From Lutibacter citreus (lineage in GTDB: Bacteria > Bacteroidota > Bacteroidia > Flavobacteriales > Flavobacteriaceae), in NCBI RefSeq assembly GCF_003260195.1, contig NZ_QEIH01000007.1:62001-126000 (forward strand): a DNA stretch of 64,000 nt. Reading direction: 5' to 3'. The number at the start of each line of letters is the position of its first letter. Position 1 is the first letter of the stretch. Shown here piece by piece: positions 1 through 64,000 of the stretch. Under the pieces are notes generated by a model that saw only the letters and a program-made list of their open reading frames with translations, was not told the origin of the DNA and did not search any database. Made by a program: the position numbers and the translations under genes.

Positions 1-1835
1 GTTTAAAAATTGCTTCTCCTGAAGACACAACACGTGTTCATTTTGCAACTGTACAGAGTATGGTGAAACGTTTGTTTTATTCAGAAAATGACATACTACC
101 TATTGATACTTATGATTGTATTATTATTGACGAGGCACATAGAGGTTATAATTTAGATAAGGAAATTGATGAAGGAGATTTATCGTTTAAAGATGAAAAC
201 GATTATGTAGGACAATACAAACGAGTTATTGAGTATTTCAATGCTTATATTATTGGATTAACGGCCACACCTGCCCTTCACACTACTGAAATTTTTGGAA
301 ATGCTGTTCATAATTATTCTTATAGAGAAGCTGTAATTGATGGTTTTCTTTGTGATCACGAACCACCATACCTTTTAAAAACAAAGTTAAGTGAAAATGG
401 CATTTTGTGGCAAAAAGGGGAAAGACCTAAAGTATTTATAGCTGAAACAAATACTATTGAAGAGCTAGCTGCATTAGAAGATGAATTGCTTATTGAAATT
501 GAACAGTTTAATAAAATGGTTATTACGGAGCCATTTAATAGAGCTGTCATAAAACAACTAGTACAGAAATTAGATCCGGATAGTGATGAAAAAACGTTAA
601 TTTTTGCTGTAAGAAATTCTCACGCGGATTTAATTGTAAAATTATTATATGAAGAATTTTCGGCTATTGGAGTTGATTTACCAACGGGAGTTATTGAAAA
701 AATAACTGGAAAGGTTTACGATCCAGAAGGTTTAACCAAACGTTTTAAAAACGAAAAGTATCCTAACATTGTTGTTACAGTTGATTTATTATCAACTGGA
801 ATTGATGTTCCTGAAATAACAAATATTGCATTTATTAGAAGAGTACGTTCCAGAATTTTATTTGAACAAATGATTGGGCGTGCTACTCGTTTATGTCCAG
901 AAATTGACAAACAATATTTTAGAATTTATGATGCCGTACGTGTTTATGAAGCCTTAGAAGGATACACTCAAATGAAAACAGTCTCAAATCCTTCTATTTC
1001 ATTTTCCAAATTAGTAGAGGAATTAGATTATATTGAGGATCCGGATCGTGCTAAAAAACAAATTCAACAAATTATTGCAAAATTACAACGTAAAAAGAAG
1101 TCTATAGTTCACGATAATTTAGAACAATTTATTTATTTGTCTAAAGGTGATACTCCTGAAGATTTAATTGAAGTATTAAAAACTATTGAAGGAGACAAAG
1201 CAAAAGAAATTTTAGGTGGTTTTAGTAATTTATGGCAATTTTTAGATGAAAAAATTTATCAACCTAAATATCAGTTACTTTCTGAACATGAAGATGAAAT
1301 AATTGCAGTGGAACGTGGTTATGGTAAATCAGTAAAACCAGAAGATTATATTGAAGCGTTTAAAAAATTCATTCAGGAGAATAGAAATAAAATAGCTGCT
1401 CTTAATATTGTTTGTTCAAAACCTTCTGAATTGGACAGAGCATCTTTAAAAGATTTGAAACTGCTACTAGAGCAAGAAAAATTCAATGCAATGTCCTTAA
1501 ATACAGCTTGGAAAACTACTAAAAATGAGGATATTGCAGCTGATATTATTTCTTTTATAAGAACAATGGCCTTGGACACTCCTTTGGTCAATCATGAACA
1601 AAGAATTAAGAATGCTGTTGAAAAAATAAAACAGTTAAAACCTTGGAATAAAATTCAATTAAAATGGATTGAACGTTTTGAGGCTCAATTATTAAAAGAA
1701 ACTGTTTTAAATTTAGAAGACTTAAACAAAAAACCTTTTATAAATGATGGTGGTTTTAAACGATTAAATAAGATATTTGACAATGATTTGGAAAACCTTA
1801 TTGTAGATTTGAACCAAAATTTATACACTGCTTAA
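1..1835 (+). CDS. hsdR: Type I restriction enzyme R subunit (helicase/translocase), 5' part missing
   Basis: This is the motor subunit of a type I restriction-modification system, which translocates and cleaves DNA lacking the cognate methylation. The frame is open from base 3, before the first ATG at 60, so the gene begins outside the window and the nuclease domain and Walker A motif are not visible. What is seen is SF2 motif II (DEAH, in IIIDEAHRGYN), motif III (TATPALHT) and the second RecA domain with a motif VI-like region (EQMIGRATRL). The long helical C-terminus resembles the EcoEI-type R subunit C-terminal domain. It lies 27 bp upstream of hsdM and is read in the same direction, as expected for one operon. 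Family assignment is firm; subtype is an inference. Confidence 0.93.
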   Translation, partial: LKIASPEDTTRVHFATVQSMVKRLFYSENDILPIDTYDCIIIDEAHRGYNLDKEIDEGDLSFKDENDYVGQYKRVIEYFNAYIIGLTATPALHTTEIFGNAVHNYSYREAVIDGFLCDHEPPYLLKTKLSENGILWQKGERPKVFIAETNTIEELAALEDELLIEIEQFNKMVITEPFNRAVIKQLVQKLDPDSDEKTLIFAVRNSHADLIVKLLYEEFSAIGVDLPTGVIEKITGKVYDPEGLTKRFKNEKYPNIVVTVDLLSTGIDVPEITNIAFIRRVRSRILFEQMIGRATRLCPEIDKQYFRIYDAVRVYEALEGYTQMKTVSNPSISFSKLVEELDYIEDPDRAKKQIQQIIAKLQRKKKSIVHDNLEQFIYLSKGDTPEDLIEVLKTIEGDKAKEILGGFSNLWQFLDEKIYQPKYQLLSEHEDEIIAVERGYGKSVKPEDYIEAFKKFIQENRNKIAALNIVCSKPSELDRASLKDLKLLLEQEKFNAMSLNTAWKTTKNEDIAADIISFIRTMALDTPLVNHEQRIKNAVEKIKQLKPWNKIQLKWIERFEAQLLKETVLNLEDLNKKPFINDGGFKRLNKIFDNDLENLIVDLNQNLYTA

Positions 1836-1862
1836 ATTAATTTAAAAAACAAAAAAATATAG

Positions 1863-3323
1863 ATGAGCGCAGATGAAATAGCCAATAAACTTTGGAATTT
1901 ATGTAATGTATTACGTGATGATGGAGTTACCTATCACCAGTATTTAAATGAACTAACCTATATTCTTTTCTTAAAATTATCGGAAGTTAAAAATTTTGAA
2001 GAGCATATTCCTGAGCAATACCAATGGAAAACCTTTGTAAATGAACACGATAATAATGAAGCCTTTTTACAATATCGTAAATTTTTAGCTGAAATTAGTG
2101 CTTTAACTACTAGTGAAAGTATTAAAGAAATTTATGCTGATGCTTCTACCAGTTTACGTAAGCCTGTTAACTTTAATACGCTAGTACAAGCGATTGACAA
2201 ACTTGACTGGTATGAAGAAAACGATCGTGATGTGATGGGTGATATTTACGAGAGTTTATTAGAAAAAAATGCGGGTGAGAAAAAAAGTGGTGCAGGACAA
2301 TATTTTACACCTAGGCCATTAATTAATGTAATGGTTGATTTAATGGTGCCTAAAATAGGTGAAAAATGGAATGATCCTGCTGCTGGTACTTTTGGGTTTA
2401 TGATCTCAGCCGACCATTATTTAAGAAGTAAAAATGACGACTATTATAAACTTTCTGAAAAGGAAAGAAAGTTTCAAGAAGCTGAAGCATTTAGCGGTGT
2501 TGAATTGGTTGGTGATGCGCATAGATTAGCATTGATGAATGCACGCTTACACGGAATGGAAAGCCGCATTTATTTAGGCGATACGTTAACCGATTTAGGG
2601 AAAAGTCTAAAGAACTTTGATGGTGTTTTGGCAAATCCGCCTTTTGGAACAAAACAAGGTGGAGATCGTCCTTCTCGTGATGATTTTACCTTTCCAACAA
2701 GCAACAAGCAATTAAACTTTTTACAACATATTTACCGTAGCTTAAAAAAAGACGGAAAAGCGAGAGCTGCTGTAGTTTTACCTGATAACGTATTATTTGA
2801 AGATGGTGATGGGCAAAAAATACGCCGAGATTTAATGGATAAATGTAATTTACATACGATTTTAAGATTACCAACTGGTATTTTTTATGCTGCTGGTGTG
2901 AAAACCAATGTATTATTTTTTACACGTGGTACAACCGAAACTAAGAATACAAAAAATGTTTGGTTTTATGATATGCGAACCAATACACCAAACTATGGGA
3001 AGCGCACTCCTTTTGCCGAAAAAGCCTTTGAAGATTTTATTATAGCATATACTGGAGGTATTTCATTTAATCATGTAGAAGAAAAATATGATGGCATTGT
3101 AAGTGATGAAAAAAGAAAAACAATAAAAAACGAACGTTGGCAATGCATCCCTCGTGAATTTATTGCAAAAAAAGGAGATAGTTTAGATTTAGGGTTAATC
3201 TCAGATAGTAGTTTAATAAATAGTGAGGACTTAGGTGAACCCATTGATATTGCCAAAGAAGCATTAAAAGAATTGCAAAGTATTACCAAGCAATTAAATG
3301 CTATTATAAAAGAATTGAATTAA
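1863..3323 (+). CDS. hsdM: Type I restriction-modification DNA methyltransferase subunit M
   Basis: HsdM transfers a methyl group from S-adenosylmethionine to adenine N6 in the site chosen by HsdS, and is also part of the restriction complex. The 486 aa protein has the helical HsdM N-terminal domain followed by the methyltransferase fold. The SAM-binding motif I appears as DPAAGTFGF near residue 177, and the catalytic motif IV as NPPFGT near residue 259. Length is normal for the family. The TAA stop overlaps the ATG of hsdS (TAATG at 3321-3325), which points to coupled translation. No frameshift or missing motif is seen, so the methylase is probably active. Confidence 0.95.
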   Translation: MSADEIANKLWNLCNVLRDDGVTYHQYLNELTYILFLKLSEVKNFEEHIPEQYQWKTFVNEHDNNEAFLQYRKFLAEISALTTSESIKEIYADASTSLRKPVNFNTLVQAIDKLDWYEENDRDVMGDIYESLLEKNAGEKKSGAGQYFTPRPLINVMVDLMVPKIGEKWNDPAAGTFGFMISADHYLRSKNDDYYKLSEKERKFQEAEAFSGVELVGDAHRLALMNARLHGMESRIYLGDTLTDLGKSLKNFDGVLANPPFGTKQGGDRPSRDDFTFPTSNKQLNFLQHIYRSLKKDGKARAAVVLPDNVLFEDGDGQKIRRDLMDKCNLHTILRLPTGIFYAAGVKTNVLFFTRGTTETKNTKNVWFYDMRTNTPNYGKRTPFAEKAFEDFIIAYTGGISFNHVEEKYDGIVSDEKRKTIKNERWQCIPREFIAKKGDSLDLGLISDSSLINSEDLGEPIDIAKEALKELQSITKQLNAIIKELN

Positions 3324-4951
3324 TGGAAAATCAACTACCTAAAAATTGGATAGAAGTTCCTCTAAAAGAAATAATAAAATCTGTAAAAGGAAAAAAGCCA
3401 AAAATACAATCTGAAATTGAATTTGAAAACTCTACTCCTTATATGGATATTAAGGCATTAGAGCATAATATAATTAGGCAGTTTGCTGATAAGGAAAGTT
3501 CTAAATTATTTGAAAAGGGCGATGTTGCAATGGTATGGGATGGAGCAAGAAGCGGGTGGGTTTCAAAAACAAATTTTGGAGCAATTGGTTCTACAATTGT
3601 TGCAATTAAGCCATTATGTTTTAAAGCAGATTATTTATTTTATTATTTATTAGAAAAATACCCTTTTATCAATTCTAATACAAGAGGTGTTGGAATACCT
3701 CATGTAGATCCAACTGTTTTATGGAGTTTAAAATTTCCACTTCCTCCAATTCTAGAACAAAATAGAATTGTTAACAAATTAGACGCTCTTTTTTCACAAT
3801 TGGAAACTATAAAAACCAGTTTAGAAAAAATACCATTATTGCTTAAAGATTTTCGTCAGCAAATACTTACACAAGCTGTTACTGGAAAGTTGACTGAGGA
3901 ATGGAGGAAAAGTAAAGATATAGCTGGCTGGGATAAAGTTATCTTAAAAGATTATACTACTAAAATCGGTAGTGGTTCTACCCCAAAAGGAGGTTCTGAA
4001 AATTACAAAACAGATGGAATACCATTAGTTCGGTCAATGAATATTCATTTTAATGGAATAAGATTAAAAGGACTAGCTTTCATTGATGATGAGCAAGCAG
4101 AAAAATTAAAAAATGTTATTATTGAATATAATGATGTTTTATTAAATATCACTGGAGCTTCTATTGGTAGAGTTTGTTTAGCAGATAAATCAGTTTCAGG
4201 TGGTAGAGTAAATCAACACGTTTGCATAATTAGACCCACTAATGATCTTATTCCGGGATTTTTGAATATTTATTTAGCTTCATCCATAATTCAAAACTAC
4301 ATCTTAAATGAAAATTATGGAGTAACTAGACAGGCATTAACAAAAGCACAAATACAAAACTTAGAAATTCCACTTCCTCAAATTAAAGAACAGACTCAAA
4401 TTCTAATTTCTGTTGAAAAATTATTTTCAAAAGCTGATGCTATTGAGCAACAATACAAAACTTTAAAAGAAAAAATAGATAGTTTACCACAAGCATTATT
4501 GCACAAAGCGTTTAAAGGAGAGCTGGTTCCTCAATTAGAAAGTGATGGAGATGCTAAAGATTTGTTGGAGGAGATTAAGAAGCTTAAGGAAAAAGCTAAA
4601 GAGACTACCAAAAAAACAACTAGAAAGAAGACTTTAAAAAGTCCAAAATCATTACAAAAGAAAAAAACAGTTAGCCTAGTTGGTAAATCAGAAGGAAGAT
4701 CACAAGTTAAAGCTCAGCTTAATATAAAAACTCAAGAAATTAATAATCACAAAAAAATATTAGAATATCTAAGTGAAACTTTTGGAAATAAAAAATTTAC
4801 TTATGGAGAAATTTCAATTCCTTTTAATCATAGCTATGACAGTTTTAGAATAGCATTATTTAAGCTTATGGATGGAGAAATCTCTGAAACGAAGCCTAAA
4901 TTAAAACTATTATTTGAAAAAGGAAGTTTATACCTCAAATTATATAAATAA
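3323..4951 (+). CDS. hsdS: Type I restriction-modification specificity subunit S with C-terminal extension
   Basis: HsdS carries two target recognition domains that each read half of a bipartite DNA site. In this 542 aa protein the first domain starts at the N-terminus and the second near residue 205 (GWDKVILKDYTTKIGSGSTP). Each is followed by a conserved helical spacer (PPILEQNRIV..LDALFSQLE and PQIKEQTQI..EKLFSKADAIE). After the usual end near residue 420 there is an extra part of about 120 aa: a Lys/Thr-rich linker, then a compact domain beginning near QEINNHKKILEYL. Typical HsdS proteins are about 400-450 aa, so this extension is unusual. The stop overlaps the next ATG (TAATG at 4949-4953), linking it to the AAA ATPase gene. 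Confidence 0.92.
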   Translation: MENQLPKNWIEVPLKEIIKSVKGKKPKIQSEIEFENSTPYMDIKALEHNIIRQFADKESSKLFEKGDVAMVWDGARSGWVSKTNFGAIGSTIVAIKPLCFKADYLFYYLLEKYPFINSNTRGVGIPHVDPTVLWSLKFPLPPILEQNRIVNKLDALFSQLETIKTSLEKIPLLLKDFRQQILTQAVTGKLTEEWRKSKDIAGWDKVILKDYTTKIGSGSTPKGGSENYKTDGIPLVRSMNIHFNGIRLKGLAFIDDEQAEKLKNVIIEYNDVLLNITGASIGRVCLADKSVSGGRVNQHVCIIRPTNDLIPGFLNIYLASSIIQNYILNENYGVTRQALTKAQIQNLEIPLPQIKEQTQILISVEKLFSKADAIEQQYKTLKEKIDSLPQALLHKAFKGELVPQLESDGDAKDLLEEIKKLKEKAKETTKKTTRKKTLKSPKSLQKKKTVSLVGKSEGRSQVKAQLNIKTQEINNHKKILEYLSETFGNKKFTYGEISIPFNHSYDSFRIALFKLMDGEISETKPKLKLLFEKGSLYLKLYK

Positions 4952-6522
4952 TGAAGTTAATCCATTTTAAATATAACAATGCTAATAGTTCTCACCCCTT
5001 AAATGGATTTGACGAAGCATTTAGAAATGAAAACTTTTTGGAAGAAGGATTTCATCCTATTTGTTTGGTTGGGATTAATGGCTCTGGTAAATCTAAATTA
5101 TTAGAGTGTATAGCTCAAGTTATGGAGCATTTGGTTGGTGAATATTCTGATTTTATCACAGAACTTGATAATAAAGAATTATCCTTTCAAATAGACTATC
5201 TAATTAAAATTAAAAGAGGTCATAAATATGTAAGGTTTATTAAAACTATTGCTAATAAAAAGTCGCAATGCTATTTGGGTAGCAACCAAGATAATTTAGA
5301 ATTGTCTTTAGATAATAAGGAAATTAAAAACTATCTACCAGAAATTGTAGTAGGGTATACTTCAGGAGAAAACGAATCATTGAGCAAATTTTTTAAACCT
5401 TATAATGAAAGATTTGCAAAATATTATCAGGAAAGGGCAATTCCAACCTATAAGGAAAAGAGAATTGATAAGTTACCTGAGTTGCCTCATTTTCTCTGGG
5501 TGGATTTTACAATGAATAACTTGGTTTTTATAGCTAATGCAGTTCTAGGATTTACAGAAGAGTCTGATTGGTCTAACATTTCCAAAGTAATTAATATCAG
5601 ATCTTTAAGATCATTTAGAATTACAATAAAACTTAAGCCTAAGAATGGGCCTTCCAATGGAATTATACCTGCAGAAGAGCAAGAGGAAATAATTAATAAA
5701 TTAAAGCGTTGCGCTACAACCACCACGAATTTATCAAAAGAGAATACTCTAATTCTTGATTTTTATAATTGCGAAGCAACCGAAAAAGCTTTTATAAAAT
5801 ACTTCAATAGCAAATTGCAATTATATATAGACCTTTTTCAACTTGATTTGTTAAATCATGTAATTATTAGATCAGATTTAGATGAAATAAGAAGCATCGA
5901 GAAAAATACTGGAGAAGTTCTAGATAGACCTATTGTGCCAGATTACCAGAAAGCATTTAGTATCTCTCATATAAGACTTAATCATAAAAATAATAATGCA
6001 ATATTGAATTATAACGATTTGAGTGATGGAGAACATCAATATTTACATGTTTTTGGCACATTAAACATGGTAAATAAAGACAATGTCTTATTTCTCATGG
6101 ATGAGCCAGAAACACACTTTAATCCACAATGGAGGTCTGCTTTTATCTCTAATATGAAAAGTGCTACTGGGAAAAACAAACAAGAGTATCTCATTACTAC
6201 CCATTCACCATTTTTACTTTCTGATTCCAAAAGTGAAGATGTCTATATTTTTAATAAAACTAAAAAAAATATAAATATAGAGCAACCCGAAATTCAGACC
6301 TATGGAGCAGCAATTGATAAATTGTTGGAGATAGCGTTTGGAGTAGCTCCGCCAGTCGCGAAGCTATCTGTTGCTGCAATTTCTAAATTAATAAACAGCA
6401 AAACTAAATCTATAGAAGAATTGGAGAAAGAAGCATTAGGCTTTGGTGATTCTATTAAAAAAATGATGCTTTATCATAGAATTGAAGAAATGAAATCTGA
6501 GAAAGAAAAAAATAAAAAGTAA
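4951..6522 (+). CDS. AAA/ABC-type ATPase associated with the restriction locus (PtuA/OLD-like)
   Basis: A 523 aa ATPase of the SMC/ABC-like AAA group. Walker A is GINGSGKS (residues 41-48), a signature-like LSDGEHQ stands near residue 356, and Walker B is LFLMDEPETH (D384, E385), followed by TTHSPFLLS. This layout is typical of defence ATPases such as PtuA of Septu, and of AAA proteins found with restriction systems. It overlaps hsdS by one base (TAATG) and is followed after 2 bp by an HNH-like gene, which is the ATPase + HNH pairing of Septu. I infer that it senses or clamps DNA and licenses the downstream nucleases. Whether it acts with the type I enzyme or as a separate module is not shown by the sequence. 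Confidence 0.82.
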   Translation: MKLIHFKYNNANSSHPLNGFDEAFRNENFLEEGFHPICLVGINGSGKSKLLECIAQVMEHLVGEYSDFITELDNKELSFQIDYLIKIKRGHKYVRFIKTIANKKSQCYLGSNQDNLELSLDNKEIKNYLPEIVVGYTSGENESLSKFFKPYNERFAKYYQERAIPTYKEKRIDKLPELPHFLWVDFTMNNLVFIANAVLGFTEESDWSNISKVINIRSLRSFRITIKLKPKNGPSNGIIPAEEQEEIINKLKRCATTTTNLSKENTLILDFYNCEATEKAFIKYFNSKLQLYIDLFQLDLLNHVIIRSDLDEIRSIEKNTGEVLDRPIVPDYQKAFSISHIRLNHKNNNAILNYNDLSDGEHQYLHVFGTLNMVNKDNVLFLMDEPETHFNPQWRSAFISNMKSATGKNKQEYLITTHSPFLLSDSKSEDVYIFNKTKKNINIEQPEIQTYGAAIDKLLEIAFGVAPPVAKLSVAAISKLINSKTKSIEELEKEALGFGDSIKKMMLYHRIEEMKSEKEKNKK

Positions 6523-6524
6523 TT

Positions 6525-7613
6525 ATGCTTCAGGAGTGTATAGACATAAAAAACCATCCAGTAAAAGAGCTACAAGTTTCTGTTCAAAATTATTTGAATA
6601 CAATTCAAAATTTACCAAAAGGCACTATTTTTAATCCTAGTCATTGTGATAAGAAACTTTCGGGTTTTATAGGTATTAAAAGAAAGACTAAAAGTAAAAA
6701 CACAAGAGATTTAATTGAAGAATTTCAAGAGTCATTTCTAAATTTAAATCAGGGAGATCGAAATCGGTTCATCCTAATATTTAATCAAACTAATGATGTA
6801 AGAACTCAATTTGCAAATCCAAATACAGCTATAAGATTGCCTAATTATCCAAATGGTCTAAAGAAATCTTCAAAAGCTTTGTTTTTAAATCTATATGAAA
6901 AAATTTTAAATAAATATGGGATAAAAGATCATTATAAAAAGGTTTATAAAGAGAAGAGAGATTCTTGGTGTCCATTCTGTGGAATGGAAAAGTTTATTTC
7001 ATTTAATAGATTTAAACAAGACTATGATCATTTACTATACAAGGCAGTTTATCCAGTTGCATCCATAAACATGTATAATTTGGTACCAATGGGTATTAAA
7101 TGTAATCGCATTCATAAAAAAACAAAAGATCTACTAATGGATGACAAAGGGAATTACAGGTCAGCTGTAAACCCCTATTTTGATATAATTCAACCTCGTT
7201 TTGACCTAAAAGGTAGTAATATGTCAAGTGATCCATTAAAAAGGATTTGGAAAGTAAATATCACGCCCAATTCAACTGAAGTCAAAACTTGGGATAATGT
7301 TTTTGATATTACTGCTAGGTGTAAAGAAGATTTTTTGGAAAAAATAGATAAATCAAAACATGAAACTGAGTGTGATAAATTAATTAATGCATTTAGAATT
7401 GACAAAGCGAATAGGGTTCTTTTTGAGAAAGAAAGTGGTATTTATGTAAAATGGAATTTAAAAAGATTAGAAGCTGAAATTAAGTTGAAAAGAATGAGTT
7501 TTAACACCAATTATTACCATGAATACAACTTTATAAAGTACGCTGTATTTGATTTTCTATTGACAGATGAATGCTTGAATTATCGGAAAGCAATTTTAAA
7601 AATGATAATTTAA
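6525..7613 (+). CDS. HNH-like putative endonuclease (first of two paralogues)
   Basis: A 362 aa protein with a zinc-binding HNH-like core: C149-x2-C152, then D168-H169, N185 in MYNLVP, and C193-N194 with H197. The same skeleton (CPxC..DH..YP..NL.P.G..CN) occurs in the protein at 8098-9174, so the two are distant paralogues. The remainder has no motif I recognise; the N-terminal 140 residues are charged and mostly helical. The ATG at 6525 lies 2 bp after the ATPase stop. By analogy with PtuA/PtuB I infer a DNA-cutting effector controlled by the ATPase. Function is unproven, and the wide spacing within the core makes this a diverged HNH. Confidence 0.7.
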   Translation: MLQECIDIKNHPVKELQVSVQNYLNTIQNLPKGTIFNPSHCDKKLSGFIGIKRKTKSKNTRDLIEEFQESFLNLNQGDRNRFILIFNQTNDVRTQFANPNTAIRLPNYPNGLKKSSKALFLNLYEKILNKYGIKDHYKKVYKEKRDSWCPFCGMEKFISFNRFKQDYDHLLYKAVYPVASINMYNLVPMGIKCNRIHKKTKDLLMDDKGNYRSAVNPYFDIIQPRFDLKGSNMSSDPLKRIWKVNITPNSTEVKTWDNVFDITARCKEDFLEKIDKSKHETECDKLINAFRIDKANRVLFEKESGIYVKWNLKRLEAEIKLKRMSFNTNYYHEYNFIKYAVFDFLLTDECLNYRKAILKMII

Positions 7614-7624
7614 TATTAAATAAA

Positions 7625-8101
7625 ATGAGTATGAATTGGCTTTCTTCAGTAACAAATATTAGTGTTTTAATATCTTCGTTAGGCGACTTAGTTAAGAAAA
7701 ATCGCGCTACAAAAGACATGCTTCTTAGAGAGTTAAAATTAAACTTAAAAGCTTTTGAGACAGCACAAAAAAGTAAAAAAATTGATAATGATAAGCTATT
7801 ATCCTTACTAGAAAATGAAAAGATTAAGCAAGCTAGAGAATCCAGTTTTAGGTTCAAAACTATTAAAGCAGGTAATATCCAAGAAAAGCATATAGCCGAC
7901 AAAAGAAACAAAAAATATATTGGAAAAGATTGCCAGTGGTTATTTAAAAACACTTCATTAACCCCTCTTTTACCGAATAAAGAGATCGAAGAGCTGTCAA
8001 AAAAGAGCTACGATCAAATTCTTGATGAAATTGATAATTACGGGGAGTCTCATTCTAAAACAATGTTATATAAAAGGTTAATTGAATTAGACAACAAATG
8101 A
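7625..8101 (+). CDS. Small charged hypothetical protein between the two HNH-like genes
   Basis: About 158 aa from the ATG at 7625. An upstream in-frame ATG at 7571 would give 176 aa but would overlap the previous gene by 43 bp, so I prefer 7625, 12 bp after that gene's stop. The protein is rich in Lys and Glu and looks helical, with a probable coiled-coil segment around residues 40-85. No catalytic motif, signal peptide or membrane segment is seen. Its TGA stop overlaps the ATG of the next gene (ATGA at 8098-8101), so it belongs to the same operon. It could be an adaptor or inhibitor for the neighbouring nucleases, but that is only position-based inference. Confidence 0.65.
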   Translation: MSMNWLSSVTNISVLISSLGDLVKKNRATKDMLLRELKLNLKAFETAQKSKKIDNDKLLSLLENEKIKQARESSFRFKTIKAGNIQEKHIADKRNKKYIGKDCQWLFKNTSLTPLLPNKEIEELSKKSYDQILDEIDNYGESHSKTMLYKRLIELDNK

Positions 8102-9174
8102 TAACTGAAATAAATCAAGTTGATTCGAATTTAAAAAGAATCGAAGAAATCCCTGATACTTTTTTTAAAGAAGTCCCTAATTATTCTATTTTCGGCTACG
8201 AATTGTTACCTGATTGGTTCAAGGATAAATATGGAAATAGACAGGATGGATTATATAAAAAGGCAAAGCTATTTTTTATTGAAATTAAAAAATCGAAAAA
8301 AGAAGAAGATATAATTGCTGGATATACAAATTCTAAAAATATATCAGAACACTGTAAGGATGTTAACTCTACTTTATTTTACTGTGAAAAAATAGATCCA
8401 AATTTATTTGATACAGCGAAAAATTTTTTCATAGCATTGTACAGTTCTTTAGACTCTGATTGGTTAAATAAATGTACTGAGACAAAAGTACTTGAGTATT
8501 TAAAGAGTTTCAAAAGAATAAATAGGTTACATATTTGCCCCGTATGCCACAACGAACCATTTAAGTCAAACAAATACGAAAATAGAGGTGCTTTAGATCA
8601 TTGGTTGTGTAAATCCAAATACCCATTAACATCTGTTCACTTCAATAATTTAATTCCCTTAGGTGATGGTTGTAACTGCTCTAAAGTCAAAGGTGAAAAG
8701 GAGATAATTTGGACGGATGACAAAAGATCAAAAAGGCAAAGTTTTATGCATCCATATAGTTGGAACGGAGAACTTGAAATTAGTCTAATATGCCTCAGGG
8801 AACCTACCCCTAAAGTTGATGATTTTGGAGATTGGAAATTTAATTTTAAAGGACAAGATGCTAACCATCAAGATTTAATTGATAAATGGAATAATTTTTT
8901 CAAAATTAGTGATAGGTGGATAGAAGAAACTTTAATTCCATTTATTGAAAATTGGACAGGTCTTTTTTATGATTATATTCTAGCAGAAGAAATTATAGAT
9001 ATTGATAACGATTATGATCAGGCTTTAAAATCGTTTAAAAACTCCATCATAGGTTTTTATTTAATACCTTATGCTAGAGTACATTGGTTTTTTTTAGACT
9101 TTATAATTAATAAAGCATCAGTATCGCTTTATGACTCATACAAAACTGAATTAATGAAATTATCAACTTTATAA
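8098..9174 (+). CDS. HNH-like putative endonuclease (second paralogue)
   Basis: A 358 aa protein with the same HNH-like skeleton as the protein at 6525-7613: C147-x2-C150, D167-H168, N184 in FNNLIP, C192-N193 and then a Lys-rich turn, with a later HPYSW that matches NPYFD in the paralogue. The resemblance is confined to this core, so the copies are old or fast-evolving and not a recent duplication. It overlaps the preceding small gene by four bases. It is the last gene of the tightly packed hsdR-to-HNH unit; 154 bp without a clear gene follow. I infer a second nuclease effector, or a partner that forms a heteromer with the first. Confidence 0.7.
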   Translation: MITEINQVDSNLKRIEEIPDTFFKEVPNYSIFGYELLPDWFKDKYGNRQDGLYKKAKLFFIEIKKSKKEEDIIAGYTNSKNISEHCKDVNSTLFYCEKIDPNLFDTAKNFFIALYSSLDSDWLNKCTETKVLEYLKSFKRINRLHICPVCHNEPFKSNKYENRGALDHWLCKSKYPLTSVHFNNLIPLGDGCNCSKVKGEKEIIWTDDKRSKRQSFMHPYSWNGELEISLICLREPTPKVDDFGDWKFNFKGQDANHQDLIDKWNNFFKISDRWIEETLIPFIENWTGLFYDYILAEEIIDIDNDYDQALKSFKNSIIGFYLIPYARVHWFFLDFIINKASVSLYDSYKTELMKLSTL

Positions 9175-9343
9175 TTATAAAATCGATAAACTATCTTATT
9201 GTGAAATGGTAAAGCAAAATATTAGGATAAGATAAACAAGAAATATAATTAGAAGAAATTGCTAATGTTTCAATAAAATCTAAAAATTTAGTATTAAAAA
9301 TGGTATTTTGGAATAAGCGATTAAGTAAGTGAAATTTACAACT

Positions 9344-10603
9344 ATGAATAGATTAAATTATTTCAACCCTTATATTAATAAAACAAATAATCACGAAGAT
9401 AGATTAACAAGAGCTTTTTTAGTTTTATTAAGGTATTCACCATCTTCATTTAGTTTTTTTTATGAAGCAATAAAACAACGCTCTAAGTTTAGAGAAGAGC
9501 TTCCAAATTTATATTCTTTAATTAATAAGAATATCGAGATTCAAACACAAGTAAGTAGTGCTAAATTTGAGACAGTTAAGTTGTTATCAATACTTATTAC
9601 AAATGATTATTATACAGATGACATATTAATAAAACCGAGTTGTAGAACGGCAACTTATGATGGCGTAATTACTTTAGGGGATAATCTTACAATTATTATT
9701 GAAACTAAACCAGATAGGAATAATGTTTGGCAAGATCAGCTTTGTCCATCAAAGGAAAATTTAAGTGATGACATTGAAATTATTTCTATGCCTGTCGTTA
9801 TTATGTGGAGCAGTATCATAACTTGGTTAAATGAGTTTGCATTTTCAAATCAACATAATTATTCGGAAAGGCTTATAGTTGAAGATTTTTTATCTTTTGT
9901 TAATGAGAATTACAGTTATTTAAATCCATTTGATAGATTTGATCTTTGTAAGGGAAATCACTCCTTAATTTTAAAGAGAATTAGTACAATATTAAAATTC
10001 ATTGTTAAAGACGAAGATAAAGTTAAATATCATCAAGGGTGGGGTTTTTATATTGAGTTGCCTTATAATTCTATTAGAAAAATTGGTTTAATTTTTCATC
10101 CTAAAGAAAATTGTTTAAAATTGAGCCTTTATTTTGCTGACACCCAGGGTCAAGCTAGAGGGTTGTATCCTGTAAATATTGATATCAATGAATTTGAAAA
10201 GGAGGGTTGGATAATTCATCCTAATTTTCATTTTGGATTTATGACTTCAAATATAATATGGTTTTCTTCAAATGACATTAGAAAGTACATTGATTATTGG
10301 AATCAAAATACTGAAAAACTAAGGCAAATACCAAATCACATTGAGCTAAAGAAGTTTGTAAGAGAACTTGTAATAGAAGACGTTATTAATAATGATGATG
10401 AAGGTTTAAAAAATAAAATATACAATAGTAAAATGGAAAAAATAAATGTATGTCCTGGTTTAGCATTCATTTATGAAATACCATTAAAACGGGCTGAAGA
10501 GTTAGATCAAAAAGGTGAATTATCAGACTTGATAAAAAATAAGATTGATTTTTGTTTAAAGAATGTAATAAGTAGAAATTCTGTTGAACTATTAAATGGT
10601 TAA
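9344..10603 (+). CDS. Putative PD-(D/E)XK nuclease-like protein
   Basis: I do not recognise this family by name. From the ATG at 9344 it is 419 aa; a GTG at 9329 would add five residues. The N-terminus has NHEDRLTRAF (an ED-T-x-A pattern common in restriction-like nucleases). A possible PD-(D/E)XK core follows: D106 in TYDGVITLGD, then E120-x-K122 in IIETKPD on the next strand (numbering from this start). The rest is alpha/beta without other motifs. It stands 169 bp after the HNH gene and 108 bp before the next, so it may be an independent transcription unit in the defence cluster. The nuclease call rests on three residues and the strand pattern. Confidence 0.6.
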   Translation: MNRLNYFNPYINKTNNHEDRLTRAFLVLLRYSPSSFSFFYEAIKQRSKFREELPNLYSLINKNIEIQTQVSSAKFETVKLLSILITNDYYTDDILIKPSCRTATYDGVITLGDNLTIIIETKPDRNNVWQDQLCPSKENLSDDIEIISMPVVIMWSSIITWLNEFAFSNQHNYSERLIVEDFLSFVNENYSYLNPFDRFDLCKGNHSLILKRISTILKFIVKDEDKVKYHQGWGFYIELPYNSIRKIGLIFHPKENCLKLSLYFADTQGQARGLYPVNIDINEFEKEGWIIHPNFHFGFMTSNIIWFSSNDIRKYIDYWNQNTEKLRQIPNHIELKKFVRELVIEDVINNDDEGLKNKIYNSKMEKINVCPGLAFIYEIPLKRAEELDQKGELSDLIKNKIDFCLKNVISRNSVELLNG

Positions 10604-10711
10604 TTTTTATAAATATAAGTCCTCAATAATCAATTGAAATTCATTAAAAAAATTGACTCTAGTTTCCAATTCATAAAATTAAAATAATTACTAATTAATA
10701 TCTTGAATTTA

Positions 10712-12793
10712 ATGGATTTATGTAATGTTAAAAAAGTTAGCTTATACAAAGCAAATCTGCACAAGTACTTTGATCCTGAAATAAATTATGATGATAAGAT
10801 AATTTCACATGAAGAATTTGTTTTATTTTATGAATATCCAGATGGAGAGAATGATTTGATTTATCTTTTCGATCTTGAAAATAAAAAGATACTTAAGGAA
10901 TTTAAAAATATAAAAGAGGTTGACTTAAGGCTGTTTCAAAATCTGGAATACATAGAATTTGGAGGTTTATCATGTCAATTAGCAGAATTTGAAATTCCAC
11001 GATCAGTTTCATCCGTAAAAATTACAGCATACGATGATTTTTTGGATATTATAAAAAATAATGACTTATTATTTAAAAGGTTTATAGAATTAAATGCAAG
11101 AATAGAAGAGTCAAAATTCGTTTTCCATTCTAGTGAGAATAAGCAAAAAATCACTAATTTTTTGAACATTCATAATAAATTTACAGAAGAACTTAAGCAA
11201 GAAAAAATTGATACAGGTATTGGTGAGTTTTTAAAGAAAATAATTACATCAAATGTAACTAGTTTAGAAATTCAATCATTGTATCTAACAGATAATGATT
11301 TAAACGTAATTTCTTTTTCGGAAGGCATTACGGACCTTTCATTAATTAATAATTACAACAAAGTCATTACCAATTTACCAATAAGTTTGGAAAAACTAAA
11401 AATTCAATTTTTGTATCCAATGAAAGTAGAGGACATTAATCTTAGTAATTTGAATTTGTTATTGTTGGATTTGGATAATAATGCGATAAATGTTCAAGAA
11501 GCTATTAACGGATTAGCGAAGCACACTAAAAACTTATTGTTAAGTAATAACGATACAGAGCATTTTCGTATTAGCCATATTCCATTGAGGTTAAAAGGTC
11601 TTGCACTAGACAATAATTTTTTAAAGTCATTCTTCCTGCTTCCAGATAAAAATTATATTAATAATTCTTTAACTTCTTTAGATCTAGATAATTCTGGATT
11701 CGAATTTACCTCGAGAAACTGGAATATACTTAGTAATAGCTTCCCTAGATTAAAGGAATTATATTTAAATAACAAAAGAATCTCAATTGAAGAAATATTT
11801 AAATTTTTGAATGAGAGTGAAATAAATAAATCTTGCTCCCAATCAGATGTTATCAACAAAGTATCAAATCTAACTTTTGATAATGATAAAATATATTTAA
11901 AGTGGTTTGCTGAATTTCTGCCAGTTATCCCAATTATGAGAGAGATTAAATTACAATTTCAAATGTTGTGGCAGGAGATGGATAATGTTGAATTGTTTAA
12001 TTATGGTATAAGTTGTGATTTGAAACATAAAAATTATTCAATTCTAATTTATGGAGACCCCAATTTGGAAACAATAATTTTAGAACTTAGCACGAATGAT
12101 TATAAATACCTTTACTTATATTTTTATAAAATAATTCCTGAGATTAATAAGATAATTTTTAAACATCAAAAGGTTCCATTGCCAGCACAATTAATTTTTC
12201 CAAAAACAAAAGATATTAAAAGAATTAATAAAGCATATAAAAGGGATTTTATTAATTTTTATAATAGAATTTATAGTTTTGATATTGATAAGTCCTCGAA
12301 GCCATATCATTTTATTAAGGTGGAAGGAAAATGCTCTAAAATATTGATACAGCATTCTCATGGGAGAAATGATTTATTTGAGGATGTAAGTAAAATCGCC
12401 TTTTTTTTACATTTAGCAAAAGCTACATACCCTGTTCTTATTTCAGAAAACGGAAAATTGAAAAACACTAACTTATCAAATGAAAATTTTAAAATTAATC
12501 ATAATAAAGAAGTTTTAGAAGAAATTCGATTGAAATTATCAAACAAATATTTGGGGGAATTTGGTTTTAGAAATTTTTTTATAAAAATTCATTCGCCTAA
12601 AAAAGCAAAATCCAGTGTTTCACCACTAAGGCTGTCTTATAACCCTTCTATATTCCATGTTAAAAATGATAAACTAGTTTGTTATAATAAATTGGTTAAC
12701 TACAATACAACTCCAGTTGAAATTTGTGGGGATAGTAAGGATTATAAAATTGTTATAGAAAAGGGGGTCCTTTTGGTAAAGAATTTAATATAG
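10712..12793 (+). CDS. Leucine-rich-repeat-like hypothetical protein
   Basis: A 693 aa protein starting at the ATG at 10712 (an in-frame TTG three codons upstream is less likely). The middle part, about residues 175-370, shows irregular leucine-rich repeats with the LxxLxLxxN pattern, for example LEIQSLYLTDNDL, LLLLDLDNNAI, LKGLALDNNFL, LTSLDLDNSGF and LKELYLNNKRI. There is no signal peptide, membrane segment, NTPase or nuclease motif, so it is probably a cytoplasmic protein-binding scaffold. The ends are not recognisable. It shares strand and setting with the restriction genes, and a role in sensing phage proteins is a guess from context only. Confidence 0.65.
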   Translation: MDLCNVKKVSLYKANLHKYFDPEINYDDKIISHEEFVLFYEYPDGENDLIYLFDLENKKILKEFKNIKEVDLRLFQNLEYIEFGGLSCQLAEFEIPRSVSSVKITAYDDFLDIIKNNDLLFKRFIELNARIEESKFVFHSSENKQKITNFLNIHNKFTEELKQEKIDTGIGEFLKKIITSNVTSLEIQSLYLTDNDLNVISFSEGITDLSLINNYNKVITNLPISLEKLKIQFLYPMKVEDINLSNLNLLLLDLDNNAINVQEAINGLAKHTKNLLLSNNDTEHFRISHIPLRLKGLALDNNFLKSFFLLPDKNYINNSLTSLDLDNSGFEFTSRNWNILSNSFPRLKELYLNNKRISIEEIFKFLNESEINKSCSQSDVINKVSNLTFDNDKIYLKWFAEFLPVIPIMREIKLQFQMLWQEMDNVELFNYGISCDLKHKNYSILIYGDPNLETIILELSTNDYKYLYLYFYKIIPEINKIIFKHQKVPLPAQLIFPKTKDIKRINKAYKRDFINFYNRIYSFDIDKSSKPYHFIKVEGKCSKILIQHSHGRNDLFEDVSKIAFFLHLAKATYPVLISENGKLKNTNLSNENFKINHNKEVLEEIRLKLSNKYLGEFGFRNFFIKIHSPKKAKSSVSPLRLSYNPSIFHVKNDKLVCYNKLVNYNTTPVEICGDSKDYKIVIEKGVLLVKNLI

Positions 12794-12924
12794 TCCGTTC
12801 TTTCTTTAAGAATTTTTAAATATTACAAAGTCTTTTCTGCACAGATTGGTTTTTAACTATTCGCAATTACGTTTTAGTTTTGACCTGTATTTGGTAACTA
12901 AGCTAATACTTAAAATTAAAAAAC

Positions 12925-13302
12925 ATGAAAGATTTTAATGAAGAATTTCAAAACGGGCAAAATGATTTTAGTCAAAACGATTTAAAAAGAATTTTAGAAA
13001 AAAGTGAAGAACTAAATTCTAAATTTAAAGAAGAAGGAAAACTTCGTAAATTTTACAAAAAATTTAAACTTTTTATTTCAATGTTAAAAGATTATATTTC
13101 TGGATCTTACACAGAGGTTCCTTGGTATGTAATTACTGTAATTGGGTCTACCTTTTTATATGTAATTAACCCAATTGATCTCATTCCAGATTTTTTACCA
13201 TTTATTGGTTATGTTGATGATGCTGCTATTATGGCAATATGCGTTAGCTTTGTTAATGAAGAAATTCAAGCCTATGAAAAATGGAAAATTAGAGCTAATT
13301 AA
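12925..13302 (+). CDS. YkvA/DUF1232 family small membrane protein
   Basis: A 125 aa protein whose C-terminal half is the DUF1232 domain: WYVITVIGSTFLYVINPID forms a membrane segment and is followed by the family signature LIPDFLPFIGYVDDAA. The N-terminal half is charged and helical. Function in this family is unknown. The protein is present in many Flavobacteriaceae, so it is probably a core gene lying between two defence modules. A bidirectional-looking terminator lies downstream at 13474-13508. Confidence 0.85.
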   Translation: MKDFNEEFQNGQNDFSQNDLKRILEKSEELNSKFKEEGKLRKFYKKFKLFISMLKDYISGSYTEVPWYVITVIGSTFLYVINPIDLIPDFLPFIGYVDDAAIMAICVSFVNEEIQAYEKWKIRAN

Positions 13303-13473
13303 CACCCTATATATTGTTAATGGAAAATCTTTTGGTTGTAGATTGTAAAATTAAAATTGGTTAATGTTAGTGTTTCACCCAATTTTTAGCTAAAAAATTG
13401 GCACTTAAAAAAATGTAAAACACTACATACCAACCATACAAACCATTTAAAAGCACCTATTCGAGGCACTTAT
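13303..13473. other. Intergenic region with a palindromic element
   Basis: No gene is seen here. At 13379-13401 there is an inverted repeat in which CCAATTTTT and its complement flank AGCT, giving a palindromic core TTTTTAGCTAAAAA. It could be a protein-binding site or a hairpin in the 3' region of the DUF1232 transcript. No T-tract follows, so it is not a normal terminator. Confidence 0.4.
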
Positions 13474-13508
13474 AAAACCTGATAACCTTTTTTTATCAGG
13501 TTTTTTTT
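13474..13508. terminator. Bidirectional rho-independent terminator
   Basis: The stem AAAACCTGATAA pairs with TTATCAGGTTTT around a short T-rich loop and has A and T tracts on both sides. It sits between the rightward DUF1232 gene and the leftward SRA-HNH gene and can end both transcripts. Confidence 0.85.
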
Positions 13509-13577
13509 AACCTCTCTAAAAATTAAAATTGAGCTATTTTTCATACTAATTACATTCTATAAACGTATTTTTAAAAT

Positions 13578-14453
13578 TTATTCATTAATAAAAATATGCT
13601 CTTTATGATAATCAAAATTACTCTTCTCAATTGTATGGTTTTTATGAAGGCTTAAACTACCTTCAATACCAACCAGAGATAAATCGTTCTCAATTGCAAA
13701 AACACCTTTATCAAACATCACATGATGGTTTGGACATAAACAAATTAAATTTCCTGGTTGATCGTTTCCATTATGAGGTTTCCCTAAAGGTTTAATGTGA
13801 GCTGCTTCTGCATACCTAGCGCCTCTTACAGAAATTGTTGTACCACAAATTTGGCATTCGTAATTATATAACTTCTTTATCTCTTTAGAAAGTTTAGTAT
13901 CTCTTACAATTCTTAAAACTTCAGTTGCTATTCTTTTTGAATTTTCATTGCCAAGTGGTAATTCTTTTTTTACCAGATTTTGCCAAGTTTCAGATGGTGA
14001 AACTTTCTCTAGCTTATACCTACATATTACAAAACCATTTTTCCCTTTTTCTTCAAAATGATCTGTTACATAGTACAAACCACCATATACATATCCTTCT
14101 TTTGGGCTAAATTTAGATTTATGTTTAAAGCCTCTAGTAACTCTAATTGGCAATCCTTGCATTTCACTTACAATAAGTGCTTTATTCCCTGTTGCATCCC
14201 AACTTTGATCCTTTATTTGTTTTTTGGAACTAGGATCATTCCCTCCGTGACCTGTATATATAATTTCGTCTCCAAGATCTAAATCATCCACATAACCTCC
14301 GTTAAGCACTATGGATGGCGCACCTACTCGCGGATTACCGTCAATCCCTGCAACTGGAGCCAAATGAATACCAGCATCTCTTAAAGCCTGCCTATTTACG
14401 AATTTATCACCTTCTTTTACATTTTCTATATTTCCAAATTGATAATCAGCCAT
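13578..14453 (-). CDS. SRA (YDG) domain - HNH endonuclease, modified-cytosine restriction
   Basis: A 291 aa two-domain protein. Residues 1-150 form an SRA/YDG domain (GNIENVKEGDKF near the start, VAGIDGNPRVGAPSIVLNGGY, then DEIIYTGHGG), the fold that flips out and reads 5-methylcytosine or related bases. Residues 195-255 form an HNH nuclease: C200-x2-C203, AAHIKP with H219, N235, and C240 with H243-H244. This architecture is known from type IV (McrA-like) restriction enzymes that cut modified DNA. It is the last gene of a leftward operon, 2 bp after the helicase gene. Domain calls are firm; the exact modified base is unknown. Confidence 0.9.
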   Translation of the reverse strand: MADYQFGNIENVKEGDKFVNRQALRDAGIHLAPVAGIDGNPRVGAPSIVLNGGYVDDLDLGDEIIYTGHGGNDPSSKKQIKDQSWDATGNKALIVSEMQGLPIRVTRGFKHKSKFSPKEGYVYGGLYYVTDHFEEKGKNGFVICRYKLEKVSPSETWQNLVKKELPLGNENSKRIATEVLRIVRDTKLSKEIKKLYNYECQICGTTISVRGARYAEAAHIKPLGKPHNGNDQPGNLICLCPNHHVMFDKGVFAIENDLSLVGIEGSLSLHKNHTIEKSNFDYHKEHIFINE

Positions 14454-14455
14454 AA

Positions 14456-16282
14456 TTACAAGTTTTTACATCCTGCATCAAGTAAAACTTGATAAGTATT
14501 ATTTAGTATATTTTCATTAGGAACAAATATTATTAAACCATCTCGTCCTCTTGTTAAAAGGACTCTATAACTATTCATTCTTAACTTATTTGAATTTTTC
14601 GCCTTCTTATTTGGAACCCTATCAATCCAACCATTATTATAAACCCAATCACCCTCCCAAGCTAGTATTGGCATATCCAATTCTAAACCCTGACAGCCGA
14701 ACTCAGTAACAACACTTGTTAAATTACGACAATAAAAAGGACAACCTGATTCAACGTAATATTGTGATACTGAAAATATTTTCGAAGAATTATAGTCATT
14801 TTTCACTCCGTACTTAGGCAAGATTTTACTTTTTGAACTTGAAATTAAACCAAATGTTTTATTAGGTTCTTTGTCATATTTTAATTTGACATAAGATTTA
14901 GCCTTTTCAAGTTCCCTAGTAACATAAATAGGATAACCTTCTTCAAACAATTTACTAGCTAAACTTTTTGATGTTACAAAATTACCTTCAAGCAAATTTT
15001 CAACCCAACTTTGTAAGGTGAGTGCTTGATGTGTTCTTAAGGACTTTGTTAAATTAAACTCCTTTACAATTTCAACATTTGATTTTTGAAAATTATTTTG
15101 CAGTTTTTCAGGGCAATGAATAGTCCAATTTACTTTTGATTGTTCTACTGCGTCAGACCATAACCCAATGCCACTCTCTTCTCCTAAATATATTTCCTGC
15201 CCCTCTCCTATTAAACCAACTAATAAACAATGATTTTTTCTATTTCCAATATTTATAAAATCGGTTGGTTCAGCATTTTTACTATCCCTACGAGAATTAG
15301 AAACTTTTTCAGAATCCCAAGCTCGTTGAGCCTCATCATAAATAATAACATTTTCAGAAGGATTTTTATCAGAGTGAGCATATTGCTTTAAAAACCCATG
15401 TACAGATTGTACAAAATGATTATTACCTAAACTAAATTGTAATACTTTCACCAATGGCCCATTTCCAGATAAAAACACACCAGTTTGTATCTTATTTTGA
15501 ACATACTTTTCGAATACAAATTGTAATCCAACAAGCGTTTTTCCAGCTCCAGGGACACCTGTTATCAATGCTAAATTATGAGTTTTTTCTAAATTTGATT
15601 TTTGAATAATTTGATCTAATTTTTCTAAAACCAAAGGAATACCTATGCTTTGTGCTCTTTTAATTTGAGGAAATTCATTTTCTTTAAATAATAACTGAGC
15701 AGATTGAATTAATGAAGGTAATGGTGCATATTCACTTTCAAACCAAGCATTAATATTCTTGAATCTGGTTTCAGTCAAACTTTCTAAAAAAAGATGTAAA
15801 TTATCTCTAGATATTATCTGAACTTCATCAGATATATGGTTTACTTCTGTTGCAGCTGCTAACACTAAGACAGGAATAACATTTAATTTATGTGATTGCT
15901 CATGATAGTTTCTTAAATCTCTAGCGTAGTGTTTAGCCTGATCAATTTGCGCTTGATTTTCTAGAGAATATCCTTTAAATTCTAATACAATTAAATTATT
16001 ACCACTTAATAGCAAAACATCAGGACGACGCCCTCTTTCTCTTGGCAATTCATATTCAAATATTACAAAAACATTTTCAGCTAAATCTCGGCTTAAATCA
16101 AGTTTAGTAAACTCTTCTATTAAAATATTATAACAATCAAACCAAGCCTTTCTTTGAGAGTAACTGGCTGGTTCATCCATACAATCAATATGATGTTCTT
16201 TCAACAAACTACCCCAGGTACTTACATCAACTTTTAAAAAAGAATAAATGGAATAAACAGTTCTTTGAAATTTCTTATTCAT
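14456..16282 (-). CDS. RecB-like nuclease fused to a DUF2075 (Schlafen group 3-like) helicase
   Basis: A 608 aa protein. The N-terminal domain has a PD-(D/E)XK core of the RecB type: E76/E78, D88 in RRPDVLLL, E101-F-K103, and the QxxxY motif Q115-AKH-Y119. A linker of about 100 aa leads to an SF1-like ATPase of the DUF2075 family: Walker A GVPGAGKT (242-249), DEAQ box in IIYDEAQRA (316-319), then GEGQEIYLGEESG and a C-terminal LLTRGRDGLIIFVP. It overlaps the upstream Nudix gene by 8 bp and is followed 2 bp later by the SRA-HNH gene. I infer that it unwinds and degrades DNA recognised or cut by its partner. Confidence 0.85.
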   Translation of the reverse strand: MNKKFQRTVYSIYSFLKVDVSTWGSLLKEHHIDCMDEPASYSQRKAWFDCYNILIEEFTKLDLSRDLAENVFVIFEYELPRERGRRPDVLLLSGNNLIVLEFKGYSLENQAQIDQAKHYARDLRNYHEQSHKLNVIPVLVLAAATEVNHISDEVQIISRDNLHLFLESLTETRFKNINAWFESEYAPLPSLIQSAQLLFKENEFPQIKRAQSIGIPLVLEKLDQIIQKSNLEKTHNLALITGVPGAGKTLVGLQFVFEKYVQNKIQTGVFLSGNGPLVKVLQFSLGNNHFVQSVHGFLKQYAHSDKNPSENVIIYDEAQRAWDSEKVSNSRRDSKNAEPTDFINIGNRKNHCLLVGLIGEGQEIYLGEESGIGLWSDAVEQSKVNWTIHCPEKLQNNFQKSNVEIVKEFNLTKSLRTHQALTLQSWVENLLEGNFVTSKSLASKLFEEGYPIYVTRELEKAKSYVKLKYDKEPNKTFGLISSSKSKILPKYGVKNDYNSSKIFSVSQYYVESGCPFYCRNLTSVVTEFGCQGLELDMPILAWEGDWVYNNGWIDRVPNKKAKNSNKLRMNSYRVLLTRGRDGLIIFVPNENILNNTYQVLLDAGCKNL

Positions 16283-16673
16283 TGTTTAAAGCTTTAACAA
16301 ATGGAATATCAGCAGGTGCTAATTTATAATTTTCAAGATCTGATACTTCGGACCACTCAAAAAGATCATGATCATTCAATTGAATTTTTCCAGAAATTAA
16401 TTCACACAAATAAGCCTTTAAAATTATTTTTTTATCAGAATAAATATGTTCATTTTCCATAAAAAAAGATCGAACATTTATTTCTAGTCCTAATTCTTCC
16501 ATTATCTCGCGCTTTAAACAATCTTCAGGTGTTTCACCTTCTTCTATTTTTCCACCCGGAAATTCCCAATAACCTGAAAGGTGTTTATTAGGAGCACGCC
16601 GAGCAATTAAGATCTTATTTCCTTTTTGAATTATGGCAGCAGTAACAATGTAAGTTGGAAAATTAGTTTTCAA
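16275..16673 (-). CDS. Nudix hydrolase, MutT-like nucleoside triphosphate pyrophosphohydrolase
   Basis: A 132 aa protein with a complete Nudix box, G41-x5-E47-x7-R55-E56-x2-E59-E60-x-G62, in a MutT/(d)NTP pyrophosphohydrolase context (YWEFPGGKIEEGE). Such enzymes cleave NTPs or dNTPs to the monophosphate and pyrophosphate, often to remove oxidised or otherwise modified nucleotides. It is the first gene of the operon and overlaps the nuclease-helicase by 8 bp. Its link to a modified-DNA restriction enzyme suggests it might stop the cell from incorporating the modified nucleotides its partner attacks; this is inference. Confidence 0.88.
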   Translation of the reverse strand: MKTNFPTYIVTAAIIQKGNKILIARRAPNKHLSGYWEFPGGKIEEGETPEDCLKREIMEELGLEINVRSFFMENEHIYSDKKIILKAYLCELISGKIQLNDHDLFEWSEVSDLENYKLAPADIPFVKALNNE

Positions 16674-16896
16674 TTTATATTAAAGGAGGTTTAATTATAA
16701 AAAACATGAATAAATTTTTAAAAGAATTATACTCAAATATAATAATTTCTAATTGTTTAAATTATGTTATCTATTATTAAATAGACTTTAATTAATTCTA
16801 ATATATAAATATTAAAATTTGTAATATTGGTGATTTTTTTGTGCAAATTATGTGCAAATGGTTTTTTGAAGAAATTACAAAACGTCCTAAAACAAA
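16674..16896. other. Intergenic region between the Nudix operon and the tRNA operon
   Basis: No gene is visible. The sequence is very AT-rich and should contain the leftward promoter of the Nudix operon, but I find no clear TAnnTTTG box. A short tandem GTGCAAATTATGTGCAAATG lies at 16840-16859 (two GTGCAAAT copies). No integrase remnant is recognisable. Confidence 0.4.
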
Positions 16897-16925
16897 AATA
16901 ACTCACTGAAAAACAGTGAGTTATT
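16897..16925 (-). terminator. Terminator of the tRNA operon
   Basis: The inverted repeat AATAACTCACTG / CAGTGAGTTATT around an AAAAA loop lies just 3' of tRNA-Arg. Read leftward it is followed by a T-rich run, as expected for a rho-independent terminator. Confidence 0.8.
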
Positions 16926-16928
16926 AAG

Positions 16929-17002
16929 TGATCGCGATAGGATTCGAACCTATGACCGTCTGCTTAGAAGGCAGATGCTCTATCCAGCTGAGCTACGCGA
17001 CC
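16929..17002 (-). tRNA. tRNA-Arg (anticodon TCT)
   Basis: The cloverleaf is complete: acceptor stem GGTCGCG with CGCGATC (one G-T pair), D arm AGCTCAGCTGGATAGAGC, anticodon stem TCTGC/GCAGA with loop CTTCTAA (anticodon TCT), and T arm with GGTTCGAATCC. CCA is not encoded. It is the last of three leftward tRNAs, and its 3' end faces the defence cluster. Confidence 0.96.
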
Positions 17003-17035
17003 ATTAGGATTATATAATAATCCAAATAGATATTG

Positions 17036-17110
17036 TCGGGGTGGCAGGATTCGAACCTGCGGCCTCCACGTCCCAAACGTGGCGCGATAACCGGGCTACG
17101 CTACACCCCG
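17036..17110 (-). tRNA. tRNA-Pro (anticodon TGG)
   Basis: Acceptor stem CGGGGTG pairs with CACCCCG. The anticodon stem CCACG/CGTGG encloses TTTGGGA, giving anticodon TGG, and the T arm contains GGTTCGAATCC. It lies between tRNA-Ser and tRNA-Arg in the same leftward operon. CCA is not encoded. Confidence 0.96.
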
Positions 17111-17129
17111 AATGGTTATCTTTATTCTG

Positions 17130-17217
17130 CGGAGAGACGGGGATTCGAACCCCGGGTACCCGGTTAGAGTACGCTTGTTTAGCAAACAAGTCCTTTCGGC
17201 CACTCAGGCACCTCTCC
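17130..17217 (-). tRNA. tRNA-Ser (anticodon GCT)
   Basis: An 88 nt class II tRNA with a long variable arm. Acceptor stem GGAGAGG pairs with the 3' side, the anticodon stem CTTGT/ACAAG encloses TTGCTAA (anticodon GCT), and the T arm has GGTTCGAATCC. It is the first tRNA of the leftward operon, about 34 bp after the predicted promoter -7 box. Confidence 0.95.
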
Positions 17218-17250
17218 AAAAATATGTTTATGAACCTATTTTTGCGAGTG

Positions 17251-17281
17251 CAAATATAGATTTCAAATTGCATTTACACAA
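17251..17281 (-). promoter_or_regulatory. Promoter of the tRNA operon
   Basis: On the minus strand TTG (17281-17279) is followed after 20 bp by TATATTTG (17258-17251). This fits the Bacteroidota consensus TTG-N17-23-TAnnTTTG and points at tRNA-Ser. Confidence 0.75.
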
Positions 17282-17319
17282 CATTTTTTTCACTTTTTTT
17301 TACTTTTTTTTTTACTTAA

Positions 17320-19374
17320 TTACTCAGGGTACTCAATTCTAACATGATAGATGTTTTTTAATTTCTTTTTTAACACCTTTTTTATTATCTGTAACTCCTT
17401 AAAAGTAATATCTGCGTTCATAAATTGCCCATCTTCCATTTGCTTATTCACAATTTTTTCAACCAAAGTATCAAAAGCTTGGGCGCTAGGTTCTTTAATA
17501 CTTTTAGAAGCGGCTTCAACAGAGTCACACATCATTAATATAGCAGTTTCTTTAGAAAATGGAATTGGTCCTGGGTATTGAAAATATTTAGCCTCTACCT
17601 CTCCTCCAATAAGTTTTTCTTCTTGCTTATAAAAATAATATACTAATGATGTACCATGATGAGTTCTTATAAAATCAGTTATCCTATCTGGTAATCTATT
17701 TTTCTTAGCCAATTCAACTCCATCAATAATATGATTAATTATTATTTGTGCACTATCTCTAGGCGTTAATTCATTATGTGGATTTACATTTGTAGATTGA
17801 TTTTCTGTAAAATACATTGGGTTTGCCATTTTCCCAATATCATGATACAATGCTCCTGTTCTTACTAACATTGAATTTGCATTAATCTCATTGGCTGCTG
17901 CCTCGGCTAAATTTGCAACTTGTAATGAATGTTGAAAGGTTCCAGGGGCCTTTTCTGATAATTCTCTTAATAGTTTAGAATTTGTATTTGAAAGCTCTTT
18001 TAATGATTCATCAGAAACAAGTCCAAATAGTTTTTCAAAAACATATATTAAGGGTAAAACAAATAATGTAGCACCTCCGTTAATTGTAAAATATATATAT
18101 TTTTCCCAATCTAAATTTTGGGCATTTCCTTCCTGAATAATTGCAAATGCAAAATATGCTATGAAATAAACAAACGTAATTTGAAATACTGAAATAAATA
18201 AATTAGCACGTTTATACAATTCAGAAATTGTTAAAATTGTTACAATCCCTGCTATTATTTGTAAAAAGATAAATTCAAAACTATTGGGTACAATAAAACC
18301 TAAAAGTAATACTGTAAGAACGTGTGTAAAAAGACCTAAACGGGCATCAAAAAAGGCTTTTAAAACTAAAGGTAGTATTACAATTGGAGCTATGTAAATG
18401 TATTTTGCATCATATTTAACTATTAATGTAATTAGCAATACAATTAATATAATGTTAAAAAATATGAATGTTACTTTAGTGTTATTCTCAAAAATATCTT
18501 GTCTATATTTTCTTAAAAATAGTAACAGCATTAAAAATGCCAATGCCACTAATAATGTATAACCAAAAACAATCCAATTATAATTTGATTTACTCCAAAC
18601 CTGCGATTCAAATTCACTTTTTATTGAATTTAATTTTATTAATTTATCACCTTCAACAATATCTCCTTTAAATATAATTCTCTCATTTTCAGATACAAGC
18701 CCTTTTGTATAAGAAATTTTATCCAAATTTTCTTGTAATACTCTATCTGTAAAATCAGCATCAAAAGTCACATTAGGTTTTAACTCATCATACAAAATAT
18801 TCATTATTGCATTTTCCTCGCCAAAATAAGGTAAAATACCTATTTTAGAATTTATAAAGTTTAAAATTTGTGACGCTTTAAAAAGCTTATTTAATTCTAC
18901 TTCAATCCCTTTTTGTCCTTTTCGAAGAGTTATTAAATTATAACCTTCGTTTACTTCTGCACTAACATTTAAATAACCGTATTCATAAATACTTGCCACA
19001 ACATCATCAACCAAATAATTAAGTTTGTTTTTCTGTTCTTCACTTAAAGTTGAATTAGATAATAAAGTATTAACTTTTTCTTTTATTGCCGCTTTAACAG
19101 TGGTTACAACACCTTCATCATAATTATAAAAATGTTTAGATGCTTTAGTTATTTGTTGCTTTTCTAATGTAATTTCATCTTCTGATTTTTGAATAGCAAA
19201 ATCAAAGGGTGCATAATAGTTTTCAAATTCCCAAGGTTTTCCTTTTTGAAATTCATACTTAAACTGTCCTCCCTTAGGAAATAAATAAACTACTAAAACA
19301 ATAGTACCTATGTATAAAAACAGTTTATATAAAAACGAATGATTTGCAAGTAATTTATTTATAATGTTTTTCAC
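17320..19374 (-). CDS. pgpH: PgpH-type 7TM-HD cyclic-di-AMP phosphodiesterase
   Basis: A 684 aa membrane protein. One N-terminal membrane segment (about residues 15-32) is followed by an extracytoplasmic 7TMR-HDED domain up to residue 262. Seven membrane helices follow (about 265-450) and then a cytoplasmic HD domain with H482, H511-D512 (YHDIGK) and further His/Asp residues downstream. Members of this family hydrolyse cyclic di-AMP to pApA, and so influence osmotic and cell-wall homeostasis. It stands alone, leftward, downstream of a -7 box at 19401-19394. Length and motif set are complete. The symbol is used by family analogy. Confidence 0.9.
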   Translation of the reverse strand: MKNIINKLLANHSFLYKLFLYIGTIVLVVYLFPKGGQFKYEFQKGKPWEFENYYAPFDFAIQKSEDEITLEKQQITKASKHFYNYDEGVVTTVKAAIKEKVNTLLSNSTLSEEQKNKLNYLVDDVVASIYEYGYLNVSAEVNEGYNLITLRKGQKGIEVELNKLFKASQILNFINSKIGILPYFGEENAIMNILYDELKPNVTFDADFTDRVLQENLDKISYTKGLVSENERIIFKGDIVEGDKLIKLNSIKSEFESQVWSKSNYNWIVFGYTLLVALAFLMLLLFLRKYRQDIFENNTKVTFIFFNIILIVLLITLIVKYDAKYIYIAPIVILPLVLKAFFDARLGLFTHVLTVLLLGFIVPNSFEFIFLQIIAGIVTILTISELYKRANLFISVFQITFVYFIAYFAFAIIQEGNAQNLDWEKYIYFTINGGATLFVLPLIYVFEKLFGLVSDESLKELSNTNSKLLRELSEKAPGTFQHSLQVANLAEAAANEINANSMLVRTGALYHDIGKMANPMYFTENQSTNVNPHNELTPRDSAQIIINHIIDGVELAKKNRLPDRITDFIRTHHGTSLVYYFYKQEEKLIGGEVEAKYFQYPGPIPFSKETAILMMCDSVEAASKSIKEPSAQAFDTLVEKIVNKQMEDGQFMNADITFKELQIIKKVLKKKLKNIYHVRIEYPE

Positions 19375-19393
19375 GAAGTTTGCTTTAGCACTT

Positions 19394-19401
19394 CAAAAAT
19401 A
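19394..19401 (-). promoter_or_regulatory. -7 promoter box of the pgpH-like gene
   Basis: TATTTTTG on the minus strand fits TAnnTTTG and lies about 20 bp before the start codon at 19374. No convincing TTG at the usual distance is seen. Confidence 0.5.
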
Positions 19402-19534
19402 GTAATTATTATTACAATAGTATTTCCTTCATTCTATTTTTTATAATTTTCTCTATTGTAATAATTTACAAAAGCCGTTTCAATAATAATTCAACATACT
19501 TTTACAAACTAAACTTTAAAACAAAAAGATTGTA

Positions 19535-19542
19535 TAAATTTG
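19535..19542 (+). promoter_or_regulatory. -7 promoter box of the thiolase gene
   Basis: TAAATTTG matches the Bacteroidota -7 consensus and lies 32 bp before the start codon at 19574. The upstream -33 element is not clear. Confidence 0.55.
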
Positions 19543-19573
19543 ATTAAATTCGCAATTAGTAATTAAAAAAATC

Positions 19574-20749
19574 ATGAAAGAAGTTGTAATTGTATCTGTT
19601 GCTAGGACACCAATTGGAAGCTTTTTAGGAAGTTTATCCAATATTTCGGCTACCAAACTTGGAGCCACTGCAATAAAAGGTGCCTTAGATAAAATTAGTT
19701 TGGATCCTAACTCTGTTGATGAAGTTTATATGGGAAATGTAATTTCAGCAGGATTAAAACAAGCACCGGCTAAACAAGCTGCTATTTATGCTGGAATTCC
19801 AGATACTGTGCCTTGTACTGCTATTAACAAAGTATGTGCTTCAGGTATGAAATCAATTATGTTAGCTAGTCAATCAATTGCAATTGGTGATGCTGATATT
19901 ATTATTGCTGGAGGAATGGAAAGTATGAGTAACATACCACATTATTTATCTGGAAGAAAAAGCACAAAATTTGGCAACATTAATGTCTCCGATGGACTTT
20001 TAGTAGATGGTTTAACTGATGTTTATGACCAAAAACATATGGGAACTTGTGGTGATTTATGTGCTTTAGAATACAATTTCACAAGAGAAGATCAAGATAA
20101 TTTTGCTATTGAATCTTACAAAAGATCTGCAAATGCCTGGAAAAACAACTTATTTAAAGATGAAATTGTTCCTGTAGAAATTCCTCAAAGAAAAGGTGAT
20201 CCAATTCTTTTTTCTGAAGATGAAGAATATAAAATTTTTAATGAAGAGAAAATCCCTTTTTTAAAACCTGTATTTAGTAAAGATGGTACAGTAACAGCTG
20301 CTAATGCTTCAACTTTAAATGATGGAGCCGCAGCATTAGTATTAATGAGTTTAGATAAAGCAACCGAATTAAATTTAAAACCAATAGCTAAAATTAGAGG
20401 CTATGCTGATGCATCTCAAGAACCGAAATGGTTTACCACCGCACCTGCTAAAGCGTTACCAAAGGCCCTTAAAAAAGCCGGAGTATCAATAAATGAAGTT
20501 GATTACTTTGAGTTAAACGAAGCTTTTTCTGTTGTTGGATTGGCAAATATTAAACTACTTGGTTTAAATTCTAAAAAAGTAAATGTAAATGGTGGTGCCG
20601 TTTCTTTAGGTCATCCATTAGGAATGTCTGGAGCTAGAATTGTTATTGCTCTAACATCAATATTAAATCAAAATAATGCGAAAATTGGAGCTGCAGGAAT
20701 ATGTAATGGAGGTGGCGGTGCTAGTGCAATTGTAATTGAACGCATGTAA
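19574..20749 (+). CDS. Acetyl-CoA C-acetyltransferase (thiolase)
   Basis: A 391 aa biosynthetic/degradative thiolase that interconverts two acetyl-CoA and acetoacetyl-CoA. The acylated Cys is C88 in NKVCASGMKS, H347 lies in GHPLGMSGAR, and the proton-transfer Cys is C377 in ICNGGGGASA. Length and all catalytic residues are normal. It is followed 9 bp later by the NlpC/P60 gene on the same strand, an association with no obvious metabolic link. The substrate chain length cannot be read from the sequence, so atoB or a fadA-like role remain possible. Confidence 0.93.
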   Translation: MKEVVIVSVARTPIGSFLGSLSNISATKLGATAIKGALDKISLDPNSVDEVYMGNVISAGLKQAPAKQAAIYAGIPDTVPCTAINKVCASGMKSIMLASQSIAIGDADIIIAGGMESMSNIPHYLSGRKSTKFGNINVSDGLLVDGLTDVYDQKHMGTCGDLCALEYNFTREDQDNFAIESYKRSANAWKNNLFKDEIVPVEIPQRKGDPILFSEDEEYKIFNEEKIPFLKPVFSKDGTVTAANASTLNDGAAALVLMSLDKATELNLKPIAKIRGYADASQEPKWFTTAPAKALPKALKKAGVSINEVDYFELNEAFSVVGLANIKLLGLNSKKVNVNGGAVSLGHPLGMSGARIVIALTSILNQNNAKIGAAGICNGGGGASAIVIERM

Positions 20750-20758
20750 TTTTATTTT

Positions 20759-21529
20759 ATGCAATACGGTATTTGTAATTTAAGTATTATCCCTGTTAGA
20801 ATTGAACCCAATGATGCTACAGAAATGGTTACACAGCTATTATTTGGAGAGCATTTTAAGGTTCTAGAACAGCGAAAAAAATGGAGCAAAATTAGAATTG
20901 CCTTTGATAATTATGAAGGCTGGGTAGATAATAAACAATACGAAGAAATATCTGAAGAAACTTATAATAAAATTAAAGACTCAAGCACTACTCTTGCTGG
21001 GGAGTTAATTGATTTTGCTACAGATATAAATGAAAAATTTTCAAATGTAGTAATTGGTTCGCATTTACCATTTTTTCAAAGTAAAAATCTTGTAATTAAC
21101 AATACTAGTTTTCATTATGAAGGAATGGTATTCAACAGCCTACTTTCAAAAGATTCTATTGTTGAAGTTGCATTTAAATTTTTAAACACTCCATATTTAT
21201 GGGGTGGAAGATCGCCTTTTGGTATAGATTGTTCAGGATTAACACAAATGGTTTATAAACTGTGTGGTTATAAATTGTTACGTGATGCTTCTCAACAAGC
21301 TACACAAGGTGAAGTTTTGAGCTTTATTGAAGAAAGTGAACCGGGAGATCTAGCTTTTTTTGACAATAGTGAAGGTGTTATTACTCATGTAGGAATTATT
21401 ATGAAAGATAATTATATTATTCATGCCCATGGAAAGGTAAGAATAGATATGATTGATCATAGCGGAATATTTAATCTCGACACTCAAAAACATTCTCATA
21501 AACTTAGAGTTATTAAAAAAATAGTATAA
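20759..21529 (+). CDS. NlpC/P60 family peptidoglycan endopeptidase with SH3-like domain
   Basis: A 256 aa protein. Residues 1-60 form an SH3-like domain (ending KIRIAFDNYEGWVD) and residues 130-250 a NlpC/P60 cysteine peptidase with C158 in FGIDCSGLTQ, H210 in VITHVGII and a polar H222/H224. These enzymes usually cleave the gamma-D-Glu-diamino-acid bond in peptidoglycan stem peptides. No classical signal peptide is seen, so it may act on cytoplasmic muropeptides, as in recycling. It is probably co-transcribed with the thiolase, and a shared terminator follows at 21528-21563. Confidence 0.9.
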   Translation: MQYGICNLSIIPVRIEPNDATEMVTQLLFGEHFKVLEQRKKWSKIRIAFDNYEGWVDNKQYEEISEETYNKIKDSSTTLAGELIDFATDINEKFSNVVIGSHLPFFQSKNLVINNTSFHYEGMVFNSLLSKDSIVEVAFKFLNTPYLWGGRSPFGIDCSGLTQMVYKLCGYKLLRDASQQATQGEVLSFIEESEPGDLAFFDNSEGVITHVGIIMKDNYIIHAHGKVRIDMIDHSGIFNLDTQKHSHKLRVIKKIV

Positions 21530-21563
21530 AAAAAACCTCTCAATTTCTTGAGAGGTTTTTTTT
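21528..21563. terminator. Bidirectional rho-independent terminator
   Basis: AAAAAACCTCTCAA and TTGAGAGGTTTTTT form a strong hairpin with A and T tracts on either side. It lies between convergent genes (NlpC/P60 rightward, TPR protein leftward). Confidence 0.9.
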
Positions 21564-21579
21564 ATACTATTTTTAAGTA

Positions 21580-22854
21580 CTATTTTAATTTTTCATACAC
21601 TTCTTTAATAGCAGATAATTTATCTTGCATATCTAAGTTTTCATACAATCCCATTAAAGTTTGTACAATATTTAAATTATCAGAACTTAACTCATAAGCC
21701 TTTTCGTAATAAGGTAAAGCTTCTTTATATATCTCAAATTGTTCAGCTTGTAATTTATCATATTTAGCAAAATCTGATAAATTCTTATTCATTTCTTCAA
21801 TAATTGGAGCTGCTTTATCTATAATTGCTGCACCAATATTGTTATAAGAATCAGCATAAGTTGGATTTAATTCTATAGATTTTTTGAAATATTTAATAGC
21901 TTCCTCAGTATTTCCTTGATCCATGTTCATTACCCCTACATTATAATATAAAGTAGGCTCAGTTGGATTTAAACTAATTGCTTCTTCTAATTTTTCTTTA
22001 AATTTATTATTATCTCCTGCATTATAATATAAATTAGCCTCATCAATTAGTAAAGAATAACTTTTAGGAAATTCTTTTCTACCTTCAGCAATCACTTCTA
22101 AAGCTTTTTCATTATTTTCTAATTTAGTATAATTTTGAGCTAAATTTTTGAAGATTAATTCACGTCTTGAGTCTTTAACTTCTTCTCTAGGATCTTTAGC
22201 CAAACCAAGTTTAACTTGTAAATCCATACTCTTTTTATCAGGGTAACTAACATCTTGCCCTGTTTGTTTATTAGTAGCAATATACTCAGTTGCAACACCT
22301 GTATATCCTAATTCTAAAAGTTTAGAATAAGACTTTTTAGAATTTTCATAATCTTTCCCTAAAAAATAAACTAAAGCTGCATTATCTAAAAAAGATGTAT
22401 CTGAAGGACTTAAAGTATAAACTTGCTCAAATCCTTTAGCTGCTTTTACAAAATCTCCAGGTTCTTTTGATTCTGATGCTTTTTTATAATTTTCAGAAGC
22501 TCTTGTAGCTGTTTTTTGAACTAAAGCACTTTTTAAACCTTTAATTTCTTTAGAGTATTTTAGTTTATTTGTTTCTTTTTCAAATTTAATTAGATCACTA
22601 AAAGCAGAAGAAATTTCTTTAACATTTGTATTTTTTCCTCCTTCATACAAAGCCATCGCTTTTAAATAATAGAACTTAGCCTTAGTTTTTTGATCAGCAT
22701 TACCAATCAACCCTTCTGCTTGTTTAATTGAAGAAATTGCAGTAGCAAAATCCGCTATTTTAATAGCCTTCTCTGCCGATTTAATTTCATTTTTTTGTCC
22801 GAAAATTGTCATGCTTATAAAAAAAGCAGACAGAATTAATAGTTGTTTTCTCAT
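21580..22854 (-). CDS. Exported tetratricopeptide-repeat protein
   Basis: A 424 aa protein with an N-terminal signal peptide (MRKQLLILSAFFISMTIFGQ) and several TPR units. The clearest are around residues 285-345 (PTEPTLYYNVGVMNMDQGN, EEAIKYFKKSIELNPTYAD) and 350-420. TPRs mediate protein contacts; here they should act in the periplasm or at the outer membrane. It follows gyrA by 24 bp on the same strand and may be co-transcribed with it. The precise function is unknown. Confidence 0.85.
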   Translation of the reverse strand: MRKQLLILSAFFISMTIFGQKNEIKSAEKAIKIADFATAISSIKQAEGLIGNADQKTKAKFYYLKAMALYEGGKNTNVKEISSAFSDLIKFEKETNKLKYSKEIKGLKSALVQKTATRASENYKKASESKEPGDFVKAAKGFEQVYTLSPSDTSFLDNAALVYFLGKDYENSKKSYSKLLELGYTGVATEYIATNKQTGQDVSYPDKKSMDLQVKLGLAKDPREEVKDSRRELIFKNLAQNYTKLENNEKALEVIAEGRKEFPKSYSLLIDEANLYYNAGDNNKFKEKLEEAISLNPTEPTLYYNVGVMNMDQGNTEEAIKYFKKSIELNPTYADSYNNIGAAIIDKAAPIIEEMNKNLSDFAKYDKLQAEQFEIYKEALPYYEKAYELSSDNLNIVQTLMGLYENLDMQDKLSAIKEVYEKLK

Positions 22855-22878
22855 CCTTGTAAATTTATTCTTAATATA

Positions 22879-25401
22879 TTATTCTTGATTTGTACTCTCG
22901 TCATTGTTTGTTTCAATATCTGTGCCATTCTCAATTTCCGTATCATTTTCATCCTCGTTTTCATCCTCATGCAACACTTTAGCTACAGCAGCTATTGAAT
23001 CATTTCCTTTAATATTTATTAGTTTAACACCCTGAGTTGCGCGTCCCATAACTCTTAAATCTGCAATTGCCATTCTAATTGTAATACCAGATTTATTAAT
23101 TATCATTAAATCATCATCATTTGTAACATTTTTAATAGCAACTAAACCTCCTGTTTTTTCTGTTACGTTTATAGTTTTTACACCTTTACCTCCACGGTTT
23201 GTAATTCTATAATCTTCTAAACTTGAACGCTTACCATAACCATTTTCTGAAACTACAAGTATATTACTATCTAAATCATTAACAGCAATCATTCCTACAA
23301 CTTCGTCTTGTTCATTTGATAATCTAATACCACGAACCCCTGAAGCATTTCTACCCATTGGACGTGTTTTACTTTCTTCAAAACGAATAGATTTACCAGA
23401 TTTTAAAGCAATCATAACTTGGCTATCACCATTTGTTAATTTAGCTTCTAGTAATTCATCACCTTCTTTAATAGTAATAGCATTAATACCATTAGTTCTC
23501 GGACGAGAATATTGTTCTAATGAAGTCTTTTTAACCTGACCTTTCTTAGTTGCCATTATTATATAATGATTATTCACATACTCTTCATTCTTTAAATCTT
23601 CAGTAACCAAGAAAGCTTTTACCTTATCATCCTTTTCCAGATTTATTAAATTAACAAGCGCTCTTCCTTTTGAAGTTTTACTTCCTTCTGGAATTTCATA
23701 AACACGCATCCAAAATACTTTTCCTTTCTGAGTAAAGAATAGCATATATTGATGATTTGTACCTATAAATAAATGCTCTAAGAAATCTTCATTTCTGGTT
23801 GTAACACCTTTTTGTCCACGTCCACCTCTATTTTGAACTTTATATTCATCTAAATTAGTCCGCTTTACATAACCTGCATGTGAAACTGTAACAACTACGT
23901 TAGAATTTGGAATCATATCTTCAATTGATAAATCTCCACCAGCATATTCAATTACCGATCTTCTTTCATCCCCATATTTATCTCTTATGGCAACCAATTC
24001 TTCTTTTATAATATCATACCGTCTAACTTCATTTGATAAAATATCTTTTAAATCAGCAATTAATTTAATAATTTCATCATATTCAGCTCTTAACTTATCT
24101 TGCTCAAGACCAGTTAACTGACGCAGTCTCATTTCAACAATTGCTTTTGCTTGAATTTCAGATAATTCGAATCGTTCAATTAAACTTTCTCTAGCTTCAT
24201 CTGCATTAGAAGAAGCTCTAATAATTTTAATTACTTCATCAATATTATCACTTGCAATTATTAATCCTTCTAAGATATGTGCTCTTGCTTCTGCTTTTCT
24301 AAGTTCAAATTCTGTTCTTCTTACAATTACTTCATGTCTATGTTCAACAAAGTAATGGATTAACTGTTTTAGATTTAATTGCTCAGGTCTACCTTTTACT
24401 AATGCAATATTATTTACACTAAATGATGTTTGAAGTGCTGTGTATTTAAATAATTTATTTAAAACAATATTAGGAATGGCATCTCTTTTCAATATATAAA
24501 CTACACGCATTCCATTTCTATCAGACTCATCTCTAATATTTGAAATACCCTCTAGTTTTTTCTCATTAACTAAATCGGCAGTTTTTTTAATCATATCTGC
24601 CTTATTAACCTGATAAGGGATTTCTGTAACAATAATGCACTCACGTCCTTTTACCTCTTCAAAAGAAGTTTTAGCACGCATTACAATTCTACCTCTACCT
24701 GTTTCAAAAGCTTCTTTTACACCATCATATCCATAAATAGTACCTCCTGTTGGAAAATCTGGAGCTGTAATATGTTGCATTAACTCTGAAATCTCGATTT
24801 CACGATTATCAATATAAGCCAATGTTCCATTTATAACTTCTGTTAAGTTATGCGGCGCCATATTTGTTGCCATACCAACTGCAATACCAGAAGCTCCATT
24901 AACTAATAAGTTAGGAATTCTTGTTGGTAAAACTGTTGGTTCTTGTAAAGTATCATCAAAGTTTAATTTATGATCTACAGTATCTTTTTCAATATCAGCA
25001 AGCATATCTTCCGATATTTTTTGCATTCGAACCTCTGTATAACGCATTGCTGCAGGGCTATCACCATCAACCGACCCAAAGTTACCTTGACCATCAACCA
25101 TCATATATCGTACGCTCCAATCTTGAGCCATACGCACCATCGAGTCATACACCGAAGTATCTCCATGCGGGTGATACTTACCAAGTACTTCCCCAACAAT
25201 TCTTGCCGATTTCTTATAAGATCCTGTTGCTTTAATTCCTAACTCATGCATCCCGTACAATACCCTTCTATGTACTGGTTTTAAACCATCTCGTACATCT
25301 GGTAATGCTCTTGAAACTATTACCGACATTGAATAATCAATGTACGCAGATTTCATTTCATCTTCTATGTTAATTGGAATCAGTTTTTCTCCGTCTGCCA
25401 T
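22879..25401 (-). CDS. gyrA: DNA gyrase subunit A
   Basis: An 840 aa GyrA, the strand-breaking and rejoining subunit of gyrase that introduces negative supercoils with GyrB. The catalytic tyrosine is Y121 in [10 protein letters not shown]. The quinolone-pocket region is [16 protein letters not shown] with T82 and D86 at the positions of E. coli S83 and D87. The C-terminal beta-pinwheel contains the GyrA-box ([10 protein letters not shown] near residue 540). The last ~30 residues are highly acidic (repeated Glu/Asp/Asn). Length is normal for the phylum. Confidence 0.97.
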
Positions 25402-25605
25402 TTGTTTTTTAATTTATTTTAGTGTCATTTTTTAACAAAGCAATATACAATTTTTCATTTTTTTAGAACTTATTTATCCAGATGTTTTTATAAAATTTAT
25501 CAACATTAAAACATTATTTATCTACTTGCGTAATCTACTGATATTCAATACTTTTAAACTGACATTTAGACATACTTTTCACATAAAGATAAAACTGGTG
25601 TTGTT
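25402..25605. other. Divergent intergenic region between gyrA and clpC
   Basis: About 200 bp of AT-rich sequence without a gene. It must hold the leftward gyrA promoter, but no box close to TAnnTTTG is found for that strand. Confidence 0.4.
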
Positions 25606-25641
25606 TTTGCAATAAAAAAAGAAAAAAATCAGTTAAATTTA
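25606..25641 (+). promoter_or_regulatory. Probable clpC promoter
   Basis: TTTG at 25606-25609 and TAAATTTA at 25634-25641 are 24 bp apart. This is slightly longer than the usual TTG-N17-23-TAnnTTTG spacing and has one mismatch in the -7 box. The clpC start codon follows 18 bp later. Confidence 0.45.
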
Positions 25642-25659
25642 CAATATAAACATATACAT

Positions 25660-28197
25660 ATGGACGATAATTTCTCACCAAAAGTTAAAGATGTAATTGC
25701 CTATAGCAAAGAAGAAGCGCTAAGATTGGGTCATGATTTTATTGGCACTGAACACTTAATGTTAGGGCTAATTAGAAAAGGTAAAGGCAAAGCTATTGAT
25801 ATATTAAATACATTAGATATTAATTTAGATCATTTAAGAAGAAAGATTGAAGGACTTAGTCCTTTAAATCCTACAATAGAACCTACTATAGACCCAAAAA
25901 ATATTCGCTTAACTAGGCAGGCTGAAAAAGCTTTAAAAACTACTTTTTTAGAAGCTAAATTGTATCACAGCCCATCAATAAACACAGCACATTTGTTACT
26001 GTGTATTTTAAGAAATGAAAACGACCCAACTACAAAATTGTTACATAATTTTGATACTAGTTATGAAGACGTTAAAACTATTTTTAAACAGCTCTTTTTA
26101 AATGAAGAAATAGATTTACCAAAAGCTGAAAGTAGATCTGACGATGATTTTGACAAACCAAAATCAAATCCTTTTGAACAACCAAAAGGAGATCAAGGGG
26201 CTCAAAAGAAGTCTAAAACTCCTGTTTTAGATAACTTTGGACGTGATTTAACGCGTATGGCAGAAGAAGGGAACCTTGACCCTGTTGTTGGTAGAAAAAA
26301 AGAAATAGAACGTGTTTCTCAAATTTTAAGTCGTAGAAAAAAGAACAATCCAATGCTTATTGGAGAACCTGGAGTTGGGAAATCTGCAATTGCAGAAGGT
26401 TTAGCTTTAAGGATAATACAAAGAAAAGTTTCAAGAATTTTATTTAATAAACGTATCGTATCACTTGATCTTGCCAGTTTAGTAGCAGGAACAAAATACC
26501 GTGGACAGTTTGAAGAGCGAATGAAAGCTTTAATGAATGAACTTGAAAAAAATGAAGATATAATTTTATTCATTGACGAAATTCATACAATTGTTGGTGC
26601 AGGTGGAGCTACTGGATCTTTAGATGCTTCTAATATGTTAAAACCAGCATTAGCTCGTGGTGAAATTCAATGTATTGGAGCCACAACTTTAGATGAATTT
26701 AGAACAAATATTGAAAAAGATGGTGCTTTAGAAAGAAGATTTCAAAAAGTAATTGTTGAGCCTACTTCTGTAGAGGAAACTATACAAATATTGCAAAATA
26801 TTAAAGATAAATATGAAGACCACCATAATGTTGATTACACTGATGACGCTATTAAAGCCTGTGTTAATTTAACAAATAGATATATGACAGATAGATTTTT
26901 ACCAGACAAAGCTATTGATGCTATGGATGAAGCTGGATCTAGAATTCATATTACAAACATTGTTGTTCCAAAAGAAGTTCTTCATTTAGAAAAACAATTA
27001 GAACAAGTAAAAACAGACAAAACTGCAGCTGTTAATGGCCAAAAATATGAAGAAGCTGCCAGATTACGTGATGATGAAAAAAGAATTGAAAGTTCTTTAA
27101 AGATTGAACAACAGAAATGGGAAGAATCATCTAAACTTAATAGAGAAATTGTAACTGAAGATAATGTAGCCGAAGTTGTTTCAATGATGACTGGAATTCC
27201 GGTTAATAGAGTTGCTGAAGCTGAAAGTCATAGACTTCATGATTTACCAAACCTTATAAAAGGTAAAGTTATTGGTCAAGATGAAGCTGTTTCAAAGGTT
27301 GTTAAGGCCATTCAACGTAACCGTGTTGGATTAAAAGATCCTAATAAACCAATTGGGTCATTTATTTTCTTAGGTCAAACAGGAGTAGGTAAAACACAAC
27401 TTGCAAAAGTATTGGCTACCGAATTATTTGATAATGAGGATGCTTTAGTAAGAATAGACATGAGTGAGTATATGGAAAAATTTGCAATTTCTAGATTAAT
27501 TGGTGCTCCTCCTGGATATGTTGGTTACGAAGAAGGTGGTCAACTTACTGAAAAAATTAGAAGAAAACCATATGCTATTGTATTATTAGATGAGATTGAA
27601 AAGGCACATCCTGATGTTTTTAATATGCTATTGCAAATTTTAGATGATGGACATATAACTGATAGTTTAGGAAGAAAAATTGATTTTAGAAATACTATTA
27701 TCATTATGACATCTAATATTGGTTCTCGTCAATTAAAAGACTTTGGTACTGGTGTTGGTTTTGGAACCTCTTCTAAAAAAGATCAAGCAGATGCAAACGC
27801 TAAAAAAGTTATAGAAAATGCTCTTAAAAAATCTTTTGCACCTGAATTCTTAAATAGAATTGATGATGTAATTGTATTTAACGCTTTAGAACGTGAAGAC
27901 ATTCACTCTATTATTGATATTGAATTGCAAAAATTAATAAAACGTATCGAAGGACTAGGATATAATCTTAGCTTATCTTCTGATGCAAAAGATTATATTG
28001 CTAATAAAGGATTTGACAAACAATATGGGGCAAGACCTTTAAAACGTGCAATTCAAAAATATATTGAAGATGCTTTAGCCGAAGAAATTGTAAATTCAAA
28101 ACTAAGTGAAGGAGATTCCATTTTTATGGAGTTAGATAAAGAAAAAGATGAATTATCAATTAAAATAAAAAAAGGAAAAAAGAAAGCTGAAAAATAA
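25660..28197 (+). CDS. clpC: ATP-dependent Clp protease ATPase subunit ClpC
   Basis: An 845 aa class I Clp/Hsp100 unfoldase. It has two N-terminal Clp repeats (1-150), a first AAA module (Walker A GEPGVGKS, Walker B ILFIDEIHT), a coiled-coil UVR-containing middle domain (around residues 440-490, EEAARLRDDEKRI), and a second AAA module (GQTGVGKTQ, LLDEIEKAHP) with the C-terminal D2-small domain. It unfolds proteins for degradation by ClpP or refolding. The gene is transcribed alone with its own terminator. Confidence 0.95.
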   Translation: MDDNFSPKVKDVIAYSKEEALRLGHDFIGTEHLMLGLIRKGKGKAIDILNTLDINLDHLRRKIEGLSPLNPTIEPTIDPKNIRLTRQAEKALKTTFLEAKLYHSPSINTAHLLLCILRNENDPTTKLLHNFDTSYEDVKTIFKQLFLNEEIDLPKAESRSDDDFDKPKSNPFEQPKGDQGAQKKSKTPVLDNFGRDLTRMAEEGNLDPVVGRKKEIERVSQILSRRKKNNPMLIGEPGVGKSAIAEGLALRIIQRKVSRILFNKRIVSLDLASLVAGTKYRGQFEERMKALMNELEKNEDIILFIDEIHTIVGAGGATGSLDASNMLKPALARGEIQCIGATTLDEFRTNIEKDGALERRFQKVIVEPTSVEETIQILQNIKDKYEDHHNVDYTDDAIKACVNLTNRYMTDRFLPDKAIDAMDEAGSRIHITNIVVPKEVLHLEKQLEQVKTDKTAAVNGQKYEEAARLRDDEKRIESSLKIEQQKWEESSKLNREIVTEDNVAEVVSMMTGIPVNRVAEAESHRLHDLPNLIKGKVIGQDEAVSKVVKAIQRNRVGLKDPNKPIGSFIFLGQTGVGKTQLAKVLATELFDNEDALVRIDMSEYMEKFAISRLIGAPPGYVGYEEGGQLTEKIRRKPYAIVLLDEIEKAHPDVFNMLLQILDDGHITDSLGRKIDFRNTIIIMTSNIGSRQLKDFGTGVGFGTSSKKDQADANAKKVIENALKKSFAPEFLNRIDDVIVFNALEREDIHSIIDIELQKLIKRIEGLGYNLSLSSDAKDYIANKGFDKQYGARPLKRAIQKYIEDALAEEIVNSKLSEGDSIFMELDKEKDELSIKIKKGKKKAEK

Positions 28198-28215
28198 ATA
28201 AATTTTAAACTTTCT

Positions 28216-28254
28216 AAAAAATCCTGCTAAAAATATTTTTAGCAGGATTTTTTT
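28216..28254. terminator. Rho-independent terminator after clpC
   Basis: AAAAAATCCTGCTAAAAA and its complement TTTTTAGCAGGATTTTTT form a long hairpin with flanking A and T tracts. It lies between clpC and the convergent glycosyltransferase gene and can serve both. Confidence 0.88.
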
Positions 28255-28280
28255 ATTAAATCTATTATAAACGGCATTTT

Positions 28281-29234
28281 TTAATTCTTAACTAATAATC
28301 CTTTTAAAAAACCCAAGCCATACCCAAAAAACTGAATTATTGAAGTTAAAACACTTACAAAAGCTACCTTTAAATTTTTACTATTTAATAAAGAATCTAC
28401 AAACAGTATTATAAAATAAAAAGCATAAAAATATAAAAAGAAATGGAATCCAATTAATGAACAAGCTATTGAAAAAATTAACCCTAAAACAAATAATGAA
28501 GGAAACCAATAGGTTAGTTTTGCCGTTTTTGGGTACTTTCTATTTAAAAAAGGTCTTCCATTTCCAAATGCAAAGGTTTGCTTAAAAAATTGCTTAAACG
28601 TAGATCTTCTTTTATGATAAACAAAGGCATTTTCAATAAACTGAGTTTCTAAATTATGCTCCCACAATCTAAAAGTTAAATCTATATCCTCTCCTATTTT
28701 CATTTTACTAAAACCTCTTGTAATTTTAAATGCTTTTTTTGAAATACCAAGATTAAAACTTCTAGGCTGAAATTTATCAACTGCTTTTTTACTTCCACGT
28801 ATTCCTCCAGTTGTAAAAAATGAAGTCATACTGTAATTTATTGCTTTTTGAATAATTGTAAAAGAATCATGAGCTGCATCCGCACCTCCATATGCATCTG
28901 TAAAACATGTGGTAAGAGCATCTTCAACTTCAACTAAATAATTGGGTGGAATAATACAATCTGAATCAAAAATAATAAAGTAATTCCCGGAAGCTTTTTC
29001 CATTCCAAAATTTCTACTTGCTCCTGCCCCACTATTTTCTTTAAAATAGTATTGAATATTTAAGTTCTCAACATATTTTAAAACTACTTCATTTGCTCTA
29101 ATTGTAGAGCCATCCTCAACTACAATAATTTCAAAAGAATTAGAATAAGTTTGCTTCATTAAACTAGACAATAACTCATCAATTTCATTTGGTCTATTAT
29201 AAACAGGAATAATTATTGAAAATTGAAACTTCAC
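28281..29234 (-). CDS. Family 2 glycosyltransferase, membrane-anchored
   Basis: A 317 aa GT-A fold glycosyltransferase. The N-terminus is typical GT2 (FSIIIPVYNRPNEIDELLSSL), followed by VVEDGST, a DxD-type metal site (FDSDCIIPPN near residues 94-102), and an ED motif (MKIGEDIDLTFRLWEH). Two hydrophobic segments near the C-terminus (about 245-290) anchor it in the membrane. It probably adds a sugar to a lipid-linked or surface glycan. Substrate is unknown. It is a single leftward gene between two terminators. Confidence 0.88.
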   Translation of the reverse strand: MKFQFSIIIPVYNRPNEIDELLSSLMKQTYSNSFEIIVVEDGSTIRANEVVLKYVENLNIQYYFKENSGAGASRNFGMEKASGNYFIIFDSDCIIPPNYLVEVEDALTTCFTDAYGGADAAHDSFTIIQKAINYSMTSFFTTGGIRGSKKAVDKFQPRSFNLGISKKAFKITRGFSKMKIGEDIDLTFRLWEHNLETQFIENAFVYHKRRSTFKQFFKQTFAFGNGRPFLNRKYPKTAKLTYWFPSLFVLGLIFSIACSLIGFHFFLYFYAFYFIILFVDSLLNSKNLKVAFVSVLTSIIQFFGYGLGFLKGLLVKN

Positions 29235-29334
29235 AAAATTTAATTTTTAGTAGGTCAAATTTAATTTTTTTAATTTTAAATAACACGCTTTAACTTTAGA
29301 TTTTAAAGGCTGTTTTTATTTCTAAAATTAAGTA

Positions 29335-29372
29335 TAAAAAAAAGCGATAATTGAAAAATTATCGCTTTTTTT
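29335..29372. terminator. Rho-independent terminator after fabI
   Basis: AAAAAAGCGATAATT and AATTATCGCTTTTTT form a strong hairpin bounded by A and T tracts, 3' of the leftward fabI gene. Confidence 0.88.
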
Positions 29373-29394
29373 AAAATATCATAATAAACTATTT

Positions 29395-30234
29395 TTATTC
29401 AGATTTTGCATCTTTAGGAATTTCTTTTTCCATAAATTCATTCATAATTCCTGTACTCACTCCCATATTTGAAAATCCACCATCGTGATATAAATTTTGA
29501 AGTGTTACCTTTTTTGTAAGGTCTGAAAATAATGTTATTGTATAATCTGCACATTCCAATGCACTTGCATTACCTAGAGGTGACATTTTTTCTGCATAGG
29601 CAATAAAACCATCAAAACCTTTAACTCCACTTCCTGCAGTTGTAGGTGTAGGAGATTGAGAAATTGTATTTACTCTAACTTTTTTATCTCTACCAAAGAA
29701 ATAACCAAAACTACGTGCAATTGATTCTAAATATGCTTTATTATCAGCCATATCATTATAATCTGGAAACACACGTTGAGCAGCCATATATGATAAAGCA
29801 ACAACACTTCCCCATTCATTCATTGCATCTTTTTTGTATAACACACTCATTACTCTATGAAATGATAATGCTGATACATCAAAACCTGTTTTTGTAAAAT
29901 TATAGTCTTGATTAGTATAATGGTTTCCTCTTCTTACATTAACTGACATTCCTATTGAATGTAGTACAAAATCAATTTTACCACCTAGAATCTCCATTGA
30001 TTTATCTACAAGATTTTCAAGGTCTTCCATTGAAGTAGCATCTGCAGGTATAACTTGAGAACCAGTTTTTTCAGCTAATTTAGATATTGTTCCTAATCTC
30101 ATAGCCACAGGTGCATTTGTCAATACAAAAGTTGCACCTTCTTCATGTGCACGCTCTGCAACTTTCCAGGCTATAGAATTTGAATCTAACGCTCCAAAAA
30201 TAATCCCTTTTTTACCCTTTAATAAATTATACAT
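29395..30234 (-). CDS. fabI: Enoyl-[acyl-carrier-protein] reductase (NADH)
   Basis: A 279 aa short-chain dehydrogenase of the FabI type, catalysing the last reduction in each round of type II fatty acid synthesis. The N-terminus has the FabI nucleotide site (KGIIFGALDSNSIAWKVAE), then HSIGMS, the active-site stretch LSYMAAQRVFPDYNDMADNK with Tyr-x6-Lys, and ISQSPTPTTAGSGV. Length is normal, with a C-terminal extension common in Bacteroidota. It is preceded by a clear promoter and has its own terminator. Confidence 0.95.
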   Translation of the reverse strand: MYNLLKGKKGIIFGALDSNSIAWKVAERAHEEGATFVLTNAPVAMRLGTISKLAEKTGSQVIPADATSMEDLENLVDKSMEILGGKIDFVLHSIGMSVNVRRGNHYTNQDYNFTKTGFDVSALSFHRVMSVLYKKDAMNEWGSVVALSYMAAQRVFPDYNDMADNKAYLESIARSFGYFFGRDKKVRVNTISQSPTPTTAGSGVKGFDGFIAYAEKMSPLGNASALECADYTITLFSDLTKKVTLQNLYHDGGFSNMGVSTGIMNEFMEKEIPKDAKSE

Positions 30235-30272
30235 AGTTGTTTTTTGGTTTCAATTTTTAAGTTAATTGGATG

Positions 30273-30300
30273 CAAATATAGCAAAATCTTAGTTTAACAA
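30273..30300 (-). promoter_or_regulatory. fabI promoter
   Basis: On the minus strand TTG (30300-30298) is followed after 17 bp by TATATTTG (30280-30273), a full match to TTG-N17-23-TAnnTTTG. The box overlaps the end of the recN reading frame, and fabI starts 39 bp downstream. Confidence 0.8.
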
Positions 30301-31941
30301 TTGTTTTGCATGTTCAATTGCAGTTTCAGAAGCATTTTTACCACTTAACATTTCTGCAATTTCATTAATTCGCTCCTCTTGATTTAGTTCTTTTAATTTA
30401 GTTACTATATTATTTTTTATGTCTTCTTTGTAAACTTTATAATGTTGTTTTCCTTTACTAGCAATTTGAGGTAAATGAGTTATTGTAATCACTTGCATGT
30501 TATCACTCATTTGTTTCATAATATCTGCCATTTTTTGCGAAACATCTCCTGAAACTCCTGTATCTATTTCATCAAAAATTATAGTTGGCAAATTAGAATA
30601 TTCTGAAAGAATTGCTTTTACAGATAACATTATTCTAGATAATTCACCTCCTGAAGCTACTTTTTTTAATTCTCCAAAATTAGTTCCTTTATTTGCTGAT
30701 ATAAGCAACTCTAATTCATCTTTACCATTTAAAAAATATTGATCTGAATGAATTAAATTCATTTTAAACCTTGTATTCTCCATTCCTAGATTAAACAATA
30801 TTCCTTCTAATTTTTTAATAAAAATTGGAATTGCTTTTTCTCTTTTTGAATAAATGGTTTTTGCCAATTTATCAATCTTTAATGAAACATCTTTTATTTC
30901 ATTTTCTTTTTCTGTTATTATTTTTGAAGAATTTTTTACAGCATCTACTTTTACAGAAAGAGCTTCCTGTATATCTAATAAATCTTCAATAGTTGAAACA
31001 CTGTGCTTTTTTTGTAAATTATATATTAATTGTAATCTATTGTTTAGTTTCTCTAATTCAATTGGATCAAATTCAACATTTTCATTTAAAACTTCAATAT
31101 CACTACAAATATCATCTAGTTCAATTTTTAAACTTGAGACTCTTTCAAACAATTCTTTATATTCGGGAGCAAAAGATTTAATTCTATTTAAATTAGCAGA
31201 AAAAGAAACCATTAAAGCCTGTATACCAACTTCTTCATTAAGTGTTGTTGCTTGAGCCTCTGTTAAATTTAATTTAATTTCTTCAACATTATTAATTTTA
31301 TCTAAATTTTGCTCTAAAACTTCTTGCTCATCTTTCTTTAAACTGGCAGCCTCTAACTCTTCATATAAATGCAAATTATATTCGTAAAGTTCCTTTGCCG
31401 ATTGCTCAGAATCCTTAAGAGATTTCAATTCTTTTACCAATTGATTGTATAACTTTAAACCTCTTTTATATGATTCAATTTTATTATAATTTTCAGCCAA
31501 AGCGTCAATTATTTGAAATTGAAAATTCACATCAGAAAGTTGTAATGTTTGATGTTGTGAATGAACATCAATTAATTTTCCACTTAAAACCTGTAATACT
31601 TGTAAAGTTGTAGGAGTATCATTAATAAACGCTCTTGATTTTCCACTCGGTAAAATTTCACGTCTTACTATTGTTTCTTCTTCAAAATCAATATCATGTT
31701 CTTCAAAGAAACCTTCTAATTTATAATTTAAAACTGAAAACTTTGCCTCAATTATACACTTACTTTTAGAATCTTTTAAAGTTCCTAAATCGGCACGCTT
31801 TCCTAAAACCAGACCAAGAGCACCTAATAAAATAGATTTCCCTGCTCCTGTTTCACCTGTTATAATAGATAAATTATCTTGAAAATTAACAGATAAACTT
31901 TCAATTAAAGCATAATTTTTTATGGAAAGGTTTGTAAGCAT
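30289..31941 (-). CDS. recN: DNA repair protein RecN
   Basis: A 550 aa SMC-like ATPase for double-strand break repair. Walker A is GETGAGKS (29-36), the central region (about 160-380) is coiled coil, and the C-terminal head has the signature VASGGELSRIMLS and Walker B TIIFDEIDTGVSG. It is the last gene of the leftward unit bamD - rpoZ - coaBC - DUF4835 - recN, 18 bp after DUF4835. All motifs are intact and length is normal. Confidence 0.95.
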   Translation of the reverse strand: MLTNLSIKNYALIESLSVNFQDNLSIITGETGAGKSILLGALGLVLGKRADLGTLKDSKSKCIIEAKFSVLNYKLEGFFEEHDIDFEEETIVRREILPSGKSRAFINDTPTTLQVLQVLSGKLIDVHSQHQTLQLSDVNFQFQIIDALAENYNKIESYKRGLKLYNQLVKELKSLKDSEQSAKELYEYNLHLYEELEAASLKKDEQEVLEQNLDKINNVEEIKLNLTEAQATTLNEEVGIQALMVSFSANLNRIKSFAPEYKELFERVSSLKIELDDICSDIEVLNENVEFDPIELEKLNNRLQLIYNLQKKHSVSTIEDLLDIQEALSVKVDAVKNSSKIITEKENEIKDVSLKIDKLAKTIYSKREKAIPIFIKKLEGILFNLGMENTRFKMNLIHSDQYFLNGKDELELLISANKGTNFGELKKVASGGELSRIMLSVKAILSEYSNLPTIIFDEIDTGVSGDVSQKMADIMKQMSDNMQVITITHLPQIASKGKQHYKVYKEDIKNNIVTKLKELNQEERINEIAEMLSGKNASETAIEHAKQLLN

Positions 31942-31959
31942 TCTATCTATTTAAAAAAG

Positions 31960-32847
31960 TTACTTTATTTTATTCCATTTTGTTCCGTTCAAAGGAGACA
32001 TTTTTAACAGATCGTCTTTTAGTTTACTTGTATCAAATCTTGGACCATCAGAAAAAACATCAACTATTTCATCTGATTTTGAATCCATAAATACACGTAA
32101 TAAAAATGCGTTAGGCCTAGAATCGTAAATTGATTTTAAAGTTAAAACAGATTCATATATAGATTGTTTTGCTTTTTTCTTGTCTTTACTCATCATATCC
32201 AACCCTTTTAAATGGTATTGAAACATTGATTCTCTAAACAATTTATACGTTGGTGACAACAAGTTATCTATTAATGTAAATCTTGTTTTAGATCCATCAC
32301 TTTGATTCCATCCTTTATAACCACTTTGCTGTGCTTGCACAACAACATTTTGTGCTTTTGTATAATAAGGCGTTCCTCCATTAAGTGTAAAAGTATCAGC
32401 ATCCATCCCTAAAATGGTATATACATAAAAAGTAACAACCGATACTAAATTAGACTCAAAACTATTTTCATTAAATTGAATTGGTTCATATTCTGCGTAA
32501 TTAAACGATACATTATCATCTTTAAAATTAAAAACGGGTGTTAAATATGTAGAATTATAAACCGGTCTTGAAGACTGTATTTGAATATGTCCTTTAAAAT
32601 CCCCTCCATTATATTCTAAAATTGTTAATGTTAAATTACAATTTATTAATTCTTGAGATTTATAATTTAAATTTGTCCATCTCTTTTGATTTACAAATTC
32701 ATTTAATGAATTTTGAAGCGTTGTAAAAACCTGTTTATTTGATCCAGGAATTTTATCTGCATTCACAGTTATAGTACAATTTAATTCTTGAGAATATAAT
32801 TGAACACTAACAATAAAAACAATAAGAAATTGAATAATTTTACGCAT
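31960..32847 (-). CDS. DUF4835 family exported protein
   Basis: A 295 aa protein with a signal peptide (MRKIIQFLIVFIVSVQLYSQ) followed by a conserved Bacteroidota domain of unknown function (DUF4835). It contains ELNCTITVNADKIPGSNKQVF, LNEFVNQKRW and YTILGMDADTFTLNGG. Its start overlaps the end of coaBC by 8 bp, and recN follows after 18 bp. The conserved position between coaBC and recN in Bacteroidota suggests an envelope function linked to BamD, but the role is not known. Confidence 0.88.
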   Translation of the reverse strand: MRKIIQFLIVFIVSVQLYSQELNCTITVNADKIPGSNKQVFTTLQNSLNEFVNQKRWTNLNYKSQELINCNLTLTILEYNGGDFKGHIQIQSSRPVYNSTYLTPVFNFKDDNVSFNYAEYEPIQFNENSFESNLVSVVTFYVYTILGMDADTFTLNGGTPYYTKAQNVVVQAQQSGYKGWNQSDGSKTRFTLIDNLLSPTYKLFRESMFQYHLKGLDMMSKDKKKAKQSIYESVLTLKSIYDSRPNAFLLRVFMDSKSDEIVDVFSDGPRFDTSKLKDDLLKMSPLNGTKWNKIK

Positions 32848-34054
32848 AATTTTTTTTCAAAATCACATTAAATATGTCTTCAGCAACTTTAGATTTAGAT
32901 TTAAGCCCAAATTCCGAAATATTTTCTAATTTATCAATAATTGTAACTTTATTTGTTTCTTTTTTAAACCCTGCTCCTTTATCTTGAAGTGAATTTAAAA
33001 CAATTAAATCTAAATTTTTATTGTTTAATTTCTTCTTTGCATTTTCCAGTTCATTATTTGTTTCCAAAGCGAAACCTACTAAAAATTGAGATTTTTTTAC
33101 TTTACCTAATGAAGCCAAAATATCTTTGGTTTTAACCAAATCTATAGACATTTCTTCTGAAGATTTTTTAATCTTTTTATCTGATACAAATTTTGGTTTA
33201 TAATCTGCAACTGCAGCTGAAAGAATCGCTATATCTACTGAATTAAAATATTTATGTACTTCATTATACATATCTTCAGCACTAATAACATCTATTCTAT
33301 TAATACGTTTATTTGATACAGTTTCATTTGAAGGACCTGATACTAAATAAACAGTAGCTCCTAAATTAGCTGCTTGTTTTGCTAATTCAAAACCCATTTT
33401 ACCAGAAGAGTGATTTCCTATAAAACGAACAGGATCTATAGCTTCATAAGTTGGTCCAGCAGTTATCAATACTTTTTTATTGATTAAAGGAAGACTTTTA
33501 ACAATATCATTTTCAATAAATGAAATCATATTTTCTGGTTCCTCCATTCTACCTTCACCAATTAACCCACTTGCTAAAAAACCTGATGACGGTGAAATAA
33601 ATACGTTTCCAAAACTTTGTAATTTTGCAATGCTCTTTTTTGTAGATGCATGTTTATACATATCCAAATCCATTGTAGGTGCAAAATAAACTTTGCATTT
33701 TGCCGATAAATAGACTGCTAACAATAAGTTATCACAAACCCCATTGGACATTTTAGCCAATGTATTTGCCGTAGCAGGAGCAACTAACATATAGTCAGCC
33801 CAGAGGCCTAATTCTACATGACTGTTCCATTCTTCAGTTCCCTGTTCACCTTTTTCGTAAAAAGAGCTATATACTGGATTGTTTGATAGTGTAGATAATG
33901 TTAATGGTGTAACAAAATCTTTTGAAGCAGGTGTCATTACAACTTTAACTTGTGCACCTGCTTTTATAAAAAGTCGTACTAAATGTGCTGTTTTATAAGC
34001 AGCAATACCAGCAGTAACTCCTAAAAGTATGTTTTTACCGCTTAAAACAGACAT
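32840..34054 (-). CDS. coaBC: Bifunctional phosphopantothenoylcysteine decarboxylase/synthase
   Basis: A 404 aa enzyme for two steps of coenzyme A synthesis. The N-terminal CoaC flavodoxin-like part has GVTAGIAAYK, PATANTLAKMSNGVCDNLL and a conserved His in SHVELGLWAD. The C-terminal CoaB part has TAGPTYEAIDPVRFIGNHSS and LSAAVADYKP. Length is normal. It begins 2 bp after the omega gene and overlaps DUF4835 by 8 bp, so translation in this operon is tightly packed. Confidence 0.95.
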   Translation of the reverse strand: MSVLSGKNILLGVTAGIAAYKTAHLVRLFIKAGAQVKVVMTPASKDFVTPLTLSTLSNNPVYSSFYEKGEQGTEEWNSHVELGLWADYMLVAPATANTLAKMSNGVCDNLLLAVYLSAKCKVYFAPTMDLDMYKHASTKKSIAKLQSFGNVFISPSSGFLASGLIGEGRMEEPENMISFIENDIVKSLPLINKKVLITAGPTYEAIDPVRFIGNHSSGKMGFELAKQAANLGATVYLVSGPSNETVSNKRINRIDVISAEDMYNEVHKYFNSVDIAILSAAVADYKPKFVSDKKIKKSSEEMSIDLVKTKDILASLGKVKKSQFLVGFALETNNELENAKKKLNNKNLDLIVLNSLQDKGAGFKKETNKVTIIDKLENISEFGLKSKSKVAEDIFNVILKKNYA

Positions 34055-34056
34055 AA

Positions 34057-34386
34057 TTATTCTTTAATGTCTGTTTCAGGATTTCTATGATAAACTTTAC
34101 CTTCTAACCATTCTTCAACAGCAATGGCAGTAGATTTTGGTAATTTTTCATAAAATTTAGAAACTTCAATTTGTTCTTTATTTTCAAAAACCTCGTCTAA
34201 ACTATCTGTATAAGTTGCAAATTCTTCTAACTTTTCAATTAGTTCGCTTTTTAAATCACCAGCAATTTGCTCTGCTCTTTTTGCTATTATTGTAATAGCT
34301 TCATAGATGTTTTCAGTAGGTGCTTCAATTTTAGTTTTATCGTAAGTAATAGTTGATGAAGCAGCTTTTGTGTTTTTATAATCCAT
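34057..34386 (-). CDS. rpoZ: RNA polymerase omega subunit (Bacteroidota type)
   Basis: A 109 aa protein with the omega core NIYEAITIIAKRAEQIAGDL near residues 26-45, which binds the beta' C-terminus and helps assemble RNA polymerase. The acidic, longer C-terminal part is usual in Bacteroidota. The gene overlaps bamD by 11 bp and precedes coaBC by 2 bp, the classical order next to coaBC in this phylum. Assignment relies on the short core motif plus context. Confidence 0.85.
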   Translation of the reverse strand: MDYKNTKAASSTITYDKTKIEAPTENIYEAITIIAKRAEQIAGDLKSELIEKLEEFATYTDSLDEVFENKEQIEVSKFYEKLPKSTAIAVEEWLEGKVYHRNPETDIKE

Positions 34387-35203
34387 TTGTTTCAGTTTTT
34401 AGTGCAATTACAGAGTTTAACTCCTGTTCTAAGATATTATCTAATTTAATTAATTCAGGCATATAATCAGACTCTGGGTAACTTCTTTTAAATCTATCAA
34501 AAGCTTTAACAGCTTCTTTTATTCTAGTTTCTTTTTTCAAAATAAAACTATTCACACTTAATTTATAAGCTGATTTAAATTTAAGATACAAAGCTTCTTC
34601 TTTATATGAAGTTCCTAAATATTCTCCTAATAAATTATCAAATGCTACAATTGCAGCAATATAATCTTCAGTATGATAGTATTGTTTTGCTATTTCAAAT
34701 GATTTTTGTTCTAATTTTTTTGTTAGAATTTTTATATTGTCATTTGCCTCGGCAATGTGTTCAGATTCTGGATACTTATACATAAAATTCTGTAAAGAAG
34801 TAATTGCTTCATTAGTATCTTTTTGATCTAAACTAAATACTGGCGATGCTAAAAAATGACTATGAGCTGAAAAATATGCAGCTTCCTCTACTTTAGAACT
34901 TTTAGGATAATTTTTCACAAACTTATCATAGTAATATGCTGCTAAAGTATACAGTTTAACATTATAATGAGATTGCGCTACCATAAATTGGATACGCTCC
35001 ATTTGAGGTTTATTTCTGTATGAAGGTGTTATTTTCTCAAATAATTGAATGGCTTTATTATACTTTTGTGCTTCGTATAATTCAGTAGCCATTGCATATT
35101 GCTCTTCTACTTTACCTTTATTCAATACTTTTTGGTATTCACCACAAGATGAAATCCCAAAAGGTATTAATAAAATAAGTATATAAATTTTATTTTTAAG
35201 CAT
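34376..35203 (-). CDS. bamD: Outer membrane protein assembly factor BamD
   Basis: A 275 aa lipoprotein with a lipobox in LLIPFGISSCGEYQKVLNKG, whose lipidated Cys is about residue 20, followed by TPR repeats typical of BamD/YfiO (YNKAIQLFEKITPSYRNKP, YYDKFVKNYPKSSKVEEAAY). It acts on the periplasmic side of the outer membrane with BamA in beta-barrel insertion. It heads the leftward operon with rpoZ, coaBC, DUF4835 and recN. A possible -7 box TATTTTTG (35215-35208) lies only 5 bp before the start codon, which would make the mRNA nearly leaderless. Confidence 0.92.
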   Translation of the reverse strand: MLKNKIYILILLIPFGISSCGEYQKVLNKGKVEEQYAMATELYEAQKYNKAIQLFEKITPSYRNKPQMERIQFMVAQSHYNVKLYTLAAYYYDKFVKNYPKSSKVEEAAYFSAHSHFLASPVFSLDQKDTNEAITSLQNFMYKYPESEHIAEANDNIKILTKKLEQKSFEIAKQYYHTEDYIAAIVAFDNLLGEYLGTSYKEEALYLKFKSAYKLSVNSFILKKETRIKEAVKAFDRFKRSYPESDYMPELIKLDNILEQELNSVIALKTETNGL

Positions 35204-35323
35204 TTGGCAAAAATAGTTATTTATTATGGATTATTAAAATGATTTTTTAACCTTTAGTAAACCACAAAAATAACTTGCTTTTACTATAGTAAAGTATACA
35301 GCTATCTTAATTGTTTGTTAATG

Positions 35324-35839
35324 TTATGCTCCAGGTGCTACAGAGCTAACAACATTAAGTTGTTTTATATCATTATCAAATAAGTATAAACCACCTTTAT
35401 CGTCTCCAATTAAATTTATTTTATCTAAAATAGTTCTTGCTTGCGCTTCTTCTTCAATTTGCTCTGCAACATACCATTGTAAAAAATTATGTGTAGCATA
35501 ATCTTTTTCTTCTAATGTAATATGAACTAGCTCATTAATACTTTTAGACACAAAAACTTCGTGATTAAATAAAGTTTCAAACATTTCTTTAATTGAACCA
35601 AATTTTAAAGCTGGCTGACTTAATTCAGTAACTTTTGCATGTCCTCCACGTTCATTTACATACTTAAACATTTTTAACATATGTAAACGTTCTTCATCAG
35701 AAGCATCATACATAAATTGAGATGCACCTTCTAAACCTTTACTTTCAGCATAAGAAGCCATTGCTAAATATATTTGAGAAGACTCTGCTTCTATTCTAAT
35801 TTGCTTATTTAATGCAGCTTGCATGTTTTCTGATAACAT
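35324..35839 (-). CDS. ftnA: Ferritin
   Basis: A 171 aa non-haem ferritin that oxidises and stores iron. Ferroxidase ligands appear in order: E17 region (IRIEAESSQIYLAMASY), E..H in DASDEERLHMLKMFKYV, and a C-terminal pair in QWYVAEQIEEEAQARTI. Length and helix order match prokaryotic ferritins, without a haem-binding Met as in bacterioferritin. It is a single leftward gene with 120 bp of AT-rich spacer before bamD. Confidence 0.93.
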   Translation of the reverse strand: MLSENMQAALNKQIRIEAESSQIYLAMASYAESKGLEGASQFMYDASDEERLHMLKMFKYVNERGGHAKVTELSQPALKFGSIKEMFETLFNHEVFVSKSINELVHITLEEKDYATHNFLQWYVAEQIEEEAQARTILDKINLIGDDKGGLYLFDNDIKQLNVVSSVAPGA

Positions 35840-35884
35840 ATTTCTTATTTTAAAATTACTTTAATTAAAACCGAAGTAAAATTA

Positions 35885-36760
35885 CTAATAATTATCAATA
35901 AAACTATTAATTTTTTCTTGTAATTCTTCAGAGGCTTTCACCAGTGGTAAACGTACTTCTGCAGAACAAATATTTAATTTATTTAGCATTGCTTTAATTC
36001 CTACAGGATTTCCTTCTTCAAAAATATAATCAATACTATTAGCTAATTTATAATGTAAATTAAAAGCTTCTGCATTTTTACCTTCTAAACCTAATTGAAT
36101 TAATTTTGAAAAGTCTTTTGGTAATCCTTGTCCAATTACTGAAATCACACCAGAACCACCAGCTAAAATAATGGGTAAAGCAATCATATCATCTCCAGAT
36201 ATTACCATAAAATCTTTTGGCTTGTTCTGAATAATATTCATTGCTTGAACCAAATTACCCGCAGCTTCTTTAACAGCAACAACATTTTCAAAGTCATTTG
36301 CCAATCTAATAATAGTCTCAGGAGAAACATTTTGTCCAGTTCTTCCAGGAACATTATATAAAATAATTGGTGTTTTAGTACATTGTGCTATCGCTTTAAA
36401 ATGCTGATACAACCCTTCTTGGTTTGGTTTATTATAATAAGGTGAAACAGATAAAATAGCATCAAAATTACTTAAGTCCGAATTTTGTATTTCTGCAACT
36501 ACACTTAAGGTATTATTACCTCCAATACCAATTACTAAAGGTAACCTTCCGTTATTAGTTTTAATTATTGTAGCCTTTACTAACTCCTTTTCTTCGGCAG
36601 TTAAGGTTGCAGCTTCAGCAGTTGTTCCTAAAACAACTAAATAATTTACACCATAGTTAATTTGGAATTCTACCAAACGCTTTAAGCCTTCAACATCAAC
36701 AGATTTATCACTATTAAATGGTGTTACTAAAGCTACTCCGGTTCCTAATAATTCTTGCAT
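35885..36760 (-). CDS. dapA: 4-hydroxy-tetrahydrodipicolinate synthase
   Basis: A 291 aa aldolase-family enzyme that condenses pyruvate with aspartate semialdehyde in the diaminopimelate/lysine pathway. It has [10 protein letters not shown] (substrate carboxylate site), [14 protein letters not shown], the catalytic-Tyr stretch [10 protein letters not shown], and the Schiff-base Lys in [10 protein letters not shown]. Length is normal. Its ATG overlaps the stop of the upstream DUF6913-like gene (TAATG), so the two are probably translated together. Confidence 0.95.
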
Positions 36761-37281
36761 TATAATTTATTTAATATCGTTAAGTATTTTTTTAATTCCT
36801 TATTAAAAAGACTTGTTTTTGTTGATTTACAATCTATAAGTAAATCATAAAAACGATTGTCTAAATGTGCAAACCCTACTCTAAATGAAGATTTACTCTG
36901 CAATAATACTAGGTTGTTATATAAATTATCAATTTTGCTGTAGTTAATTAACAAATCGTATTTTTTTGTTAAAATATTTTTTAATTCTTCTGATTTAATT
37001 TTCCCATACCAACCAAAATCTTGAGGATAAAAACCTATTTCATCCTCTTTGTTTTTATTGTTTTGTTGATGGATCACTACTACTTTTAACCCCTTCTCGT
37101 TAAGATTTAATTCTTTTTTCAACTCTTTAACAAGAGTTTCATTTTCATTAATATCATCTAATAAAACAATAACATTTTTTATTTTTCCCGAATTTTCATT
37201 CACGTTATTTTCAACAAATTCTTTTGCTTTCTTGTTAAAAAATAATTGATTGCTTTTCCGCTTTATTCCTGTAAAAATCAT
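36760..37281 (-). CDS. DUF6913-like hypothetical protein upstream of dapA
   Basis: A 173 aa cytoplasmic protein without signal peptide or membrane segment. It begins with a basic stretch ([20 protein letters not shown]) and contains [20 protein letters not shown] and [12 protein letters not shown]. From memory it resembles DUF6913, a Bacteroidota family often found beside dapA; this could not be searched. It shares a one-base overlap with dapA. Function is unknown. Confidence 0.75.
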
Positions 37282-37333
37282 TTATATTTACGCTTGATTC
37301 ACAAAGCTAAATAAAATCTATAGTATTTTAACA

Positions 37334-38086
37334 ATGAAAAAATATATTCTTTTCTTTTTATCAATAATTATCTTAAATAGTTGTAAAAAAGAAACTCAAT
37401 CTTTAGTAAGAATTGAAGGTAAATTACTCCCAATTACCAAAGAAATAAAAAGCGTTCAACAAATTGATTCTTTTATTTTACCTTACAAATTAAAGGTTGA
37501 AAAAGAGATGAATACCATACTCTCCTATACTAAAAAAGATTTGGTACGCACTGACGGAATATTAGAAAGTTCTTTAGGTAATTTAATGGCTGATATGTGT
37601 TTTGAAAGAGCCAACCCTATATTTAATTCAAGAACTGGAAAAAATATTGATTTTGCACTATTTAATTATGGAGGAATAAGAGCTGGTATAACAAAAGGAG
37701 ACATTACAACTGCAAATGCGTTTAATTTAATGCCTTTTGAAAACTCTTTAGTAGTTGTTGAATTAACGGCTAAAAAAGTTAATGAATTAGTTCAATATTT
37801 AATTGATAAACATATAGCAAACCCAATTTCAAAACATATTAAATTAGCAATTTCTGATAATAGTTATGATTTAAAAATAAAAAATAAAAAACTTGACCCT
37901 GCCAAAACCTATTTTGTGCTTACCTCAAACTATTTACAAAAAGGTGGAGATCAAATGACTTTTTTTAGCAATCCAGTTTCTATAAACCTTTTAGATTATA
38001 AAGTGCGTAATGCTATTATTGATTATTTTTCAGAAAAAGACACCATATATTCAAATTTAGACAATAGATTTATTCAAATAAAATAG
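37334..38086 (+). CDS. 5'-nucleotidase C-terminal-domain lipoprotein
   Basis: A 250 aa protein with a lipoprotein signal (LSIIILNSCKKE, lipidated Cys near residue 17) and a 5_nucleotid_C domain. This is the substrate-binding half of UshA-type enzymes: DGILESSLGNLMADMC, then FNYGGIRAG, ITTANAFNLMPFENSLVVVEL and NYLQKGGDQMTFF. It lacks the catalytic metallophosphatase half, which is encoded by the next gene 3 bp later. The two probably form a split 5'-nucleotidase in the periplasm that releases nucleosides and phosphate from nucleotides. Confidence 0.9.
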   Translation: MKKYILFFLSIIILNSCKKETQSLVRIEGKLLPITKEIKSVQQIDSFILPYKLKVEKEMNTILSYTKKDLVRTDGILESSLGNLMADMCFERANPIFNSRTGKNIDFALFNYGGIRAGITKGDITTANAFNLMPFENSLVVVELTAKKVNELVQYLIDKHIANPISKHIKLAISDNSYDLKIKNKKLDPAKTYFVLTSNYLQKGGDQMTFFSNPVSINLLDYKVRNAIIDYFSEKDTIYSNLDNRFIQIK

Positions 38087-38089
38087 CAG

Positions 38090-39004
38090 ATGAAAAGAAG
38101 AAATTTTATACAAAAATCTACAGCTACAGCGGCATTTTTAACCTTAGGTGGTTTAAGTTTAGAATCATTTGGTAAATCAACCAGAAAACATATTACAATA
38201 TTGCATACAAATGACGTTCATAGTCATATTCAACCTTTTGATGTAAATCACTATAAATACCCAAATTTAGGAGGTGTAGCAAGAAGAGCTACTCTTGTAG
38301 AAAATATTAGAAAAGAAAATCCAAATACATTATTATTGGATGCTGGTGACATATTTCAAGGAACACCTTATTTTAATTTTTACGGAGGTGAATTAGAATT
38401 TAAGCTAATGAGTATGCTAAAATATGACCTTGCTACTATTGGAAATCACGATTTTGACAATGGAATTAATGGATTATATGCCCAACTACCTCATGCTAAA
38501 TTTAATTTTGTTTCAGCTAATTATAATTTTAAAAATACAGTTTTAGATACGCACGTTAAGCCTTATAAAACATTTATTAAAGATGGAATTAAAATTGGAA
38601 TTTTTGGTTTAGGAATTAAACTAGATGGATTGGTTGAAAAAGATTTATTTAAAGAAACTAAATATCTTGATCCAATTGAAATAGCCCAAGATATGAGCCG
38701 TATTTTAAAAGATGAAGAACATTGCGATTTAGTTATCTGCCTTTCTCATTTAGGATACTATTACAAAAGTGCTCCATCTAAAATTAGTGATTTAAATTTA
38801 GCAGCAAAAACAAAAAATATAGATTTAATAATTGGTGGCCATACCCACACTTTTTTACCAAAACCTACAGTTACAAAAAACAGTATTGGTGAAAATGTTT
38901 TAATAAATCAAGTTGGTTGTTACGGAATAAATGTAGGGCGCGTAGATTTTTATTTTGATAGTAATAAAAACATCGCTAGTAAAGGAAAAAGTATTATCGT
39001 TTAA
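38090..39004 (+). CDS. 5'-nucleotidase metallophosphatase subunit
   Basis: A 304 aa calcineurin-like phosphoesterase with a Tat-like signal (RRNFIQKS). The metal-binding motifs are complete: D42-x-H44 in [26 protein letters not shown] and GGHTHTF. It corresponds to the N-terminal half of UshA. It lies 3 bp after the gene for the C-terminal domain, so the catalytic and substrate-binding halves are separate polypeptides in reversed order. GMP reductase follows after 28 bp, and all three genes may form a purine nucleotide salvage unit. Confidence 0.9.
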
Positions 39005-39032
39005 AATAAACAATAAGTTAAATAAAATAAAG

Positions 39033-40073
39033 ATGAGAATTGAAACAGGATTGAAGTTAGGTTTTAAAGATGTAATGATTAGACCTAAAAGATCCACACT
39101 TAGCTCAAGAGCTCAAGTAGCATTAGATAGAGAATTTACTTTTTTACACAGCAAATATAAATGGAATGGAGTTCCAATCATGGCTGCCAACATGGACACG
39201 GTTGGTACTTTTGAAATGGCTAAAGCTCTTGGTAAACATAAAATTTTCACTGCAATTCATAAGCATTATTCAATAGAAGAATGGAAAGTATTTATGGATT
39301 CTATAGATGAATCTATTTCAGAATACATTGCCGTAAGCACTGGAACTAGCGAAACCGATGCAAAAAAAATATCCATTATTTTTGAGCAAAATCCACAGTT
39401 AAAATTTATATGTATTGATGTTGCAAATGGTTATTCAGAACATTTTGTGAAGTTTGTAAAAAAAACACGTCAAAAATACCCTAACAAAGTAATTATGGCT
39501 GGAAATGTAGTAACTGGAGAAATGGTTGAAGAACTAATTCTTGCCGGTGCAGACATTGTAAAAGTTGGTATTGGACCTGGGTCTGTTTGCACAACACGTG
39601 TAAAAACGGGTGTTGGTTACCCACAACTTTCCGCCATTATAGAATGTGCAGATGCAGCGCACGGCTTAGGAGGTCAAATTGTATCTGACGGTGGCTGTAA
39701 AGTTCCTGGTGATATTGCTAAAGCATTTGGAGGTGGAGCAGATTTTGTAATGTTAGGTGGTATGTTAGCTGGTCATGAAGAAAGTGGCGGTAAAACTATT
39801 GAAATTAATGGCGAAAAATTTAAACAGTTTTATGGTATGAGTTCAGAAACGGCTATGAATAAACATGTTGGTGGTGTTGCAAATTATAGAGCCTCGGAAG
39901 GAAAAACAGTTGAAATTCCGTTTAGAGGACCTGTTGAAAATACCGTTCAAGATTTTTTAGGTGGACTAAGATCTACCTGTACCTATGTTGGTGCTAGTAG
40001 ATTAAAAGAACTTACAAAAAGAACTACTTTTATAAGAGTTCAAGAACAACATAACCAAGTGTTCTCAAAATAA
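39033..40073 (+). CDS. guaC: GMP reductase
   Basis: A 346 aa IMPDH/GMPR-family enzyme that reduces GMP to IMP with NADPH. The start at 39033 ([20 protein letters not shown]) matches the family start; upstream in-frame codons run into the previous gene and are not used. Key sites are [10 protein letters not shown], the catalytic Cys in [11 protein letters not shown], and the glycine-rich [20 protein letters not shown]. There is no CBS pair, as expected for GMPR. It follows the 5'-nucleotidase genes and ends in a strong terminator. Confidence 0.95.
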
Positions 40074-40090
40074 ATTATTTTTATAATTAA

Positions 40091-40131
40091 ATGTCTGTGA
40101 TTTTTCTATTTCACAGACATTTATTTTTTTA
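40091..40131 (+). terminator. Terminator after guaC
   Basis: ATGTCTGTGA and TCACAGACAT form a perfect 10 bp stem around a 10 nt loop, followed by a T-rich tract. Confidence 0.85.
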
Positions 40132-40260
40132 CAAATCCTCAATACTTTCACATCTTTCTTTAGGTTTATTTTAAATTACAACACCTTTTATAATTAAAAC
40201 CGCAATAAAACCTATTATTTAGTAAATCTTCTTATTTTTAGCATTACTAATTAAAAAAGA

Positions 40261-42522
40261 ATGAAAGAAAGTAAAAACCTTACAATTGGAGTTCCTCCAA
40301 AAAGTGCTGCTGGAATAAAAGCTGTTTTTATTTCAATACAACAAATTACAAAAAGAATGTCTTTTTATAATACTTTTAAAGCACTCAAGAATTTAAACCA
40401 AAAAAAGGGAACTGATTGTCCAGGATGTGCTTGGCCTGATCCTACCCATAGATCTAAATTAGGTGAATTTTGTGAAAATGGGGTTAAAGCAATAGCTGAG
40501 GAGGCTATGGATAAAAGGGCAAATTCTGCTTTTTTTTCTAAATACTCATTATCCGAATTAAAAAAACAAAGTGATTATTGGCTAGGTCAACAAGGACGAT
40601 TAACAAATCCCATGATTATTGAATCTGGAAATTCTAATTACGCTCCAATTTCTTGGGAAAAAGCTTATAAAATTATTGGCGAAAATTTAAACAATCTAAG
40701 TAATCCTAATAAAGCTACATTTTATACTTCAGGAAGAACTAGCAATGAAGCTGCTTTTCTATACCAATTATTTGTTCGTATGTATGGAACAAATAACCTG
40801 CCAGATTGTTCTAATATGTGTCATGAATCTAGTGGTGCAGCTCTATATAATACTGTTGGAATTGGAAAAGGTTCTGTAACTTTAAATGATCTTTATAAAG
40901 CCGAATTAATACTAATATTTGGTCAAAATCCTGCAACAAATCATCCAAGAATGCTTGTAGCTCTTGAAAAAGCTAAAAAAAATGGAGCGAAAATAGTTTC
41001 TATTAATCCTCTAAAAGAAGCGGGATTGGTGAATTTTAAAAATCCACAAACAGCAAAAGGAATTATAGGAAAAGGAACTACAATATCTGATTTATACTTA
41101 CAGCTTAAAATAAATGAAGATGTAGCCTTATTAAAAGCAGTAATGTATAAATTGTTTAAAAAAGCAGCTACCTCCCCTTCTATTATAGATTCTAACTTTA
41201 TCAATAATAAAACAATAGATTTTGAAAGTTTTAAGAAAGAAATAACCTCGCAAAATATTGAAGAATTAATAACTAGAACAGGACTTAATGAAAGTGAAAT
41301 AGATGCTTTTGTTGATTTAATTGTTCCAAGAAAAAAAATTATTGCTTGTTGGGGAATGGGATTAACACAGCACGTAAACGGTGTTGATAATATTCAAGAA
41401 GTTGTAAACCTTTTATTAATGAAAGGAAGTATTGGTAAAGAAGGCGCTGGTACCTGTCCTGTGCGCGGTCATAGTAATGTACAAGGAGACAGAACTATGG
41501 GGATAGCTGAACGACCATCAAAACAATTACTTGAAAAAATTAGTGAAAATTTTGGATTTACCCCACCAAAAGAAAGTGGTCTATCAGTAGTTGAATCTAT
41601 TGCTGCTATGCATCAAGAAAAGGTAAAAGTATTTATAGCTATGGGTGGTAATTTTTTATCAGCAGCTCCAGACACTAATTTTACAGAACAAGCATTGGAA
41701 AAATGTGATTTAACAGTTCATATTTCAACTAAATTAAATCGTTCTCATTTAACTCATGGAAAAATTGGATTAATTCTTCCTTCAATGGGTAGAACTGATA
41801 AATTCATACAAAATGGAAAAGAAGAATTTGTAACTGTTGAAAACTCCATGGGAATTGTGCATTCTTCACAAGGAAAACTTACTCCACCATCTTCAATGGT
41901 TGAAAGTGAACCTCTTATTGTCGCTAATATTGCAAAAGCAACCTTAAAACAAAGTAAAGTAGATTGGGATTTTTTAACCAATGATTTTGGAAATATTAGA
42001 GATTTAATTGACAAAACAATTGCAGGTTTTGAAAATTATAATGAACGCGTTAAAAATCCAATTGGGTTTGAATTACCAAATGGTGCCAGAACAGGAAACT
42101 TTACAACCCCAACAAAAAAAGCGAAATTTACTGTAAATAAAGTGAGCCAAACAAAATTTGATAATAATGAATTTATTATGATGACTACAAGAAGTCACGA
42201 TCAATTTAACACAACAATTTATGGATTAGATGATAGATATAGAGGTATTTATAATGGAAGAATGGTTGTTTTTATGAATGAAGAAGATGTTGCAAATCTA
42301 AACCTACAAAAAGGAGATTTAGTAAGTTTATATAATAATTATAGTAATACAAAACGTGAAGTATCTGGTTTTGCCGTAGTTCCTTACAATATTCCAAAAG
42401 GTTGTTTGGCTACTTACTTCCCCGAAGCAAATCCGTTAGTTCCATTAGAATTAACAGCCCATATTAGTCATACGCCTTCTTCTAAATCTGTAAAAGTAAA
42501 AATTAAAAAGATGGAAGTTTAA
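40261..42522 (+). CDS. YdeP/FdhF-like molybdopterin oxidoreductase
   Basis: A 753 aa cytoplasmic molybdoenzyme of the YdeP subgroup of formate dehydrogenase-like proteins. The N-terminus has the typical PKSAAGIKAVFISIQQ and the motif DCPGCAWPDP, then a cofactor region around SNMCHESSGAALYNTVG, and the C-terminal molydop-binding domain (MMTTRSHDQFNTTIYGLDDR). No selenocysteine codon and no Tat signal are seen. YdeP relatives are linked to acid resistance in E. coli, but the reaction is not known. It stands alone without accessory subunits and is not part of the sulfur locus further right. Confidence 0.88.
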   Translation: MKESKNLTIGVPPKSAAGIKAVFISIQQITKRMSFYNTFKALKNLNQKKGTDCPGCAWPDPTHRSKLGEFCENGVKAIAEEAMDKRANSAFFSKYSLSELKKQSDYWLGQQGRLTNPMIIESGNSNYAPISWEKAYKIIGENLNNLSNPNKATFYTSGRTSNEAAFLYQLFVRMYGTNNLPDCSNMCHESSGAALYNTVGIGKGSVTLNDLYKAELILIFGQNPATNHPRMLVALEKAKKNGAKIVSINPLKEAGLVNFKNPQTAKGIIGKGTTISDLYLQLKINEDVALLKAVMYKLFKKAATSPSIIDSNFINNKTIDFESFKKEITSQNIEELITRTGLNESEIDAFVDLIVPRKKIIACWGMGLTQHVNGVDNIQEVVNLLLMKGSIGKEGAGTCPVRGHSNVQGDRTMGIAERPSKQLLEKISENFGFTPPKESGLSVVESIAAMHQEKVKVFIAMGGNFLSAAPDTNFTEQALEKCDLTVHISTKLNRSHLTHGKIGLILPSMGRTDKFIQNGKEEFVTVENSMGIVHSSQGKLTPPSSMVESEPLIVANIAKATLKQSKVDWDFLTNDFGNIRDLIDKTIAGFENYNERVKNPIGFELPNGARTGNFTTPTKKAKFTVNKVSQTKFDNNEFIMMTTRSHDQFNTTIYGLDDRYRGIYNGRMVVFMNEEDVANLNLQKGDLVSLYNNYSNTKREVSGFAVVPYNIPKGCLATYFPEANPLVPLELTAHISHTPSSKSVKVKIKKMEV

Positions 42523-42601
42523 AGGTAATACCTTGTAACTCTTAGAGTGCAAAAGGAAATTACCACACTTGAGAATCTAAAATAAGTTACTTTTTTAATT
42601 T

Positions 42602-43570
42602 CTACTTACTTTTCAATTCCCAGGTTCTAACCCAATCAATTTTCATAGTATTTATTGAAGTGTCCAGTAAATCATTTTTAACTGCAAGGCCACCTAACCA
42701 ATCTACATCAAATGTCCATAGATCCCAAATAATATTTAAATCTCTTGTAAAATCTCTTTCAGAAACAACATTATCTGCAGGTTCACCATCTAAATAAAAT
42801 TGAATATGAGTAGCATCTTTCCACCAAACACCTACTGTATGGTATTCTTCATTCCATTTTTTTCCTTTTAAAGGATTCTTTTCTGATAAATTTCTATTAT
42901 CAAAATTCCCATCATTTCTTTTAACATCATTATCTACAACATGAAAATATTGAGAATTCATCTGCCAAGGAAAATCTTCCTTACAATTACATGATGGATT
43001 AGAGTTATTTTCAATTATGTCAATTTCATTTCTATCAGCGCTATTACCATTATTCAACCAAAATGTATTAAATGCAGAAATATGTGCAGTTTTTATGCTA
43101 CTTTCAGTATACATTGGATAATTAATTTGCGTTCTTGATTGTACTCTAGATGTATTAAACCATCTTTCATCCCCCTCTTCAAGCGTTGCTTTTATCCATA
43201 AATTACCCTCAGAAACTCCTGAGTTTTCAGCTTTCATTTTTACAGGAACACCATAATTCCATAGAGGTTTAAACCATTTAGTAGAATTCCATGAATCAAA
43301 TTCATCTGATAAACTTTCTACTTTCACCCATTTCATATCATTAGGAGTTGTATCATCTATGGATACAAAAGAAGGTTTGTTTGGATCAATATTAGTAAAA
43401 TCAACTTCATCTCCACCTTCATTATTTAAAGTATCTTCTTCTTCATTAATTTGAGTATTATCATCTTCATCAATTGCATTATCATCGCTGCTACAAGAAG
43501 TAAATAAAACTACGGTGATTATAATCAAAAACACTCTATTCAAATTCAATTCTATATTCATGTACTTCAT
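42602..43570 (-). CDS. Family 16 glycoside hydrolase lipoprotein
   Basis: A 322 aa protein from the ATG at 43570 (a TTG nine codons upstream is unlikely). The lipobox LFTSC gives a lipidated Cys at about residue 26, followed by an acidic linker (residues 28-58). The GH16 domain carries the catalytic motif E182-I-D184-I-I-E187, the E-x-D-x-x-E (beta-bulge) form. Aromatic residues such as WFNTSRVQSR and WLNNGNSADRNE line the cleft. GH16 enzymes of marine flavobacteria cut agar, porphyran, carrageenan or laminarin; the present sequence looks closest to agarase/porphyranase types, but the substrate is not settled. It is a lone gene, not in a SusCD locus. Confidence 0.85.
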   Translation of the reverse strand: MKYMNIELNLNRVFLIIITVVLFTSCSSDDNAIDEDDNTQINEEEDTLNNEGGDEVDFTNIDPNKPSFVSIDDTTPNDMKWVKVESLSDEFDSWNSTKWFKPLWNYGVPVKMKAENSGVSEGNLWIKATLEEGDERWFNTSRVQSRTQINYPMYTESSIKTAHISAFNTFWLNNGNSADRNEIDIIENNSNPSCNCKEDFPWQMNSQYFHVVDNDVKRNDGNFDNRNLSEKNPLKGKKWNEEYHTVGVWWKDATHIQFYLDGEPADNVVSERDFTRDLNIIWDLWTFDVDWLGGLAVKNDLLDTSINTMKIDWVRTWELKSK

Positions 43571-43700
43571 AAGTATTAAACTATTTTTATAACACAAAAA
43601 TAGTCTTTGGAAGTAAAAAAATCCGTAACTATTATTTATTTTAGTAGAACAGATAATTTTTATTTACTTTTAAACAATTTACCTTTAACAACTAAAACAC

Positions 43701-45713
43701 TCAAAATAAACCTTTTAAAAGTGAATCCTCAACCAAATTTGGAAGTGTAACTTTTAATTCGGGTCTACGTTTCATTTCTCGTTTAATAGCAAATAGCGCC
43801 TCATTATTTCTGGCCCAACTTCTACGTGCAATTCCATTATTTACATCATAAAACAGCATGTTTTTTAAACGTTCATCAGCTTCTTTGGTTCCGTCTAACA
43901 ACATTCCAAAGCCTCCATTTATAACTTCTCCCCAACCAACTCCACCTCCATTATGAATTGAAACCCAAGTTGCGCCTCTAAAACTATCTCCAATTACATT
44001 CTGAATTGCCATATCTGCTGTAAATCTACTGCCATCATAAATATTACTGGTTTCTCTATACGGAGAATCTGTTCCACTTACATCATGATGATCACGACCT
44101 AAAACCACTGCTCCAATTTCACCTTTTGAAATAGCATTGTTAAAAGCTTCTGCAATTTTTGAACGCCCTTCAGCATCTGCATATAAAATACGAGCCTTTG
44201 AGCCAACTACTAATTTATTTGCTTTAGCATTTTTAATCCAAGTAATATTATCTTGCATTTGCAATTGAATCTCTTTTGGAGATTCAATCATAATTTCAGT
44301 TAAAACCTTCATTGCAATTGCATCTGTTTTATCTAAATCTTCTTGCTTTCCTGAAGCACAAACCCATCTAAAAGGACCAAAACCATAATCAAAACACATT
44401 GGCCCTAGTATATCCTGAACATAGGAAGGATATTTAAAATCTATATTATTTTTGGCAAACACATTTGCTCCAGCACGAGACGCTTCTAATAAAAAAGCAT
44501 TTCCATAATCAAAAAAGTAAGTACCTTTTACGGCATGTTTATTTATAGCATCAGCCTGACGAACTAACGAAGCTTTTACATGTTTTTTGAATTTTTCTGG
44601 ATTATTTTTAATTAAAATATTACTTTCTTCAAAAGTTAAATCAACCGGATAATATCCTCCTGACCAAGGATTGTGCAAAGAAGTTTGATCTGAACCAACG
44701 TGTATATAAATATTTTCTTTATCAAATTGCTCCCAAACATCAACAACATTACCAATATACGCAATAGAAACATCCTCCTTTTTAATTTGAGCTTGTTTCA
44801 CTTTTATTACTAAATCTTTTAAATTATCAGTTAAAACATCTACCCAGCCTTGTTCATATCTTTTTGTTGCAGCATTTGCATTTACTTCAGCGCAAACTGT
44901 AATGCAACCAGCTATATTTCCTGCTTTAGGCTGCGCACCACTCATACCGCCTAAACCGGATGTTAAAAATATTTTTCCTGTAGAATTTTCATTTGTTTTC
45001 AATATTTTTCTAAAGGCATTAATTAACGTAATAGTTGTCCCATGAACAATCCCTTGAGGTCCTATATACATAAATGATCCTGCAGTCATTTGCCCATATT
45101 GAGTAACTCCTAAAGCATTAAATTTTTCCCAATCATCTTGTTTAGAATAGTTGGGAACCATCATCCCATTTGTAACCACAACTCTAGGTGCACTTTTTGA
45201 AGAAGGAAACAATCCCATTGGGTGACCCGAATACATATTTAAGGTTTGCTCATCTGTCATGATAGCCAGATATTGCATTGTTAAAAGGTATTGTGCCCAA
45301 TTTTGAAAAACAGCCCCATTTCCACCATAAGTAATTAACTCATTTGGATGTTGCGCTACCTCTGGATTTAAATTATTTTGAATCATTAACATAATACCAG
45401 CTGCCTGTTGTGTTTTTGCAGGATATGCTTTAATGGGCCTTGCATATAAATCGTAATTTGGTTTAAAACGATGCATATAAATTCTACCAAATGTTTTTAA
45501 CTCTTCAGCAAATTCAACAGCCAAAACAGCATGCCATTTACTAGGGAAGTAACGTAGTGCATTTCTAATTGCTAATTTTTTTTCTTCAATTGTAAGAATA
45601 TCTTTACGCTTTGGTGCTGGATTACCATTTTTGGGATAAGCTTTTTTATTAGGTAATTCTATTGGAATACCTTGAAGTATTATTTCTTGAAAATCAGTAT
45701 AAGTAGTACTCAT
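43701..45713 (-). CDS. hutU: Urocanate hydratase
   Basis: A 670 aa urocanase, which converts urocanate to imidazolone propionate in histidine breakdown using NAD+ as a catalytic group. The dinucleotide site appears as SGLGGMSGAQPKAGNIAG, with FDYGNAFLLEASRAG and GPFRWVCASGKQEDL near the active site. It is about 110 residues longer than the usual bacterial HutU (around 555 aa) and matches the long form also seen in animals. It follows hutH by 9 bp. hutI and hutG are not in the window. Confidence 0.95.
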   Translation of the reverse strand: MSTTYTDFQEIILQGIPIELPNKKAYPKNGNPAPKRKDILTIEEKKLAIRNALRYFPSKWHAVLAVEFAEELKTFGRIYMHRFKPNYDLYARPIKAYPAKTQQAAGIMLMIQNNLNPEVAQHPNELITYGGNGAVFQNWAQYLLTMQYLAIMTDEQTLNMYSGHPMGLFPSSKSAPRVVVTNGMMVPNYSKQDDWEKFNALGVTQYGQMTAGSFMYIGPQGIVHGTTITLINAFRKILKTNENSTGKIFLTSGLGGMSGAQPKAGNIAGCITVCAEVNANAATKRYEQGWVDVLTDNLKDLVIKVKQAQIKKEDVSIAYIGNVVDVWEQFDKENIYIHVGSDQTSLHNPWSGGYYPVDLTFEESNILIKNNPEKFKKHVKASLVRQADAINKHAVKGTYFFDYGNAFLLEASRAGANVFAKNNIDFKYPSYVQDILGPMCFDYGFGPFRWVCASGKQEDLDKTDAIAMKVLTEIMIESPKEIQLQMQDNITWIKNAKANKLVVGSKARILYADAEGRSKIAEAFNNAISKGEIGAVVLGRDHHDVSGTDSPYRETSNIYDGSRFTADMAIQNVIGDSFRGATWVSIHNGGGVGWGEVINGGFGMLLDGTKEADERLKNMLFYDVNNGIARRSWARNNEALFAIKREMKRRPELKVTLPNLVEDSLLKGLF

Positions 45714-45722
45714 ATTGCTGTA

Positions 45723-47270
45723 TTAATAAGTTTCAAATTCAGTATCAAACTCGCTATAAGAATTTATATTTTGTTTTGTGATTTCTAATAAAGAATTAGA
45801 TTTTAAAATTGCTATTGCTTTTTCAATATCTAAAGAAAAAATTCGATCTTCAGTTGCATGTTCAATTTTTGAACGTACTAAATTGTGAACCTCATCTAAT
45901 GTTTTACTCGATTTTAATGGTTTTCTAAAATCAAATGCTTGTGCTGCACACAATAATTCAATTGCTAAAATTTTTTCTAAATTACCAATAACCTGTAATG
46001 CTTTTCTACTGGAAATAGACCCCATACTTACGTGATCTTCTTGCCCTAAAGAAGTTGGTATACTATCTGCACTTGACGGAAAGCACAAGCCTTTATTTTC
46101 ACTAACCAAAGCAGCTGATGCATATTGTAAAATCATAAACCCTGAATTTAATCCTGTATCTTTTAACAATAATCTTGGAGTTCCCTCATATTTCCCTCCT
46201 AAGGATAAATAAATACGTCTGTCTGAAATACTTCCTAATTCCGCCACCGCTAAACACGCATAATCTAAAGGCATTGCCAATGGTTGTCCGTGAAAACTAC
46301 CTCCGCTAATAATTAAATCTTCTGAAATAATTATTGGATTATCTGTTACAGAATTCATTTCGGTTTCAACCATTTCTTTTAAATGCAACCAAGCATTTCT
46401 TGAACTACCATGAACCTGAGGAATACAACGCATTGAATAAGGGTCTTGTACTTTTCCACAATTTTGATGAGAGGCTCCAATTTCAGAATCCTTTAAAAAA
46501 GTTCTCATTCTACTTGCTACATGAATAATTCCTTTAAAAGGACGCGTTTGGTGTAATTCTTTATAAAATGGTGTTTGAGACCCCATTAAACCTTCAATCA
46601 TTAAACTACCTATTAAATCGGCATGCGATAAACATTTGTACATTTTGTCAACAACCATAACTGCATGCGCCAAAATAAACTGAGTTCCATTTATTAATGC
46701 CAAACCAGCTTTTGGATGCAATATTATTGGTTGAAGTTTAAACTCTAATAAAACTTGTTGAGTTGGTACTAATTCATTTTTATAATACACTTTACCTTCT
46801 CCAATTAATGGTAAAAATAAATGTGCCAACGGACAAAGATCTCCTGATGCTCCAACAGAACCTTGCTCAGGAACCATAGGTATAATATCATTTTCTATAA
46901 ACCATATTATACGGTTTAATATTTTAATTGAAATACCCGAATACCCTTTTGAAAGTGAGTGAACTTTTAAAATAAGCATTAGTTTAGCTAAATCCTTATC
47001 AATTGGTTTCCCAACACCTACAGCGTGACTTAATAGAATTTTACGCTGTAAAATACTTGTATTTTCTTTTGAAATAATGGTATCACATAAAGGTCCAAAA
47101 CCTGTATTAATACCATAAACTGCTTTATCTTTTTTTGCTGTAGCAATAACTATATCATGACATTTTTTAATGTTGTTTTTTGCCTCATTAGTTATAACAC
47201 CTTTTAGTTTTCCTTTAAGAATATGTAACACCTTACCAACAGTAAGAGAATCTAGCCCGTATTTAAACAT
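45723..47270 (-). CDS. hutH: Histidine ammonia-lyase
   Basis: A 515 aa lyase that removes ammonia from histidine to give urocanate, the first step of the hut pathway. The MIO cofactor triad is A141-S142-G143 in GSVGASGDLCPLAHL. Other active-site stretches are INTGFGPLC, NGTQFILAH, and QEDHVSMGS in the C-terminal half. It heads the leftward hutH-hutU operon behind a -7 box at 47300-47293. A LysR-type regulator is transcribed divergently, suggesting local control. Confidence 0.95.
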   Translation of the reverse strand: MFKYGLDSLTVGKVLHILKGKLKGVITNEAKNNIKKCHDIVIATAKKDKAVYGINTGFGPLCDTIISKENTSILQRKILLSHAVGVGKPIDKDLAKLMLILKVHSLSKGYSGISIKILNRIIWFIENDIIPMVPEQGSVGASGDLCPLAHLFLPLIGEGKVYYKNELVPTQQVLLEFKLQPIILHPKAGLALINGTQFILAHAVMVVDKMYKCLSHADLIGSLMIEGLMGSQTPFYKELHQTRPFKGIIHVASRMRTFLKDSEIGASHQNCGKVQDPYSMRCIPQVHGSSRNAWLHLKEMVETEMNSVTDNPIIISEDLIISGGSFHGQPLAMPLDYACLAVAELGSISDRRIYLSLGGKYEGTPRLLLKDTGLNSGFMILQYASAALVSENKGLCFPSSADSIPTSLGQEDHVSMGSISSRKALQVIGNLEKILAIELLCAAQAFDFRKPLKSSKTLDEVHNLVRSKIEHATEDRIFSLDIEKAIAILKSNSLLEITKQNINSYSEFDTEFETY

Positions 47271-47292
47271 ATATATATGGTTTTTCTTATAA

Positions 47293-47300
47293 CAAATTTA
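47293..47300 (-). promoter_or_regulatory. -7 box for hutH
   Basis: TAAATTTG on the minus strand, 22 bp before the hutH start codon, fits TAnnTTTG. It lies back to back with the box for the LysR gene. Confidence 0.6.
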
Positions 47301-47304
47301 CCAT

Positions 47305-47312
47305 TATATTTG
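47305..47312 (+). promoter_or_regulatory. -7 box for the LysR gene
   Basis: TATATTTG on the plus strand, 38 bp before the ATG at 47351, fits TAnnTTTG. With the hutH box only 4 bp away, one bound regulator could control both directions. Confidence 0.6.
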
Positions 47313-47350
47313 ATGCTTATTAATACCATCTTTATCAATATTTAATAATT

Positions 47351-48235
47351 ATGAGTTATCAATTAGAATTGAGACATCTTCGTTATTTTTTAGCCGTTGC
47401 AGAAGAATTACATTTTAGGAAGGCGGCTGATAAACTATTTATTTCACAACCTGGATTGAGCAGACAAATAAAACAAATGGAGCAAGATTTAGGCATTGTT
47501 TTATTTGAACGAGATAATAGAAATGTAACTTTAACAAAAGCTGGAGAATATCTTCAAAAGGAAATATCCATAAATTTAAAGGTTTTAGATACAGTTTTAA
47601 AAAATGCAAAACGAATTCATAAGGGAATTGATGGTAATTTAAATTTTGGTTATGTTGGCTCGGCAATGCAAAATATTATTCCAGAACTTTTAGTTAAAAT
47701 ACGAAGTAAATACCCCAATATTCATTTCAATTTAAAAGAAATGGACAATCAAAAACAACTAGACAACCTACATACGCAAGAAATTGACATAGGGTTTGTA
47801 AGATTGGAACGAGTTCCTAATGAATTAAAAATTCAACCTATTTTAGAAGATACTTTTTCATTGGTATTGCCCAAAAATCATAAATTAAATTCTAATAATT
47901 TTAAGGATTTATCTCAACTAAAAGATGAACCTTTTATAATGTTTGATCCATCTTACAGCCCAAACTATCACCAAAAAATAATGCAAATTTTTGATTATTA
48001 CGGTTTTACACCTATTATTTCTCACAGAACAGTTCATGCATCTTCAATTTATAAATTGGTAGAACATAACTTTGGAATTTCTATTGTTCCTACTTCTCTT
48101 CAACTTGGAAATACTTTAAACGCAAAATTTATTGAACTAAAATCTATTCCACAAAGAACAATTTTATCAGCTGTTTGGAGTAAAAACAATCGCAATCCAA
48201 TTTTAGAAAAAATTATTGAGTTTTTAGTTGATTAA
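47351..48235 (+). CDS. LysR family transcriptional regulator
   Basis: A 294 aa LTTR. The N-terminal winged helix-turn-helix is canonical (RHLRYFLAVAEELHFRKAADKLFISQPGLSRQIKQ split over residues 8-43), followed by a linker helix and a type 2 periplasmic-binding effector domain (from about residue 90). It is divergent from hutH with 80 bp between the start codons. By the usual LTTR pattern it is likely to control hutHU in response to histidine or urocanate; that link is inferred from position. Confidence 0.92.
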   Translation: MSYQLELRHLRYFLAVAEELHFRKAADKLFISQPGLSRQIKQMEQDLGIVLFERDNRNVTLTKAGEYLQKEISINLKVLDTVLKNAKRIHKGIDGNLNFGYVGSAMQNIIPELLVKIRSKYPNIHFNLKEMDNQKQLDNLHTQEIDIGFVRLERVPNELKIQPILEDTFSLVLPKNHKLNSNNFKDLSQLKDEPFIMFDPSYSPNYHQKIMQIFDYYGFTPIISHRTVHASSIYKLVEHNFGISIVPTSLQLGNTLNAKFIELKSIPQRTILSAVWSKNNRNPILEKIIEFLVD

Positions 48236-48368
48236 ACCTAAAATTTAATTTTCTAACAAACTATATTAATTACAAATTAAACTTCTGTCTATCAAATTTT
48301 TAAACGTTAATCACTTACTTTTAAGTAAAAAACATTAATTATTGTAATTTTATTAAATAACTGATATA

Positions 48369-48791
48369 ATGGAACCTACAAGTATATTTATGGACAAAAC
48401 TGTAATACCAACAGAAGCCGATTTAATTGAAAAATTAGGTGATTCATTTAAATTGTGGAAGAATATTTACGATTTAGTTTTCTTCAAATATCCAAACGGT
48501 TTAGCTCAGTGGAACTTTCCAGGTAAAAAATATGGATGGAGCTATAGAATAAAAGATAAAAAAAGAGCGATTATTTACTTTTTACCTCTTAAGGATAATT
48601 TTAAGGTAGCTTTTGTTTTTGGAAATAAGGCTTTTGAAGAAATCTTAAAAAGTAATGTTTCTGAATTCATTAAAAATGATTTAAGTGAAGCTAAAAAATA
48701 TACTGAAGGAAGAGGAATAAGAATACCTATAAAAAATGAGACTATAATTTCTGACATCTCAAAACTTATTGATATTAAGTTACAATTTTAA
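48369..48791 (+). CDS. DUF3788 family protein
   Basis: A 140 aa cytoplasmic protein with features of DUF3788: a central W-x-F-P-G-K-KYGWSYRIKDKKR region and VAFVFGNKAFEEIL. No membrane segment or catalytic motif is visible. Proteins of this family are small and of unknown function. It is isolated on the plus strand, 77 bp before the DoxX gene. Confidence 0.8.
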   Translation: MEPTSIFMDKTVIPTEADLIEKLGDSFKLWKNIYDLVFFKYPNGLAQWNFPGKKYGWSYRIKDKKRAIIYFLPLKDNFKVAFVFGNKAFEEILKSNVSEFIKNDLSEAKKYTEGRGIRIPIKNETIISDISKLIDIKLQF

Positions 48792-48868
48792 CAACTTCAA
48801 TTTTAGATATTTATATTGGTAATTGTAATAATTCTACAAAAATTCGTCTAAACCTAAAACTTTAGACA

Positions 48869-49258
48869 ATGAACAAAAAATTACTGCTTATTATTAGAAT
48901 TGTTATTGCAATTCTATTAATTCAAACTTTACGTTTTAAATTCACCGCACACCCAGATAGCGTTTACATATTCACAAAAGTTGGATTAGAACCATTTGGT
49001 AGAATCACAATTGGAATGATTGAATTAATTGCAGCTATTTTAGTTCTAATTCCTAAAACAGTTTGGGCAGGAGCTTTATTAACTTTTGGTGTTATATCTG
49101 GTGCAGTTTTAATGCATTTAACACTACTTGGAATAGAGATAAACAATGATGGAGGTTTACTATTCTTTATGGCCTTATTCTTGTTTTTATTGAGTTTAAT
49201 AGTCCTTTGGTGTGAACGGAAAAAAATCCCTATAATTGGAAAATTAATAAAGTTTTAA
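48869..49258 (+). CDS. DoxX family membrane protein
   Basis: A 129 aa protein with four membrane helices (about residues 5-20, 45-65, 68-90 and 95-115) and the DoxX-like features IRIVIAILLIQTLRFKF, FTKVGLEPFGRI and GMIELIAAILVLIP. DoxX homologues include a subunit of archaeal thiosulfate:quinone oxidoreductase and many of unknown role. Its TAA overlaps the stop of the convergent cytochrome gene. Proximity to the sulfur locus is suggestive, but it reads toward the locus without being part of its operons. Confidence 0.85.
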   Translation: MNKKLLLIIRIVIAILLIQTLRFKFTAHPDSVYIFTKVGLEPFGRITIGMIELIAAILVLIPKTVWAGALLTFGVISGAVLMHLTLLGIEINNDGGLLFFMALFLFLLSLIVLWCERKKIPIIGKLIKF

Positions 49259-51150
49259 TCCCAATTTGGCAGCACGCATTTATCACTAATTTGGTTCATT
49301 AAAGGTTTCAATCCTATTATTAAACTTTTATTCATTACTTTAGAATCTTCTTTATGGCATTGTAAACAAGCCCCAACTGTTAATAATTCTTTTTGTTCTT
49401 TTAATGTAAACGGTCTAAAATCTGTTCTGGTTGAATTTACCTGTCCTATTGAACTTTCGGTTAAAAATGGCACCCAAGCATCTTCTGGTAAATTATCATT
49501 CTCATTTAAAGCGTATTCAGCTTTAAAATGCCACTTACCTACTCCTTTATTAATTTCATAAACTAAAGCTCCATTTCCATAACCTAAAGTAGCTGGGTTT
49601 GAATGACAGCTTTTACAATCTCTTGCCTTTGAAATAGTTGTATGTGGTGAATTTGGCGCATACAATCTATGAAAAGATACATCATCGCCAAGTTCTTTTC
49701 CTACATAACTCCCTTTGTCAATAGTTAAAATCATACCAGGAACAGCAGGTTCAATTTTCTTTACCTCTCCATTCTCGCGAACTCCCATAGCAGGAAGAGA
49801 TGAACTAAATTCGGCTACAAATTCTTTCCATTGTCCTTTTTTATACTTTTTATCTAACAAATCAAAGGCTCTTGGCTCATTTTTATCATATTCATTATGA
49901 CAGCCAATACAACGTGAAGTCCAAGAAGAATGACAAGTAGAACAACTAACATTTTTGTGTACATTATCTCGTGAACATATTTCACTTTGAGGGTTCATTT
50001 TATGTAATTCCCCATCTTTTTTACCTATTAGAAATGCATTCCCAACAGAATCAATAAAAGTATTTACAAGTGGATGCCCTCCATTTTTTACCGAAATAAT
50101 TTGTTTGTCATTATGAGAATATTCTCTATGCATGAATACCAATATACTTTCAATATCTAATGAATCATAAGGCATGGTATTAGGCTGATCTTTAAAGTGA
50201 CAATCCGAACATTGAACCATAACTGCTTGTTCTTCATGTGTATATTTTTTACCATCTCCCATAACTTCATGAGAAGAATGACAATCAATACATAACAATC
50301 CTTTAGTATGGTGCACATCTTCCTCAATATACTTATACACACGCTTGTCCTCCATTACTTCATAGCCAGTTTTATCAATAATTTCATCTTCATCTAATAA
50401 AGTTTCTTGTAACCCTTCATAATTTGTGGAAATTCTACTAGATCTACTATGACATCCAAAACAATGCTCATTTGTTATAAAAATATCTGTTGATGGGTGC
50501 GCCTCTGGTAATTTTGTTTTGTTCGAAGTAATATATGTCTGAAGATCTTTTGTTGCTTCTGTTGAATAATTTAAATGACAGGCATTGCAACCTCCACCTC
50601 TACTTAATTGAGTAATTGCCCCAAAATCCTTTTTCTCTGCTCCCAAATGACAATTTGCACATAAATCACGTAAATGGTTATCAGATGCTGAATTCTTAAT
50701 TTGTTGAATATGATACTGATAATTTGGTGAATCAGCCTCTCCAAAAATATATTTATCTACTGCAACCAAACCACTATTGGTAGTCATTAAAGAATTTTTA
50801 ATTTTATGAAGTTCTTTTGGGTGACATTTTCCACAAGTTTGCCCTGCATCATTCAGATTTCCCGGAATTAAAACCATTCCTTTATGTGATTCAGCCTTAT
50901 CATTTGTGGTTGTATTCCCTAAATGACAACTTGAACAACCAATTAAATCTGGATTATGATACTTGGAATATCCCTTTGTATTCTCATGACATTTTAAACA
51001 AGATTCTTTTAAATTGTTTTCAATAATTGTATAATTTTCATCTTCAACAATTATGGAATTTATAGTATTCACATTCTTAAGAATATAAAACAATGCAATT
51101 CCAACAATAACAACCAATAAAAACCAAAATATAGAACCCTTTTTCTTCAT
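49255..51150 (-). CDS. Twelve-haem membrane-anchored cytochrome c
   Basis: A 631 aa protein with an uncleaved-looking N-terminal membrane helix (residues 8-24) and a periplasmic part carrying twelve CxxCH haem-binding motifs. The first is CLKCH at 51-55 and the last CLQCH at 595-599. There are five before residue 200, then CFGCH, CIDCH, CSDCH, CSTCH, CIGCH, CKSCH and CLQCH, with many non-motif His available as distal ligands. I do not recognise a named family of this length and haem number. It is divergent from the Mo-enzyme operon with which it shares a control region, so I infer that it passes electrons between the quinone pool and a periplasmic sulfur (or other) redox enzyme, or is itself a reductase. 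Confidence 0.88.
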   Translation of the reverse strand: MKKKGSIFWFLLVVIVGIALFYILKNVNTINSIIVEDENYTIIENNLKESCLKCHENTKGYSKYHNPDLIGCSSCHLGNTTTNDKAESHKGMVLIPGNLNDAGQTCGKCHPKELHKIKNSLMTTNSGLVAVDKYIFGEADSPNYQYHIQQIKNSASDNHLRDLCANCHLGAEKKDFGAITQLSRGGGCNACHLNYSTEATKDLQTYITSNKTKLPEAHPSTDIFITNEHCFGCHSRSSRISTNYEGLQETLLDEDEIIDKTGYEVMEDKRVYKYIEEDVHHTKGLLCIDCHSSHEVMGDGKKYTHEEQAVMVQCSDCHFKDQPNTMPYDSLDIESILVFMHREYSHNDKQIISVKNGGHPLVNTFIDSVGNAFLIGKKDGELHKMNPQSEICSRDNVHKNVSCSTCHSSWTSRCIGCHNEYDKNEPRAFDLLDKKYKKGQWKEFVAEFSSSLPAMGVRENGEVKKIEPAVPGMILTIDKGSYVGKELGDDVSFHRLYAPNSPHTTISKARDCKSCHSNPATLGYGNGALVYEINKGVGKWHFKAEYALNENDNLPEDAWVPFLTESSIGQVNSTRTDFRPFTLKEQKELLTVGACLQCHKEDSKVMNKSLIIGLKPLMNQISDKCVLPNWD

Positions 51151-51166
51151 AAGTAATACTTATAAC

Positions 51167-51174
51167 AAAGCTAC
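51167..51174 (-). promoter_or_regulatory. Possible -7 box of the 12-haem cytochrome gene
   Basis: TAGCTTTG on the minus strand matches TAnnTTTG and lies 16 bp before the start codon at 51150, so the leader would be short. Confidence 0.45.
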
Positions 51175-51290
51175 AACATTTTAAAATCTTCAATAAAACT
51201 GAAATTATCGCATAAACACCTTAGGATTAGTTGTTTTAGTGGGTTTAGCTACATTTGTTACATTTTAAAAACTCAGTATCAATGCCTTAT

Positions 51291-51304
51291 GTAACCTATG
51301 TTAC
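51291..51304 (+). promoter_or_regulatory. Distal Crp/Fnr-like palindrome before the Mo-enzyme operon
   Basis: GTAAC-CTAT-GTTAC is a perfect 5-4-5 inverted repeat, the geometry of Crp/Fnr-family operators. It lies in the divergent region between the cytochrome and Mo-enzyme genes. Its centre is 32 bp (three helical turns) upstream of the next palindrome. The preceding CCTTATGTAAC string recurs at 57837-57847. Confidence 0.6.
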
Positions 51305-51322
51305 TATGCCTGTTTAGGTTTT

Positions 51323-51336
51323 ATGACTTTTGTCAT
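51323..51336 (+). promoter_or_regulatory. Proximal Fnr-like palindrome before the Mo-enzyme operon
   Basis: ATGAC-TTTT-GTCAT is a perfect 5-4-5 inverted repeat similar to the Fnr site TTGAT-N4-ATCAA. Its centre is 29.5 bp before the start of the -7 box at 51359, giving about -43 relative to the expected transcription start, where class II Fnr activators bind. Confidence 0.68.
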
Positions 51337-51358
51337 ACTATAAAGTTACTCTTGTAAA

Positions 51359-51366
51359 TATCTTTA
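51359..51366 (+). promoter_or_regulatory. -7 box of the Mo-enzyme operon
   Basis: TATCTTTA, one mismatch from TAnnTTTG, followed by CAT. The same TAtnTTTACAT string is found before the tandem-rhodanese gene at 57923. No TTG lies at the normal -33 distance, consistent with an activator-dependent promoter. Confidence 0.55.
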
Positions 51367-51389
51367 CATTAAAACAAACAAATAACCAT

Positions 51390-53633
51390 ATGACTACTTC
51401 AAGAAGAAAATTTATTAAAATTTCAGCTTTGGGTTTAGGAGGTGTTGCAGCAACAACAAGTGCCATTAATATGTTTGGTTCAAATTCATATTTAAATACG
51501 CTTGTAAAAGAAAATGTTGGTGAAAAATTTAAAATTACTCCTACTTATTGCGAAGTTTGTTTTTGGAAATGTGCTGCTTGGGCATATACCAACGAGGACG
51601 GAGAAATCAAAAAAATTATTGGTAATGAAGATGACCCACACTGTCATGGACGCTTATGTCCTAGAGGTACAGGTGGTGTAGGAATGTATACTGATGAAGA
51701 CCGTTTAAAAACTCCATTAATTAGAACAACTGTTAATGGCGAAGAAACTTTTAGAGAAGCTAGTTGGGATGAAGCTTTAGATTTAATTGCCTCAAAATTT
51801 AACGGAATAAAAGAAAAACATGGTGCCGAATCTCTAGCTTTACTAAAACATGGATGCCCTGGTTGGCATTTTGAACATTTATATAAATCTCTTGGTTCTG
51901 ATACTATAGCTGAGCCTGCTTACGCACAATGTAGAGGTCCTAGAGAAACTGGTTTTGCTTTAACTTTTGGTTCTTGGGTAGGTTCTCCCGAACCAACTGA
52001 TATTAGAGATACAAAATGTTTGGTGTTAATAGGCTCTCATATTGGAGAGAATATGCACAATTCTCAAGTACAAGAAATGTCTGATGCTATTGATAATGGA
52101 GCAACCATTATTACTGTTGACCCTCGTTTTTCAACCGCGGCAAGTAAATCAAAACATTGGTTAGCAATTAAACCTTCTACAGACATAGCATTATTACTTT
52201 CTTGGATGCATGTATTAATTAAAGAAGAATTATATGATAAAGAATATGTAGAAAAATATGGTTTAGGTTTTAATGAATTAAAAGAATATGTACGTCAATT
52301 TACACCAGAATGGGCCTACGGAATTACAACAATTAAACCAGAAGAAATTAGAAAAACTGCTAGAGCAATGGGGCATGCAGCTCCAGCTGCAATTGTTCAT
52401 CCAGGCCGTCATGTGGTTTGGTATGGAGATGATACCCAACGAGAAAGAGCCATTGCTATTTTAAATGGTTTATTAGGTTCATGGGGAAGACGTGGTGGAT
52501 TCTATTTTAAAGAAAAAATTAATGTTCCTAATTTTCCACATCCAGCATATCCAGAACCAAAATGGGGTTGGAAAGAAATTGGAGAAAATTTTCCATTAGC
52601 TCAAATGGGAATCACAAATGAATTAATAAACGCCTCAATACCAAATAAAAACAACAAATACCCTATTAAAGCATGGATGGTTGCTGGAACAAATTTAATT
52701 AAATCAATTCCTGATACAATACAATTAAAAAAGGCAATGGACGCTTTAGATTTTTTAGTTGTTATAGATACTATGCCTACAGACATTACTGGTTATGCTG
52801 ATGTTATTTTGCCAGAATGTACTTATTTAGAACGTTCAGATATTGTACGTTCAGCAACCAACAGACAACCTTCTATTGCTGTTAGATTTGCCGCTGTCAC
52901 TCCTAAATACAACTCTAAACCAGGAGCTTGGATAGCAAAAGAAATAGGCGAACGTTTAGGCTTAAGCAAATATTATAATTATAAAGATTTTGATGAGGTA
53001 ATTGATTGGCAACTGAAAGAATTAGGAACTTCAAAAGAAGAGATGGCAAAAATTGGCGTAAAAAGATACCCAAGAAAATCTGGACCAATGTATTTAAATG
53101 AGGATGAAACACATCAATTTGGAACAGCTAGTGGCAAAATAGAATTTTACTCTCAAGAATTAAAAGATCTAGGTTTTGACCCAATGCCAACCTATACAGC
53201 ACATCCTGAACCACCTCAAGGATTTTATAGATTAAACTATGGTAGATCTCCTATGCACACTTTTAGTAGAACAGCAAATAATCCTAATTTAAATGCCCTT
53301 AAAAGTGAAAATAACCTATGGGTTAACCCTAAAGTTGCTCGAATTTTAGGTCTAAAAACCAATCAAAAAGTTTGGTTAAAAAATCAAGACGATATTATTT
53401 CAAACTTTTCAATAAAGGTTAGAGTCACAGAAAGAATACGATGGGATTCTGTTTATATGGTGCATGGTTTTGGTCATGATAATAAAAAATTAACACGGGC
53501 TTATGGGAAAGGAATAGATGATACTAAAATGATTTCAAAAATATTTGTAGATCCAATAATGGGTGGAACAGGTATGAGAGGAAACTTTGTTTCAATTTTA
53601 ACTGAAAACCCACATAAAAACACTGAGATATGA
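51390..53633 (+). CDS. Tat-exported molybdopterin oxidoreductase, PsrA/PhsA-like
   Basis: A 747 aa catalytic subunit of the DMSO reductase superfamily. The start is the ATG at 51390, directly before a Tat signal (SRRKFIK, residues 4-10); an upstream TTG at 51330 lies inside the palindrome and is rejected. A [4Fe-4S] site is formed by C54-x2-C57-x3-C61 and C90, and C181 (QCRGPRETG) is the probable Mo ligand. The arrangement with ferredoxin and NrfD subunits is that of polysulfide/thiosulfate/tetrathionate reductases. The active site should face the periplasm. Its last bases overlap the next gene (ATGA). The exact substrate is uncertain; arsenate or sulfite enzymes are less likely alternatives. 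Confidence 0.87.
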   Translation: MTTSRRKFIKISALGLGGVAATTSAINMFGSNSYLNTLVKENVGEKFKITPTYCEVCFWKCAAWAYTNEDGEIKKIIGNEDDPHCHGRLCPRGTGGVGMYTDEDRLKTPLIRTTVNGEETFREASWDEALDLIASKFNGIKEKHGAESLALLKHGCPGWHFEHLYKSLGSDTIAEPAYAQCRGPRETGFALTFGSWVGSPEPTDIRDTKCLVLIGSHIGENMHNSQVQEMSDAIDNGATIITVDPRFSTAASKSKHWLAIKPSTDIALLLSWMHVLIKEELYDKEYVEKYGLGFNELKEYVRQFTPEWAYGITTIKPEEIRKTARAMGHAAPAAIVHPGRHVVWYGDDTQRERAIAILNGLLGSWGRRGGFYFKEKINVPNFPHPAYPEPKWGWKEIGENFPLAQMGITNELINASIPNKNNKYPIKAWMVAGTNLIKSIPDTIQLKKAMDALDFLVVIDTMPTDITGYADVILPECTYLERSDIVRSATNRQPSIAVRFAAVTPKYNSKPGAWIAKEIGERLGLSKYYNYKDFDEVIDWQLKELGTSKEEMAKIGVKRYPRKSGPMYLNEDETHQFGTASGKIEFYSQELKDLGFDPMPTYTAHPEPPQGFYRLNYGRSPMHTFSRTANNPNLNALKSENNLWVNPKVARILGLKTNQKVWLKNQDDIISNFSIKVRVTERIRWDSVYMVHGFGHDNKKLTRAYGKGIDDTKMISKIFVDPIMGGTGMRGNFVSILTENPHKNTEI

Positions 53634-54163
53634 GATATGCAATGGTTATAGACACGCTAAAATGTGTTGGGTGTAGTGACTGCGTAGTTGCTTGTCAAAC
53701 AGAAAATGATGTCCCTATTGGATATTGTAGAGATTGGGTAACAGAAAACGTAAGTGGCTCTTATCCATCTATTGAATTAGAACTAAAATCTGAACGATGC
53801 AATCATTGTGAAAATGCACCATGTGTACGTTGTTGTCCAACAGGAGCAAGTCATCAATTAAACAATGGAATTGTATTAGTTACAGCCGATGAATGCATTG
53901 GTTGTGGGGCTTGTATTGAATCTTGTCCTTATGATGCTCGTTACCAACACCCAGATGGTTATGTTGATAAATGTACTTTTTGTCATCATAGATTGGAAAA
54001 AGGTCAACTTCCTGCTTGTGTAGCTGTTTGCCCTACAAAATGTATGTATTTTGGAGATCTAGACAATCAAAATAGCGAAGTTTCTAAATTGTTAAAAAAC
54101 AGAAAATGGAAAACTTTAGCCCCTGAAGCTGGAACAAAACCTAAAGTTTATTATCTAATTTAA
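53630..54163 (+). CDS. Four-cluster ferredoxin subunit, PsrB-like
   Basis: A 177 aa electron-transfer subunit with four cysteine groups for [4Fe-4S] clusters: CVGCSDCVVAC, CNHCENAPCVRCC, CIGCGACIESC, and CTFCHHRL with the later CVAVCP. This is the PsrB/DmsB/NrfC pattern, linking the Mo subunit to the membrane subunit. There is no own Tat signal, so it is exported with the catalytic subunit. It overlaps the Mo-enzyme gene by four bases and precedes the NrfD gene by 10 bp. Confidence 0.92.
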   Translation: MRYAMVIDTLKCVGCSDCVVACQTENDVPIGYCRDWVTENVSGSYPSIELELKSERCNHCENAPCVRCCPTGASHQLNNGIVLVTADECIGCGACIESCPYDARYQHPDGYVDKCTFCHHRLEKGQLPACVAVCPTKCMYFGDLDNQNSEVSKLLKNRKWKTLAPEAGTKPKVYYLI

Positions 54164-54173
54164 TCGTTCAATT

Positions 54174-55115
54174 ATGCAAGAAGAATTAATTACAAGCGGA
54201 AGAAATATTCCCAATATAGATCCTTTTTTAGATATTTGGCATTGGCCTATTTCAGTCTATTTATTTTTAGGAGGTTTAGCTGCTGGACTATTATTTTTTG
54301 CAGCTTTAATTACAATATTAAAAAAGGATAAAGAATATCCTGCTGCAGTTAAATTTGCATCCATAGTATCTCCAATAGCTTTAACCTTAGGATTATTGGC
54401 TTTATTTTACGATTTAACTCATAAAATATATTTCTGGAGATTATATACTACTGTAAGAATAGAATCTCCAATGAGCTGGGGAGCTTGGGTACTTTTAATT
54501 ATAACTCCTGTATCTTTTTTATGGGTATTAAGTTATTATTCTGAATTGTTCCCTAAATTTAAATTGAATTTTAAATTTTTAAAGAAATTTGAATCATTTC
54601 TTCAAAAAAACAGACTCTTAATGGCTTATATTTTATTACCATTATCTGTTGTTTTAGGTGTTTACACTGGTATTTTACTATCAGCATTCAATGCAAGGCC
54701 ACTATGGAACAATGCTATTTTAGGCCCGTTGTTTTTAATCTCGGGATTATCTACCGGAGCTGCAACAATTATATTATTATCAAAATCAACAAAAGAACGT
54801 CATTTATTTAGTAAAATAGATTTAGGCTTGGTAATTTTAGAATTAGGATTAATTGTACATATGATGATGGGAATGTACGCAGGTTCTCAAGTACAATTAG
54901 AAGCTATGCAATTATTAATAGGCGGAGAATTTACAATGATGTTTTTTGGATTTGTTGTAATTCTAGGTTTAATAGTTCCTGCAATTTTAGAATTTTTAGA
55001 GTTAAGAGGTTTTAAAATTCCCGTAGCAGTTCCTGCCCTATTAATATTATTAGGAGGTTTAATCTTCCGTTTTGTTATGGTTGAAGCTGGTCAAATTACA
55101 CGTTATCTTTATTAA
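54174..55115 (+). CDS. NrfD/PsrC-family quinone-interacting membrane subunit
   Basis: A 313 aa integral membrane protein with about eight helices, the first near residues 22-45 (WPISVYLFLGGLAAGLLFFA) and the last near 283-303. This is the NrfD/PsrC fold, which exchanges electrons and protons with menaquinol and has no haem. With the two preceding subunits it forms a PsrABC-like complex. It is followed 13 bp later by the first YeeE/YedE gene. Confidence 0.9.
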   Translation: MQEELITSGRNIPNIDPFLDIWHWPISVYLFLGGLAAGLLFFAALITILKKDKEYPAAVKFASIVSPIALTLGLLALFYDLTHKIYFWRLYTTVRIESPMSWGAWVLLIITPVSFLWVLSYYSELFPKFKLNFKFLKKFESFLQKNRLLMAYILLPLSVVLGVYTGILLSAFNARPLWNNAILGPLFLISGLSTGAATIILLSKSTKERHLFSKIDLGLVILELGLIVHMMMGMYAGSQVQLEAMQLLIGGEFTMMFFGFVVILGLIVPAILEFLELRGFKIPVAVPALLILLGGLIFRFVMVEAGQITRYLY

Positions 55116-55128
55116 AAAACATATAACT

Positions 55129-55656
55129 ATGAAAGTTACAGAAAAAAATAGACATATTTATTGGAACCCATATTTTGGAGGTTTTCTATTAGGTTTAATT
55201 GTCCTTTTCACCTTCTATACAACAGGAAGAGGTCTTGGTGCTAGTGGCGCCATGAAAAGTAGTGTTGTTGCAGTGGTTGAACAAGTTGCGCCATCACATG
55301 CTGAAAACAATGCGTATTACAGCAAATTTATAAGTGAAGATAAATCGCCATTAAATACCTGGTTAATATTTGAAGTTATTGGAATGTTAATTGGAGGAAT
55401 GATTTCAGGTGGATTATCTGGAAGAATAGGCTGGAGAGTTCAACATTCACCTAAAATTACAAAAAGAAGAAGATTGTACTTTGCATTAGGTGGCGGAATG
55501 CTATTTGGGATTGGTGCCCAAATTGGTAGAGGTTGTACAAGCGGTGCTGCTTTAAGTGGTATGTCTGTATTATCTGTAGGTGGTTTTCTAATTACTATTA
55601 CCATTTTTGGTACTGGTTATTTAGCAGCTTATTTCTTTAGAAAAAACTGGATTTAA
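55129..55656 (+). CDS. YeeE/YedE family protein, first half-transporter
   Basis: A 175 aa membrane protein starting at the ATG at 55129; an upstream TTG inside the NrfD gene is rejected. It has an N-terminal helix pair (GFLLGLIVLFTFYTTGRGLG), a periplasmic loop, and a second half containing the family motif GAQIGRGCTSGAALSG with the only Cys of the protein. In full-length relatives such as TsuA the conserved Cys residues relay thiosulfate across the membrane. This is the first of two adjacent half-size genes, which I infer assemble into one sulfur-compound channel. Confidence 0.88.
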   Translation: MKVTEKNRHIYWNPYFGGFLLGLIVLFTFYTTGRGLGASGAMKSSVVAVVEQVAPSHAENNAYYSKFISEDKSPLNTWLIFEVIGMLIGGMISGGLSGRIGWRVQHSPKITKRRRLYFALGGGMLFGIGAQIGRGCTSGAALSGMSVLSVGGFLITITIFGTGYLAAYFFRKNWI

Positions 55657-55676
55657 TTAATTAAAAAATAATATTT

Positions 55677-56267
55677 ATGGGACCTTTAATTCCAAACGGT
55701 GTAATTCCTTATGAATGGAATAACATTTTAGCCATTTTAATTGGTATTGCCTTCGGGTTTGTTTTAGAATCTTCAGGATTTTCTTCGTCAAGAAAACTTG
55801 CTGGAGTATTCTACGGTTATGATTTTGCAGTGCTTAAAGTCTTTTTTACAGCAGCTGTTGTAGCCTCAATTGGCTTATACTATATGGATTACCTTGGGTA
55901 TATTAGTGTAGGAGAATTATATGTTCAACCTACTTATTTATGGGGAGCAATAATTGGAGGAGCAGTTATGGGAGTTGGATTTGTAGCTGCAGGATTTTGT
56001 CCCGGAACGGCAATAACATCTGTAGCAATAGGCAAAATTGATGCAATGGTATACATAGTTGGAATAATGATTGGAGTTTTCATTTTTTCTGAATTCTATA
56101 CACTTTTCCAACCTTTATATGAAGGATCTTATTTAGGAAATATTACAGTAGTTGACTACTTTGGAGTAAATCCATATATATTTATTTTCTGCTTAACTAT
56201 TGTGGCTTTACTAGCCTTCTTCTTTACTGATATGATAAGAAAAAAAGTTAAAAAAGTTTTTTATTAA
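55677..56267 (+). CDS. YeeE/YedE family protein, second half-transporter
   Basis: A 196 aa membrane protein with features GFVLESSGFSSSRKLAGVFYGYDF and the Cys motif VAAGFCPGTAITSVAIGK, the second half of the YeeE/YedE repeat. Helices are near residues 12-30, 55-75, 90-110, 120-140 and 165-185. It lies 20 bp after its partner. The pair sits in one operon with the Psr-like complex and the rhodanese-fold proteins, which supports transport of thiosulfate, sulfane sulfur or a similar ion; direction and substrate are inferred. Confidence 0.88.
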   Translation: MGPLIPNGVIPYEWNNILAILIGIAFGFVLESSGFSSSRKLAGVFYGYDFAVLKVFFTAAVVASIGLYYMDYLGYISVGELYVQPTYLWGAIIGGAVMGVGFVAAGFCPGTAITSVAIGKIDAMVYIVGIMIGVFIFSEFYTLFQPLYEGSYLGNITVVDYFGVNPYIFIFCLTIVALLAFFFTDMIRKKVKKVFY

Positions 56268-56283
56268 TACAACCTATTGAATT

Positions 56284-56937
56284 ATGAAAACAAAAAAATT
56301 AATAGCTCCAAGATACCTTTTTCTTTCAGCAATTCTTATAATACTTGCGGGAGGTTTGGTTTTAATACCAAAATTTGAAAAACATGAAGGAATTTCTCCT
56401 GAATTATTATTAAGTAATGCCATTAGTCCAGAACGTTATATTTCTACTGATGAATTAGCCGATAGATACATTAGCAGAGATCCTACAATTTTATTAATAG
56501 ATGTAAGAGATGAAAGTAGTTTTAATGAAAATACGTTACCAAATTCCGTAAATATTCCTTTAAATAAATTATTAGATGAAAATTTTGATGCTTATTTAAA
56601 CCAAACAGCATACGATGTTATTTTATTTTCTAATGACAGCTTTAAAGCAAATCAAGCTTGGATTTTATGTAACAGATTAGGCTACAAAAATTTACACGTA
56701 TTAAAAGGAGGAATAAACGAATGGTTTAGTACTATAATTAACCCAAAAGAACCAACTGAAAACATGCCAAAAACAGCATTTGAATTGTATTCATTCAGAA
56801 AAGCAGCAAGTATGTATTTTGGTGTAATGTACGAAGATCAACTAAAAATAGCGGTTCCTAAAAAAACTAAAACAACTCCAAAACTTGTTATTCCTATAAA
56901 GAAAAAGAAGAAAATACCAACTGAAGGAGGTTGTTAA
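56284..56937 (+). CDS. Membrane-anchored rhodanese-fold protein without catalytic Cys, with Cys-terminated tail (copy 1)
   Basis: A 217 aa protein with an N-terminal membrane helix (about residues 11-29) and a rhodanese-like domain (about 53-150: LLIDVRDESSF, LPNSVNIPL, VLKGGINEW). At the active-site loop, where rhodaneses have Cys, the sequence is FSNDSFKA, with S116 in place of Cys, so normal sulfur transfer there is not expected. The only cysteines are C129 (in a helix) and the last residue. The protein ends VIPIKKKKKIPTEGGC, almost identical to the end of the protein at 57043-57666. I infer a scaffold whose C-terminal Cys arm binds sulfur, metal or a partner. Confidence 0.85.
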   Translation: MKTKKLIAPRYLFLSAILIILAGGLVLIPKFEKHEGISPELLLSNAISPERYISTDELADRYISRDPTILLIDVRDESSFNENTLPNSVNIPLNKLLDENFDAYLNQTAYDVILFSNDSFKANQAWILCNRLGYKNLHVLKGGINEWFSTIINPKEPTENMPKTAFELYSFRKAASMYFGVMYEDQLKIAVPKKTKTTPKLVIPIKKKKKIPTEGGC

Positions 56938-57042
56938 TTTTAACGCTAATTTATAATAAAACAAGTATGTACAATTTTCATACATCAGGGAATTACTAAT
57001 AGCGCCACCCTGTGTTACCTATTAAAATAAAAATGTAGACAC

Positions 57043-57666
57043 ATGAAAGAACTTGAAAAAACAAAAAATATATCAATAGCTGCTGTAATTACTATTTTAC
57101 TTGTAATAATTGCTTTACTTGCTTATAAAAAACCGAAACATTTATATGCAATTAATACGAAACAAGCTTTAAAACAAATAGTTGAAAACCCTCCTATTCA
57201 GTTAAATAATTACAATCCTAAAACTGCTATTTTAATAGACATTAGAAATCAATATGAATATGAAAAAGGTCATATAGAAAATGCTATAAACATTCATTCT
57301 TCAGATATTTTAGATGATGCTAACTCCATATTTTTTAAAAAACTTAAAGAAGATAATAAATCCATAGTTTTATACGGTAATGAACCTTCCGAGGCAATAA
57401 GCGCTTCAATGATTTTACACCAATTAGGATATAGTAATGTTAAAATATTAGCAGTAAATAATTCATTAAATCAAGATAAGTTAATTACAACTCCTGTTGA
57501 AATTGAAAAAAAAGGAGAAAACATAAATCAGTTTATAAAAGCTTCTATTAAAAAAGTAAATGAATTAAGTGATGTTCAGATAAAACCCAAACCTATAAAG
57601 GTTATACCCAAAAAAGTTATTCCTATAAAGAAGAAAAAGAAAATGCCTACCGAAGGAGGTTGTTAG
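57043..57666 (+). CDS. Membrane-anchored rhodanese-fold protein without catalytic Cys, with Cys-terminated tail (copy 2)
   Basis: A 207 aa protein with a membrane helix (residues 9-28) and a shorter rhodanese-like domain (about 60-137: ILIDIRNQYEYEKGHIENAINI). The active-site loop reads LYGNEPSEA, with Gly at the Cys position. The single cysteine of the whole protein is its last residue, in the tail VIPIKKKKKMPTEGGC. Outside the tail it resembles copy 1 only weakly, so the tail is the part under strongest constraint. It is 105 bp after copy 1 and is closed by a strong terminator. Confidence 0.83.
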   Translation: MKELEKTKNISIAAVITILLVIIALLAYKKPKHLYAINTKQALKQIVENPPIQLNNYNPKTAILIDIRNQYEYEKGHIENAINIHSSDILDDANSIFFKKLKEDNKSIVLYGNEPSEAISASMILHQLGYSNVKILAVNNSLNQDKLITTPVEIEKKGENINQFIKASIKKVNELSDVQIKPKPIKVIPKKVIPIKKKKKMPTEGGC

Positions 57667-57668
57667 TT

Positions 57669-57708
57669 AAAAAAAAAAGAGTGGTTATGTATAACCACTC
57701 TTTTTTTT
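57669..57708 (+). terminator. Strong terminator ending the Psr-like operon
   Basis: AAGAGTGGTTAT and ATAACCACTCTT form a perfect 12 bp stem around GT, with long A and T tracts on the two sides. It separates the operon from the tandem-rhodanese unit. Confidence 0.92.
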
Positions 57709-57842
57709 ATATCAAATAAGTACCATTTTTTTTATCTTTTTTTTGTTTTTATCCAAGTATAAAAAACTTCGGTCTAATTAACCAATTTGTTATCCCCTAC
57801 TCAAAACAACAACCTATAGATTATTTATTGCTAACTCCTTAT

Positions 57843-57856
57843 GTAACTTTAGTTCC
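57843..57856 (+). promoter_or_regulatory. Distal Crp/Fnr-like half-conserved site
   Basis: GTAAC-TTTA-GTTCC matches the palindrome at 51291-51304 except for one base in the right arm, and both are preceded by CCTTAT. Its centre lies 44 bp upstream of the centre of the proximal site. Confidence 0.45.
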
Positions 57857-57885
57857 AAAAGAGAATGAATATATATAAGGTTTTA

Positions 57886-57901
57886 TATGATAAAAATCAT
57901 A
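57886..57901 (+). promoter_or_regulatory. Proximal Fnr-like palindrome before the tandem-rhodanese genes
   Basis: TATGAT-AAAA-ATCATA is a perfect 6-4-6 inverted repeat close to the Fnr consensus. Its centre is 29.5 bp before the start of the -7 box at 57923, exactly the spacing found before the Mo-enzyme operon. Confidence 0.68.
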
Positions 57902-57904
57902 GAG

Positions 57905-57918
57905 CGAAAACGTTTTCG
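57905..57918 (+). promoter_or_regulatory. Perfect palindrome CGAAAACGTTTTCG
   Basis: A 14 bp perfect palindrome with a central CG, similar in form to LacI/PurR-family operators. It lies between the Fnr-like site and the -7 box, so a protein bound here would block RNA polymerase. No LacI-family gene is in the window. Confidence 0.5.
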
Positions 57919-57922
57919 TAAC

Positions 57923-57930
57923 TATATTTA
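57923..57930 (+). promoter_or_regulatory. -7 box of the tandem-rhodanese unit
   Basis: TATATTTA followed by CAT, nearly identical to the box at 51359-51366. It lies 35 bp before the ATG at 57966. Confidence 0.55.
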
Positions 57931-57965
57931 CATAAGACAAGTAAAACAATTTAAAACAACATCTT

Positions 57966-58952
57966 ATGAAAAAATCAACATTTTATTTTGTGCTATTTTT
58001 TGCAGTTACATCTATATTTAGCAGCTTCAAAAATTCTGAAAAACAACCCGACCTACCTCTTTCTGAATTTGAACTTTTAGTTCAATATTTAGAAAATAAT
58101 GGAAATTTTATAAATACAGTTTCACCTGCTTTAGTTGATGCTCAAGAAATTAAAGAAAATTTAAAAAATGAAAAATATCTAGTATTAGATATTAGAAGTG
58201 CTGACTGGTTTGATTATGGTCATATTAAAAAATCTCAAAACCTTAAAGCAGAAGAATTATTAACATACTTAGATAATAAAATTAATGCCGCATCTTATGA
58301 TAAAATAACTATTGCTTGCTATTCAGGCCAATCCGCAGCATATTATACAAGTTTACTCCGTTTTTATGGATTTAATAATGTGTATAGCTTAAAATGGGGA
58401 ATGAGTTCTTGGGACCAAGAATTTGCAACAAACAGTTGGGTTAAAAATGCTAAAGATGAGTTTTCTGACCAATTAGAAAAAACTACAAATGCAAAACCTG
58501 AAAAAGGAGTAACTCCAATATTATCTACTGGTAAAATGGATGCTCAAGAAATTTTAAAAACTCGTATTAAAGAAGCCTTCACAAAGCCTTACAAAGAATC
58601 TTTAGTGAAATCTGCAATTGCAATTGAAAATCCTCAAGATTATTTTATTGTTAATTACACTCGTAACGAAGTATATAGTGCAGGCCATATAAAAGGTGCA
58701 ATTCATTACGAACCTAACAAATGTTTAAGTTCTAAAACTAACTTATTTACGCTTCCTTCAGATAAAAAAATTGTTATTAACTGTGATACAGGTTTACATG
58801 CAGCGTATGCAGTAGCTTATTTAAAAATACTTGGGTATGACGCTTACAACATGCCGTATGGTTCAAATAGTTATATGAATTCAATAATGGTTGAAAAAAA
58901 CTGGAATGGTTGGAGTAAAAATGAAATTAAAAACTTTCCTGTGGTAGAATAA
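57966..58952 (+). CDS. Exported tandem-rhodanese sulfurtransferase
   Basis: A 328 aa protein with an N-terminal signal sequence (about residues 1-20) and two rhodanese domains. The first has LDIRSADWFDYGHI and the active-site loop ACYSGQSA with C118; the second has AGHIKGAIHYEP and the loop NCDTGLHAA with C273. Both catalytic cysteines are present, unlike the two upstream rhodanese-fold proteins. It should carry or transfer sulfane sulfur in the periplasm. It is 43 bp upstream of a paralogue and starts a new transcription unit with an Fnr-like site. Confidence 0.88.
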   Translation: MKKSTFYFVLFFAVTSIFSSFKNSEKQPDLPLSEFELLVQYLENNGNFINTVSPALVDAQEIKENLKNEKYLVLDIRSADWFDYGHIKKSQNLKAEELLTYLDNKINAASYDKITIACYSGQSAAYYTSLLRFYGFNNVYSLKWGMSSWDQEFATNSWVKNAKDEFSDQLEKTTNAKPEKGVTPILSTGKMDAQEILKTRIKEAFTKPYKESLVKSAIAIENPQDYFIVNYTRNEVYSAGHIKGAIHYEPNKCLSSKTNLFTLPSDKKIVINCDTGLHAAYAVAYLKILGYDAYNMPYGSNSYMNSIMVEKNWNGWSKNEIKNFPVVE

Positions 58953-58995
58953 ACTCAACATAATTACAAGGTTAACATCCAAAAACAAGCAAATC

Positions 58996-59997
58996 ATGAA
59001 AAAAATATCTTATTTATTAATCGCTCTTTTTATTGTTCCCACACTCCTTCTTACTTCTTGTGATAAAGGAGATGACACTTTAGTTGATAGCACACCTGCT
59101 TTTACTTTAATGAAAGATTATTTAATTAACAACGGTATGGATATTAATAAAATAATAACCAATGCTGATGGAGAAAAATTTGTGGTTGGGCCACCAGCTA
59201 CTGCAACTGATGTTCCTGCATATATTGCAAAATATACGATACTTGATATTAGAAGTTCTGAAGATTTTAAGGCTGGACATATTGAAAGCGCTAAAAACAT
59301 TGCTTTCAAAACTATTTTATCTGAAGCCGCAGTTGCCTCTAAACCAATTTTAATGGTATGTTATACCGGACAAACCGCGTGTTATGCAACAGCTCTATTA
59401 CGCCTTTATGGTTATACACATACTAAAGCTCTAAAATGGGGAATGTCTGGGTGGAACCCAAATAACGCCGGTCCATGGAATAGTAAAATTAATGCTCAAG
59501 AAGCTTACGGTCATGCAAATTGGACTTATGGAAGTACTCCTTCTCACAATGTTTTTGGAGACCCAGTAATTACTACCTTAGCTACAAATGGTTTAACAAT
59601 TCTTAAAAACCGTATAGAAGCAGCTGTTGAAACTGGTTTTAAAACTGTTAAAGGAACAGATGTTCTTAATAACCCAAACAATTATTTTATAAACAATTAC
59701 TTCTCTGAAGCTGATTACGGTGCATTTGGTCATATTGATGGTGCTCATAGAATACTTCCATTAACATTAGCTGATAATAGTTATAAAGGAATAGATCCAA
59801 CTCCAGGAGCAAAAATAGTTACATATTGCTATACTGGGCAAACTTCAGCTGTAGTAACAGCTTGTTTAAATGTACTTGGTTATGATGCTTATAGTTTAAC
59901 ATTTGGAATGAATGGTATGTTTAATACAAATACAGCTTGGAAATCAAACCAATGGGGTGTTGACAGCAATCCAAAAAATTTACCCTTAACAAACTAA
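58996..59997 (+). CDS. Tandem-rhodanese lipoprotein
   Basis: A 333 aa paralogue of the preceding protein, but with a lipoprotein signal (LLLTSC, lipidated C22). The two active loops are VCYTGQTA with C122 and YCYTGQTS with C278. The domain ends share ALKWGMSGW with SLKWGMSSW in the neighbour, so the genes arose by tandem duplication. It is expected to sit in the outer membrane or the inner-membrane outer leaflet and to bind sulfane sulfur there. The porin gene follows after 60 bp. Confidence 0.88.
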   Translation: MKKISYLLIALFIVPTLLLTSCDKGDDTLVDSTPAFTLMKDYLINNGMDINKIITNADGEKFVVGPPATATDVPAYIAKYTILDIRSSEDFKAGHIESAKNIAFKTILSEAAVASKPILMVCYTGQTACYATALLRLYGYTHTKALKWGMSGWNPNNAGPWNSKINAQEAYGHANWTYGSTPSHNVFGDPVITTLATNGLTILKNRIEAAVETGFKTVKGTDVLNNPNNYFINNYFSEADYGAFGHIDGAHRILPLTLADNSYKGIDPTPGAKIVTYCYTGQTSAVVTACLNVLGYDAYSLTFGMNGMFNTNTAWKSNQWGVDSNPKNLPLTN

Positions 59998-60057
59998 TAT
60001 TTTAAATTAATTAGCCCAAAAATTAAAGAATTTTAAGGCTTTTAAAGATCTATAATT

Positions 60058-61104
60058 ATGAGAACAAAAATAACTATTATACTCGCTTTTATTTTTGTGT
60101 TACAATTCAACACAACTTTTGCACAGGGGTGTGAAGATGATGTTACACCAACAGGAACTACTGGAGTACCATCAACAAGTAGTAATACTTTTTTTGGATA
60201 TATTCAACCAGAATATGATTCACACTTCACAGACCCCAGTGAAAATACTTTTAAATTTAAAAGAGCTCGATTTGGTGTTCGCGGAAGAATAAACAGATCC
60301 TTTTCTTACTATGCAATGATTGAAACTAGCGATTTTATTGCTTCTGATGGAAATGTTTATTTAATGGATGCCTTTGTTACATATGATAAACATGAATGGA
60401 CTAAATTCTCTTTAGGATCTTTCAAACAACCATTTGGATTAGAGGTTAGCACAGCTTGTCATTCTTTATCAACAATTGATAGAGCAATAGTTTCAGATCA
60501 AATTGTTGCACCTCAAAGAGATTTAGGTTTAATGATGTTAGGTGGTACTAGTAAAACAAAATTCCGTTATTCTATAGCTTTAATGAATGGAACAGGGTTA
60601 GGTTTAAAAGATAACAACACTAAAAAAGATATTATAGGACGAGCTTCTTATAAATTATTTGATTTTATGACTTTAGGAGGAAGTTTTAGATATGGACATC
60701 CAAATACAAAAGATAAAGATAGAACTACTTATGGCGGAGAAGTTTTAATTACCTATAACGCTTTAAAAGTTCAGGGAGAATACATTTATGATGAAGGTGA
60801 TTACAACCGCGCTGCTGAAGGAGGATGCGGATCTGTTCCTTTAGAATTAGGAGATGAAAGAGCGGGAGCTTATGTTATGGTAACTTATGATATAGACGAA
60901 AAAATTCAACCTGTTTTTAAATATGAATACTTCGATCAGGATTTAGGTATTAAGAAAATAGGATATCAAGAAATGATGACAATTGGTGTAAATTATTTTG
61001 TAAGTAAAAACACTAGAATACAAGTAAATTATCAAAATAAAATTGAAACAGGATTAACAATTGATAATGATGCTCTATTAATGCAACTACAAGTTAAATT
61101 TTAA
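60058..61104 (+). CDS. Porin O/P family outer membrane channel
   Basis: A 348 aa protein with a signal peptide ending near TTFAQG, followed by a beta-barrel of the OprO/OprP type: FFGYIQPEYDSHF, FKRARFGVRGRINRSFSYYAMIE, LGSFKQPFGLE, and a C-terminal strand ending in KF. Family members are often anion-selective. Its position after the tandem rhodaneses and before the Crp-like regulator suggests uptake of an anionic sulfur substrate, an inference. A short Cys-containing stretch at the N-terminus (QGCEDDVTP) is unusual for such barrels. A terminator follows. Confidence 0.85.
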   Translation: MRTKITIILAFIFVLQFNTTFAQGCEDDVTPTGTTGVPSTSSNTFFGYIQPEYDSHFTDPSENTFKFKRARFGVRGRINRSFSYYAMIETSDFIASDGNVYLMDAFVTYDKHEWTKFSLGSFKQPFGLEVSTACHSLSTIDRAIVSDQIVAPQRDLGLMMLGGTSKTKFRYSIALMNGTGLGLKDNNTKKDIIGRASYKLFDFMTLGGSFRYGHPNTKDKDRTTYGGEVLITYNALKVQGEYIYDEGDYNRAAEGGCGSVPLELGDERAGAYVMVTYDIDEKIQPVFKYEYFDQDLGIKKIGYQEMMTIGVNYFVSKNTRIQVNYQNKIETGLTIDNDALLMQLQVKF

Positions 61105-61126
61105 AAATATAAGATTCTATGAACTT

Positions 61127-61157
61127 AAAAACTCCTTTGTAATATAAGGAGTTTTTA
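61127..61157 (+). terminator. Terminator after the porin gene
   Basis: AAAAACTCCTT and AAGGAGTTTTT form a hairpin followed by a short T-run, closing the tandem-rhodanese/porin unit. Confidence 0.82.
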
Positions 61158-61173
61158 ATCCTTATTTTTTTTG

Positions 61174-61181
61174 TAAATTTG
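61174..61181 (+). promoter_or_regulatory. -7 box of the Crp/Fnr-like regulator gene
   Basis: TAAATTTG matches TAnnTTTG and lies 23 bp before the start codon at 61204. No Fnr-like palindrome is seen at the spacing found in the two target promoters. Confidence 0.55.
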
Positions 61182-61203
61182 ATTTAAAATAAAAAAGAAA
61201 AAG

Positions 61204-61860
61204 ATGACTAATGATAAAGTTTTACTTAGAGAAAAATTAGATGATTATTTCACTTCAATTTTTGAACCTAAACTAATAGATGAAATTATTGATAATGGTA
61301 TATTCAGAACTATTGAAAGTCATGAATTATTACTAGACATTGGAGATAAAATGACACATGTTCCATTAATTATAAGTGGGGCTGTAAAAATTATTCGTGA
61401 AGATAAAAACGGTGATGAGATTTCTTTATATTTTTTAGAAAAAGGTGATACCTGCGCTATTTCATTTATAAATTGTATAAACAAAACAGAAAGTATGTTT
61501 AGAGGTATTACTGAGGTAAAAACTGAGGGTATCTTTATTCCTGTTGATAAGATTGATGAATGGCTGGTAAAATATGAAACTTGGAGACATTTTATTATAG
61601 ATAGCTATCATTTAAGATTGATTGAAATGGTAGATTCTATTGATAGTTTAGCCTTTATGAAACTAGATGATAGACTTCATAAATACTTAACTGAAAAAGT
61701 TAAAGTGCTACATGACAATATTATACATATCACTCATCAAGAAATTGCTGATGATATTAATACGTCAAGAGTTGTTGTGTCTCGTTTATTAAAAATCTTA
61801 GAAAAACAAGGTAAAATAAGAATTAAAAGAAATAGAATAATTATAGATCATATGGAATAA
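61204..61860 (+). CDS. Crp/Fnr family transcriptional regulator
   Basis: A 218 aa regulator with an N-terminal cyclic-nucleotide-binding-like beta-roll (residues 30-130) and a C-terminal winged helix. The recognition helix region is HQEIADDINTSRVVVSRLLK; it keeps the Ser-Arg pair that Fnr uses to read the inner bases of its site but lacks the Fnr Glu. There is no N-terminal four-Cys cluster, only two cysteines in DTCAISFINC. It lies at the end of the sulfur locus, and the Fnr-like palindromes at 51323 and 57886 are its most likely targets. The signal it senses is unknown. Confidence 0.9.
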   Translation: MTNDKVLLREKLDDYFTSIFEPKLIDEIIDNGIFRTIESHELLLDIGDKMTHVPLIISGAVKIIREDKNGDEISLYFLEKGDTCAISFINCINKTESMFRGITEVKTEGIFIPVDKIDEWLVKYETWRHFIIDSYHLRLIEMVDSIDSLAFMKLDDRLHKYLTEKVKVLHDNIIHITHQEIADDINTSRVVVSRLLKILEKQGKIRIKRNRIIIDHME

Positions 61861-61882
61861 TTACTCTATTTCTATTATATTT

Positions 61883-63895
<2,013 letters not shown>

Positions 63896-63944
63896 TTAAT
63901 GTGGATTTTCCGTTATTAAAAATAACAACAAAACGAAGTGTATT

Positions 63945-64000
63945 TTACTGTCCTAATTTTATTCCTTCTTCAGAAATAGTAATCAGTTTTTGACGAAATA
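63945..64000 (-). CDS. 3' end of an unidentified gene
   Basis: On the minus strand the last bases are open and read FRQKLITISEEGIKLGQ followed by TAA at 63947-63945. The composition looks coding, and the other two frames are closed. The gene begins outside the window. With 17 residues I cannot name it. Confidence 0.5.
   Translation of the reverse strand, partial: FRQKLITISEEGIKLGQ

Follow-up and report, generated by a model that had tools for sequence, protein, structure and literature searches.

RhoA and RhoB, two paralogous rhodanese-fold proteins encoded side by side in the window (the whole stretch of 64,000 nucleotides that was analysed), have lost the catalytic cysteine of rhodaneses but share a C-terminus, VIPIKKKKK(I/M)PTEGGC, that ends in a cysteine. 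Such a tail-end cysteine on degenerate rhodaneses is real, widespread and preserved at the protein level; the rhodanese domain without its loop cysteine is constantly linked to the importer genes and frequently fused to YedE2, and some forms carry an export signal. It is considered fairly probable, at about 60%, that RhoA and RhoB are periplasmic, membrane-tethered sulphur carriers with the working thiol on the arm, serving the YedE1-YedE2 importer (YedE1E2). A Bacteroidota protein of this kind, without an active cysteine but with one at the tail end, is probably a swinging arm that hands over sulphur outside the inner membrane, since it occurs nearly always beside a sulphur importer.

Table 1. 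Features of the RhoA/RhoB locus, with positions in the window
Feature	Positions	Strand	Description
c-type cytochrome, 12 CXXCH	49255..51150	-	ExtM-like, below that model's cut-off
PsrA-like molybdopterin subunit	51390..53633	+	N-terminal SRRKFIK, Tat-like by eye
PsrB-like 4Fe-4S subunit	53630..54163	+	domain searches
PsrC/NrfD-like membrane subunit	54174..55115	+	domain searches
YedE1, half-size YeeE/YedE importer	55132..55656	+	PF04143, RGCTSG
YedE2, other importer half	55677..56267	+	PF04143, GFCPGT
RhoA	56284..56937	+	one N-terminal TM helix, rhodanese domain, Ser116 in place of the catalytic Cys, Lys-rich flexible tail with final EGGC (Cys217)
RhoA tail codons	56887..56934	+	VIPIKKKKKIPTEGGC, 16 residues
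RhoB, paralogue of RhoA	57043..57666	+	N-terminal TM helix, rhodanese domain, Gly112 at the catalytic-Cys place
RhoB tail codons	57616..57663	+	VIPIKKKKKMPTEGGC, 16 residues
RhoC, two rhodanese domains	57966..58952	+	first domain with intact catalytic loop CYSGQSA
RhoD, second tandem rhodanese	58996..59997	+	CYTGQTA
Phosphate-selective-porin-like protein	60058..61104	+	PF07396
Crp-type regulator	61204..61860	+	

The rhodanese family PF00581 has been assigned to RhoA (56.8 bits) and RhoB (57.2 bits) against a cut-off of 22.2; no other Pfam family, hence neither PF13501 nor a DsrC-type domain, matches either protein at E<=1. The place of the catalytic cysteine is occupied by Ser116 in RhoA (FSNDSFKA) and by Gly112 in RhoB (LYGNEPSEA), as had been noticed in an earlier sequence-only reading of this DNA. 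In the AlphaFold2 models, computed from 15 related sequences for RhoA and 11 for RhoB, these two residues close the strand leading into the active-site loop. In both models a single N-terminal helix precedes the rhodanese domain, and the tail behind it has low confidence; RhoB shows no structure element past residue 177. The RhoA model is moderately confident (mean pLDDT 72.7) and the five models span 72.7 to 44.4, which counts against the preferred reading. Rhodaneses are the best Foldseek matches of the RhoA model, and the nearest named relatives of RhoA belong to Lutibacter (Flavobacteriaceae). The same reading had described the shared tail and the final residue of RhoB as its sole cysteine, and both are confirmed: RhoB contains one cysteine, residue 207, and RhoA two, residues 129 and 217.

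The EGGC tail of the two proteins is not due to chance. The codon pattern GAR-GGN-GGN-TGY-TAR occurs twice in the 5.1-Mb genome, exactly at rhoA and rhoB, and a control pattern reading it backwards occurs once. Homologues have been identified in three samples of genomes. RhoA is encoded in 54 of 395 genomes of the phylum sample (45 of 171 genera) and in 33 of 397 genomes of the family sample (22 of 237 genera). In the genus-centred sample of 60 genomes, which includes its own, RhoB has matches in 33 at E<=1e-6, four of which (G016, G023, G037 and G052) are weak and on the level of other rhodaneses. From the phylum search for RhoA 54 of the 58 rows, representing 51 genomes, have been analysed, the rows of G000, G091 and G239 being treated separately.

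The last cysteine is the final or penultimate residue in all 54 of these phylum loci (51 genomes), even where the profile match ends far short of the tail. The catalytic position of the same relatives is occupied by Ser (19), Ala (17), Gly (15), Cys (2, in L154 and L188) or Asp (1), so that the catalytic cysteine is absent in 52 of 54. With 54 of 54 tails and 2 of 54 loops carrying it, the loop cysteine is mostly lost and the tail cysteine kept. The endings seen are EGC, GGC, RMGC, FQC, GGCG, GGCA, GGCS and GGCT. A basic run ahead of the ending is usual and not universal in the phylum loci; the tail VKVEVEEGGC of L103 indicates that the lysines are dispensable, which counts against the preferred reading.

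Of 60 other rhodaneses, taken from 15 genomes that encode an arm, none has a cysteine in the last two residues; this control was hand-chosen, excluded the arm proteins, RhoC and RhoD of the locus, two rows with internal TGA, second domains and some low-scoring rows, and had its ORFs picked mechanically. Among the mechanical ORFs of the control stretches 8 of 264 end in this way. In the family, the tail cysteine is present in 63 of 63 distinct RhoA proteins (blastp >60 bits) and in 51 of 56 closed RhoB ORFs. Two of the five exceptions (L047, L097) are frame-broken with a readable tail and three (L039, L041, L043) are truly tail-less. The latter form is kept in three related genomes (L039/L088, L041/L091, L043) and counts against a carrier role. 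The counts of phylum endings, loop residues, the 60 controls, YedE1 loci negative for RhoA, locus types and family RhoA and RhoB are independent of the choice of tail, and the homologues behind them are kin and not independent trials.

The sequence-only reading had named two findings that would speak against a sulphur carrier. The first, homologues of the same context lacking the terminal cysteine, is seen in the three genomes with tail-less RhoB and at none of the 54 phylum loci. The second, tails scattered on unrelated proteins, is not observed in the genome of origin, where both EGGC ends lie at this locus, or among the 60 other rhodaneses. The comparisons made thus support the idea that these proteins may act as sulphur carriers.

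In the window the cytochrome gene is followed by PsrA-PsrB-NrfD, YedE1, YedE2, RhoA, RhoB, RhoC, RhoD, the porin-like protein and the Crp-type regulator. The best solved match of PsrA is 2vpw (611 bits, residues 4-736), an entry named thiosulphate reductase which we take to be the Thermus polysulphide reductase; PsrA remains below the PhsA equivalog cut-off (459 bits vs 694). The importer halves, of 174 and 196 residues, score 75.4 (YedE1) and 55.4 bits (YedE2) with PF04143 and do not reach the cut-off of 400 of the NCBIfam model TsuA (38.4 and 22.9 bits). A pattern search has recognised their conserved cysteines as RGC.SG in 87 of 92 YedE1 ORFs and as GFCPGT or GYCPGT in 90 of 92 YedE2 ORFs. 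The cysteine is still present in both missed YedE2 ORFs and in at least two missed YedE1 ORFs (GGCTSG; HGCTSG in L106), the other YedE1 misses being a partial ORF (L088) and two ORFs that were read incompletely (L109, L110). RhoC, whose loop is of CYSGQSA type in most of the rows shown, is a candidate loader of the arm; the RhoD loop pattern is matched in 10 of 16 and missed in 6 of 16.

The 12-CXXCH cytochrome, encoded on the strand opposite to the Psr operon, scores 243 bits with Geobacter ExtM (cut-off 800). Together with RhoC/RhoD and the porin it is reminiscent of the ext cluster (PMC5877670; papers given by PMC number are cited from excerpts of their text). Selenium was considered but is not assigned as the substrate, the NCBIfam ExtM-like cytochrome and selenium-transporter-like YedE matches being all below their cut-offs (PMC5877670). 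The gap of 105 bases between rhoA and rhoB (56938-57042) has small possible hairpins by eye, and ATGAAATGAGCATA-like stretches occur in this gap in several relatives. Rfam assigns no structured RNA to it; the five matches in 49000-64000 are all below the gathering scores and all outside the gap.

The link of the terminal-Cys tail to YeeE/YedE importers, first proposed from the window, extends over the phylum. The YedE1 of the window as query identifies 67 places in 64 of 395 phylum genomes, and an intact arm gene adjoins YedE1 at 66 of them; the 67th has a frame-broken copy (L294, in G731). Conversely, 53 of the 54 RhoA genomes also have YedE1, G239 being the exception. Eleven YedE1 genomes have no RhoA match. 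Ten of these encode a comparable terminal-Cys protein, the weakest (L287) scoring 21.6 bits to the profile, and in the eleventh, G731, a different frame encodes the tail KKKKREGC. In the own genus, G036 and G019 without RhoB carry a fused form with a terminal cysteine (L298, L299), and G007 and G020 have neither RhoB nor a YedE1 match. Three genomes (G239, G411 and G281) keep the RhoA/RhoB tails and Psr with no YedE1 match at E<=1e-6; the importer is therefore not indispensable, which counts against the carrier reading. Conserved neighbours could also reflect one inherited operon instead of direct contact.

Two main locus types have been identified, one comprising PsrABC, YedE1, YedE2 and the rhodanese, the other an octaheme cytochrome, cytochrome b, YedE1 and a YedE2-rhodanese fusion. 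Among 67 classified loci (54 of the phylum, 11 from the RhoA-negative YedE1 genomes and two of the same genus), 24 have adjoining Psr subunits, 37 have cytochrome b and/or the octaheme cytochrome and 6 are unassigned. The association with a Psr-like enzyme suggested by the sequence-only reading thus holds for the former 24, Psr being replaced in the 37, and YedE1E2 is the more constant partner. Of the 37, 17 include the octaheme gene itself; the remaining 20 stretches, of about 4.5 kb, end before its expected position. Two loci have been scanned with TIGR04315 (octaheme tetrathionate reductase family, cut-off 375) and score 567.6 (L145) and 588.1 bits (L157). In 36 of the 37 octaheme-type loci YedE2 is joined to the arm rhodanese in single ORFs of 395-533 residues (32 recognised by motif, 4 by length), and the three inspected fusions keep an extra helix, like the RhoA anchor, between the two parts.

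The octaheme type occurs at L145:11396-12988, L157:5608-7179 and similar loci, with a cytochrome b561-like protein, and in L145, L152 and L157 a MerR-like gene lies upstream by eye. Five of the six unassigned loci are stretches of 3.4-4.6 kb. In the sixth, L288 (6.5 kb), YedE1 is adjoined by a tandem rhodanese without a Psr or octaheme enzyme, and a third locus type may therefore exist. L288 (G584), L161, L173 and L178 have an RMGC-ending variant next to YedE1/YedE2, and the stretches read there contain neither a Psr nor an octaheme gene.

The arm could instead be devoted exclusively to the respiratory enzyme of the periplasm (Psr or the octaheme cytochrome) and supply it with bound polysulphide, as proposed for Sud and the Psr of Wolinella, the YedE genes of the operon having a function of their own. 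One or the other kind of enzyme gene (Psr 24, octaheme/cytochrome b 37) lies beside the arm gene in 61 of 67 loci; the three genomes without a YedE1 match also keep Psr and both tails. The enzyme family nevertheless switches between loci whereas YedE1/YedE2 are constant, the rhodanese is fused to YedE2 with no enzyme-subunit fusion seen among the loci inspected, and neither enzyme is found in the stretch read at six loci. An arm devoted to the enzyme is hence regarded as unlikely.

That the bodies of RhoA and RhoB have diverged more than the tail, as noticed in the window, is a general feature of the pairs. Body identity within a genome averages 27% (19-31%, 48 pairs). The last 12 residues agree at 10.96 positions within a genome vs 8.09 across genomes, a value reached by 0 of 2000 permutations, which ignore phylogeny and use 48 pairs in which both proteins were required to have a cysteine among their last two residues. 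Unusual endings are common to both paralogues, namely TGGGC in L101, GGCG in L105-L108 and GGGDEGC or SGGDEGC in L109 and L110; in L105 one tail is common to RhoA, RhoB and the tandem rhodanese RhoC. The closer match within genomes and this trio suggest a common docking partner. Tandem rhodaneses can bear the arm too, as a RhoC-like one of L035 (G052, which belongs to a different family of the order) ends KKKKAVKRKKKAVSGGCG. In L041/L091 a RhoC-like tandem rhodanese adjoining the octaheme cytochrome ends VQEGGC.

The codons of paired tails agree more than random (0.70 vs 0.52), so that some gene conversion is possible, and those of the window read AAGGAGGT. The tails might then be an artefact at the level of DNA, as gene-conversion tracts or as a Shine-Dalgarno-like site, GAAGGAGGT, the peptide having no role. 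However, the peptide variants GGCG, EGC, RMGC and GGCS preserve the cysteine, and in the window rhoB starts 106 bases past the end of rhoA. EGGC is encoded by 19 codon combinations among 72 tails, in a codon table which, like the alignments, takes in only ORFs ending EGGC; this variation rules out the Shine-Dalgarno reading of GAAGGAGGT and indicates conservation of the peptide rather than of a DNA signal. An artefact of this kind is extremely improbable.

The pairing of RhoA and RhoB with the same tail would also suit a redox or structural thiol that carries no cargo and that tethers or regulates a complex by a disulphide, in a RhoA-RhoB dimer or with a cysteine of the transporter or enzyme. 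In an oxidising environment a lone free cysteine would be prone to disulphide formation, and SoxYZ cross-links via its arm cysteine (PMC5336275). This role is considered improbable in view of the setting of sulphur import and sulphur enzymes. Pairing of paralogues is moreover not general, exactly one arm protein being present in 66 of the 67 classified stretches and none in the broken L294.

The arm is very probably periplasmic. The N-terminus of RhoA is Lys-rich ahead of its helix, the RhoB equivalents of L105-L108 and L048 have by eye a lipobox-type signal (e.g. LLLTACNN) with the tail kept, and YedE2 ends in a Lys/Arg run beyond which the fused forms add one helix. All three point to this side of the membrane. 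Lipoprotein, Tat and topology calls were made by eye and with a hydropathy script. A periplasmic tail, which the sequence-only reading had allowed, is now favoured by the lipobox-type forms and by the fusions with an extra helix.

In L105 the same tail occurs on TM-anchored, lipoprotein-type and tandem-rhodanese proteins, as expected for a modular tag of sorting, retention or assembly, read by another protein and with the cysteine as anchor. Known C-terminal sorting signals include a hydrophobic stretch, which is absent from the tail, and in the own genome EGGC ends are confined to this locus. The tail is constant across different anchors and hence seemingly not needed for localisation, and we regard a tag as very unlikely.

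The sequence-only reading had compared the tail with DsrC/TusE. The likeness in the C-terminal Cys arm stands, but the closest functional analogue is the periplasmic SoxY with its GGCGG arm. DsrC/TusE carries sulphur on a C-terminal Cys arm, is cytoplasmic and has a fold other than rhodanese; RhoA and RhoB contain no matching Pfam domain. The periplasmic SoxY has a flexible arm with a Gly-flanked cysteine at its C-terminal end (GGCGG; PMC6067878), and this cysteine binds sulphur cargo on the swinging arm (PMC5336275, PMC6067878). A Gly-flanked C-terminal Cys arm is found in the window (EGGC) and in L105-L108 (GGCG), and the tail variants VTGGCG/VSGGCG resemble the VTIGGCGG tails of SoxY from six phylum genomes. 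Genes of YeeE and of octaheme tetrathionate reductase have been found in the neighbourhood of divergent SoxYs (PMC11237559). RhoA and RhoB differ from SoxY in their rhodanese domain and in having no match to PF13501, which does match elsewhere in the phylum; the RhoA type also has a membrane tether or importer fusion, and its cysteine is mostly the very last residue. SoxY is present in 45 of 395 phylum genomes and shared by one (G458) of the 64 YedE1 genomes, the other 63 having no SoxY match. This near-separation mostly follows lineage, since SoxY is confined to four genera. The arm rhodanese would thus work like SoxY and be no member of the SoxY family.

The importer resembles YedE1E2/PmpAB, in which two half-size proteins have one conserved cysteine each. 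Import of zero-valent sulphur is reported for the Cupriavidus pair and as likely for the Sinorhizobium pair, YedE1E2 needing one cysteine in each half (PMC10812762). In contrast, the halves of the window are longer (174 and 196 residues vs about 14-15 kDa), are accompanied by the arm rhodanese and lie beside respiratory sulphur enzymes, whereas yedE1E2 is linked with a persulphide dioxygenase in that paper (PMC10812762). TsuA-TsuB (YeeE-YeeD) likewise combines an importer of the YeeE/YedE family with a dedicated Cys-bearing sulphur-handling partner, the two being one protein in some species (PMC11073785). TsuB/YeeD is however TusA-like (PMC11582611) and presumed to be active at the cytoplasmic face, and the partner in the window is a degenerate rhodanese, apparently periplasmic. 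For Desulfurivibrio dismutans a route from polysulphide via a periplasmic rhodanese and YeeE/YedE into the cytoplasm has been proposed, with a porin nearby; its Psr-operon rhodanese differs in having three rhodanese domains, and a terminal-Cys arm is not mentioned in the excerpt (PMC12142623).

Based on these comparisons, we infer a cargo, its direction, the partners touched by the arm and a chemistry. The rhodanese domain, its own nucleophile lost, would serve as a body, with the working thiol at the tip of the arm, which is long and flexible. The cysteine there would take up sulphane sulphur as a persulphide, polysulphide or thiosulphonate. The source would probably be polysulphide made or used by the Psr-type enzyme (the octaheme cytochrome in sister loci), or the rhodaneses RhoC/RhoD with their catalytic cysteine retained. 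The arm would then reach YedE1E2 at its periplasmic mouth, and the two conserved cysteines of the importer would pass the sulphur into the cytoplasm, an action like that proposed for SoxY and SoxT. Transfer from the SoxY cysteine to SoxT has been discussed with doubts (PMC11582611). In Lutibacter profundi thiosulphate did not stimulate growth despite reported polysulphide reductase genes (PMC5219744), which would count against the carrier reading if that strain has the locus.

A wider proposal, to which we give slightly less than even odds, is that these proteins form an unnamed phylum-wide class of periplasmic carriers, in which the nucleophile has moved from the loop to a C-terminal arm and which is built onto or fused into YedE1E2 with interchangeable Psr-type and octaheme enzymes. 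If so, relocation of the nucleophile would have converted an enzyme fold into a carrier, and the class would be a Bacteroidota counterpart of SoxYZ-SoxT and a missing link for the passage of periplasmic polysulphide to the cytoplasm. Among the excerpts of open-licence papers searched, none describes a rhodanese arm with a terminal cysteine or a fusion of YedE2 with a rhodanese. How periplasmic sulphur reaches importers of the YeeE/YedE family is treated as an open question (PMC11582611). With a candidate carrier arm covalently tied to one importer half in many genomes, this question can be put to the test with a single fused protein. The combination of degenerate rhodanese, terminal cysteine and YedE1 also provides a simple sequence rule for sulphur-shuttling operons in many families of Bacteroidota.

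A plasmid collection queried with the L145 fusion gave two records, which match residues 25-202 and 14-151, i.e. the YedE2 part. Two rhodanese matches (G484:C7:171145-171414 and G688:C11:21889-22161) are broken by one TGA each and are possible selenoprotein rhodaneses.
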